Source: an uncultured SAR86 cluster bacterium (GTDB lineage: Bacteria > Pseudomonadota > Gammaproteobacteria > Magnimaribacterales > D2472). Taken from it: 41,165 bases of DNA. Position 1 is the stretch's first letter. Every line of letters begins with the position of its first letter. The translations under genes and the position numbers were made by a program. A model generated the notes under the pieces. That model had not been told where the DNA came from. It ran no database searches and was given only the letters and a program-made list of their open reading frames with translations. This document shows, one piece after another, positions 1 through 41,165 of the stretch. The stretch lies in assembly GCA_902557575.1 (NCBI GenBank), contig CACEAR010000007.1:1-41165 (forward strand), written 5' to 3'.

Positions 1-2
1 AC

Positions 3-470
3 TATAAACTTAGAAATTTTATAAGTTTTGCGCAACAGGTTGAAATGGAATCAAATGGTAAAAGTACTGATTCAAGTAATAGTAAAGTTGATTACCAAAC
101 AGGCTCAATTATTTGGGGTGGCTATGGTCCTGAATCACAACATTCATTCTTTCAACATGTGTTTCAAGGGACAAAGCAGTCAAATAAATATTTTATTTGC
201 TCAAGGTCCGATAAACTGAATTACAAACAAATGGCTGCTCAAATTGAGTCTTTAGTTCAAGGGAGTGGACAAGAAACAGATATACATAAAAGAACAAATA
301 TTTCAGGAGTTACTAAAATTGAGTTAAGTGACTTATCTCCCTATTCAATAGGACAGCTATTATCATTGTGGGAAAATAAAACTATTTTCAATAGCATTTT
401 CTGGAATACAAACGCATTTGACCAATGGGGTGTCGAATTAGGTAAAATTAATACCAAAAAGCAATTGTAA
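3..470 (+). CDS. pgi: Glucose-6-phosphate isomerase, C-terminal part (partial)
   Basis: This is the 3' end of a phosphoglucose isomerase gene that runs in from the left edge; the frame is open from base 3. Pgi interconverts glucose-6-phosphate and fructose-6-phosphate in the cytoplasm. The visible part has the family block QQVEMESNGK, then DYQTG..IIWG and the QHSFFQ segment that carries the catalytic His. Near the end is FDQWGVELGK, whose Lys is the second conserved active-site residue. The stretch between the active-site His block and the C-terminal helix is roughly 40 residues shorter than in E. coli Pgi, which fits the compaction seen elsewhere in the window. The ATG at 45 is an internal Met, not a start. 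The uvrC start follows 3 bases after the stop. Confidence 0.93.
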   Translation, partial: YKLRNFISFAQQVEMESNGKSTDSSNSKVDYQTGSIIWGGYGPESQHSFFQHVFQGTKQSNKYFICSRSDKLNYKQMAAQIESLVQGSGQETDIHKRTNISGVTKIELSDLSPYSIGQLLSLWENKTIFNSIFWNTNAFDQWGVELGKINTKKQL

Positions 471-473
471 GAT

Positions 474-2246
474 TTGAAAGATAAAATTAAGAAAATCCCT
501 GAATCACCAGGCGTTTATAAATTTTTTTCTAAAAAAGAACTAATTTATATCGGAAAAGCAAAAAACCTAAAAAAAAGGACTTCATCCTATTTTGGAAAGT
601 CTCTTAAGGATAGAAAAACAAACCAAATACGAAGACTTACCGATCATATTGAAGTTTTTATAACTAATAATGAAGTTGAAGCACTATTGCTTGAGCAAAA
701 TCTTATAAAAGAAAATAAACCAAAATTTAATATTCTTTTAAGAGACGACAAAACATATCCATATATATATTTTTCTTTTGATCAAGAATTCCCAGGAGTT
801 TATCTCAAAAGGACAAAAAGTTCTGTCAATAAAAACTATATCGGCCCATTCATAAGCTCTCAAGCTGTTAAAAACTCAATAAAAGATATCCAGAAAATAT
901 TTAGGGTCAGAAATTGCTCTGATACAACTTTTAAATCAAGAACCAGGCCATGTATTGAGTTTCAGATGAAAAGATGTAGTGCGCCGTGTACGAAAAATAT
1001 TTCAAAAGAAGAATATATGGAGGATATAGAAAAGTCTAAAGATTATCTAACATCCTCAAAAAGAAATATGATTTCTAATTTAAAAAAAGCTATGAAGAAA
1101 GCTTCTGATGAACTTAACTATGAAAAGGCAGCAGATATAAGAAATAGGATAAATCAAGTTGAAGTCATTAATGAAAAACAAGCCATAACTCCTAATGGGA
1201 TTGATGCTGATATTTTCTCAGTTGAAAAGGTAAATAATTATGCTGGAATATGCATAGTAACCATAAGAGATGGAAAAATACGAGGAACAAAAACCCATTT
1301 AGTTAAGGATGCTTTTCTTGAAACCGTAAATAACCTTTATGAGTTAGCAGTTTTTAATTTCTACTCAAGTAAAGCTAATTTACCAAAGAAAATATTCTTT
1401 GCATCACCTCTGAATGAGCTTTATCTCATTAAAAAATGTATTCGAGATAATATCTCCGATAGGATAATTTTCCCAAAAACAAAGAATTCTTTCATCAAGC
1501 CCATAGTCTCGCTTGCAAAGAATAATGCTGCCCAAATTATTAAAAATCATCTAAGTAAAAAAGAAAAATATGCTTTTGCATACCAAGAACTTTCTGAGAA
1601 GCTAGGAATTAAAAAAATTAAAAGAGTAGACGCATTCGATATAAGTCATCAATACATGCAGCAAGGGGTTGGATCATGCGTGGTATTTTCAGAGAGCGGG
1701 CCTTCAAAAAAAGATTACAGACTATTCAATATTCCAAATGATATTACTGGCAATGATGTTGCATCAATGGAGCATGTAATTTCAAGGAGATTAAAATATT
1801 ATGAGGATCAGAAACCTGACTTGATCTTAATAGATGGGGGAAGAACCCAATTAAGTTTTACAAACAAGATACTCAAGAATTTTGGCATGGAGGAAATTCT
1901 AGTTTTAGGGATTGCCAAGGGCAAGGGAAGAGTCAGGGCTACTGAAACTATATATACAAATAAAGGTATTTTAGAAATAGATCCTCATTCAGAGTCTTTT
2001 AAGCTTTTAAATGAAGCAAGAGATGAATCTCATAGATTTGCTATAACTGCATCAAGAAAAAAAATACGAAAATCAAATAAATATTCTGCACTGGATTCTG
2101 TTAAGGGTATTGGACCAATAACTAAAAAAGCTTTACTAAAGGAGTTTAAGAGTCTAAAGGGTATAAAAGAAGCTTCAAAGGATGATCTAATGACTATCAA
2201 AAACATTAATGAGACAATGGCATTAGAAATTAAACAAAAATTATGA
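474..2246 (+). CDS. uvrC: Excinuclease ABC subunit C (UvrC)
   Basis: UvrC makes both incisions flanking a lesion in UvrABC nucleotide excision repair. The 590-aa product is close to the usual ~600. The N-terminal GIY-YIG nuclease shows PGVYKF and IYIGKAKNLKKR at residues 10-40. A Cys cluster around residues 147-172 (RNC...PC...RC..PC) matches the conserved UvrC cysteines. A UVR motif lies near 195-230. The C-terminal RNase H-like nuclease has Asp389 in DAFDIS, Asp454 in IDGGR and His520 in DESHR. Two HhH motifs end the protein. The start is TTG; there is no ATG before the conserved GIY-YIG block. The gene overlaps pgsA by 4 bases (ATGA), implying coupled translation. Confidence 0.97.
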   Translation: MKDKIKKIPESPGVYKFFSKKELIYIGKAKNLKKRTSSYFGKSLKDRKTNQIRRLTDHIEVFITNNEVEALLLEQNLIKENKPKFNILLRDDKTYPYIYFSFDQEFPGVYLKRTKSSVNKNYIGPFISSQAVKNSIKDIQKIFRVRNCSDTTFKSRTRPCIEFQMKRCSAPCTKNISKEEYMEDIEKSKDYLTSSKRNMISNLKKAMKKASDELNYEKAADIRNRINQVEVINEKQAITPNGIDADIFSVEKVNNYAGICIVTIRDGKIRGTKTHLVKDAFLETVNNLYELAVFNFYSSKANLPKKIFFASPLNELYLIKKCIRDNISDRIIFPKTKNSFIKPIVSLAKNNAAQIIKNHLSKKEKYAFAYQELSEKLGIKKIKRVDAFDISHQYMQQGVGSCVVFSESGPSKKDYRLFNIPNDITGNDVASMEHVISRRLKYYEDQKPDLILIDGGRTQLSFTNKILKNFGMEEILVLGIAKGKGRVRATETIYTNKGILEIDPHSESFKLLNEARDESHRFAITASRKKIRKSNKYSALDSVKGIGPITKKALLKEFKSLKGIKEASKDDLMTIKNINETMALEIKQKL

Positions 2247-2782
2247 TTAATAAAATACTTAACGTCATAACTCTTTCAAGAATCTTATGTGCAATATTAA
2301 TTTATTTGATCTTATATTTAGAAAGTAACTACTCTATAGCTTTATTTTTATTTTTTATTGCTTCTTTTTCTGACTTTCTTGATGGCTATCTTGCAAGAAA
2401 AACAAACTCCGAAACCGTATTGGGAGAAATTCTAGATCCTATAGCTGATAAATTATTAATTGTATTTGTTCTAATTGGTTTAAGTATAAACCTTGATAGT
2501 TTTTTAATTGGCTTTATTTCAGCTGTTATTATTTCAAGAGAAATTTGGGTCGCTGCTCTAAGAGATATCAACTCTAGAAATAACCAATCTGATAAAACAA
2601 AAGTGACTTTTTTAGCAAAGACAAAAACTGCAATACAGATGTTGTCGATATTAATGTATCTTTTCGGTCTAACAATTAATAATATGATGATCCTTTTCTT
2701 TGCTGATATTATTCTTATAATCGCCCTTTTAGTTACTATTCAGACAGGTTTTCAATATACAATTTCAACTTTTAAGAAATGA
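2243..2782 (+). CDS. pgsA: CDP-diacylglycerol--glycerol-3-phosphate 3-phosphatidyltransferase
   Basis: This inner-membrane enzyme makes phosphatidylglycerol phosphate from CDP-diacylglycerol and glycerol-3-phosphate. The 179-aa length is typical. The CDP-alcohol phosphotransferase signature DGx2ARx8Gx3Dx3D is complete at about residues 47-70 (DGYLAR...GEILDPIAD), and several hydrophobic membrane segments surround it. Placement directly after uvrC is the classic gammaproteobacterial arrangement. Both ends overlap neighbours through ATGA (uvrC upstream, the isomerase gene downstream). Confidence 0.95.
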   Translation: MINKILNVITLSRILCAILIYLILYLESNYSIALFLFFIASFSDFLDGYLARKTNSETVLGEILDPIADKLLIVFVLIGLSINLDSFLIGFISAVIISREIWVAALRDINSRNNQSDKTKVTFLAKTKTAIQMLSILMYLFGLTINNMMILFFADIILIIALLVTIQTGFQYTISTFKK

Positions 2783-3747
2783 GCAAAGATAGAAGAACAA
2801 TAGACATAGCTAGGCAGGTTATTGACGATGAAGTGGAGGCACTAATTGGTTTAAAAGACTACATTGATGAAAACTTTGAAGCAATCATAGATATTATTTG
2901 CGAATGTAAGGGTCGTCTAATTTTTACAGGAATCGGAAAGTCAGGACATATTAGTAAAAAGATTTCTGCCACCTTATCCAGTACTGGGACTAGCTCTTTC
3001 TTTATGCATTCTACTGAGGCTTTTCATGGAGATCTTGGAATGATTCAAAGTGATGATATTGTAGTTGCAATAAGTTATTCAGGTGAGACAGAGGATCTTC
3101 TTAAAACAATCCCAATTATAAAAAAGTTAGGCTGCTCTGTAATAGGCGTCTCAGGAAATGATAAATCGACTTTATCAAAGATTTCCGATTACCATCAATT
3201 AATAAAAGTTGAAAAAGAAGCATGCCCGCTTGATCTTGCTCCAACTTCAAGTGCTACAGCAACTCTTGTTTGGGGAGATGCTTTGGCAATCTCTTTAATG
3301 AACAAAAAAGATTTTAAGCCTGAAGATTTTGCAAAGTCACATCCTGGAGGTACTTTGGGAAAGAGGTTACTTCTTTCCGCAAAAGATGTAATGGTATCAG
3401 GGGATGAAATGCCGATCATTAATCATAATGAACTCTCCAAAGATGTCATAAAAACTATTTCTGAAAAGGGCATGGGAGTTACATTTGTAAAAGGTCAAGA
3501 TGATAAGGTTATTGGTTTAATAACTGATGGAGACGTAAGAAGAGCCATTGATAAATCAAATTATTTTTTTGATATGACTGCTCAAGATTTTATGTGCAAA
3601 AACTTTATTTCAGTTAATCCTGATGATTTAGCTTCTGAATGTTTAAATATTATGGCTGAGAAAAAGATCGGCTGTCTTGCTGTCATGCATGATAAAGAAT
3701 TAATCGGAGTTATTAATCAGAAAGACTTGGTAAAACTTGGTATCTAA
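2779..3747 (+). CDS. kdsD: Arabinose-5-phosphate isomerase (KdsD/KpsF family)
   Basis: Predicted to interconvert ribulose-5-phosphate and arabinose-5-phosphate, the first step toward Kdo in LPS. The 322-aa product matches the family (E. coli KdsD 328). The SIS sugar-phosphate domain has TGIGKSGH around residue 50, HSTEAFHGDLGM near 80-92 and SYSGET just after. Two CBS domains occupy about 205-322. It overlaps pgsA by ATGA and the next gene by TAATG. A KdsB-like cytidylyltransferase lies at 12678-13400; whether both serve one pathway is open. GutQ-type paralogues have the same architecture, so the exact role is a family-level call. Confidence 0.92.
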   Translation: MSKDRRTIDIARQVIDDEVEALIGLKDYIDENFEAIIDIICECKGRLIFTGIGKSGHISKKISATLSSTGTSSFFMHSTEAFHGDLGMIQSDDIVVAISYSGETEDLLKTIPIIKKLGCSVIGVSGNDKSTLSKISDYHQLIKVEKEACPLDLAPTSSATATLVWGDALAISLMNKKDFKPEDFAKSHPGGTLGKRLLLSAKDVMVSGDEMPIINHNELSKDVIKTISEKGMGVTFVKGQDDKVIGLITDGDVRRAIDKSNYFFDMTAQDFMCKNFISVNPDDLASECLNIMAEKKIGCLAVMHDKELIGVINQKDLVKLGI

Positions 3748-4154
3748 TGAAGATTTTAATTATGGGCTTGTCTGGGAGTGGTAAAACCTTCCTATCCAAG
3801 CTTTTACAAAAAGAATTATCTTGTGCTTGGTACAATGCTGATAATCTTAGAGAGATGGCAAATGATTGGGATTTTTCAAATGAAGGACGGAAAAGACAAA
3901 GTTTCAGAATGAGAGCATTAGCTGATTTTGAGAAAGAAAATGGAAGATTGGTTATTTGCGATTTCATATGTCCCACGCAAGAAGCAAGAGAAATATTCGA
4001 TGCTGACTATTGCATCTGGATGGATACAATCAAAGAAAGTAACTATAAAGATACAGATAAAATATTTGAGAAGCCTAATAAATTTGACCTAAAGATTTCT
4101 AGTTGGGATCAATATAGTCCTTCACAAGTAGCAAGTTTAATAAGAGATGTTTGA
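3747..4154 (+). CDS. Short adenylylsulfate-kinase-like P-loop protein
   Basis: The 135-aa product resembles CysC (APS kinase): P-loop GLSGSGKT at residues 7-14, then NADNLRE in place of the CysC DGDNVR block, then a GRKRQSFRMRALADF helix and ICDFICPTQEARE. It is much shorter than usual CysC (~200 aa); the C-terminal lid and APS-closing region are largely missing. It overlaps the preceding gene by TAATG and the next by 8 bases, so it is probably co-translated with the nucleotidyltransferase. PAPS synthesis for the sulfotransferase-like protein at 14369-15415 is possible. CysC homologues in capsule loci can act on other substrates (the CDP-phosphoramidate kinase of Campylobacter is the precedent), so the substrate is unassigned. 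Confidence 0.75.
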   Translation: MKILIMGLSGSGKTFLSKLLQKELSCAWYNADNLREMANDWDFSNEGRKRQSFRMRALADFEKENGRLVICDFICPTQEAREIFDADYCIWMDTIKESNYKDTDKIFEKPNKFDLKISSWDQYSPSQVASLIRDV

Positions 4155-4539
4155 TCCAAAAAAACCTACAGTGCTCCTTTTGGGAAGATGGCAGCCATGG
4201 CATGATGGCCATCTTGCCCTTTTTAAAAGGGCTTTTGCTAAAACTGGCCAAGTAATTATTCAAGTTCGAGATGTAGAAAATTCTTCGGGTGGCGAAGGCC
4301 AAGATGATAATCCTTTTTCTTATGAAGAAATATCGAAAGATATTGCTGAAAAGCTTTTCTTATCTGGCTACAAAATTAATAAAGATTTCATAATTCAATT
4401 AGTTCCCAATATTGTAAATATTACATATGGAAGAGGTGTTGGGTATAAAATTGAGCAAGAATCTTTCGATTCTGATGTTGAATTAATAAGCGCTACCAAA
4501 ATTAGAAAAAGATTGAGAGATGAAGGTAAAATTAAATAA
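4147..4539 (+). CDS. Small HxGH-motif nucleotidyltransferase
   Basis: A 130-aa protein of the cytidylyltransferase-like superfamily. The N-terminal GRWQPWHDGH (residues 13-22) is the HxGH nucleotide-binding motif, and ISATKIR at 114-120 is the matching C-terminal signature seen in NadM- and cytidylyltransferase-type enzymes. It should transfer a nucleotidyl group from ATP or CTP to a phosphorylated or anionic substrate, but the sequence does not reveal which. It lacks the QxRNPxHxxH form typical of ATP sulfurylase. The 8-base overlap with the APS-kinase-like gene suggests that the two act in sequence. A short spacer of 3 bases separates it from tRNA-Cys. Confidence 0.72.
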   Translation: MFDPKKPTVLLLGRWQPWHDGHLALFKRAFAKTGQVIIQVRDVENSSGGEGQDDNPFSYEEISKDIAEKLFLSGYKINKDFIIQLVPNIVNITYGRGVGYKIEQESFDSDVELISATKIRKRLRDEGKIK

Positions 4540-4542
4540 TTT

Positions 4543-4616
4543 GGCTGGGTGGCAGAGTGGTCATGCAGCGGACTGCAAATCCGTGTACGCCGGTTCGATT
4601 CCGGCCTCAGCCTCCA
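4543..4616 (+). tRNA. tRNA-Cys (GCA)
   Basis: A 74-nt cloverleaf with encoded CCA. The seven-pair acceptor stem is GGCTGGG with CTCAGCC, including one G-T pair, followed by discriminator T as expected for tRNA-Cys. The anticodon loop CTGCAAA gives GCA. The T-arm is CCGG-TTCGATT-CCGG. The order uvrC-pgsA-...-tRNA-Cys-...-tRNA-Leu(UAA) mirrors the E. coli cysT-leuZ cluster, but tRNA-Gly is absent here. Confidence 0.96.
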
Positions 4617-4620
4617 TATT

Positions 4621-5469
4621 ATGAAAGTAGGAATAATTGGTCTTGGATTTGTTGGTAAAGCTCTTCAAAATGGGTTAACAGATCAGGTAGAGGTGCTTGG
4701 CATTGATCCGAAAATAGGTACTGAAGTTATCGATTTAGTTAGCTTTCAGCCTAACTTTATTTTCATTTGTGTTCCTACTCCAATGAATAATGATTTTTCA
4801 CAGGATTTAAAGATTTTAAATGATGTCCTAAAAAAAATTTCTTCCTATGAATTATCCTGCCCACTTATTTTAAAAAGCACAGTGTTGCCTGAGCATTTAA
4901 TAGAAATAGAGAAATCTTTCCCAAATATTATTTTCAATCCTGAATTTTTAAGAGAGAAACATGCCGAAGAGGACTTCATAAAATCAGATATGATTATATT
5001 TGGTGGCAACAATGACTATTCAAGAAAAGTTTCTGATTTCTTTAAGAAATATACTTTATGCGAGTGCGAAGATCATACCTTTACTGATCTTATTTCTGCG
5101 TCATTAATTAAGTATTCAATAAATTCATTTTTAGCAACTAAAGTGATTTTCTTTAATGAGCTTTATAGGGTATTTGAATTATCAGGAACTACAAAAAGTT
5201 GGAGCAGTTTTATAAAAATTATTAATGAAGATTCCAGAATAGGATCTTCCCACATGGATGTTCCTGGTCATGATGGTAGATTTGGTTTTGGAGGCGCATG
5301 TTTTCCAAAGGATTCTAATGCATTGGTGACTTATGCAAAAAGCAAAGGTATTGATATGCACCTCTTAAATACTGCAATAAATATTAATAATATTATTAGA
5401 GCACAGTATAATGCTCCAACTACCAGAGAAATAGAACAGAATATAGATTTTAAAATAAAAAAAAGTTAA
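4621..5469 (+). CDS. Short UDP-glucose/GDP-mannose dehydrogenase family protein
   Basis: Members oxidise a nucleotide sugar to the uronic acid with two NAD+. The N-terminal Rossmann motif is GLGFVG (residues 7-12). NPEFLREKHAEEDF is the family signature, and GGACFPKD carries the catalytic Cys227. At 282 aa it ends soon after the central helical domain; the C-terminal UDP-sugar-binding domain of standard Ugd (390-450 aa) is absent. The frame is open upstream into the tRNA, but ATG 4621, just after the tRNA CCA end, gives the correct N-terminus. It lies between two tRNA genes. Possible roles are a compact dehydrogenase or a nucleotide-sugar reductase-like variant; the substrate is unknown. Confidence 0.85.
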   Translation: MKVGIIGLGFVGKALQNGLTDQVEVLGIDPKIGTEVIDLVSFQPNFIFICVPTPMNNDFSQDLKILNDVLKKISSYELSCPLILKSTVLPEHLIEIEKSFPNIIFNPEFLREKHAEEDFIKSDMIIFGGNNDYSRKVSDFFKKYTLCECEDHTFTDLISASLIKYSINSFLATKVIFFNELYRVFELSGTTKSWSSFIKIINEDSRIGSSHMDVPGHDGRFGFGGACFPKDSNALVTYAKSKGIDMHLLNTAININNIIRAQYNAPTTREIEQNIDFKIKKS

Positions 5470-5481
5470 CGATTTTTGTCT

Positions 5482-5568
5482 GCCCGGGTGGTGGAATTGG
5501 TAGACACAAGGGATTTAAAATCCCTCGCTAGAAATAGCGTGCCGGTTCAAGTCCGGCTCCGGGCACCA
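5482..5568 (+). tRNA. tRNA-Leu (UAA)
   Basis: An 87-nt class II tRNA with encoded CCA. The acceptor stem is GCCCGGG with CCGGGC pairing. The anticodon stem AGGGA/TCCCT closes loop TTTAAAA, giving anticodon TAA. A long variable arm (CGCTAGAAATAGCG) identifies it as tRNA-Leu. It corresponds to leuZ of the E. coli glyW-cysT-leuZ cluster and marks the left border of the polysaccharide locus. Confidence 0.96.
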
Positions 5569-5610
5569 GAAATATTTTATTTAAATGGCAAATGTATCTA
5601 AGATATATAT

Positions 5611-6510
5611 ATGGAATCAACAAATAAAGATCTTTACGATGAAATAAATATAAAAAATCTTTTTGAAGTATTATCAAATAGAAAGCTTTTTATATTAATT
5701 ACAACTACTGTTTTTTCATTTATATCCTTGTCATATGCATTAATTCTTCCAGATAAGTATGTGTCAATTGCGGTTTTAGCACCTGCTGATGAAGAAAATT
5801 ATAATTCAGGAGGTTTGTCTAGTTTATCAAGTTTAGCAGGGGTTTCTGGTTTGGGGCTTTCTTCAAACATTCTTGCTAAAAAAACAGAAGCTATTAAAAG
5901 AATTGAGTCATATGAATTTTTTTCAAAGTATTTTCTGCCCTCAATAAGACTTCAGGATCTTATGGCAGTTGATAAATGGGATAAAAATACTAACACAATC
6001 TATTACAATTCTAGAAAATTCGACGTAGAAAAGAATATTTGGACCAAAAAAGATAAACCTTCTATCCAAGATTCATACCAAGAATATAGAAAGATTTTAA
6101 CAATATTTGATGATAAAAAAACATCTTTCGTAACTATATCTATTGAACATTTTTCTCCCAATATTTCAAAACAATGGACAGAAATTCTTTTGGAGCAGAT
6201 TGATGAGAACATGAGATCAAATGACAGAGTTAATGCCATCAAGTCTATAGACTTTCTAAAAACTCGACTTGAAAGTACAAAGCTGGAAGAAATAAGAGCC
6301 GTAATTTCTAACCTCATAGCAAGCCAAGAGAAGATCTTGATGCTCAGTGAGACAAGCTCGAATTACATTTTTAAGGTGATTGATTCTCCTTATGCTCCTG
6401 AGGAAAACCTTAAACCAAATAGATTAATAATCCTTATAGTTGGCACTTTTTTTGGTTTTCTTTCAGCTGTTATCTACACACTCTTGAGATATCTTTTTAG
6501 AAAGGATTAA
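5611..6510 (+). CDS. Wzz-type polysaccharide chain-length determinant
   Basis: An inner-membrane co-polymerase that sets the modal length of Wzy-made polymers. The 299-aa protein has the Wzz topology: a short cytoplasmic N-terminus, a membrane segment at about residues 25-48, a long periplasmic part with helical stretches, and a second segment at about 268-290 followed by a basic tail (LLRYLFRK). The Pro-containing region before the second segment (IDSPYAPEENLKPNR) is the characteristic Wzz motif. There is no C-terminal tyrosine kinase domain, so it is O-antigen-like rather than Wzc-like. It opens the main biosynthetic locus, 42 bases after tRNA-Leu. Confidence 0.88.
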   Translation: MESTNKDLYDEINIKNLFEVLSNRKLFILITTTVFSFISLSYALILPDKYVSIAVLAPADEENYNSGGLSSLSSLAGVSGLGLSSNILAKKTEAIKRIESYEFFSKYFLPSIRLQDLMAVDKWDKNTNTIYYNSRKFDVEKNIWTKKDKPSIQDSYQEYRKILTIFDDKKTSFVTISIEHFSPNISKQWTEILLEQIDENMRSNDRVNAIKSIDFLKTRLESTKLEEIRAVISNLIASQEKILMLSETSSNYIFKVIDSPYAPEENLKPNRLIILIVGTFFGFLSAVIYTLLRYLFRKD

Positions 6511-6525
6511 TATTATTTTATTTCA

Positions 6526-7545
6526 ATGAAAATTTTGGTTACAGGTGGAGCAGGCTTTATTGGATCTGCTCTAATTAGATACCTAATTAAAAATACAGAT
6601 AATGATGTAATTAATTTAGATAAGCTAACTTATGCATCAAATTTGTCTTCACTTGATGATATTAAGGAATCAGGAAGATACCGATTTGAGAATATTGATA
6701 TTTGTAATAAAAATAGACTAAGTGAAGTATTTTTGGATTATAGACCTGACGTGGTGATGCATCTAGCTGCAGAAAGCCATGTTGATAATTCTATTAAAGC
6801 ACCAAATAAATTCTTAAAAACTAATATTATCGGCACCTTTAATCTTTTAGAGTCATCTAGGCTAATGATTAAAGATCTCAAAAGTGACAATAAAAAATTT
6901 ATTTTTCATCATATTTCAACTGATGAAGTCTATGGGGATCTTAACGAAGATGATGAAAAATTTAGCGAGGAAACACCATATGCTCCTAGCTCACCTTATT
7001 CAGCCTCCAAGGCATCTTCTGATCATATTGTCAGGGCATGGTTTAGGACATACGATCTGCCAATTATAATAACTAATTGTTCAAATAATTATGGTCCTTA
7101 TCAATTCCCTGAAAAGTTAATTCCTTCAACTATCTTAAAAGCTATTAATGGAAAGCAGATTTCAATCTATGGGAATGGACAACAAATAAGAGATTGGCTG
7201 TTTGTTGATGACCATGTTCAAGCTTTGTATAAAGTCGCTACAGAAGGAAAAGTTGGAGAAACCTATAATATTGGTGGAAACTGCGAAAAAAGGAATATTG
7301 AAGTCGTGGAAGAAATTTGTAGTTTGTTGGATGAGATTATTCCTCTAAAAGATGCTTCGTATCATAAACAAATTAAATTTGTATCAGATAGGCCTGGCCA
7401 TGATCAGAGATATGCAATCAATTCTTCAAAAATATCTAATCAATTAGGTTGGGAGCCAAAAGAAACTTTTGATTCAGGGATTAAAAAAACAGTATTATGG
7501 TATCTTAATAATCACAACTTATTTAATAAAAATATAAAAATATAA
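6526..7545 (+). CDS. rfbB: dTDP-glucose 4,6-dehydratase
   Basis: Converts dTDP-glucose to dTDP-4-keto-6-deoxyglucose. The 339-aa extended SDR has TGGAGFIG at residues 6-13, the RmlB-specific STDEVYGD with its acid/base pair, YSASK with Tyr158 and Lys162, and [15 protein letters not shown]. The thymidylyltransferase gene follows, but no rfbC or rfbD is present, so the product is not routed to rhamnose; the FdtA-type isomerase gene at 8427 indicates a 3-amino sugar instead. The last six codons lie in an octamer tandem repeat. Confidence 0.96.
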
Positions 7546-7556
7546 AAATATAAAAA
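7528..7556 (+). repeat. Octanucleotide tandem repeat AAAAATAT between rfbB and rfbA
   Basis: Three exact copies of AAAAATAT followed by AAAAA. The repeat covers the 3' end of rfbB and the whole gap before the rfbA start codon. The rfbA leader therefore has no purine-rich Shine-Dalgarno sequence. Slippage by one unit would change the rfbB C-terminus and the spacing to rfbA. Confidence 0.8.
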
Positions 7557-7557
7557 C

Positions 7558-8430
7558 ATGAAAGGAATTGTTTTAGCTGGCGGACATGGCTCAAGACTTT
7601 ATCCAGTTACACTGGGAGTGTCAAAGCATTTACTGCCTCTTTATGATAAGCCAATGATTTTTTATCCCATTTCAGTATTAATGCTTGCTGGGATTAAGGA
7701 TATATTATTAATAACAACTCTTGATAGTTTAGATTCTTATAAAAGACTTTTAGGAGATGGAAAGGAATATGGAGTTAATTTTTCATATGAAGTTCAAGAT
7801 AGCCCTCAAGGGATAGCTGAAGCATTTATTATAGGTGAGTCATTCATAGGCAATGATAATGTTGCTTTAATTCTTGGTGATAATATTTTTTATGGACAAG
7901 GATTTAGTCCTATGTTGCAAAAGGCTAGCCAATTAGAGGATGGTGCTATTATTTTTGGCTATAAAGTTAAGGATCCGCATCGTTTTGGGGTTGTCGAATT
8001 TAATAAGAATCAAGATGCAGTTTCTCTTGAAGAGAAGCCTAAAAATCCAAAATCTGAATATGCAGTTACTGGATTATATTTTTATGATAACGATGTAATT
8101 TCTATAGCTAAGAATGTTGCCCCGTCTTCACGGGGAGAGCTTGAGATTACTTCCGTTAATAATGCTTATCTAGAAAAAAATAATCTAAAAGTTGAGATTT
8201 TAGGAAGAGGCTTTGCATGGTTAGATACAGGCACTTTTGATAGCTACCTTGAAGCATGTAATTTTGTACAAACCCTTGAGAAGCGTCAGGGTCTCAAAAT
8301 TGCATGTCTCGAAGAAATAGCTTTAAGAAATAAATGGTTAACAAAAGATGCCATTAAAGAATCTGGAAAAAGGTTTGATAAAACACCTTATGGAAGGTAC
8401 CTATTGTCTTTATATGAGGGCAAATTATGA
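7558..8430 (+). CDS. rfbA: Glucose-1-phosphate thymidylyltransferase
   Basis: Makes dTDP-glucose from dTTP and glucose-1-phosphate. The 290-aa length is standard for the short RmlA type. The N-terminal signature GGHGSRLYP (residues 8-16) and [16 protein letters not shown] are typical, and [10 protein letters not shown] and EEKPKNPKS are the sugar-phosphate-binding blocks. WLDTGT near residue 222 is also conserved. The stop overlaps the next start (ATGA). It supplies the substrate for RfbB upstream. Confidence 0.96.
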
Positions 8431-8831
8431 ATCTAATTGAATCATTTGAACTAAATACTATCTCATCAAATAAGGACGCAGGCAAGATAGTTGCAATTGA
8501 AAATCATGAAGCAATTCCTTTTGATATCAAACGTGTTTATTTCATCTATGGCAATAAATCGGGAAAGCCCAGAGGGTTTCATGCACATAGAAAACTTTAC
8601 CAAATTGCTTTATGTATCCAAGGGAGTTGTAAAATGGTTTGTGATGATATAAATACAAAAGAAGAGATTTTACTCGATAAACCGAATTTAGCCGTTAAAC
8701 TTCCTCCAATGATTTGGCATGAAATGCATGATTTCTCTCATGACTGTATTTTGCTTGTTATTGCAAGTGATACTTATGAAGAAGCAGACTACATTCGCGA
8801 CTATGCAGAATTCAAAAGGTTGAGATCTTAA
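8427..8831 (+). CDS. fdtA: dTDP-4-oxo-6-deoxyglucose 3,4-ketoisomerase (FdtA/QdtA family)
   Basis: A cupin that moves the keto group from C4 to C3 of dTDP-4-keto-6-deoxyglucose. The 134-aa protein has the family pattern VAIE...[13 protein letters not shown], then [12 protein letters not shown] with the catalytic His52 and His54, and WHEMHDFS near the C-terminus. FdtA and QdtA differ in C4 stereochemistry (galacto versus gluco product), and sequence reading does not separate them, so the symbol is provisional. Overlaps on both sides (ATGA, TAATG) tie it to rfbA and the acetyltransferase gene. Confidence 0.88.
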
Positions 8832-9295
8832 TGAGTTATATTCATCCAAAGTCTGATGTTGATGAGTGCTCAATTGGAGAGGGTACAAATATTTGGCAAT
8901 TTGTTGTTGTCATGAAAGGAGCAATTATTGGTTCGGATTGTAATATATGCGCCAATTCCCTCATTGAGGGCAATGTTAAAATAGGAAATAGGGTAACTGT
9001 CAAATCAGGGGTTTCGCTTTGGGACGGCATCATTGTTGAAAATGATGTCTTTATTGGACCGAACGCCACCTTTACTAATGATCTTTTCCCGCGCTCAAAA
9101 AAACATCTTGAATCTCATCCATCTACCATAATTGAGCAAGGGGCAAGTATTGGAGCAAATTCAACTATTCTTGCTGGAGTGAGAATTGGAAAAAAATCAA
9201 TGATTGGAGCAGGTGCAGTTATAGTTGAGGACGTTCCTGAGAATGCTGTCGTTGTTGGAAATCCAGGAAAAATTTTAAGGTACATAAAAGAATGA
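8831..9295 (+). CDS. Left-handed beta-helix acetyltransferase (FdtC/QdtC-like)
   Basis: Predicted to acetylate the 3-amino group of dTDP-Fuc3N or dTDP-Qui3N using acetyl-CoA. The 154-aa protein is built of hexapeptide repeats ([43 protein letters not shown]) and ends with [12 protein letters not shown]. The central [12 protein letters not shown] loop is typical of the sugar N-acetyltransferases next to FdtA/FdtB genes. Its position between the isomerase and aminotransferase genes, with overlaps on both sides, supports the assignment. Confidence 0.87.
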
Positions 9296-10395
9296 TAAAT
9301 TTTTTAGACCTTAAAGCTATAAATAAAAGAGATGAAAAAGATTTACAAATTGCTTTCAAAAAAGTTCTTGAATCTGGCTGGTATATTCAAGGAGAGTTTT
9401 TAAAAAATTTTGAAGATGAATATGCCGAATTTTGTGGAACTAAATATTGTATAGGAGTTGCAAATGGTCTTGATGCATTAATATTAACTTTAAAAGCTTG
9501 GTTAGAGCTTGGCTATATAAAATCAGGTGATGAGGTAATTGTCCCTGCAAATACATACATAGCAACAATTCTTGCAATATCAGCCAATAATTTAAAACCA
9601 GTTTTAGTTGAACCAGATGAAAAAACCTTTAACTTATCTTTGGAGGAAATAAAAAAGAATTTTTCGAAAAAAACTAAAGTTATCATCCCAGTTCACTTGT
9701 ATGGTCAATTATGTGAAATGGAGAAAATAATTGCCTTTGCAAAACAAGAAAATATTTTAGTCCTTGAAGATTCTGCTCAGGCGCATGGTGCAATTGAAGA
9801 TGGTATTAAAGCAGGAGCTTGGGGCAACGCATCTGCTTTTAGTTTTTATCCAGGAAAAAACTTAGGAGCACTCGGTGATGCTGGCGCGATTACAACTAAT
9901 GACAAGAATCTAAAAGAAATTTTGGAAACATTGAGGAACTACGGAAGCAACATTAAGTATAAAAATGAATATAAGGGATTGAATAGTAGATTAGATGAGC
10001 TCCAAGCAGCTTTTCTTTCAATTAAATTGAAAAGACTCGAGGAAGATAATATTTGCAGAAGACAAATAGCAAAAAGATATTCATCCGAGATTAAGAATAA
10101 TTTAATTCAGATATATACACATGAACAAGAAAACCATGTTTATCATTTATATGTTGTAAGAACGAAGTATAGACAGCAACTAATGAACTTCCTTAACAGA
10201 CATGAGATTCAAACATTAATTCACTACCCAATTCCTCCATATGAACAGAATGCATATAAAGAATTAAGAAATATCAAAATGCCAACAACGTCCCAAATAC
10301 ATCGAGAAATATTAAGTTTGCCTATAAGCCCGGTTATGAAACAAGATGAGGTTGAAAAGGTAATTAAGGCTTGCAATTCCTTTAATATTAGATAA
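9292..10395 (+). CDS. fdtB: dTDP-3-keto-6-deoxyhexose 3-aminotransferase (FdtB/QdtB-like)
   Basis: A PLP enzyme of the DegT/DnrJ/EryC1/StrS family. The 367-aa product begins with the [11 protein letters not shown] opening common in this group. PLP-contacting blocks are [27 protein letters not shown] and [16 protein letters not shown], where Lys189 should form the Schiff base. The C-terminal [11 protein letters not shown] is also typical. With the isomerase and acetyltransferase it completes a dTDP-3-acetamido-3,6-dideoxyhexose pathway. Whether the sugar is Fuc3NAc or Qui3NAc depends on the isomerase, so the symbol is provisional. Confidence 0.9.
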
Positions 10396-10420
10396 AGATT
10401 GCAACAATTATCTAATAAAC

Positions 10421-10684
10421 ATGGCTACTAAAATACTTGATTGCACTCTAAGAGATGGGGGATATTACAATAATTGGGACTTTAAAAAAGACCTTGTTAA
10501 AGAATATCTTGAAGCAATGGCAGTTTCTAAAACTGATTTTATAGAGCTTGGATTAAGGCAATTTAAAAATGAATCCTTCCTAGGAGCTCATGCTTACACT
10601 ACAAATGACTACCTTAAAAGATTAGATCTTCCTAAAGGTCCAAAATATGGGGTAATGGTGGATGCAAAAAACCATTCTCAGTGA
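10421..10684 (+). CDS. HMGL-like (DRE-TIM) aldolase, N-terminal fragment before a frameshift
   Basis: Codes for the first strands of a DRE-TIM metallolyase barrel: LDCTLRDGGYYNNWDF at residues 6-21 holds the DxTLRDG motif with its metal-binding Asp and catalytic Arg, as in 4-hydroxy-2-oxovalerate aldolase. The frame runs into a stop at 10682 just after GVMVDAKNHSQ. The next reading frame carries the rest of the same barrel. The break is at a run of six A (10666-10671): removing one A reads through without a stop into the C-terminal fragment. It is therefore one broken gene, a base-call error or a programmed slip, not an independent small protein. Confidence 0.8.
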   Translation: MATKILDCTLRDGGYYNNWDFKKDLVKEYLEAMAVSKTDFIELGLRQFKNESFLGAHAYTTNDYLKRLDLPKGPKYGVMVDAKNHSQ

Positions 10685-12020
10685 AGATAGACCTCATGCA
10701 GAAAGCATTGATTTACTTTTCAAAGAAGCAAAAAATGAAAAAATATCTCTTGTAAGAGTTGCTGCTCATTTTAAAGAAGTAGATTCATGTCATGAAATGT
10801 TAATAAGGTTAAAAGAAAAGGGTTTTATTGTGGGCTTAAACATAATGCAGGCATCTCTCAGGTCAACACAAGAAATACAAGAATTATCAAAAAAAATATC
10901 ATCATGGGATTGTATTGATGTTGTTTACTTTGCAGACTCCCTAGGATCGATGTCACAAAATGATATAGAAGAAGTTTATAGAGCTATCGCAAAGCACTGG
11001 AAGAAAGATATTGGTTTCCATTCCCACAATAATATGGGGCAGGCTTTAACAAATGTAAATGCTGCTCTAGATATTGGTTGCAACTGGATTGATGGAACGG
11101 TAACAGGAATGGGAAGAGGCGCAGGAAATGCTGCAACAGAATATTTATTTTTAGAAAAAAGAATTAAAAGAGATGACTATGATCCTAGCCCACTATTTAA
11201 TTTAGTAAGAAATCATTTTCTTGAAATGAAACAAGAATGTGGATGGGGGGCATCTATTCCTTACTACATTGGTGCATTGAACAATGTTCATCCTACATAT
11301 GTTCAAGAACTCTGCAAAGATACAACAATAAATGAGGAATTCATTCCAAAAATCATTCAAGATTTAGGTCAGTTACAAAATCCAAACAGTTTTAATCAAG
11401 AAAAACTTGAAAGAGTTAAGTCTAAGACCAGTAAAGATATGGATATTGATCTAATTGAAGGCGAGTCCATTTCTGGTTTTATGCAAAACAAAGAAGTGCT
11501 TATAGTCGCGCAAACTGAATCATCTTTATCATTTAAAGAAGCAATCCATGATTATATAAAGAAAAAAAAGCCAATTGTGGCATCAATTAATCAACCAAAT
11601 CTGGATCTAGACATTGATTATGATTTCGTATTTATTACTCATAACGAAAAATTTCGAGAAGATGAAAATAAATATAAAAATGATAAAAATAACTTTATAG
11701 CTCCAAAAAAACTTTTTATTAATTCTTCTCTAAATATTGCTTATGATTATGGAATTCAAATCTCAGAAAATAGGTTTGAATATAATGAAACATATGCTTC
11801 CATACCTTTTAGGATAACAGTTGCATATGCAATAGCTTTTTGCATGCAAGCAAAAGCATCAGAAATAAATCTTGTTGGATTCGGTGGCTTCGATCTTGAT
11901 GATCCTAGACAAAAAGAAATGCAAGAATTTCTAAGTATACTTTCCAAAAATAAAATAAATCTTTTTTCCTTAACTCCTACTACTTTTACAATTAAAGAAA
12001 AATCAATATATGCCATCTAA
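10662..12020 (+). CDS. HMGL-like (DRE-TIM) aldolase with C-terminal Rossmann-like domain, main fragment
   Basis: Continues the barrel begun at 10421. Residues up to about 190 include FHSHNNMGQAL with the metal-binding His-x-His and GRGAGNAATE. DRE-TIM aldolases of this type join or split pyruvate-like units and aldehydes. From about residue 265 a separate domain begins (EVLIVAQ...KKKKPIVASINQP), resembling Rossmann-like MptE/DUF115-type folds; its role is unknown. The ATG at 10662 lies inside the frameshift overlap and would omit the TLRDG motif, so this fragment alone should be inactive. The 11-base overlap with the HAD gene and the nearby KdsB-like gene suggest synthesis of a 3-deoxy-2-keto sugar acid (inference). 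Confidence 0.78.
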   Translation: MQKTILSEDRPHAESIDLLFKEAKNEKISLVRVAAHFKEVDSCHEMLIRLKEKGFIVGLNIMQASLRSTQEIQELSKKISSWDCIDVVYFADSLGSMSQNDIEEVYRAIAKHWKKDIGFHSHNNMGQALTNVNAALDIGCNWIDGTVTGMGRGAGNAATEYLFLEKRIKRDDYDPSPLFNLVRNHFLEMKQECGWGASIPYYIGALNNVHPTYVQELCKDTTINEEFIPKIIQDLGQLQNPNSFNQEKLERVKSKTSKDMDIDLIEGESISGFMQNKEVLIVAQTESSLSFKEAIHDYIKKKKPIVASINQPNLDLDIDYDFVFITHNEKFREDENKYKNDKNNFIAPKKLFINSSLNIAYDYGIQISENRFEYNETYASIPFRITVAYAIAFCMQAKASEINLVGFGGFDLDDPRQKEMQEFLSILSKNKINLFSLTPTTFTIKEKSIYAI

Positions 12021-12681
12021 AAAAAATGAATTTATTCATATTTTTGATTGTGATGGCGTTATTTTAGATTCAAACCAATCAAAAGTATCTGCTGTTGAAG
12101 AAACATTAAAATCTTTTAATGCTCCAAAAGAATTTATTGATTGGGCTAAAGTGGAGTTCAGAAATAATTTTGGAAGAACTAGGTTGAATCATTTTGAGGT
12201 TTTTAGTGATTATAAAGGGATAGAAGGATATATTTTTAATAAAGAAAATATTGAGAAAGCCTTAAAAACTTATTCATTATTTGTAAAAAAAATTTATAAG
12301 AAATGTGATGTTATAGAAAGCACTTACAATTTTATTTTTAGTTTGCCATCAAGTGATTCAATATATGTTGTATCTGCTTCAGATCAAGATGAGTTAAGAG
12401 ATATTCTACCTAAGAAGCTATGTAAGATTAGGAAGGAGAATATTTATGGAGGACCTATGGGGAAAATCGAAAATATAAACTATATAAAATCAAGTCTTGG
12501 AGTAAAAGATTACTTTTTTTATGGTGATTCTGTTCAAGATGCAAGAGCTGCATTGGCAACTGAAATTGAATTCATTGGCTTAACAAATTTCTCAGCTGCC
12601 CCTCATTTACTTACAAACTTTTGTGAAAATAACTCCTTGAAGTATTATGAGTCCATTGATAGTTTACTTATAAGCAAATGA
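12010..12681 (+). CDS. HAD-family phosphatase
   Basis: A 223-aa HAD hydrolase. Motif I is FDCDGVILDSN near residues 13-23, with nucleophile Asp and general-acid Asp. Motif II is VVSASD, and motif IV is GDSVQDARAA. A helical cap separates motifs I and II. Lying between the aldolase and KdsB-like genes, with overlaps on both sides (11 bases, then ATGA), it probably removes phosphate from an aldolase product or a precursor before CMP activation, as KdsC or sialic-acid-9-phosphatase do. It is not KdsC by sequence (KdsC is shorter and capless). Confidence 0.82.
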   Translation: MPSKKNEFIHIFDCDGVILDSNQSKVSAVEETLKSFNAPKEFIDWAKVEFRNNFGRTRLNHFEVFSDYKGIEGYIFNKENIEKALKTYSLFVKKIYKKCDVIESTYNFIFSLPSSDSIYVVSASDQDELRDILPKKLCKIRKENIYGGPMGKIENINYIKSSLGVKDYFFYGDSVQDARAALATEIEFIGLTNFSAAPHLLTNFCENNSLKYYESIDSLLISK

Positions 12682-13400
12682 ATGGAGCAGTTATAATACC
12701 CGCTAGATTTGAATCTTCTAGGTTTCCTGGAAAGCCACTAATAGATATTCATGGTAAACCAATGATAAGGCATGTTTATGAGAAGTGTGTTCAAGCTGTT
12801 GGTAGACAAAATACAATTATTGCTACAGATGATAATAAAATTAAGGAAATTTCAAATTCATTTGGTGCCAAGGTTGTCATGACTTCCTCAGACTGCCTAA
12901 CCGGAACAGATAGAATTGCAGAAGCAAATAAGATTTTGGGATTAGATTTTGTTATCAATGTTCAAGGCGATGAACCAATGACAAAGCCTGATGATGTAAA
13001 AATGGTATACCGCTTTATGGAAAATAATTCTGAGAATGTGCTTAATTGCTTTTGCAAAATCAAAAAAGATGAAGTTGTAATGGCTAGTGTCCCAAAAGTA
13101 GTAGTTTCTGAAACAAATAAACTTATTTATATGTCAAGGTCAGGAGTGCCATTCAATAAAAATCTCAAACCGCAAGCAAATTATAAGCAAGTTTGTATAT
13201 ATGGTTTTAGCAAAAAGCACTTGGAATTATTCTCTTCAAATCCAGGTAAGACAATGAATGAGAAATATGAAGATCTCGAGATTTTAAGATTTTTAGATCT
13301 TGATATTCCAGTTCAAATGTTTGAAGTTGAGCCAGGAGGCATCGCTGTTGATACTCCTGAAGATTTGGAGAGAGTTTTGGTTGCAATGGGCAGCAATTGA
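12678..13400 (+). CDS. 3-deoxy-ulosonate cytidylyltransferase (KdsB-like)
   Basis: CMP-Kdo synthetase family. The 240-aa protein has PARFESSRFPGKPL near the N-terminus for CTP binding, IIATDDNKI, and NVQGDEPM with the Mg-binding Asp. GGIAVDTPEDLERV closes the protein. It activates Kdo or a Kdo-like acid. Housekeeping KdsB is possible because kdsD lies at 2779-3747, but tight coupling to the aldolase and HAD genes suggests a dedicated sugar acid of the surface polymer. Confidence 0.87.
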   Translation: MNGAVIIPARFESSRFPGKPLIDIHGKPMIRHVYEKCVQAVGRQNTIIATDDNKIKEISNSFGAKVVMTSSDCLTGTDRIAEANKILGLDFVINVQGDEPMTKPDDVKMVYRFMENNSENVLNCFCKIKKDEVVMASVPKVVVSETNKLIYMSRSGVPFNKNLKPQANYKQVCIYGFSKKHLELFSSNPGKTMNEKYEDLEILRFLDLDIPVQMFEVEPGGIAVDTPEDLERVLVAMGSN

Positions 13401-13438
13401 TAAAATAGTATTTTAGCTGTTTATAATAGGAGTATCTT

Positions 13439-14356
13439 TTGAAAAGAATTTTAGTGACGGGTGTAGCAGGATTTATTGGTTCAGCAGTTGCTAGATCTTT
13501 AAGAAATTTAGGTCATGAGGTTGTAGGAGTAGATGACATATCTAATGGATATTTATCTAATATTCCAGATGGAATCCAGTTTCTAGAGTTTGACTTAGCT
13601 AATAAAGAAAATCTCAAAAAGTTGCCAACCAATATCGATCTTGTCCTTCATCTAGCCGGACAGTCATCTGGAGAAATAAGTTTTGAAAACCCTATAGTGG
13701 ATTTAGAAAAGAATACTGTTTCTACACTTAATTTAATTGATTTTTCAATTATCAATTCTGTTGAAAAACTTATTTATGCTAGCTCTATGTCAGTTTATGG
13801 AGAAGTTCCTGACATGCCAATAAGTGAAGACCTTATTGCAAGACCACTATCATGTTATGGAGTTGGTAAGCTTTGTAGTGAGAATTATCTCAAAGTCTTT
13901 CAAGAAAATATTAATAGTATAAGTATGCGCATGTTTAATGTTTACGGGCCAGGCCAGGATTTAACTAACATGAAGCAAGGAATGTTAAGCATTTATATTA
14001 GCCAAGCATTAAAAAATAAAAAAATACAAGTAAAAGGTTCAATTGATAGATTCAGAGATTTTATACATATTGATGACATGGTTGATGCTTGGATTAAAGC
14101 TTCTTTAAATGAAGAGGTTAAAAACGGAGTTTTCAATGTTGCATCAGGTAAAAAAACAAAAGTTTCTGATATTTTGGGAATAATCAATAAAAAACTGATT
14201 AATGTGCCTGTCGAAATCTTAGAGGGTACTCCAGGAGACCAGTATGGCATTTACGCAGATATTTCACTAATTAAGAAAAAACTTAATTTTTTACCTACTA
14301 AAGATATAGAAGAGGGAATTTTTGAATTTATTGACTGGTGTCAAGTTGGCACATAG
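13439..14356 (+). CDS. NAD-dependent epimerase/dehydratase (extended SDR, GalE-like)
   Basis: A 305-aa extended SDR probably acting on a nucleotide sugar. The NAD motif is TGVAGFIGS (residues 7-15), followed by HLAGQSSGE, SSMSVYGE and the YGVGK active site, then FNVYGPGQ and FRDFIHIDD. The start is TTG with a good AGGAG at 13428-13432, 6 bases upstream. Substrate not assignable; a 4-epimerase is the default guess. It follows the CMP-sugar block and could modify its product or supply another sugar. Confidence 0.85.
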   Translation: MKRILVTGVAGFIGSAVARSLRNLGHEVVGVDDISNGYLSNIPDGIQFLEFDLANKENLKKLPTNIDLVLHLAGQSSGEISFENPIVDLEKNTVSTLNLIDFSIINSVEKLIYASSMSVYGEVPDMPISEDLIARPLSCYGVGKLCSENYLKVFQENINSISMRMFNVYGPGQDLTNMKQGMLSIYISQALKNKKIQVKGSIDRFRDFIHIDDMVDAWIKASLNEEVKNGVFNVASGKKTKVSDILGIINKKLINVPVEILEGTPGDQYGIYADISLIKKKLNFLPTKDIEEGIFEFIDWCQVGT

Positions 14357-14368
14357 TTATTTACATAA

Positions 14369-15415
14369 ATGAAAATAGTAAATGTTACAGGAGTTGGAAA
14401 TGCTGGAAAGGGAGCCGTTGTAGACCTCTTAAGAGAATTTAATAGTATTTGGGCACCAAGATCAGATTTTGAATTCGATTTTTTTAGAGTATATGGAGGC
14501 ATGTTTGATTTCTTGAATACTATAGAAAATGATAATTCTTCATGTAGAACAGATATTGCAATTAAAAGAATTAAAAAGCTAACAAAGCAAATGGGTTCAG
14601 ATCCCAAAAGATTCTCAATTTCTGGAAACTTATTATCAACTGGTCAAAGATATGACAGACTTTTTGACGGGAAGTTCATAGAAATTACAGAGGAATTTTT
14701 AGAAAGTCTTATCTGGAATAGATATCATGCATATTGGCCATATGAAAGAATTGATAGGGGTGGGTTGCACAATTTCCAGCAAAAAGTTTTTGAAAAGCTT
14801 GGCCTCAATCAATTTTTAGACTCTAAGATTCACTTGATTGATAATACCGATATTAATGATAAATTTAATAAATATATTTCTGATCTATTTTCAATACTGC
14901 TTAATGAAAAACAATCTATAGTTGTTATGAATAATTTTGTGGAGCCTTACAACATTAATTCAATGCTTAGATGGTTTCCAGAATCAAAAAGTATAGCTGT
15001 TATAAGAGATCCCAGAGATATTTTTATATCTGGTTTGAGCGGTAAACAAATTAAAAAATCTGTAAGACATCTCCTTCCAAAAGAGAACGATGGAAAAGAA
15101 AAATCTTTTCTTGCTACAAATAATATTGAGCTATTTATAGAGAGATATAAAAGGAATATGGATGCATTGCATAAAACAGAATACTCAGAACAGTTAATTA
15201 TTAGATTTGAAGATCTGATTTTCAAATATGAGCAAACCAAAGAGTTGATTATTAACTTTATTGAAGTTAAAAAAAATAAAGGTCCCAGTACAAGTAGATT
15301 CTTTTTCCCCGAAAAAAGTAAACAGAATTCCCAGCTATGGAAGAATTATGATGATCCTGAGGGAAGCATAGAACTTATTGAAAAAGAATTAGGTAATTAT
15401 CTTTATTACGAATAA
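14369..15415 (+). CDS. Sulfotransferase-like protein
   Basis: A 348-aa P-loop protein. The N-terminal VTGVGNAGKG (residues 6-15) is a P-loop-like 5'-phosphosulfate-binding segment. IAVIRDPRDIFISGL, with RDPRD at 213-217, matches the 3'-phosphate-binding motif of PAPS-dependent sulfotransferases, and IIRFEDL follows as in that fold. It could sulfate a sugar of the surface polymer; the APS-kinase-like gene at 3747-4154 is a possible link to PAPS supply. The overall family is distant from well-studied carbohydrate sulfotransferases, so the substrate and even the donor are inferred. Confidence 0.7.
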   Translation: MKIVNVTGVGNAGKGAVVDLLREFNSIWAPRSDFEFDFFRVYGGMFDFLNTIENDNSSCRTDIAIKRIKKLTKQMGSDPKRFSISGNLLSTGQRYDRLFDGKFIEITEEFLESLIWNRYHAYWPYERIDRGGLHNFQQKVFEKLGLNQFLDSKIHLIDNTDINDKFNKYISDLFSILLNEKQSIVVMNNFVEPYNINSMLRWFPESKSIAVIRDPRDIFISGLSGKQIKKSVRHLLPKENDGKEKSFLATNNIELFIERYKRNMDALHKTEYSEQLIIRFEDLIFKYEQTKELIINFIEVKKNKGPSTSRFFFPEKSKQNSQLWKNYDDPEGSIELIEKELGNYLYYE

Positions 15416-15423
15416 ATAAATAA

Positions 15424-16692
15424 ATGAAGTACACAGCTTTAAAGTTGAATTCAGAGGTCATCAAGCTAGGATCTGCGTCAATACTTCTTTTTTTAGCAAA
15501 TATTTTTATTACAAAATACGTTGGATTAAACTTTGGCGAAGATGGTCTCCTTAATTATTCTACATATTTAAATATATCTGCACTTATTCTTGTAATTTCT
15601 TGCTTAGGATCAGAGTCAGGCTTAGTTAGAGAATCCTTTGACAAAGATCTTGATATTAAAAGCAGGAATCTCTTATATGTCCAGATAATATCTCTTGGCT
15701 TAGCACTTGGTTTGGGTGTGATAGTAATTGCAAAGCTTTTCTCATATGAACTATTTAATGGTCTTTATCCTTTTCTTTTAATTTATATACTTTTTGCCTT
15801 CTTAAGTCATTCTACAAGAGTGACTCTTCTTCATAATCAAAAAGGTTATATTGCAATGTTTTTAAATGCATGTGTGGTAATTGCATTACTATTAATATTT
15901 GTAATTTCATCAAAAGAAGCAAGTCTTTCAAATTTTATCATGATAGGCTCAATATCATATTTAGTTATTTATTGTGTAAGTTATTTGGTAATTAGATATG
16001 GAACTGATCTTAAAAATACCTATTTTATTTCATTAGACAATCTTAATTTAAAAGCACTAATAAGCATTCATCCAAAGTTAACATATATTTTAAGCTTTTG
16101 TATTGTTACATCAGCTTCACTGCTTCTATTTAACTTTTCTGAACTATTCATGAGATCAATTGCTATAAATTTTGGTCTAAATAATTTGTATGCGAATATT
16201 GAGGCTTATGTAAGGGTTTCTAGTTGGTGGTATGGATTTGGTATTTCCATATTGGGATATCTTTATTTTCCAAGATTTTCTAGAGACAACGCCGAAAAAA
16301 ATATAAAATCAAATAGAGAAATCTTTATGCAATTTATTCTTCCTTTACTGGCTTTATTAGTATTGGGGACTTTTTTTGGAGGAATAATTTTTCTATTCGT
16401 CTATAATAATGTTTTTAAATTAGACATAATTGTTTTGATTGTTTTTAGCTTGAGCACTTTTATAAAGCTTTTTGGCATAACATTTTCTATGCTTGCGTTA
16501 GTTGAAAAAAGATTTAAGGCAAATATATTTGCTGAACTTATTGTTTATATGATACCTCCCATATTCATAACATATATTTTATTCTTAGGTTATGAGCTTT
16601 CTATAAAAGGTTTCTCTTTCGCAATTTTATTTGCTAACCTTTCATTCTTTCTTTTCTTGTTAATATCAAGAATGAAATTTATTAAGATATAA
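15424..16692 (+). CDS. Wzx-type polysaccharide flippase
   Basis: A 422-aa integral membrane protein with about twelve hydrophobic segments spread over its length, including residues 15-35, 47-65 and 85-110. Size and topology fit the MOP-superfamily O-unit flippases that move undecaprenyl-linked repeat units across the inner membrane. Wzx sequences are very divergent, so the call rests on topology and on the presence of Wzz and Wzy in the same locus. Confidence 0.82.
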   Translation: MKYTALKLNSEVIKLGSASILLFLANIFITKYVGLNFGEDGLLNYSTYLNISALILVISCLGSESGLVRESFDKDLDIKSRNLLYVQIISLGLALGLGVIVIAKLFSYELFNGLYPFLLIYILFAFLSHSTRVTLLHNQKGYIAMFLNACVVIALLLIFVISSKEASLSNFIMIGSISYLVIYCVSYLVIRYGTDLKNTYFISLDNLNLKALISIHPKLTYILSFCIVTSASLLLFNFSELFMRSIAINFGLNNLYANIEAYVRVSSWWYGFGISILGYLYFPRFSRDNAEKNIKSNREIFMQFILPLLALLVLGTFFGGIIFLFVYNNVFKLDIIVLIVFSLSTFIKLFGITFSMLALVEKRFKANIFAELIVYMIPPIFITYILFLGYELSIKGFSFAILFANLSFFLFLLISRMKFIKI

Positions 16693-16694
16693 GC

Positions 16695-17447
16695 ATGAAA
16701 AATTTTGTTTGGAAAGGCCTTAGACCAATTTTTAGATTTCCTTATTCTATTGTTACCACTTTAATAAGAACTATTAAAATGAAAAGAGTTAATACTTCTG
16801 GTAAATACTCTAATGAAATAAAAAAGATTTGCGAACTTGGATTCTCACAATTTAATCATCATCTTACATCTGAGGATTTAACAGAAATAAAAAAAATAGA
16901 TGATGTCATAAAAGAAAAAGTTCAAGTAAATGGAGCCCCTGGTTTTAAGCGTTTTCATAACATACATGACAAACACCCCCTACCAAAAACCTTTTTTAAT
17001 AAATGCAATGAGTTGGCAAAGGAGTACTTCAATACTAGCAATTCAACATTTGAAGCTACCCAATATCAGATTTCATGGCACCATCCAAAAAATAATCCTC
17101 CTGGACTAGGTTATCATGTTGATGATTATGGAAAAATATTAAAGTTTTTTATATTTTTTAATGAAGTCACTGATAAAAATGGCCCTTTTAGGATCTTAGA
17201 ATCATCAAGAAATTTTATGAAAATGATTCATGGATTTATGTGGATATGGCTAACAAATCTTAAGAGGACATATTATGAGATAGATAACATTCCTTCATCT
17301 CTTCTAAAAAATGAAAGAAAGTTTTTATGCAGTCCGATGAGCATTTATGCTGTTGATACCTCAAGTCTTCATTCTGCTTCACAAGTAATAGAAGGAGAAA
17401 GAAGAATTCTAGTTTTAACATTTCGAGATACTAGATTTGAAATTTAA
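16695..17447 (+). CDS. Phytanoyl-CoA dioxygenase (PhyH)-like Fe(II)/2-oxoglutarate oxygenase
   Basis: A 250-aa protein with the non-haem iron facial triad: His141 and Asp143 in YHVDDYG and His226 in SLHSA, followed by Arg236/Arg237 in GERRILVLTF for 2-oxoglutarate. FFIFFNEVTDKNGPFRILESS is the typical PhyH strand-turn. It would hydroxylate a small molecule or a glycan component. It starts 2 bases after the flippase stop and is followed by an FkbM methyltransferase gene, so hydroxylation then O-methylation of a residue is conceivable (inference). Confidence 0.8.
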   Translation: MKNFVWKGLRPIFRFPYSIVTTLIRTIKMKRVNTSGKYSNEIKKICELGFSQFNHHLTSEDLTEIKKIDDVIKEKVQVNGAPGFKRFHNIHDKHPLPKTFFNKCNELAKEYFNTSNSTFEATQYQISWHHPKNNPPGLGYHVDDYGKILKFFIFFNEVTDKNGPFRILESSRNFMKMIHGFMWIWLTNLKRTYYEIDNIPSSLLKNERKFLCSPMSIYAVDTSSLHSASQVIEGERRILVLTFRDTRFEI

Positions 17448-17459
17448 ATTTTTTTATTT

Positions 17460-18299
17460 ATGAGTCTTTTTAAGAAATTTTTTATAAAGTTAAGATGGGC
17501 CACTTTATCTTTAATCAGCACTCTAATATCAAGATATAAAATCAATTCAGAATTTTCTTCAATTAAAATTTCTATTTCTAATGTTCATGAACTCCAAAGA
17601 GGACTTACTTTTTTTTCAAAGGAGCCTGATACATTAGAATGGATAGAAAGCATGATGGATTCTGAGATAACACTTCTAGATATCGGAGCCAATATTGGGA
17701 TTTATTCACTATACTTTGCAGCTTTATCTCCAGGTGGAAAAGTTATATCGCTTGAGCCAGATGCAAGTTCATTTGTTTCATTGGTTAAAAATATCTCCAT
17801 AAACAATCTTAAAAATATTTCGCCAAGATTAGTTGCTGCTTCAAATCAAAATACTTTCATCAACTTGGATTTGTCAGAGTATGAGCCAGGCGCTGGAGCA
17901 GGTAGCATAGACGGACCATATATGTTTACTAACAAAAAATCTATTCCTATTAAACAGCCAGTTATGGCAGTAAAATTAGATAATTTCTTAGAGAATGAAG
18001 AAACCTTAAAGAAACCTTTTGCTATTAAGATTGATGTTGATGGTCATGAATCTTCAATTCTTGAAGGAGCAGAATATACTCTCAGGAATCCTAATTTAAA
18101 AACATTAATTATAGAGCTAAATACTAAATCAAATGAGGAGCTTGATCAGATAATTACAAATTTAAGTGAAAGTGGTCTTGAATTAATAGGCAGGGGATGC
18201 TGGGAGCAAAAATGGGAAGAATATACAGTCGCAAATTATCTTTTCGCAAGAGATGATTTCATTAAAAAAATGCTATCACTAAAGACTTTTTCTAAATAA
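17460..18299 (+). CDS. FkbM family methyltransferase
   Basis: A 279-aa SAM-dependent methyltransferase. The SAM-binding motif LLDIGANIGIYSLYFA lies near residues 72-87, then VISLEPDASSF (acidic residue for the ribose). KIDVDGHESSILEGA is the FkbM hallmark in the C-terminal half. FkbM proteins in surface-glycan loci usually O-methylate sugars or an amino-acid decoration. The N-terminal 30 residues are basic and hydrophobic. It is followed by a 47-base gap without an evident terminator. Confidence 0.88.
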   Translation: MSLFKKFFIKLRWATLSLISTLISRYKINSEFSSIKISISNVHELQRGLTFFSKEPDTLEWIESMMDSEITLLDIGANIGIYSLYFAALSPGGKVISLEPDASSFVSLVKNISINNLKNISPRLVAASNQNTFINLDLSEYEPGAGAGSIDGPYMFTNKKSIPIKQPVMAVKLDNFLENEETLKKPFAIKIDVDGHESSILEGAEYTLRNPNLKTLIIELNTKSNEELDQIITNLSESGLELIGRGCWEQKWEEYTVANYLFARDDFIKKMLSLKTFSK

Positions 18300-18346
18300 G
18301 AAACTGCATATTCATTTCATATTTAAGGCTTAAATAATTACTTTTT

Positions 18347-19594
18347 ATGCATATTAAAACAGAAGAATTACCAAAAAAGATTTATTTCTGTTTTCCCTAT
18401 AGAGGGGTTGGCGGGGTCTCGTTCCTATTTTTAAGAGTTGCTAAGCAAGTTAATAAAATATTAGGCATCAAACCATTTTTAATTGATTTTCACGATGGAT
18501 ATATGTCAAAAAATGTTGATAACCGCTTTGCAGAAATAGAAATCTATTCTGAAAAAGATCCTTTATTTATAGAAGAAAACTCAGTAATAGTTTTTCAATC
18601 AATGACCCCATGGACTATTTTTTCAAATCTTAAAATACCTAAGAATACCAAAGTCCTATTTTGGACATGTCATCCCCATAACTTTATTCCAAACTCTCCT
18701 TTTTCAGAGAAGATTTCTAAATTATTTCTTAAAAATTATTACAATAAATCTAAAAAATTTGTTCAAAATTTAGTTAATAGTGGCGGACTATTTTTTATGG
18801 ATCAAGAATGCCTCTTAAGAACTCAGGAAAATCTTGATTTAAGTATAAATAATCCAATGTTCCTTGCAATTCCTTCAGCTCCGAGCTCTAAAAACTTTTT
18901 CAATGATAGAGATCAAAATGAGATTATAAAGGTAAACCTTTGCTGGGTCGGAAGACTTGTTGACTTTAAGTACTATATTTTAAAAAAACTGATTCTAGAT
19001 CTGGAAAAAGTAAGCCCAAGTTTAATTTATGATTTTCAGATAACAATTATTGGAGATGGTCCATTTAAAAAGACCTTGAAGAAGGTTTCATCTAAAAGCA
19101 AAAATATTTCCTTTAAATATATTAACAGTATGGAAGAGCAAGGCCTACATTCTTATTTAAAAGAAAATGTAGACATCTTATTTGCAATGGGGACATCTGC
19201 TCTCGAGGGAGCTAGATTAGGAATCCCGACAGTTCTTTTAGATTATTCTTATTCTGAAGTGAATTTCCAATATAAATACAAGTGGTTATTTGAAAGAGAT
19301 GGAAGCACCCTTGGTAAGAAGGCTGTAAAAAGTGAAAAAGTTGATACAGAACCAAACTCTTTAATCAGGATCATAAATGCATACGTAAATAACAGGAAGA
19401 ATATTTCAGATGAGACCTATAAATATTTCCAAAAGAATCATGACATTGATATGATCACAGCAAATTTATTAAACATAATGGTAAACTCAGAGAGTTATTG
19501 GACGAATTTACAAAATGAGAGTTTTCTTAAAAAGGGATTTATTTATAAAATATATTTAAAATTAAAGATTATTAGGAAAAAATTTATACGATGA
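18347..19594 (+). CDS. Glycosyltransferase, GT-B fold (GT4-like)
   Basis: A 415-aa protein with two Rossmann-like halves. The C-terminal half has LCWVGRLVDFK, then ITIIGDGPFKKTL and MGTSALEGARLGIPTVLLD, the donor-binding pattern of GT4 enzymes (the second Glu of the EX7E motif region). The N-terminal half has RGVGGVSFLFLRVAKQ for acceptor binding. It should add one sugar to the lipid-linked repeat unit on the cytoplasmic face. The stop overlaps the rfbF start (ATGA). Confidence 0.8.
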   Translation: MHIKTEELPKKIYFCFPYRGVGGVSFLFLRVAKQVNKILGIKPFLIDFHDGYMSKNVDNRFAEIEIYSEKDPLFIEENSVIVFQSMTPWTIFSNLKIPKNTKVLFWTCHPHNFIPNSPFSEKISKLFLKNYYNKSKKFVQNLVNSGGLFFMDQECLLRTQENLDLSINNPMFLAIPSAPSSKNFFNDRDQNEIIKVNLCWVGRLVDFKYYILKKLILDLEKVSPSLIYDFQITIIGDGPFKKTLKKVSSKSKNISFKYINSMEEQGLHSYLKENVDILFAMGTSALEGARLGIPTVLLDYSYSEVNFQYKYKWLFERDGSTLGKKAVKSEKVDTEPNSLIRIINAYVNNRKNISDETYKYFQKNHDIDMITANLLNIMVNSESYWTNLQNESFLKKGFIYKIYLKLKIIRKKFIR

Positions 19595-20370
19595 AAGTTT
19601 TAATTCTAGCTGGCGGTCTCGGGACAAGATTAAGTGAGGTAACTGACCTAATTCCAAAACCTATGGTCGAAATTGGTGGTAAGCCTATTTTATGGCACAT
19701 CATGAAGATTTATTCCTCATATGGTTTTAATGAGTTCATAATTCTGCTTGGATATAAAGGGTATTTAATAAAGGAATATTTTGCTAATTATTTTCTTCAT
19801 CAAAGTGATGTGACTATCTCTTTAGAAGATAACAAGATCGATGTAATTAATAATACTAGCGAGCCTTGGAAAATTACTCTTCTAGATACTGGACAAAAAA
19901 CAATGACTGGTGGAAGGGTGAAACAAGCTGAAAATTTTATTGACGGTAAACCCTTTATGCTTACTTATGGAGATGGGGTTGCTGACATAGATATTAATAA
20001 GTTAGTTGAATTTCATTCTAGTCACAATGGTGCCATGACAATGACTGCTGTCCAGCCTGATGGAAGATTTGGGACATTTGAAAGTGATGATAGTGGAGTA
20101 GTCAAATCTTTTCTTGAAAAGCCTCGTGGAGATGGATCCTGGATAAATGGAGGATTTTTTGTATGTGACCCAAAAGTTTTTGACTATATAGAAAATTCTG
20201 ATGATTCTGTTTTGGAGCAAAGACCTCTCCAAAAGCTTTCATCTGACAAAGAGCTTTTCAATTACAGGCATTCTGGCTTTTGGAAGTGTATGGATACTTT
20301 GAGAGACAAACATGACCTTGAGAAAATGTGCGCGGATAACAATGCTCCTTGGATTAGTTGGAATCACTAA
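19591..20370 (+). CDS. rfbF: Glucose-1-phosphate cytidylyltransferase
   Basis: Makes CDP-glucose, the entry to CDP-dideoxysugars. The 259-aa length matches RfbF (257). The opening ILAGGLGTRLSE with LIPKPMVEIGGKPILWHI is diagnostic; TYGDGVADID and GRFG...FLEKP follow, and GFWKCMDTLRDKHDLE closes the active site. RfbG follows directly, which confirms the CDP pathway. Confidence 0.95.
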   Translation: MKVLILAGGLGTRLSEVTDLIPKPMVEIGGKPILWHIMKIYSSYGFNEFIILLGYKGYLIKEYFANYFLHQSDVTISLEDNKIDVINNTSEPWKITLLDTGQKTMTGGRVKQAENFIDGKPFMLTYGDGVADIDINKLVEFHSSHNGAMTMTAVQPDGRFGTFESDDSGVVKSFLEKPRGDGSWINGGFFVCDPKVFDYIENSDDSVLEQRPLQKLSSDKELFNYRHSGFWKCMDTLRDKHDLEKMCADNNAPWISWNH

Positions 20371-20381
20371 ATATCTTTTTT

Positions 20382-21482
20382 ATGTTTAATAATGTTTACA
20401 AAAATAAAAAAGTTTTAATAACTGGTAATACAGGATTTAAAGGCTCATGGCTGACATGTTGGTTACTAAGTCTCGGTGCTGATGTTACTGGAATCTCAAA
20501 AGATATTCCTTCGAACCCCTCAATGTTTGAAGATTTAGATTTAGAATCAAAAATTAATTACCATAATTCTGACATTAGAGACCTTAATGAGTTATCGCGC
20601 ATTATAAATCAAGAAAAACCAGAATTTTTATTTCATCTTGCAGCTCAACCAATAGTATCTACTTCTTATTCTGATCCGGTTGAGACAATTTCCTCTAATG
20701 CAATTGGGACAATGAATATCCTAGAAACTCTTAGGCATGCTAATTTTAATTGCGCTGCTGTTTTAATAACAAGTGATAAAAGTTATGACAATGTTGAGTG
20801 GGTTTGGGGGTATAAAGAGAGTGATAAAATGGGGGGGAAAGATATTTATAGCGGCTCAAAGGGAGCTGCTGAGCTTATTATAAAATCATATTTTCACTCT
20901 TTTTTTGAAAATAATGAATCTTTGCCTCGCATTGGTGTTGGAAGAGCAGGAAACGTTATAGGCGGAGGAGATTGGGCGAAAGATAGGATTATAGTTGATG
21001 CAGTTAGATCATGGTCAAACTCAAAATCTGTAAAGATTAGATGCCCAGATGCTACAAGGCCATGGCAGCATGTTCTAGAACCATTATCTGGATACCTCTC
21101 CCTTGGCCAAAACCTCTACTCAACAAAAGATAATGTTGGGGAAGCTTACAACTTTGGACCAAGAGCTGAACAAAATAGAACTGTAAAAGATTTACTTGAT
21201 ACAATGTTGATTCACTGGAAAAAGGATTTACCTAAGAGACCTTATGTTATTTCAGACACTTTGCCATTTAAAGAAGCAAGTCTTTTAAAATTAAACTGCG
21301 ACAAAGCTTTATCGCACCTTAAATGGGACGCAACTTTAGAATATGATCAGACAGTTAAAATGACATCTGAATGGTATTCATCATACTTTAATGATGATAT
21401 TGATATGTATAAGAAAACAATAGATCAAATCTCTGAATATGTTGCTCTTGCATCAAAGAGGGACTCAAGCTGGACACTCTAG
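20382..21482 (+). CDS. rfbG: CDP-glucose 4,6-dehydratase
   Basis: Forms CDP-4-keto-6-deoxyglucose. The extended SDR has TGNTGFKGSWL (NAD motif in the form specific to RfbG), HLAAQPIVSTSY, TSDKSYDN and YSGSK with Tyr and Lys of the active site. DATRPWQHVLEPLSGYL is also characteristic. The start is taken at ATG 20382, giving 366 aa; the frame is open back to a TTG at 20358 inside rfbF, but family members begin where this ATG does. Confidence 0.94.
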   Translation: MFNNVYKNKKVLITGNTGFKGSWLTCWLLSLGADVTGISKDIPSNPSMFEDLDLESKINYHNSDIRDLNELSRIINQEKPEFLFHLAAQPIVSTSYSDPVETISSNAIGTMNILETLRHANFNCAAVLITSDKSYDNVEWVWGYKESDKMGGKDIYSGSKGAAELIIKSYFHSFFENNESLPRIGVGRAGNVIGGGDWAKDRIIVDAVRSWSNSKSVKIRCPDATRPWQHVLEPLSGYLSLGQNLYSTKDNVGEAYNFGPRAEQNRTVKDLLDTMLIHWKKDLPKRPYVISDTLPFKEASLLKLNCDKALSHLKWDATLEYDQTVKMTSEWYSSYFNDDIDMYKKTIDQISEYVALASKRDSSWTL

Positions 21483-21919
21483 AAAAAAAACAACCTTCAC
21501 TCACTCAGCTTAAAAAGATTGAAGTTAGAGAAGGTGATGTAATGCATGCCTTAAGAAATTATGAAGAATCTTTTAATGGCTTTGGGGAAGCATATTTTTC
21601 TTCAGTCAAAAAAGATATGGCTAAAGGATGGAAGATGCACAAAGAAATGACTTTAAATTTGATCGTTCCTGTTGGTAATATAAGATTTATAATCTTAAAT
21701 AAGAATACAAATAATAAATCAATTGTTAGTCCTCTTATTGATGTAACTTTAGGAGAGAATAATTACTCAAGGTTAACTGTTCCTCCAGAGTATTGGGTAG
21801 CATTTAAGGGTGTAGAAACTGAAACTAACATTTTATTAAATATAGCTGATATTCCACATGATCCTAATGAATCTGATAATAAGGACTTAAACTATTTTAA
21901 AGTTGAGAGTTTTCTATGA
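21470..21919 (+). CDS. RmlC-like cupin, probable nucleotide-sugar epimerase/isomerase
   Basis: A cupin related to dTDP-4-dehydrorhamnose 3,5-epimerase: FGEAYFSSVKKDMAKGWKMHKEMTLNLIVP contains the conserved GW.MH block, and IDVTLGENNYSRLTVPPEYWVAFKG follows. The first ATG is 21542 (125 aa), but it falls inside the conserved opening GDVMHALR. The frame remains open upstream and reads LTQLKKIEVREGDV, expected for the family. A CTG at 21470 preceded by AGAGGGA (21457-21463) gives 150 aa, the usual length, so a non-AUG start overlapping rfbG is proposed. It lies between rfbG and an aminotransferase gene and probably acts on CDP-4-keto-6-deoxyglucose. Confidence 0.78.
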   Translation: MDTLEKKQPSLTQLKKIEVREGDVMHALRNYEESFNGFGEAYFSSVKKDMAKGWKMHKEMTLNLIVPVGNIRFIILNKNTNNKSIVSPLIDVTLGENNYSRLTVPPEYWVAFKGVETETNILLNIADIPHDPNESDNKDLNYFKVESFL

Positions 21920-23055
21920 ACAATGAGTTACGCCTTTCTAAATCATGCATAGGTGAAGAAGAAAAAAAAGCTGTAAAAAAAGTTTTAGATATAGGCTTCT
22001 TTGGGATGGGTAAAGAAGTAAAAGACTTTGAAAATGAGCTGTCAAACTTTTTTGGTAGAAGAGCTACATGTGTTGTAAATGGAACAGCCGCTCTTCAACT
22101 TGCGTTGCAGGCTGCAGGAATAGAGAGAGGAGATGAGGTCCTTGTTCAATCAATTACATATGTCGCAAGTTTCCAATCGATAACCGCAAATGGTGCAAAA
22201 CCTATAGCATGTGATATTGATTCTGATTCACTAACAATCGATTTAGAAGATGCTAGAAAAAGATTAACTTCTAAAACAAAGGCTATTATGCCAGTTCATT
22301 ATGCTGGTGGTGTTGGTAATTTAGATGATATATACAAGTTTGCTAAAGATAATAATCTTAGAATAATTGAAGATGCAGCCCATGCATTTGGAACACTATA
22401 TAAGGATAACTTGATAGGTTCTTTTGGTGACATAAGTTGTTTTAGTTTTGATGGAATTAAAAATATTACATCAGGCGAGGGAGGCTGTATTGTCTCAGAT
22501 GATGAAGATGTTATTAAATCAATACAAGATTTTAGGCTTCTGGGAGTTCAGGGAGACACTCATAAAAGATTTTCTGGAGGAAGAAGTTGGGATCCGGATG
22601 TTAAGAATCAAGGTTGGAGGTACCATATGAGTGATTTGATGGCTGCTATCGGAAGAGTTCAACTCGCAAACTTTAACTACCATAAAAAGTCGAGACAAGA
22701 TTTGGCAAAAAAATATTTTGAACTTGTAAAAAGCATTCCTTCAGTCTCTGCTTTTAATCACAACTATGATGAAGTAGTTCCACATATTTTTGTGGTAAAG
22801 ATTGCTGAAAATATAGACAGAAAAAAACTTATTGAACTGTTAAAGAAGGAGGGAATTCCAGCAGGTATTCATTACAAGCCAAATCATACACTTTCATTTT
22901 TTAATCAAACACACATTAGTTTGAAGAAAACTGAGGAGATATTCCCTAAAATCCTCACTTTACCCTTACATCCTGATTTAACAAAGGAAGACATTACTTA
23001 TATATGTAGCAAACTTGAAGAGGCTTTAAAGAATGCAAAAGAATCCTCTAATTAG
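21916..23055 (+). CDS. DegT/DnrJ/EryC1/StrS aminotransferase
   Basis: A 379-aa PLP-dependent sugar aminotransferase. Blocks include NGTAALQLAL, VQSITYVASFQS, EDAAHAFGT and FSFDGIKNITSGEGG with Schiff-base Lys182. The Lys rules out the His-bearing RfbH dehydrase that normally follows RfbG in 3,6-dideoxyhexose pathways, and no ferredoxin-type partner is present. It therefore probably aminates the CDP-4-keto-6-deoxy sugar, giving a CDP-4-amino-4,6-dideoxyhexose (inference). ATGA overlap with the cupin gene; the next gene starts 23 bases before its end. Confidence 0.88.
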   Translation: MNNELRLSKSCIGEEEKKAVKKVLDIGFFGMGKEVKDFENELSNFFGRRATCVVNGTAALQLALQAAGIERGDEVLVQSITYVASFQSITANGAKPIACDIDSDSLTIDLEDARKRLTSKTKAIMPVHYAGGVGNLDDIYKFAKDNNLRIIEDAAHAFGTLYKDNLIGSFGDISCFSFDGIKNITSGEGGCIVSDDEDVIKSIQDFRLLGVQGDTHKRFSGGRSWDPDVKNQGWRYHMSDLMAAIGRVQLANFNYHKKSRQDLAKKYFELVKSIPSVSAFNHNYDEVVPHIFVVKIAENIDRKKLIELLKKEGIPAGIHYKPNHTLSFFNQTHISLKKTEEIFPKILTLPLHPDLTKEDITYICSKLEEALKNAKESSN

Positions 23056-23968
23056 CGTCATTGTTAATTGTCATAATGGTGAAGAATTTCTCAAACGCGC
23101 TCTAGACTCAATATACTCACAATCTTACTCAAACTGGGAAATCATTTTCTTTGATAATGCATCAAATGATCAATCATCTGATATAGCTAAGTCGTATGAC
23201 CAAAGACTTAGATATTTCTTTAATGAAAAGCTTATAAACCTTGGGCATGCAAGGGCTAAAGCTCTTGAAAATGCTAAAGGAGAATGGATTGCATTCTTAG
23301 ATTCTGATGATATTTGGAATAAATATAAGTTAGAAAAACAGATGGAGTTTATTAAAAATACCAATTATGTTCTCTCATATGCTGGAGTTGAAGAAATTGA
23401 TATAAATGGCGACCATATCAGATATGATATTCCTAGTCATAATTCTGGGCCGATGTTAAAAAAACAACTTGAAGACTTTGAAATTAATATGGTTACTCCA
23501 ATAGTTAAAAGATCTTCTCTGATAGAAAATAACTTAACATTTAATCCAAATATGACAGCTTCGGAGGAATTTAACCTTTTTATAAGATTAGCAGCAAAAG
23601 GAGATTTTCATTCAAGCAAAGAAATACTTGGCTCTTACACAGTTTATGAGGACTCATTAACAAATAAAAAAATATCAAGATGGGCTGAAGAGAGGTTTGA
23701 AACAATAGAAGAATTAATTCATGAAAATAAAGGTATCCTCTCATCAATAACGCCAGAGTTTATTTCATCTATTTCTAGAGGTTTATATTACAAAGCCAGA
23801 TATTATTTTGATACCGAAGATCCTCAAGCAGGAAGAAGGATTCTTAGAAGAATTTCCTTGCCTGAAATCAAGTATTTAATTTTATATCTTTCTAGCTTTT
23901 CTAAATCGCTCTGGAGGTTAATACATAGTAAAAAAATAAAATCGAAATTAACACGATTTTTTAAGTGA
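23033..23968 (+). CDS. Glycosyltransferase family 2
   Basis: A 311-aa GT-A glycosyltransferase. The opening LISVIVNCHNGEEFLKRALDS and the DNASNDQS block bind the nucleotide sugar; LDSDDIW (Asp90-Asp93) is the metal-binding DxD-type motif. ASEEFNLFIRLAAKG supplies the catalytic ED-like acidic pair. It starts 23 bases inside the aminotransferase gene. It should add one residue of the repeat unit; donor and acceptor unknown. Confidence 0.9.
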   Translation: MQKNPLISVIVNCHNGEEFLKRALDSIYSQSYSNWEIIFFDNASNDQSSDIAKSYDQRLRYFFNEKLINLGHARAKALENAKGEWIAFLDSDDIWNKYKLEKQMEFIKNTNYVLSYAGVEEIDINGDHIRYDIPSHNSGPMLKKQLEDFEINMVTPIVKRSSLIENNLTFNPNMTASEEFNLFIRLAAKGDFHSSKEILGSYTVYEDSLTNKKISRWAEERFETIEELIHENKGILSSITPEFISSISRGLYYKARYYFDTEDPQAGRRILRRISLPEIKYLILYLSSFSKSLWRLIHSKKIKSKLTRFFK

Positions 23969-23996
23969 AAATGACTTTTCAAGATTTTTAAATTAA

Positions 23997-25178
23997 ATGT
24001 ATCTTTCTCCTTTTATTATTTTCTCTGGGATATGGACCCTTTCACTACTGATTATTTCTTTTAATAATAATCTTCCAATTGAATCAATAAGTACACAAAC
24101 CATTTTTCTTATTTCAATGCTTATAATTTTCTCATTATTTATAAGCCTTATTTTCAGACTTGCCTTACCAAAAAAAACAAATTCGATAAAGGAATCTATA
24201 GAAAAGAACATAGATTTCTTAAAATTATATAAATTTAATTCAAACTTATTTTTAATTTGGGGCATTTTATATTTTTTTGTAATAATTTATGTCGGTGGTT
24301 TTCCACTTTATTGGGTCTTGGTTGGAGATGGGAGAACATATGTAGATTTTGGAGTGCCCACTTTAAGTGGTTTTCTAAATATGATCAGAGCATTTATTTG
24401 CGTTAATTCAATACTATTATTAATTTTTGGTAAGAAAAAATACTTTTTATCCAGCTCATTAATTTTAATAATACTTATTTCATCTGCATGGATAATTGAA
24501 ACTGGAAGAGGAAATGGCATCGTTTTGTTATTGCATCCCGTTGCAATTTATTTGCTAATTTTCAAACTAAACGTTAAGAGAGTTCTTCTTGGTACTGTTT
24601 TTCTACTTTTAATATTTATTCTTGGTGGAGCTCTTCAAACAATCAGATATGGAGAAGATCTTGAGTTTCTTGCCACATATATTGAAGGGCAGGGTATTGG
24701 TGTATCAGAAAATGCATTATTCTTACTTCTTACTCCAGCTTTTATGTATGTCATCTTTCCAATAATTAATTTAGATTTAAATGTAATAAACTCACCTTTT
24801 CTTCAATTTAATATAAATCAATCTGTACAAGGATTGTTCCCTACCATCGTTCGAGAAGCCGTTTTTAGTGAGACACAGGATTATGGTATTTTAATAAATG
24901 AGGCAAATAATACTACCTCAATGCTCACACCTCTCGTAAGAGATTTTGGGGTCTTTGGTGCTTTTGTTGTAGCAGCATTTTTCTTAGTTATTGCTTGTTA
25001 TATTTATAGAAAAGCTTTGAGTGGGAGTATATTTTATATTTTTTGCTACCCACCTTTTTTCATGTCAGTTACTCTTTCATTTTTTAGTCTTTATTTCACG
25101 TCGCTCGTTGTTGTTTTTTATCCAATATTAGTTATTTTATCGTTACCGTTTTTCCTTAAAAGAAAGTCTCATCAATAG
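23997..25178 (+). CDS. Wzy-type O-antigen polymerase (predicted)
   Basis: A 393-aa membrane protein with about ten hydrophobic segments and a larger loop between about residues 225 and 310. Size, topology and position in a locus with Wzx and Wzz fit the Wzy polymerase, which joins repeat units on the periplasmic face. Short charged stretches such as IETGRGNGI and IRYGEDLE sit in the loops, as in other Wzy proteins. Wzy sequences share little identity, so the function is inferred from topology and context. Confidence 0.8.
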   Translation: MYLSPFIIFSGIWTLSLLIISFNNNLPIESISTQTIFLISMLIIFSLFISLIFRLALPKKTNSIKESIEKNIDFLKLYKFNSNLFLIWGILYFFVIIYVGGFPLYWVLVGDGRTYVDFGVPTLSGFLNMIRAFICVNSILLLIFGKKKYFLSSSLILIILISSAWIIETGRGNGIVLLLHPVAIYLLIFKLNVKRVLLGTVFLLLIFILGGALQTIRYGEDLEFLATYIEGQGIGVSENALFLLLTPAFMYVIFPIINLDLNVINSPFLQFNINQSVQGLFPTIVREAVFSETQDYGILINEANNTTSMLTPLVRDFGVFGAFVVAAFFLVIACYIYRKALSGSIFYIFCYPPFFMSVTLSFFSLYFTSLVVVFYPILVILSLPFFLKRKSHQ

Positions 25179-25198
25179 ATCAATATTTAAACTATGAA

Positions 25199-26335
25199 AT
25201 GTATAATATGTGTATGAAAAAGACAGAAAAGAAGATTTTGCTAATCGTGGGCACTCGACCAGAGGCAATAAAAATGATTCCTCTTTTTAAGGAGCTTAAG
25301 AAATCCTTTAATGTTTCTCTAATCTCGACGGGTCAGCACAGAGAAACAATTCAACCAATTTTTAAATTCTTTAATGTTTTTCCTGATAAAGATCTTGACC
25401 TCCTAAAAACAAGCAAAAACCTTGAGGACATTTGTAGTTCTGGAATATCAGAACTTAAAAAGGTTTATGAAAGAGAAAACCCAGACCTTGTTTTAGTTCA
25501 AGGTGATACAATTACCGCATTTATTGGAGCCTTTGTTTCAATGTTAAATAAAATTCCTGTTGGACATGTAGAGGCTGGATTAAGAACAGGAGATATATCA
25601 TCTCCATTCCCTGAGGAAGCGAGCCGTCAGCTTATTTCAAGAATAGCGGAAATGAATTTTTGTCCTACAGATGCTTCAGTCAAGAATTTGCTAAATGAAA
25701 ATGTTCCTGAACAAAAAATTATTATGACTGGAAACACAGTAATAGATGCTTTGGAGGAGGCTGTTCATATTCTAAATTCTGGTAATGATAGTTTTTTTAA
25801 AAATAATAATTTAGAAGACATGACTAATGTTTTAATTACATGCCATAGAAGAGAAAATTTTGGTAAACCATTGCAAAATATTCTTAACGCCATCAAAGAA
25901 TTAGCTTTAAAATATTCAAATATTAGATTTATTTTCCCTGTTCATCCAAACCCTAATGTAAAAAATAAAGTAGAAGAGGATCTTAAAGATATCAAAAATA
26001 TTTTTCTTACAAGACCATTAAATTATTCTGATCTTGTGGAAATAATGACAAAATCAAAGTTAATTTTGTCTGACTCAGGAGGGATACAAGAAGAAGCCCC
26101 ATCATTGAATGTCCCAGTCATCGTTCTAAGAGAAAGCACTGAAAGGCCAGAAGGAATTACTAATAAAAACGCATTCCTTGTAGGCTCTAATAAAAAAGAA
26201 ATTATTTCAGTTTTTGAAAATCTTATTGAGAATAAAGATTTTTATGGTGATATAATTAGTAAAAAAAATCCTTATGGTGATGGTTTTGCATCTGAGAAGA
26301 TACGAAAACATATAGAACTCTATTTTAATGAATAA
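25199..26335 (+). CDS. wecB: UDP-N-acetylglucosamine 2-epimerase (non-hydrolysing)
   Basis: Interconverts UDP-GlcNAc and UDP-ManNAc. The product is 378 aa from ATG 25199; in-frame ATGs at 25208 and 25214 (MKKTEKK) are equally plausible starts. Signatures: VGTRPEAIKMIPL, STGQHRE, VQGDTITAF, HVEAGLRTGD...PFPEEASRQL, TCHRREN and SDSGGIQEEAP. It overlaps the following SDR gene by 8 bases. FnlC-type relatives act on 6-deoxy sugars, and the downstream set of two SDRs and a bi-domain oxidoreductase leaves that possible, so the symbol denotes the family. Confidence 0.93.
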   Translation: MYNMCMKKTEKKILLIVGTRPEAIKMIPLFKELKKSFNVSLISTGQHRETIQPIFKFFNVFPDKDLDLLKTSKNLEDICSSGISELKKVYERENPDLVLVQGDTITAFIGAFVSMLNKIPVGHVEAGLRTGDISSPFPEEASRQLISRIAEMNFCPTDASVKNLLNENVPEQKIIMTGNTVIDALEEAVHILNSGNDSFFKNNNLEDMTNVLITCHRRENFGKPLQNILNAIKELALKYSNIRFIFPVHPNPNVKNKVEEDLKDIKNIFLTRPLNYSDLVEIMTKSKLILSDSGGIQEEAPSLNVPVIVLRESTERPEGITNKNAFLVGSNKKEIISVFENLIENKDFYGDIISKKNPYGDGFASEKIRKHIELYFNE

Positions 26336-27428
26336 AAATAGCTTTAGAAAAAATCTTGTTCAAGAATACCTTGAAAGAGCTGACCTCAAAAAAGATATTT
26401 TAAAATTCTATGAAGGAAAAAATATTCTTGTAACTGGTGGGGCCGGGGCAGTAGGCAGTAATTTAGTTGAAGCATTATCTCAAATTAATAAAACTGGAAA
26501 GATAATTGTTCTGGATAACCTTTCTGCGGTAAGAGATAAAAATCCTTGGAACGTACCCTCTAATCAGAATATTTTATTTGTTGAAGGAGATATTAGATCT
26601 GACAAAGTCTTAAAGAGAGTTTTTAAAGAAAATATTTCAATTGTTTTTCATCTAGCAGCATTTTTTGCAAATCAAAATTCAGTTGACTTTACTGAAGAAT
26701 CTGCAGATGTAGACGTTTTAGGGATTATTAAACTTTTAGAATTATCAAATCTCTCAAAGATTGAGAGATTTGTATATGCTTCTAGCGGGTGTGCCATCTA
26801 TGGATCATTTCCTGAACTACCACTTAAAGAAGATTTTATATCAATGCACCTAACAACTCCTTATCAAATAAATAAAATGACTGGAGAAATGTATTGCAAC
26901 TTTTACAATCATCATTTCAATCTAAATACAGTAAATTGTAGGTTTTTTAACTCATTTGGACCTGGTGAAGTTCCAGGACAGTATAGAAATGTTATTCCAA
27001 ACTTTATTTATTGGTCCATGCAAGGATTCAATCTTCCAATAACTGGTGATGGATCTGAAACAAGAGATTTCACTTACGTTCTTGATTTAGTCCAAGGACT
27101 TATAAAATCAGGTTATTATGAAAGTGCAATTGGTGAAAATTTTAATTTAGCTGCTGGCAGAGAGATATCTATCTTAGATATGGCCAAAAAGGTAAAGGAA
27201 GTAACTAAGAATGAAAGCGAATTTACTTTTCTTGAAAGAAGAAAGTGGGATACCAAACCAAGGTTATTAGCATCTATTGATAAAGCAAAGAAGCTTATTG
27301 ATTATCAACCGATTGTTGATTTCAATGAAGGATTTCAAAAGAATTTAGAATGGTTTGAGCTTTTCAAAGACGAGATAAGCAAATCATCTGATTTTCCTCC
27401 AGGCATGAGCTCAGCAGTGAGAAAATGA
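26328..27428 (+). CDS. NAD-dependent epimerase/dehydratase (extended SDR)
   Basis: A 366-aa extended SDR with TGGAGAVGSN for NAD near residues 36-45, preceded by an N-terminal extension of about 30 charged residues. FHLAAFFANQ, SSGCAIYGS and the YQINK catalytic motif follow, then FFNSFGPGEVPG and TRDFTYVLD. It acts on a nucleotide sugar, probably UDP-linked given the adjacent wecB. It precedes the bi-domain oxidoreductase gene by 3 bases. Confidence 0.86.
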   Translation: MNKNSFRKNLVQEYLERADLKKDILKFYEGKNILVTGGAGAVGSNLVEALSQINKTGKIIVLDNLSAVRDKNPWNVPSNQNILFVEGDIRSDKVLKRVFKENISIVFHLAAFFANQNSVDFTEESADVDVLGIIKLLELSNLSKIERFVYASSGCAIYGSFPELPLKEDFISMHLTTPYQINKMTGEMYCNFYNHHFNLNTVNCRFFNSFGPGEVPGQYRNVIPNFIYWSMQGFNLPITGDGSETRDFTYVLDLVQGLIKSGYYESAIGENFNLAAGREISILDMAKKVKEVTKNESEFTFLERRKWDTKPRLLASIDKAKKLIDYQPIVDFNEGFQKNLEWFELFKDEISKSSDFPPGMSSAVRK

Positions 27429-27431
27429 AAG

Positions 27432-29546
27432 ATGAAATCTCTAATACAAAATTATTCTAATGGTAAAATTTCATTAGAGGAAATCCCAACGCCTAAGACT
27501 TCAGGAAGTCAAATACTTGTGAAGAACTCATACTCCGTAGTAAGTATTGGTACAGAAGGTTCAATGGTAAAACTTGCAAAAAAATCAATCATCGGCAAGG
27601 CTCTTGCTAGGCCTGACCTTGTCAGGAGGGTCTTTCAAAAGCTTTCTCAGACAAGTTTAAAAGAAACAACTCAGATTGTATTAAATAAGCTTGATACTCC
27701 AATTAATCTGGGATATAGCGCTTCAGGAGTTGTAGCGGAAGTAGGTCCAAAAGTTACAGGGTATAAAAAAGGAGATTTCGTTTCAATAATTGGATCAGGT
27801 TTTGCAACTCACTCTGAATATAATCTAGTTCCAGCAAGTATGTGTTCAAAGATAGAGGAAGAATTTTTAAAGGAGTCCTCATTTGGCATGCTTGGGTGTA
27901 TTGCAATGCATGCTACTAGACAATTTAGGTTTAATTTAAATGGAAAAAACATTGCCATCCTAGGCTCAGGTCTGTTGGGGAATCTTGCAACCCAAATTCT
28001 TAACTCCTATGGCGCACAAACATTCTCTTATGATCCGTCAGAAGAAAAATCCGAAGTTCTTCTAAATATGGGATTTAATAGCTCATCCGATAGCAGTAAT
28101 TTAGAGAAGTTTGCAAAAAAATTGAGGTTTGGAGGTTTTGATGGTGTTTTGTTGGCGTGTGCTGTTAATGATAATAAGCCTCTTCAACAAGCCCTTGATA
28201 TATTGAGAGTAAATGGAGAAATAGTAATTATGGGAGTTGTGGATATTAAGCTTGATAGGAATGAAATGTGGGAAAAGCAAGCAAGCATAATTGTTTCTAA
28301 AGCGGGAGGTTTTGGAGCACTAGATGATGACCATTATTCATCCAAAGAAAATCATTCACTTGACTCAATAAAATGGACTGAAAAAAATAATTTAGATGAG
28401 ATTAATCGACTTATAAGATCAGGTAGGATTAACATAAAAAAAATTATTACTTCAGAAATCGATTTCAATACAGCCGTTAATACATATGAAAAACTGATAA
28501 AAGGGGAAATGAATAACGACCTTGGAATTATCTTTTCATATGACAATACAGAAAGTAAACCAAAAAAACTCTTTGAAGAAAAAGTTAAGACTGATAAAAA
28601 TGATATCTGTCTTGGGGTAATTGGGGCAGGTAACCATGCTGTTTCAAATTTCCTTCCTGAACTTAAAAAGATAAATGGATCTCATAAACTAAAAATGCTG
28701 GCAACAAATACTCCTGTTAAAGCAGACCATTATTCAAAAAAATTTAATTTTGAGAGCGCAACCTGTGACAAAAAAGAATTAATTAATAATCCAAACATAA
28801 ACAATATTATTTCACTTGAAAGACATTCTAATCACTTTGAAACTATTAAAGAGTGCATCTATAACAAAAAAAATCTTTTAATAGAAAAACCTTTGGTTTC
28901 AAATAGAAGTGAATTCCTCGAACTAAAAGAAATACTTAAAAATCAAAAAGAAATTCCAAAAATTATGGTTGGCCATAATAGACGCTATATTTCTTCTGTT
29001 AACTACTTAAGACAGGCTATTGATCAAAATAATCCAGGAATCCTAAATTTATGCATAAATGCTGGAAAAATTGAAAAAAGTCATTGGCTTTATGATGAAA
29101 AAGAAGGAGGAAATAGAGTTGTTGCTGAAGGAAGTCACTTTATTGATTTAATAAAGTTTATTACAAATTCTGATATCGTCTCTCTTAGTTCATCTAATAT
29201 GTCTACATCTGACTATTTAGAAAAAGAGAATTTTATTGTAAGTTTTAAACATAAAAATGGCTTCTTATCTAATTTAATATATACATCTATAGGATCACGC
29301 AACATGCCAAGGGAAACTATAGAAGTTTTTCAAGATGGTGAATATTTTTCTTTAATTGATTTTAAAAAATATAAACATTTTGGTAGCTCCTCATCAAAAA
29401 AAAGTTTTACATACGATCTAGGTTTTAAAAAGCAAATAGAAAACTTCTTTGCTTATGCAAACGATAAGCACTTGTCATCATCAATCGATGAAGAGATGCA
29501 TACAATGGATATTGTTCTTAAGATTTCAGAGGAACTAAACAATTAA
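27432..29546 (+). CDS. Bi-domain oxidoreductase: medium-chain dehydrogenase fused to Gfo/Idh/MocA
   Basis: A 704-aa fusion. Residues ~1-370 are a medium-chain dehydrogenase: GYSASGVVAEVGPKVTGYKKGD, then the Rossmann motif AILGSGLLGN near 176-185. The zinc ligands of alcohol dehydrogenases are not evident. Residues ~390-704 are a Gfo/Idh/MocA domain: LGVIGAGNHA, then LIEKPLVSN with the catalytic Lys of EKP, GHNRRY and EGSHFIDLIKF. Such fusions occur in exopolysaccharide loci, often beside heparinase II/III-type genes, which are absent here. It probably oxidises or reduces an activated sugar or a sugar acid; the substrate is unknown. Its stop abuts the next start. Confidence 0.88.
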   Translation: MKSLIQNYSNGKISLEEIPTPKTSGSQILVKNSYSVVSIGTEGSMVKLAKKSIIGKALARPDLVRRVFQKLSQTSLKETTQIVLNKLDTPINLGYSASGVVAEVGPKVTGYKKGDFVSIIGSGFATHSEYNLVPASMCSKIEEEFLKESSFGMLGCIAMHATRQFRFNLNGKNIAILGSGLLGNLATQILNSYGAQTFSYDPSEEKSEVLLNMGFNSSSDSSNLEKFAKKLRFGGFDGVLLACAVNDNKPLQQALDILRVNGEIVIMGVVDIKLDRNEMWEKQASIIVSKAGGFGALDDDHYSSKENHSLDSIKWTEKNNLDEINRLIRSGRINIKKIITSEIDFNTAVNTYEKLIKGEMNNDLGIIFSYDNTESKPKKLFEEKVKTDKNDICLGVIGAGNHAVSNFLPELKKINGSHKLKMLATNTPVKADHYSKKFNFESATCDKKELINNPNINNIISLERHSNHFETIKECIYNKKNLLIEKPLVSNRSEFLELKEILKNQKEIPKIMVGHNRRYISSVNYLRQAIDQNNPGILNLCINAGKIEKSHWLYDEKEGGNRVVAEGSHFIDLIKFITNSDIVSLSSSNMSTSDYLEKENFIVSFKHKNGFLSNLIYTSIGSRNMPRETIEVFQDGEYFSLIDFKKYKHFGSSSSKKSFTYDLGFKKQIENFFAYANDKHLSSSIDEEMHTMDIVLKISEELNN

Positions 29547-30719
29547 ATGCCAAAAAAAAGATTTTTAGTTGTTTCAGATAGCTATCCTCCATTCATAAAC
29601 TCTGCCTCAGTTCTTGTTGAAGAATTTTCAATGAATTTATTAAGAAAAGATTATGATGTTACTGTCTTAACAACAAAGTTAGAGCAAAAAAATGCAAGTG
29701 ATTTTAAAGACCCTGATATTGAGAACTTTCATGTAAAGAGGGTAAAGACCTACTTTCAAAAAAGTAATATATATGTTTTAAGGGGGATATTCTCAATATT
29801 TGCTTCAGTTAATTTAATAATTGGTGTTCTTTTTGATAAAAAATATGATTATGTTTTCATTTATTCGCCACCTCTTCTTTATGGCTTCGTTGGAATTCTC
29901 CTAAAGTTTTTTAAAGGATCTAAGATTGCACTTAATGTTCAGGATCTTTTTCCTCAAAATGCAATAGATTTGGGTATTTTGAAGAATAAATATGCGATTA
30001 AGTTTTTTAAACTTGTTGAAAGATTTTTTTACGACACCTTTGACTTGGTTACTTTTCACTCGGGTGGAAATTTAAAACAAGCACAAGACTCTCATGGAGA
30101 TAAAAAAAGAAATAAATACGTTATGCATAATTGGATTAATTTCAATGAAGAAATAAAGAATAATGGAAAAACAAGTCAATATGTTATTGGAAAATCAACT
30201 ATTGTATATGCTGGTGTAGTCGGACCATCTCAAATTGATGGCCTTATCAGTTTTTTAGTATCTTTTAGTGAATTAGATTCCCAAAAGTTTCACTTACTTA
30301 TTCATGGAGAAGGAACTGCATTAGATAGGTTAAAGAAGAAAGTAGAAGATCTCTCATTGCACAATGTTGAAATAAAAGATTTTATCCCAGAAGCGGAATA
30401 TATGGATCTCTTAAAAAAAGTGGATATTGGACTAGTTGCACTTTCGAAGAATGTAAAAACACCAGTTGTTCCTGGAAAGATTCTTGGCTATATGAAGAAT
30501 TCTTTACCAGTTTTCGCAGTAGCAAATATTGATAATGATGTTCATGAAATAATAAAAGAAGCTAAGAATGGAGTCTCATCAGATCATAATATAAGCAATA
30601 AACTAAAATTATTCTCAAATATGGATTTTAAAGAGATGGGCAATAATGGCTATATATATGCAAAAAAACACTATGATATCAATAAAATAATTGGTAAATT
30701 CCTAGATGTATTCTTATGA
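29547..30719 (+). CDS. Glycosyltransferase family 4 (WbuB/WcaI-like)
   Basis: A 390-aa GT-B enzyme opening with VVSDSYPPFINSASVLVEE, typical of WbuB-type L-FucNAc transferases. LNVQDLFPQNAIDLGIL in the first half is another hallmark. The donor half shows YAGVVGPSQIDGL, LLIHGEGTALDRLK and VDIGLVALS...PVVPGKILGYM. The ATG follows directly after the previous TAA. Proximity to wecB and the SDR genes suggests a UDP-N-acetyl-6-deoxyhexosamine donor (inference). Confidence 0.86.
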   Translation: MPKKRFLVVSDSYPPFINSASVLVEEFSMNLLRKDYDVTVLTTKLEQKNASDFKDPDIENFHVKRVKTYFQKSNIYVLRGIFSIFASVNLIIGVLFDKKYDYVFIYSPPLLYGFVGILLKFFKGSKIALNVQDLFPQNAIDLGILKNKYAIKFFKLVERFFYDTFDLVTFHSGGNLKQAQDSHGDKKRNKYVMHNWINFNEEIKNNGKTSQYVIGKSTIVYAGVVGPSQIDGLISFLVSFSELDSQKFHLLIHGEGTALDRLKKKVEDLSLHNVEIKDFIPEAEYMDLLKKVDIGLVALSKNVKTPVVPGKILGYMKNSLPVFAVANIDNDVHEIIKEAKNGVSSDHNISNKLKLFSNMDFKEMGNNGYIYAKKHYDINKIIGKFLDVFL

Positions 30720-31672
30720 CAATTCTTGTTACTGGATCTTCAGGTTTTGTTGCATCAGAGTTAATTCCAGAGCTAAAAAAGTATTTTGAAGTTATAGGAA
30801 TTGACCTAATTCCCTCCGAAAATACTGATGTAATTTGCGACATTTCTTCAAAAGATGAGATTAAAGAAATTTTAAAACTTAATGACAGAATAGATGTGCT
30901 GATAAATTTGGCAGCAGCAAGATTTGATTTTGGATCTGATGCAAGAGCATACCTGCATTTAAATTTAGATTGCCATGAAAAATTCTTAAAAAACCTTGAA
31001 ACTTTAAAAATTAAACATTTTATTCATATAAGCTCAGTAGCATCAATTGATGGAAAGAATATAATTTATAGCGATGATCTTAATTCTGATGATGCTTATA
31101 GGTCTACAAAATATCTTCAAGAAAACGCCATAACTAAATGGTGTAAAGAAAAAAAGATAAGGCTTTCTATTCTTTATCCCTCAGCAATTTTTTCTTCAAG
31201 TCTAAGATCAGATACAAATATAGGTAAATTACAAAAGCTCTCTGAATCTCTTAAGCTCTCACCATCTATAGATACTAAAAAAAGCTTAACTTATCTGGTA
31301 AATTTCAATTCATTTATAATAAATTTAATTATGGAAAAGATTGATTCTGGAAGGTATCTAACAATAGAGAAACCTGTTTTAACTGTAAATGAAATAATTT
31401 CAAATTTATCTCGAAGAGGAATCTTTATTTTAAAGATTCCTTTTTTAAAGCAGATTTTATATTTCTTTTCATTGATTTTATTTTTTCTCGGAGGATTTGG
31501 GAGATATGATATGAAACTCACACCTAATAGAGTTATTAAACTATTTAGCGATACTTCCTATGATAAGATTGATTCAGATATTGACACTAATACCTACTTT
31601 AAAGCCTCAATGACTCCATTAAAAGACATATTGAGAAATGTTTACAAAAAAAATACTAAGAATAGGACGTGA
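30716..31672 (+). CDS. NAD-dependent epimerase/dehydratase (short extended SDR)
   Basis: A 318-aa SDR with TGSSGFVASE at the N-terminus (GxxGxxA variant of the NAD motif), INLAAAR, ISSVASIDG and YRSTK as the YxxxK catalytic pair. The region around residues 235-262 is strongly hydrophobic, as in SDR members that end in a membrane-associated segment (WbpV/WbuV-like reductases). It overlaps the GT gene by ATGA and ends the biosynthetic locus. A 4-keto reductase of a UDP-sugar is a reasonable guess. Confidence 0.8.
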   Translation: MTILVTGSSGFVASELIPELKKYFEVIGIDLIPSENTDVICDISSKDEIKEILKLNDRIDVLINLAAARFDFGSDARAYLHLNLDCHEKFLKNLETLKIKHFIHISSVASIDGKNIIYSDDLNSDDAYRSTKYLQENAITKWCKEKKIRLSILYPSAIFSSSLRSDTNIGKLQKLSESLKLSPSIDTKKSLTYLVNFNSFIINLIMEKIDSGRYLTIEKPVLTVNEIISNLSRRGIFILKIPFLKQILYFFSLILFFLGGFGRYDMKLTPNRVIKLFSDTSYDKIDSDIDTNTYFKASMTPLKDILRNVYKKNTKNRT

Positions 31673-31708
31673 TAATCTTTTTAGTTCTAATATTTTAATT
31701 TAAGTTAT

Positions 31709-32305
31709 ATGATAAATTTTTTAAATAATAGCTCCGAAACACCCTACGTTATATTTAAAAATAAGTATGATGAAGCTTTAGATGCAAATCAGAGTTCTAT
31801 AGAGGCTATTTCAATTTCTTCATTCAGTCACGAGCTAAATGAGGTTGATTCAAGATTTGTAAATTTAAAATTTGTTGATAAAAAAGATTTTATATTTTTT
31901 TCGAATTATGAATCCCAGAAAGCTCTTCAGTTCAAATCTCACGACCAAATTAGTTGTTTAATTTTTTGGAATAAAATTAATTCTCAAATAAGGATGAAGG
32001 CGAAAATAAAAAAAACATCAACAGATTTTAATAAAAAGTATTTTTCGAACAGAGACAGGAAAAAAAATGCTCTCGCAATTTCTTCTAATCAATCTAAAGA
32101 AATTAAATCATATGGCGAAGTTAAAACAAATTTTGAGAATGTTCTAGAGGATAAGGATCTTTATAAGTGCCCTCCATATTGGGGAGGTTATAAGTTTGAA
32201 CCACATTATTTTGAATTTTGGGATGGACATCCATCAAGAATTAATAAAAGAGAGATTTTTAATTTAGTAGATGGTGAATGGATTTCCAAGATTCTTCAGC
32301 CCTAA
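31709..32305 (+). CDS. pdxH: Pyridoxamine/pyridoxine 5'-phosphate oxidase
   Basis: An FMN oxidase that makes pyridoxal 5'-phosphate. The 198-aa protein aligns by eye with E. coli PdxH: SRFVNLKFVDKKDFIFFSN, SQKALQF, ISCLIFWNKINSQIRMKAK, KKYFSNRDR, and near the end PPYWGGYKFEPHYFEFWDG with the substrate-binding Arg region SRINKRE. The product cofactor would serve the PLP aminotransferases in the window, though it is a general housekeeping function. The N-terminus is slightly shorter than in E. coli (218 aa). Confidence 0.92.
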   Translation: MINFLNNSSETPYVIFKNKYDEALDANQSSIEAISISSFSHELNEVDSRFVNLKFVDKKDFIFFSNYESQKALQFKSHDQISCLIFWNKINSQIRMKAKIKKTSTDFNKKYFSNRDRKKNALAISSNQSKEIKSYGEVKTNFENVLEDKDLYKCPPYWGGYKFEPHYFEFWDGHPSRINKREIFNLVDGEWISKILQP

Positions 32306-32374
32306 TAAAGATTTCTGGAATGTTTACCTAAGCAATTTAATGTTATAAAATTCAAAAAATTATCACATATGCTA

Positions 32375-32403
32375 TTGAAAACTGACACTCATTTTTTTAA
32401 AAA
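32375..32403 (+). promoter_or_regulatory. Possible sigma-70 promoter for the infC operon
   Basis: TTGAAA (32375-32380), a 17-base spacer and TAAAAA (32398-32403) lie in the longest gap of the window (32306-32447). The predicted leader would be about 38 bases and include the infC ribosome-binding site. The -10 element is weak and the region is uniformly AT-rich. No terminator-like hairpin was found in this gap. Confidence 0.3.
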
Positions 32404-32434
32404 CTTTAATATAACTAACTCATTTTAATTCCTG

Positions 32435-32441
32435 AAAGGTG
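32435..32441 (+). promoter_or_regulatory. infC ribosome-binding site before an AUA start
   Basis: AAAGGTG ends 6 bases before the ATA at 32448. The spacing is optimal for that ATA and far too long (57 bases) for the first ATG at 32499, so the site decides the start. Confidence 0.7.
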
Positions 32442-32447
32442 TAAGCT

Positions 32448-32972
32448 ATAGCTAAAAATAAAACCCCAATAAATGAGCAAATTAAAGCTAAAGAGGTAAT
32501 GCTTATTAATTCTAATGGTGAAAAAGAAGGAATTATAGGCCTGGATCAAGCTTTAATTATCGCAAGGAAACAATCTCTTGATCTTGTGCGAGTTTCTTCT
32601 GAAGACTCAAATCCAGTAGTTTGCAAACTTTTAGATTATGGAAAACATTTATTTGAGAAGAAAAAGAGCACCTCAAGCTCTCCAACTAAAACCAAGAAGA
32701 GATCAATCAAAGAAATTAAGTTCCGACCCTCAACTGATATCGGAGATTACAACATAAAACTTAAGAAAATTAAAACCTTTATTCTTGAGAAAAATAAGAC
32801 TAAAATAAGCGTCCGTTTTAGGGGCAGGGAAATTTTGAATAGTGATCTTGGCTTAGATTTACTTAACAAAATAAAAGTCGAACTTGAAGATATAGCTCAA
32901 GTGGATCAAGAACCTTCCTTAGAGGGGAGACAACTTTTAATGGTCTTATCACCATTGAAAAAAAGTAGATAA
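32448..32972 (+). CDS. infC: Translation initiation factor IF-3 (AUA start codon)
   Basis: IF-3 binds the 30S subunit and controls start-codon fidelity. The 174-aa product has the N-domain TPINEQIKAKEVMLI with LDYGKHLFEKKK, and the C-domain KEIKFRPSTDIGDYNIKLKKI, RFRGREI and GRQLLMVL. The first ATG (32499) would remove the conserved INEQIKAKEV block. The frame is open upstream to an in-frame TAA at 32442, and only an ATA at 32448 is a plausible start, with AAAGGTG 6 bases before it. IF-3 discriminates against such starts, and E. coli infC uses AUU for autoregulation, so AUA here fits the same logic. Confidence 0.94.
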   Translation: MAKNKTPINEQIKAKEVMLINSNGEKEGIIGLDQALIIARKQSLDLVRVSSEDSNPVVCKLLDYGKHLFEKKKSTSSSPTKTKKRSIKEIKFRPSTDIGDYNIKLKKIKTFILEKNKTKISVRFRGREILNSDLGLDLLNKIKVELEDIAQVDQEPSLEGRQLLMVLSPLKKSR

Positions 32973-32981
32973 AAGGAAATT

Positions 32982-33176
32982 ATGGGCTATAAATTAAAGA
33001 AACATTCAGGAGCATCAAAGAGATTTAAAAGAACTAGTACTTCTATTAAGACTAGGAGTTCTGGAAGAAATCATATACTCTCAAAACAATCCACCAAAAG
33101 AAAAAGACACAACAGGGGACTTAATAAGCTTGAAGGCGCTACTCTTAAAGTGGCATCAAAACTTATTAATAATTAA
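32982..33176 (+). CDS. rpmI: 50S ribosomal protein L35
   Basis: A 64-aa basic protein: [16 protein letters not shown] at the N-terminus and the Lys/Arg-rich [11 protein letters not shown] block are typical of L35. AAGGA (32973-32978 region) precedes the ATG. It lies between infC and rplT as in most bacteria, and is likely co-regulated by L20 binding in the leader as in E. coli. Confidence 0.96.
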
Positions 33177-33177
33177 T

Positions 33178-33525
33178 ATGCCAAGAGTAACAAAATCTAA
33201 TACAGCAAAAAAGAAACATAAGAAAATTCTAAATGCAACTAAAGGCCATTACGGTGCAAGAAGTAGATTATATAAAACTGCAAAACAATCAAACATTAAA
33301 TCTCTTCAGTATGCTTTTAGGGATAGAAAAAATAGAAAAAGACAATTTAGATCATTATGGATATCTAGAATCAGCGCAGGAACTAAGAATCTTGGAATAT
33401 CTTATTCAAGATTTATTAATGGATTGACCAAAAGTAATATATTGCTTAACAGGAAGATTTTATCTGATATAGCTGTTAATGATGTAACAACTTTTGAAAA
33501 GATTGTAAAAACTGCATTAGACTAG
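33178..33525 (+). CDS. rplT: 50S ribosomal protein L20
   Basis: A 115-aa protein binding 23S rRNA domain II early in assembly. The N-terminal tail MPRVTKSNTAKKKHKKILN and KGHYGARSRLYKTAKQ, YAFRDRKNRKRQFRSLWI and ISYSRFINGL are the L20 hallmarks. The correct start is ATG 33178, one base after the rpmI stop; the frame is open back to 33130 inside rpmI, but that would add a spurious extension. Confidence 0.97.
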   Translation: MPRVTKSNTAKKKHKKILNATKGHYGARSRLYKTAKQSNIKSLQYAFRDRKNRKRQFRSLWISRISAGTKNLGISYSRFINGLTKSNILLNRKILSDIAVNDVTTFEKIVKTALD

Positions 33526-33531
33526 ACCTCT

Positions 33532-34257
33532 ATGTCTAAGATAGACGAAATAGAGCCACCATTAGTCTTAAAAAGCAAGGGTTCGCTTCATCCTATAAAT
33601 CAAACTAAAGACTACATATTAGATCTACTAAGTGATATTGGTTTTAATGAAGTTCATGGTCCAGAGATTGAGACAGAAGAATTTAATTTCGATATGTTGA
33701 ATATAAAAAAATCTCATCCAGCTAGACAAATGCATGATACTTTTTACATTGGAAACAAGAATTCTGTTCTTCGAACACACACTTCCCCAGTTCAAATAAG
33801 AAGTATGCTTGAATCAAAACCGCCAATAGCTTTTACATCAGCTGGAAAAGTATTTAGGAAAGATGATGATTCAACCCATTTACCAATGTTCCATCAAGTA
33901 GAAGGTATTTACATAGACAAGCATGTTACTTTTTCCAACTTAAAAGGAGTTATTAACTATATATTGCATGATTTATTTGGAAGCTCTGTTGAAATCAGAT
34001 TTAGACCATCATATTTTCCTTTTACAGAGCCATCAGCAGAAGTTGATATCTTATCTGAAAATGGGAAGTGGTTAGAAATTCTTGGTTGTGGAATAGTGAA
34101 TCCTATTGTTCTAGAAAATTGCAATATTGACTCAAAGAAATTTAGTGGGCTGGCCTTTGGATTGGGTATCGAAAGAATAGCAATGCTTAAATATGGAGTT
34201 AATGATATTCGTGAATTTTATAAATCTAATTTAGATTTCCTCAGTCAGTTTAAATGA
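33532..34257 (+). CDS. pheS: Phenylalanyl-tRNA synthetase alpha subunit, lacking the N-terminal coiled coil
   Basis: The catalytic subunit charging tRNA-Phe. It has HPARQMHDTFY, RTHTSPVQIRSM, motif 2 FRKDDDSTHLPMFHQVEG, RFRPSYFPFTEPSAEVDI and motif 3 AFGLGIERIAMLKYG. At 241 aa it is about 85 shorter than E. coli PheS (327), starting just before GSLHPI. An in-frame stop at 33523 (the rplT stop) excludes an upstream extension, so the tRNA-binding coiled coil is truly missing. The stop overlaps the pheT start (ATGA). Confidence 0.95.
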   Translation: MSKIDEIEPPLVLKSKGSLHPINQTKDYILDLLSDIGFNEVHGPEIETEEFNFDMLNIKKSHPARQMHDTFYIGNKNSVLRTHTSPVQIRSMLESKPPIAFTSAGKVFRKDDDSTHLPMFHQVEGIYIDKHVTFSNLKGVINYILHDLFGSSVEIRFRPSYFPFTEPSAEVDILSENGKWLEILGCGIVNPIVLENCNIDSKKFSGLAFGLGIERIAMLKYGVNDIREFYKSNLDFLSQFK

Positions 34258-36164
34258 AAGTCGCATACAAAGATTTATTAAATTTCTTATTGGAAAAACC
34301 CTCACTTGATTTAGTTTCAAACAAGCTTTTTCAATTAGGGCATGAGCATGAGATCCATAATGATATTTTTGATATGGAACTAACACCAAATAGAGGAGAC
34401 TGTTTATCACTATTGGGCCTAGCAAGAGAATTAAATGTTTTTTATGGAATGAAGAAATATATGGATATTTATGATGGAAATATTGATGAACTGGATATTA
34501 AATTTGAGAATCTCTCCCCAAATGATTGCCCAAAAATAAGTTTTTTGGAAATTGAGATTGAAGATGAGATCCTGGATTACAGATCTTATTTGGAGGAATA
34601 TTTCTTAGTTTCAGGGAATAATAAAACAAATTTTTTCTCTGACGTTTCAAATTATATTTCTTATGAGCAAGGACAGCCTACACACTGTTTTGATGCTAAT
34701 AAGATTTTCGGAAAATTAGTTTTTGAAAAAAAGATTTGTAATCAAAATTTTAGCACTCTTCTTGATAGTGAAATAAATCTAAAAGATGAGAACTGTATTT
34801 TTACAATTGGAAGTGAAATAGTAAGTCTCGCGGGAGTTATGGGTGGAAAATCAACAGCATGTTCAAGAAAAACAAGAAAGGTATTAGTGGAATGCGCTTA
34901 CTTCAATCCAGAGGCAATAATTGGAAAAACTGTTAAATATAACTTAAATTCAGATTCAGCATATAAGTTTGAAAGAGGTGTTGATATTGAATCTCAAGAG
35001 AGAGTTTTGAGAAGATTTATAAAGGTAGTTCAAGATCATGCCCAAATTAAATCAATTAAACTCAAAATTTTTAATGAAAAAGAGTATAAAAATATTTTAT
35101 TACCAATAAATGTAAAAGAAATTAACAATATCTTAGGGATAACAATTAATGAAGAAACTTACCTTGATTATCTAAGTAAGCTGGGATTTGACATTAAAGA
35201 TAATATTAAAGTTCCTTCCTATAGACATGATATTTTTTCTCAAAATGACCTTGCTGAGGAGATTGCTAGGGTAATAGGATATGACAATATAGATATAAAA
35301 CCAATTAATCTAGAGAAAGCAAAGCTTGATAAGAGTGAAAAAGTTGAGGGAATTAAAGATTTACTCACTGAGAAAGGTTTTTCTGAGGTAATAAATTTTC
35401 CATTTACAAAAGCAAATGATGAAGACAAATCTATAATTATTGATAATCCTCTTGATTCAAATAGAAAAAATTTAAGAACGCATCTTAAGGATTCATTGAT
35501 AGAAAACCTTTTATATAACGAAAGAAGGCAAAAAGAGTCAATTAAAATATATGAAATAAGTGATGTTTATCACAATGAAAACAAAATAAAACAAGAAAAA
35601 AGATTAGGAATAATTATTAGTGGGAAAGTTGATGAAAATTATATCGATTATTCTAATGATTTAGATTTTGAATATCTAAATAAAATTTTAAATGGAGATG
35701 GTGAAGCAACTCCTTTTATTATTGAGGAGATATCTCGAGATTCAATTAAGACCAAAAAAAAGAATAAAATCTTCTATACTGAAATACTTATAGATGATAT
35801 TCCTGAAAGATTCTCGGAAAATGTAAAATCCGATAGGAGAGAAGTAAACTTTATTAAATTCAAACAAGTACCTGAATTTCCATTAAGTAAAAGAGATTTC
35901 TCATTTTCGATTATTGATCCTAAAAAATACTACGAAGTTCTTGCTCATATTGAAAATTTTAATAATCAGAATTTAAAAAAACATTTTATTTTTGACTTTT
36001 ATAAAAATGAGAAGTCTGGTGAAATAAAGCTTGGCGTAAGCTTGGTTTTTCAATCGGCATACAAAACACTCTCAGAGAATGAGATTCAGAACACCATTTC
36101 AATACTTTTGAAACCAATAACTCAACTTGATGGTGTATCAATTCCTGGATTAGAGTTTGAATAG
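34254..36164 (+). CDS. pheT: Phenylalanyl-tRNA synthetase beta subunit, lacking the OB-fold tRNA-binding domain
   Basis: A 636-aa subunit versus 795 in E. coli. The B1 segment (MKVAYKDLLNFLLE) passes straight from residue ~35 to FDMELTPNRGDCLSLLGLARE, so the EMAPII/OB-fold insertion (about 115 residues in E. coli) is gone. The B3/B4 editing domain remains (YEQGQPTHCFDANKI, LAGVMGGKST, VLVECAYFNPEAI, KFERGVD), as do B5 (PSYRHDIFSQNDLAEEIARVIGY) and the C-terminal FDX-ACB anticodon-binding domain (PEFPLSKRDFSF...). Together with the short PheS this is a reduced but apparently intact enzyme. Confidence 0.95.
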   Translation: MKVAYKDLLNFLLEKPSLDLVSNKLFQLGHEHEIHNDIFDMELTPNRGDCLSLLGLARELNVFYGMKKYMDIYDGNIDELDIKFENLSPNDCPKISFLEIEIEDEILDYRSYLEEYFLVSGNNKTNFFSDVSNYISYEQGQPTHCFDANKIFGKLVFEKKICNQNFSTLLDSEINLKDENCIFTIGSEIVSLAGVMGGKSTACSRKTRKVLVECAYFNPEAIIGKTVKYNLNSDSAYKFERGVDIESQERVLRRFIKVVQDHAQIKSIKLKIFNEKEYKNILLPINVKEINNILGITINEETYLDYLSKLGFDIKDNIKVPSYRHDIFSQNDLAEEIARVIGYDNIDIKPINLEKAKLDKSEKVEGIKDLLTEKGFSEVINFPFTKANDEDKSIIIDNPLDSNRKNLRTHLKDSLIENLLYNERRQKESIKIYEISDVYHNENKIKQEKRLGIIISGKVDENYIDYSNDLDFEYLNKILNGDGEATPFIIEEISRDSIKTKKKNKIFYTEILIDDIPERFSENVKSDRREVNFIKFKQVPEFPLSKRDFSFSIIDPKKYYEVLAHIENFNNQNLKKHFIFDFYKNEKSGEIKLGVSLVFQSAYKTLSENEIQNTISILLKPITQLDGVSIPGLEFE

Positions 36165-36170
36165 CATAGA

Positions 36171-36200
36171 TTCACTTTTTTTTATAAAAGAATGTAAAAT
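36171..36200 (+). promoter_or_regulatory. Possible promoter upstream of the SLBB export gene
   Basis: TTCACT (36171-36176), an 18-base spacer and TAAAAT (36195-36200) occupy the 55-base gap after pheT. This would give a leader of about 13 bases before ATG 36220. The surrounding AT content makes chance matches likely. Confidence 0.33.
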
Positions 36201-36219
36201 GTAATACTTAATTACCTTT

Positions 36220-38493
36220 ATGATGAATTTCAAAAGATACCTATATTTAATATTAGTAATTTTTTCTTACCACTCTTTTGGTCAGCAAATAGATACATCA
36301 CTTTTATCTCAACTAAGTCCAGAACAAATTGAGAAAGTAAAAGATAGCTTGGGAACAAATGCTTTATACCCTGAAGCTGAAGATTCTTCGGTTTCAAATG
36401 AATCTCTTGTCGAAAAAGTCCCCTCTGAGGATATGAATAAAATTGATGGAAAAAAATTCGGATATGACTTTTTCTCAAAAATGCCAACTTCACTTACTGC
36501 AGTTGGTGATCTACCTCTTTCAAATGATTATAAAATATCATTAAGAGATCAATTAAGAGTAATACTGTCAGGCTCTAAAGATGCAATTTTTGATTTAAGT
36601 GTAAGATTGGATGGAACTATATTGTTTCCTGAAATAGGATCAATATCAATAGTTGGACTTACATTTAAGGAAGTTAAGGAAAAACTATCTCAAAAAATCT
36701 CAGAATCTTATATTGGAGTTAATATAGATGTAGCCTTAAAAGACTTAAGTGCAAAAAAAATAACAATTGTTGGAGCTGTTAACACCCCAGGTACTTATCT
36801 GGTAAATCCTTTTAGTACCATTACAAGCGCATTGGCCTATTCAGGGGGAGTATCTGAGATTGGGTCATTGAGAGATATCAAATTAATTCGAAGTAGCGGT
36901 GATATATATTCATTTGATTTATATGAGCTACTAATTATGGGTAATAGAGAAAATGATCTAAATATTCAGGCCGGAGACACAATTCTAATCACTGCTGCCG
37001 ATCAGTTCGTGGAAATTCAAGGAGCTGTCAATAGGCCTGGAATATATGAATTATTTCGAAATGAAACAATAGAAGACGCTATCACTTTTAGCTTAGGCTT
37101 TACCCAGACAGCAAATAAATCCAAAATATCAGTCTCAATTCTTGATATAGAATCAGCTTCAATTATTAAAAAGACAACTGATAATTTAGAAAGTAATTTA
37201 GAAAATGTTCTTGATATTTCAGTATTTAATTATGTAAGCCAAGAAAAATCTAGTATCCAAGTTCTTGGAGCTGTTAAAGAACCTGGTTTTTATAGTTTAA
37301 ATGATTTCAAATCATTAAGTGATTTAATAAATGGACTAGAGTTTATAGATGTATACCCATGGCTAGCTGTTTTAGAACAGTTTGATGACAAAAATCTTAT
37401 TAAATCATCATTATTATTTAGCTTAAAAGATAAAAAAACATACCAAGATATTAAGCTATTACCAAATTCAAAAGTACATTTCGCAAATATTGATTCAATA
37501 AATTTCACTGTGAATAATAATTCTCAATATCTAATTAATCAATTTTCACTTACTCTTGACCATGCTCAAGGAGATTTTGTTTTACCAGTAATAGGAAGAT
37601 TCTCTGTTTTAGATCTTGTAAATTTAGTAGGCCTTAATATGGATAATGTTGAAAATGAAGTTACTTATATAAGCCCTTCACAAAGCTTGATAATTAAAGA
37701 GAGCTATGAAACTTTGGAATTAGAAGCTCAAAGATATAATTACTTAAAGTTTAGATCTCCAATTAATGATTTAATAAAAGTAAATATTTCAGGCGCTATA
37801 GAATTTCCGGGAGAATACGTATTAAGATCGGATTCATCACTTAAAGATATCTATGATCTTGTTGGCAGCTTTAAAGAAGAGGCATATTTATCCGGGATTA
37901 TCCTTACTAGGGACACTGTAAGGGATTTACAGATTCAATCGATAGAAAGATCGAAAATGATGCTAGAAAAAACTATTTTAGCAACAATGCAAGATACAGA
38001 CACAAACCAAAATTTAGATTTACTAATGCTTAGTTCTTCTATTGATCAAATTGATCAAAGATATCTTGGTAGAATTTCGGGAGACTTTAGACCGGGATCT
38101 TATGAAACTGAAAATACTTTATTAATGGATGGAGATGAGATTATAGTGCCAAAGACTCCTTCAACTATAAATATCTTTGGTGAGGTCTTAAATCCCATTT
38201 CAGTTCAATTTAGAGACGATGTGAGCGTAAGAGAGGCAATATCAATTGCTGGCGGGACTCAAAAGTTTGCTGACCAAGGAAGAATCTATGTTATCAGAGC
38301 AAATGGTGAGGTTGTTAGATTAGGAAGAAATATTTTTATAAATAATATTGATTTAGAGCCAGGCGATACAATAATTGTGCCAAGAAAAGTCATATCTTCA
38401 AGTCCATTTCTCAAAGCCTTGGCTCCAATCACTCAAATTCTATCCGATGTAGCATTCTCTGCAGCTGCTATAGAGAGTTTGTCTAATAACTAG
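36220..38493 (+). CDS. Polysaccharide export protein with multiple SLBB domains (Wza-related)
   Basis: A 757-aa secreted protein. A signal peptide covers about residues 1-21 (basic start, hydrophobic core, cleavage near SFGQ); there is no lipobox Cys, unlike Wza. A Poly_export domain lies near 105-170 (RDQLRVILSGS...LFPEIGSISIVGLTFKEVKEKL). Five SLBB-type repeats follow, each recognisable by G.V..PG.Y: VGAVNTPGTYLV, QGAVNRPGIYEL, LGAVKEPGFYSL, SGAIEFPGEYVL and FGEVLNP. The C-terminus has an amphipathic segment. It probably forms a periplasmic to outer-membrane conduit for the polymer. In-frame ATGs at 36220 and 36223 are both possible starts. Confidence 0.88.
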   Translation: MMNFKRYLYLILVIFSYHSFGQQIDTSLLSQLSPEQIEKVKDSLGTNALYPEAEDSSVSNESLVEKVPSEDMNKIDGKKFGYDFFSKMPTSLTAVGDLPLSNDYKISLRDQLRVILSGSKDAIFDLSVRLDGTILFPEIGSISIVGLTFKEVKEKLSQKISESYIGVNIDVALKDLSAKKITIVGAVNTPGTYLVNPFSTITSALAYSGGVSEIGSLRDIKLIRSSGDIYSFDLYELLIMGNRENDLNIQAGDTILITAADQFVEIQGAVNRPGIYELFRNETIEDAITFSLGFTQTANKSKISVSILDIESASIIKKTTDNLESNLENVLDISVFNYVSQEKSSIQVLGAVKEPGFYSLNDFKSLSDLINGLEFIDVYPWLAVLEQFDDKNLIKSSLLFSLKDKKTYQDIKLLPNSKVHFANIDSINFTVNNNSQYLINQFSLTLDHAQGDFVLPVIGRFSVLDLVNLVGLNMDNVENEVTYISPSQSLIIKESYETLELEAQRYNYLKFRSPINDLIKVNISGAIEFPGEYVLRSDSSLKDIYDLVGSFKEEAYLSGIILTRDTVRDLQIQSIERSKMMLEKTILATMQDTDTNQNLDLLMLSSSIDQIDQRYLGRISGDFRPGSYETENTLLMDGDEIIVPKTPSTINIFGEVLNPISVQFRDDVSVREAISIAGGTQKFADQGRIYVIRANGEVVRLGRNIFINNIDLEPGDTIIVPRKVISSSPFLKALAPITQILSDVAFSAAAIESLSNN

Positions 38494-38500
38494 GCAAAAA

Positions 38501-40453
38501 ATGCTCAATGGGTTTTTAAAGCTTTTATTAGCAATCTTTTTCTTTCAAAATATTTACGCTGATAGCTTCAAATATAATTCATTCAATAATCATGGAGTAA
38601 TTGGCTTGGTAAACATGCCGTCAGCAAGGTTTTATGATGAATCATCTTTTGGGATTACACTGTTTAGTAGTGACCCTGACCAAAAAATAACTTTGACATC
38701 TTTCCCTTTTGATTGGTTGGAAGCATCATTTTTCTATACAAATATAAAGGATAAGCCATATTGTATTATTGAATCCGATCCAGTTTGCAATCAGGATTAC
38801 AAAGATAAAGGTTTTAATTTTAAGATAAGGCTAAAGAGCGAAGGTGTATTCCCAGCTCTAGCTATTGGCTTAAATGATGTAGCAGGAACTGGATATTACA
38901 GTTCAGAATATATTGTTGGCAGTTATGGAATTAATAATACCGATTTCCATTTTGGGTTGGGTTGGGGGAATATGAATGGATCAAAAAGAAGTTTTTCAAA
39001 TCCTCTAGGTAAAATTAGAGATAGTTTCTATGACAGGCCAAATAATTTTGAGGATCAGGGAGGTCAATTTCAACCCTCTAGGTATTTCTCTGGAGCTACA
39101 GCCTCGCCTTTTTTTGGAATAACTCATGCACTAAACGAAAGATCAATTTTCAAGCTGGAATACGATACCACTCTAACACCAGGAAATATTGGCTATGACG
39201 AACCAAAAAAAGAATTTTCAATGGGCTTAGATTTTAACTTAACTAAAAATCTTACTGTTGGAATATCAACAGAAAGAGGAAATACAACATCAATAAGATT
39301 TTCTTATAAGAATTATTCAAAAAAAAGCAATCCTCGATATGAATATAAAGAGGCTCAACATAATGAAGAAGATAGTAAATACGTTAAGCTCATTAGAAAC
39401 CTAAGTAACAATGGAATAGGCGTGAACAGAATATTAGAAAGCTCAAATGAGATCGGTATTGAGGTGACTCAGTTTACTCATCCAAATCTAGATACAATCG
39501 ACGCAATAATAAGGAATGCTTCTTATGGAGCAGGATTAAAAAAACCAATCAAAAAAGATCTTAGGATAGCTGACCTTAAAGCAAATTCTGAATTTGATAA
39601 TTCATTTGAACAGAATGCTAAACTAATTTATAAGAGGCAGTCCAAGAAAAGGTTTAGAACCAAAACTAACCTCGCATTTAGGCCCTTTTTAGCATCCAGG
39701 GAGGAGTTTTTTAAGGGAGCTTTAATGTTAGAAAATTCAAGTGAATTTATTATCACGGATAGTTTGTTTTTTAATTCAAACATCAAGTATTCTTTATTAG
39801 ACAATTTTGATGATCTTCAATATCCTCCAAAAAACACTTATCCTGAACAAGTTAGGTCTGACATAAAAGATTATTTGAAAAATTTTAATGAAGGAATATT
39901 TATTGGCAGAGCTCAGTTTGATTATCATATTACCCCTAGAAATAATCATCATATTATGCTGACAGCAGGAATTTTAGAGGAAATGTTTAATGGGTATGGA
40001 TTCGAATACCTGTATTTTGAACAAGAAAAGAACTATGCAATAGGAATTGAAGTTTTTGATGTAAGAAAAAGGGACTATAAGATGCGCTTTGGCACATTAG
40101 ATTATAAGAATATCACTGGACATTTAAACTTTTATTACAGAAATTATAAATACATACCTTTTGATGCAAAAATTTCTTATGGTGAGTATCTTGCTGGAGA
40201 TGAGGGTATTACAATTGATTTATCAAGATCTTTTTCAAATGGAACGAAATTTGGGATCTTTGCCTCTTTTACTGATGTCTCAACCACACAATTTGGTGAA
40301 GGCTCTTTTGATAAAGGTATCTATTTTAATATTCCGGTATTTGGTAATTTTATTAATTATTCATGGCGCCCACTTACAAAAGATCCAGGCGCAAAATTAA
40401 ATAGAAAATCATCTCTTCATGACTTGTTAATCAAATTCAAGCCAATAAACTGA
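38501..40453 (+). CDS. YjbH/GfcD-like outer-membrane beta-barrel protein
   Basis: A 650-aa protein with a signal peptide (about residues 1-20, FFFQNIYA). The start of the mature part, GVIGLVNMPSARFYDESSFGITLF, is the YjbH family opening, and FPFDWLEASFFYTNI follows. The rest is rich in alternating aromatic beta-strands (for example GTLDYKNITGHLNFYYRNYKYIPF), ending with a terminal strand near NYSWRPLTKDPG. YjbH and GfcD belong to operons for exopolysaccharide and group 4 (O-antigen) capsule. It follows the SLBB gene by 7 bases, so the two are likely one export unit. It may be a lipid-facing secretin-like pore; the exact function is unknown for the family. Confidence 0.87.
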   Translation: MLNGFLKLLLAIFFFQNIYADSFKYNSFNNHGVIGLVNMPSARFYDESSFGITLFSSDPDQKITLTSFPFDWLEASFFYTNIKDKPYCIIESDPVCNQDYKDKGFNFKIRLKSEGVFPALAIGLNDVAGTGYYSSEYIVGSYGINNTDFHFGLGWGNMNGSKRSFSNPLGKIRDSFYDRPNNFEDQGGQFQPSRYFSGATASPFFGITHALNERSIFKLEYDTTLTPGNIGYDEPKKEFSMGLDFNLTKNLTVGISTERGNTTSIRFSYKNYSKKSNPRYEYKEAQHNEEDSKYVKLIRNLSNNGIGVNRILESSNEIGIEVTQFTHPNLDTIDAIIRNASYGAGLKKPIKKDLRIADLKANSEFDNSFEQNAKLIYKRQSKKRFRTKTNLAFRPFLASREEFFKGALMLENSSEFIITDSLFFNSNIKYSLLDNFDDLQYPPKNTYPEQVRSDIKDYLKNFNEGIFIGRAQFDYHITPRNNHHIMLTAGILEEMFNGYGFEYLYFEQEKNYAIGIEVFDVRKRDYKMRFGTLDYKNITGHLNFYYRNYKYIPFDAKISYGEYLAGDEGITIDLSRSFSNGTKFGIFASFTDVSTTQFGEGSFDKGIYFNIPVFGNFINYSWRPLTKDPGAKLNRKSSLHDLLIKFKPIN

Positions 40454-40489
40454 TTTATGTTTTTTTTACATACATTTTTCCTAAAAATA

Positions 40490-40518
40490 TTGTTTTTAAA
40501 TCAACTTTTATGCATAAT
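40490..40518 (+). promoter_or_regulatory. Probable sigma-70 promoter of the secreted Ig-like protein gene
   Basis: TTGTTT (40490-40495), a 17-base spacer and CATAAT (40513-40518) with a TG just upstream. Transcription would start near 40525, giving a leader of about 16 bases that still contains the AAAGAGGA ribosome-binding site (40527-40534). The 87-base gap between the two genes also supports separate transcription. Confidence 0.45.
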
Positions 40519-40540
40519 CTTATTTTAAAGAGGACATTTC

Positions 40541-41165
40541 ATGAAACATCTACTATCGGTATTTTTCTTAGTTTTTTTTATTCCTAGCAGTTCTATTTTT
40601 GCTGAGGAAGCTCTAACTGATAATAAAATAGCTGAAATCTCAGAAAGGTTAGAATCTTTTTCCACTGATGAGCTTATTGAGAGAAGAGAATTATTACTTG
40701 CTCAAGTCAATAATCCAACTGAAGATGAATACGAAGATGGTTGTGAAAATAATATTGATGATGATAAAGACGGTAAAATAGATGGCGATGATAGCGATTG
40801 CGATAGTTTGTTAGCAATTGCAGTTGATTCTTCAAATACATCAAGGCTTTTAGAAATATCAATAATTGAAGCGATGCTGGCTGCTCTGGGTATCGTTATG
40901 ATCGATAATATATCTGAAGATACCTCAACTCCTCCAGATACAACGTCTCCAGTAATTACTATCCTTGGTGATAATCCTGCTACGGTTGAAATATTTGACG
41001 CGTATGTTGATGCTGGCGCAACCTCGGATGGAGGTGAAACAGTAACAGTTAGTGGATCTGTAGATACCTCAACTCTTGGTTCATATACATTAACTTACTC
41101 AGCAACTGATGCCTCTGGGAATACTGGTACAGCAACAAGAACTGTGAATGTTGTTGATACAACGC
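40541..41165 (+). CDS. Secreted protein with Asp-rich metal-binding-like motif and bacterial Ig-like domain (partial)
   Basis: The frame is open from ATG 40541 to the right edge (208 codons visible), with AAAGAGGA 6 bases before the ATG. Residues 1-21 form a clear signal peptide (SSSIFA cleavage). A charged segment precedes a Cys68-Cys87 bracket around ENNIDDDKDGKIDGDDSD, an Asp-rich calcium-loop-like motif. A short hydrophobic helix (~residues 106-120) follows. From about residue 137, SPVITILGDNPATVEI...GSYTLTYSATDASGNTGTATRTVNVVD is a DUF5011-type Ig-like domain, and VDTT suggests another repeat begins at the edge. Probably a large surface or adhesion protein; function unknown. Confidence 0.83.
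   Translation, partial: MKHLLSVFFLVFFIPSSSIFAEEALTDNKIAEISERLESFSTDELIERRELLLAQVNNPTEDEYEDGCENNIDDDKDGKIDGDDSDCDSLLAIAVDSSNTSRLLEISIIEAMLAALGIVMIDNISEDTSTPPDTTSPVITILGDNPATVEIFDAYVDAGATSDGGETVTVSGSVDTSTLGSYTLTYSATDASGNTGTATRTVNVVDTT

Follow-up and report, generated by a model that had tools for sequence, protein, structure and literature searches.

In the literature that we searched, it is relatives of KdsA or NeuB that make the CMP-activated sugar acids (Kdo, sialic acids and Kdn), with PEP as a substrate. A 2010 paper named Kdo as the sole sugar besides Neu5Ac to be activated by CMP coupling (PMC2901514). The Kdn module of Bacteroides thetaiotaomicron (Q8A710-Q8A712) consists of a Kdn-9-P synthetase, a Kdn-9-P phosphatase and a CMP-Kdn synthetase, with dephosphorylation preceding CMP transfer (PMC6200933).

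The locus described here, from an uncultured SAR86 cluster bacterium, carries a trio of genes coding for an aldolase, a phosphatase and a CMP-sugar-acid synthetase. We consider it fairly probable that this trio constitutes a self-contained pathway to a CMP-activated 2-keto-3-deoxy sugar acid other than Kdo, destined for a surface polysaccharide. No description of the trio or of such an aldolase route was found in the literature searched, a search outside which most subscription journals lay.

The trio in the SAR86 window

Profile matches to Wzz, epimerases, aminotransferases, glycosyltransferases and an export protein reveal a surface-polysaccharide locus in the window, that is, in the whole stretch of 41,165 nucleotides that was analysed. 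Three packed and co-directional genes at 10421-13400 code for an HMGL-like aldolase, a HAD-IA phosphatase and a KdsB-like cytidylyltransferase. An earlier note on this DNA had delimited the same set, and its coordinates and family assignments (PF00682, PF13419 and KdsB-like) were confirmed. The tight overlaps that it described measure 11 bases between the end of the aldolase and the HAD gene and 4 bases between the HAD and KdsB genes. The features are the following:

10421..10684, + strand: N-terminal piece of the aldolase, an open frame of DRE-TIM (HMGL-like) type whose metal and active-site strand reads RDGGYYNNWDF
10666..10671, + strand: A6 run, the frame-change site at which the aldolase is interrupted, placed by five intact homologues
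10656..12020, + strand: remainder of the aldolase, a barrel with HxHxN and GMGRGAGN motifs followed by the C-terminal domain (PF00682; 80-sequence alignment)
11442..12017, + strand: C-terminal domain of the aldolase, weakly matching the MptE-like/GT42-like Rossmann type in sequence
12010..12681, + strand: HAD phosphatase (PF13419) with the four HAD motifs kept
12678..13400, + strand: KdsB-like CMP-sugar-acid synthetase (PRK13368, tree and residue switches)

Elsewhere in the window, a compact UGD-like gene (about 287 amino acids) lies between tRNA-Cys (4543-4616) and tRNA-Leu (5482-5568), where the polysaccharide locus begins. A sulfotransferase-like gene (14369-15415) lies two genes past the trio, and sulfotransferases are found near the Leisingera trio too. 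A nucleotidyltransferase, a CDP-glucose 4,6-dehydratase (467.6 bits) and an aminotransferase encoded at 19591-23055 suggest a CDP-sugar branch. Finally, 27432-29546 encodes a 704-amino acid protein in which zinc-type alcohol dehydrogenase domains precede a GFO/IDH/MocA oxidoreductase domain.

The earlier note treated the aldolase as one gene and overlooked a one-base frame change. The frame of 10421-10684 stops and another frame carries on from about 10668, the switch being placed at the A6 run by five out of five intact homologues, with the frame 2 alignment extending up to 10666-10669. N-terminal positions that are at least 90% conserved in the 80-sequence alignment are unchanged in the window copy on both sides of the break, which points to a break that is either recent or a sequence error. 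The frame change may thus represent a recent loss or an error, and the window copy may be inactive. Two further aldolase genes are split, at different places (L068, 8986-10592; L112, 8965-10311). A programmed frameshift is not favoured, since one base would have to be skipped and the broken copies of L068 and L112 split elsewhere. Genome-wide frameshift noise was also considered and rejected, as the one further gene that looked suspicious and was checked (UGD-like, 4540-5469) proved to be a single complete, compact frame.

The aldolase does have the extra C-terminal domain reported for it, as do full-length homologues, and the domain resembles the MptE-like family. PF01973 is matched by 23 of 57 homologues at E values up to 0.1 (best E 2.4e-6), below its curated cut-off; one member reaches 27.9 bits where 34.6 would be needed for membership. 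The domain also matches GT42 sialyltransferases very weakly, and its PDB matches are weak. Judging from these resemblances, it probably serves in regulation or docking by binding a nucleotide or a CMP-sugar. The window copy is without the GPS motif and one Asp, both of which are kept by nearly all homologues in the residue table.

The phosphatase matches PF13419 (HAD_2) with 29.3 bits and belongs to the HAD superfamily by its motifs I-IV (D13, D15, S122, K152, D173 and D177), whose conservation was followed over 61 cassette HADs. With all four motifs present, it is probably an active phosphatase.

In the SAR86 genome itself, the cassette could be a decaying remnant without function, an explanation that we find plausible but on balance doubtful, and one that would be compatible with the proposed pathway for the family as a whole. 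Decay would account for the frame change and for the losses in the C-terminal domain, and no homologue was present in the nine genomes of the same genus that were searched. Set against decay are the unchanged N-terminal positions flanking the break, the intact HAD and KdsB genes with all their motifs, and the fact that assembly errors of one base are frequent in A-runs.

The synthetases and the recurrence of the trio

The window KdsB matches PF02348 with 151 bits and NCBIfam PRK13368 with 294 bits, above the cut-off of the latter. It falls inside a 46-member clade of cassette KdsBs (support 0.943) which includes neither the 27 housekeeping KdsBs nor the capsule protein KpsU. Cassette KdsBs are members of the CMP-2-keto-3-deoxy acid synthetase superfamily by their conserved CTP/Mg core (P8, R10, K19, GTxR, QGDEP, R154 and D225), and they keep the invariant Arg (E. 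coli R157) as well as the Gln equivalent to E. coli Q98, a sugar ligand (PMC2901514). The substitutions H181Q, V142P, R164K, G183C and Q211I are each found in 96-100% of the clade members; KpsU retains H181, R164, Q211 and G183, residues that are invariant in housekeeping KdsB. All five positions are presumably located in the sugar pocket of the E. coli structure, with H181 and Q211 as contacts. These changes at conserved residues suggest that the product of the cassette is probably not Kdo. The earlier note had allowed that the window gene might be the sole housekeeping CMP-Kdo synthetase. This identity is ruled out by the separate clade, the systematic residue differences and a second KdsB in the host genome (C5:68457), which scores 191 bits versus 158 for the window copy.

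GTDB genomes, when scanned, yielded 80 loci, nearly all of which encode this two-domain aldolase. Over 83 homologous loci of several phyla the trio was seen to recur, with linkage in Gammaproteobacteria, Alphaproteobacteria, Bacillota, Bacteroidota and cyanobacteria. In a genome of the same class, a full-length aldolase homologue adjoins a NeuA/PseF-type synthetase and a HAD, and on Leisingera plasmids the aldolase, KdsB and HAD genes are consecutive. No E. coli relatives were found by blastn; phage copies were dismissed, their matches being partial and weak.

The neighbourhood search that had been proposed bears out a conserved linkage. At offsets +1/+2 from the aldolase, a CMP synthetase occupies 60 of 158 positions versus 13 of 673 once the distance reaches four genes (Fisher p 2e-35), and a HAD occupies 50 of 158 versus 7 of 673 (Fisher p 6e-32), on loci that are not fully independent. 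Among the 76 loci with enough sequence, both partners are at most six genes away in 56 and at most two genes away in 47; L061 and L073 also have synthetase and HAD and were dropped by the overlap filter. The absence of a nearby HAD or synthetase in about a quarter of the eligible loci counts against the proposed pathway. No neighbour family besides the trio is constant across loci, which suggests an aldehyde drawn from central metabolism.

The synthetase partner alternates between KdsB-type and NeuA/PseF-type, with at least 10 switches on the tree of the aldolase N-terminal domain (67 tips; random expectation 19), and such swaps occur even between close Halomonas relatives. This switching points to CMP activation of a 2-keto-3-deoxy acid as the shared property.

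The earlier note saw no PEP-dependent synthase. This holds for the window stretches examined and, as far as NeuB is concerned, for the whole host genome, in which PF03102 has no match. It does not hold for KdsA, which is missing from the cassette and encoded elsewhere in the genome (C1:565558, 377 bits, cut-off 314). A KdsD-like isomerase at 2779-3747 of the window was assigned to the ordinary Kdo pathway. KdsA is above its cut-off in 42 of the 47 surveyed carrier genomes, the host included. Together with the membership of the synthetases in the KdsB or PseF/NeuA superfamilies, this would fit an arrangement that we judge unlikely, in which the synthetase activates Kdo or a nonulosonic acid from ordinary KdsA or NeuB while aldolase and HAD make or modify another sugar of the same polymer. 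Such an arrangement is at odds with the clade formed by the cassette KdsBs and their changed residue set, not common to KpsU, and with the interchange of KdsB-type and NeuA-type enzymes next to the same aldolase. It also sits badly with two Gram-positive carriers, Rossellomorea aquimaris (KdsB-type trio) and a Bacillus MAG (NeuA-type), in which KdsA and a true NeuB are both missing, absence from the MAG being the weaker evidence. In each of these two genomes, the weak matches of the KdsA and NeuB models fall together on a single DAHP-synthase-like ORF, and the trio has glycosyltransferase, polymerase and nucleotide-sugar genes around it. NeuB is also missing from 10 of the 18 carrier genomes with a NeuA-type trio.

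Candidate pathway and the aldolase reaction

In the pathway that we favour, the divalent-metal DRE-TIM aldolase would form the enolate of pyruvate and add it to a phosphorylated aldehyde of central metabolism. The resulting product would be the phosphate of a 2-keto-3-deoxy acid, the aldolase thereby replacing the PEP-dependent KdsA or NeuB. The HAD would then strip the phosphate, the KdsB-type enzyme (NeuA/PseF-type elsewhere) would transfer CMP from CTP to the sugar acid, and a glycosyltransferase of the locus would consume the CMP-sugar. The pathway draws on the observed linkage, the intact catalytic motifs, the separation of the cassette KdsB from the housekeeping form and the two carriers without KdsA and NeuB. 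From there we infer the chemistry, the order of the steps and the identity of the sugar, and it is the analogy with the Bacteroides thetaiotaomicron Kdn module that suggests a phosphorylated intermediate.

With 71 bits against PF00682 (cut-off 29), the aldolase belongs to the HMGL-like DRE-TIM metallolyases, and all or almost all members share the metal ligands and enolate Arg (Arg11, Asp12, His200 and His202). Its best characterised matches are pyruvate-specific 4-hydroxy-2-oxovalerate aldolases, whose metal ligands, Arg and GMGxGAGN motif are kept. From these similarities, pyruvate aldol chemistry is our best guess. The 4-hydroxy-2-oxovalerate type proposed in the earlier note was too narrow, the enzyme not being DmpG proper: TIGR03217 (DmpG) gives 90.8 bits, for the longer aldolase piece only, against a cut-off of 286, and a Tyr occupies the position of DmpG His21 in the aldolase family. 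We take His21 to be the catalytic base of DmpG, and the Tyr was counted against the pathway since the chemistry could differ. The closest structure to the N-terminal domain is 3dxi, a 'putative aldolase' (E 6e-47 with L097 of Shewanella abyssi). No assayed enzyme of the two-domain family was found in the literature searched, which also counts against the pathway.

Several variants of the family were weighed on the same side. In L044 and L045, an HpcH/HpaI pyruvate aldolase, so named from its sequence, is encoded inside the trio. L063, L081 and L085 form a variant group in which an extra HpcH/HpaI-like aldolase (likewise named from sequence) is accompanied by a ferredoxin-like protein and a different HAD, and in which the KdsB lies outside the main cassette clade. 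In the Pelagibacter loci L078, L079 and L111 (around 8986-12300), the aldolase lies beside a B12-radical SAM-like gene with no adjacent CMP synthetase. These HpcH/HpaI and Pelagibacter variants suggest that the aldolase family may have more than one use.

The Tyr at the His21 position and the HpcH/HpaI neighbours, which occur in two different lineages, would suit an aldolase that catalyses a DRE-TIM reaction of some other kind, whether Claisen-type condensation or retro-aldol step, giving the acid or its precursor, with HpcH/HpaI performing the pyruvate aldol where it is present. We regard this as improbable, as a second aldolase is absent from most loci and the best characterised matches, together with the retained metal ligands, Arg and GMGxGAGN motif, point to pyruvate. 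A purely catabolic aldolase, which the earlier note had named as fatal to its proposal, is ruled out by the polysaccharide-synthesis context.

The core idea of that note, a CMP-sugar-acid route relying on an aldolase, is partly supported. It withstood its own refutation tests and emerged strengthened, with the corrections that the window aldolase is frame-broken and that the genome encodes KdsA. Beyond the proposed pathway, we tentatively envisage, at slightly less than even confidence, a widespread, undescribed class of bacterial surface sugar acids made independently of PEP. A metal aldolase would join pyruvate to a common phosphorylated aldehyde, recruited KdsB- or NeuA-type enzymes would carry out the CMP activation, and a CMP-sugar-sensing domain would be fused to the aldolase. 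If true, the pyruvate aldolase route would reach this class of glycan building blocks by another chemistry. It would do so in marine bacteria, including Marinobacter, Halomonas, Shewanella and Prochlorococcus, as well as in Gram-positive bacteria, and many 'kdsB' annotations in polysaccharide loci would be no sign of Kdo.

Comparison with known systems

At the level of single domains, the N-terminal part of the aldolase shares RDGGYYxNWDF with 3dxi, its closest solved relative, which has 320 amino acids, lacks the C-terminal domain and is known by structure alone. DmpG/BphI 4-hydroxy-2-oxovalerate aldolases have the metal-dependent DRE-TIM barrel, the metal ligands and the Arg in common with the cassette enzyme, which differs by its Tyr, its other C-terminal domain, its score far under the TIGR03217 cut-off and its occurrence in polysaccharide loci. 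The C-terminal domain shares with MptE-like/DUF115 and GT42 sialyltransferase domains the pattern GxGPS...N...GxDG, which we take to be that of GT42; here, in contrast, it is fused to an aldolase and its PF01973 match stays under the curated cut-off.

At the level of pathways, the Kdo route (KdsD-KdsA-KdsC-KdsB) likewise proceeds through a phosphorylated 2-keto-3-deoxy acid, a phosphatase and a KdsB-like CMP transfer. It differs in its PEP-dependent KdsA, absent from the cassette, whereas the cassette has a HAD of the HAD-IA type and a KdsB that forms a separate clade with changed residues. The Kdn module of Bacteroides thetaiotaomicron resembles the trio in its set of three enzymes, a synthase forming the C-C bond, a phosphatase (presumably of HAD type) and a CMP-ulosonate synthetase. 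The first step falls to a PEP-dependent NeuB-type synthase in that module, whereas the trio has a DRE-TIM metal aldolase instead.
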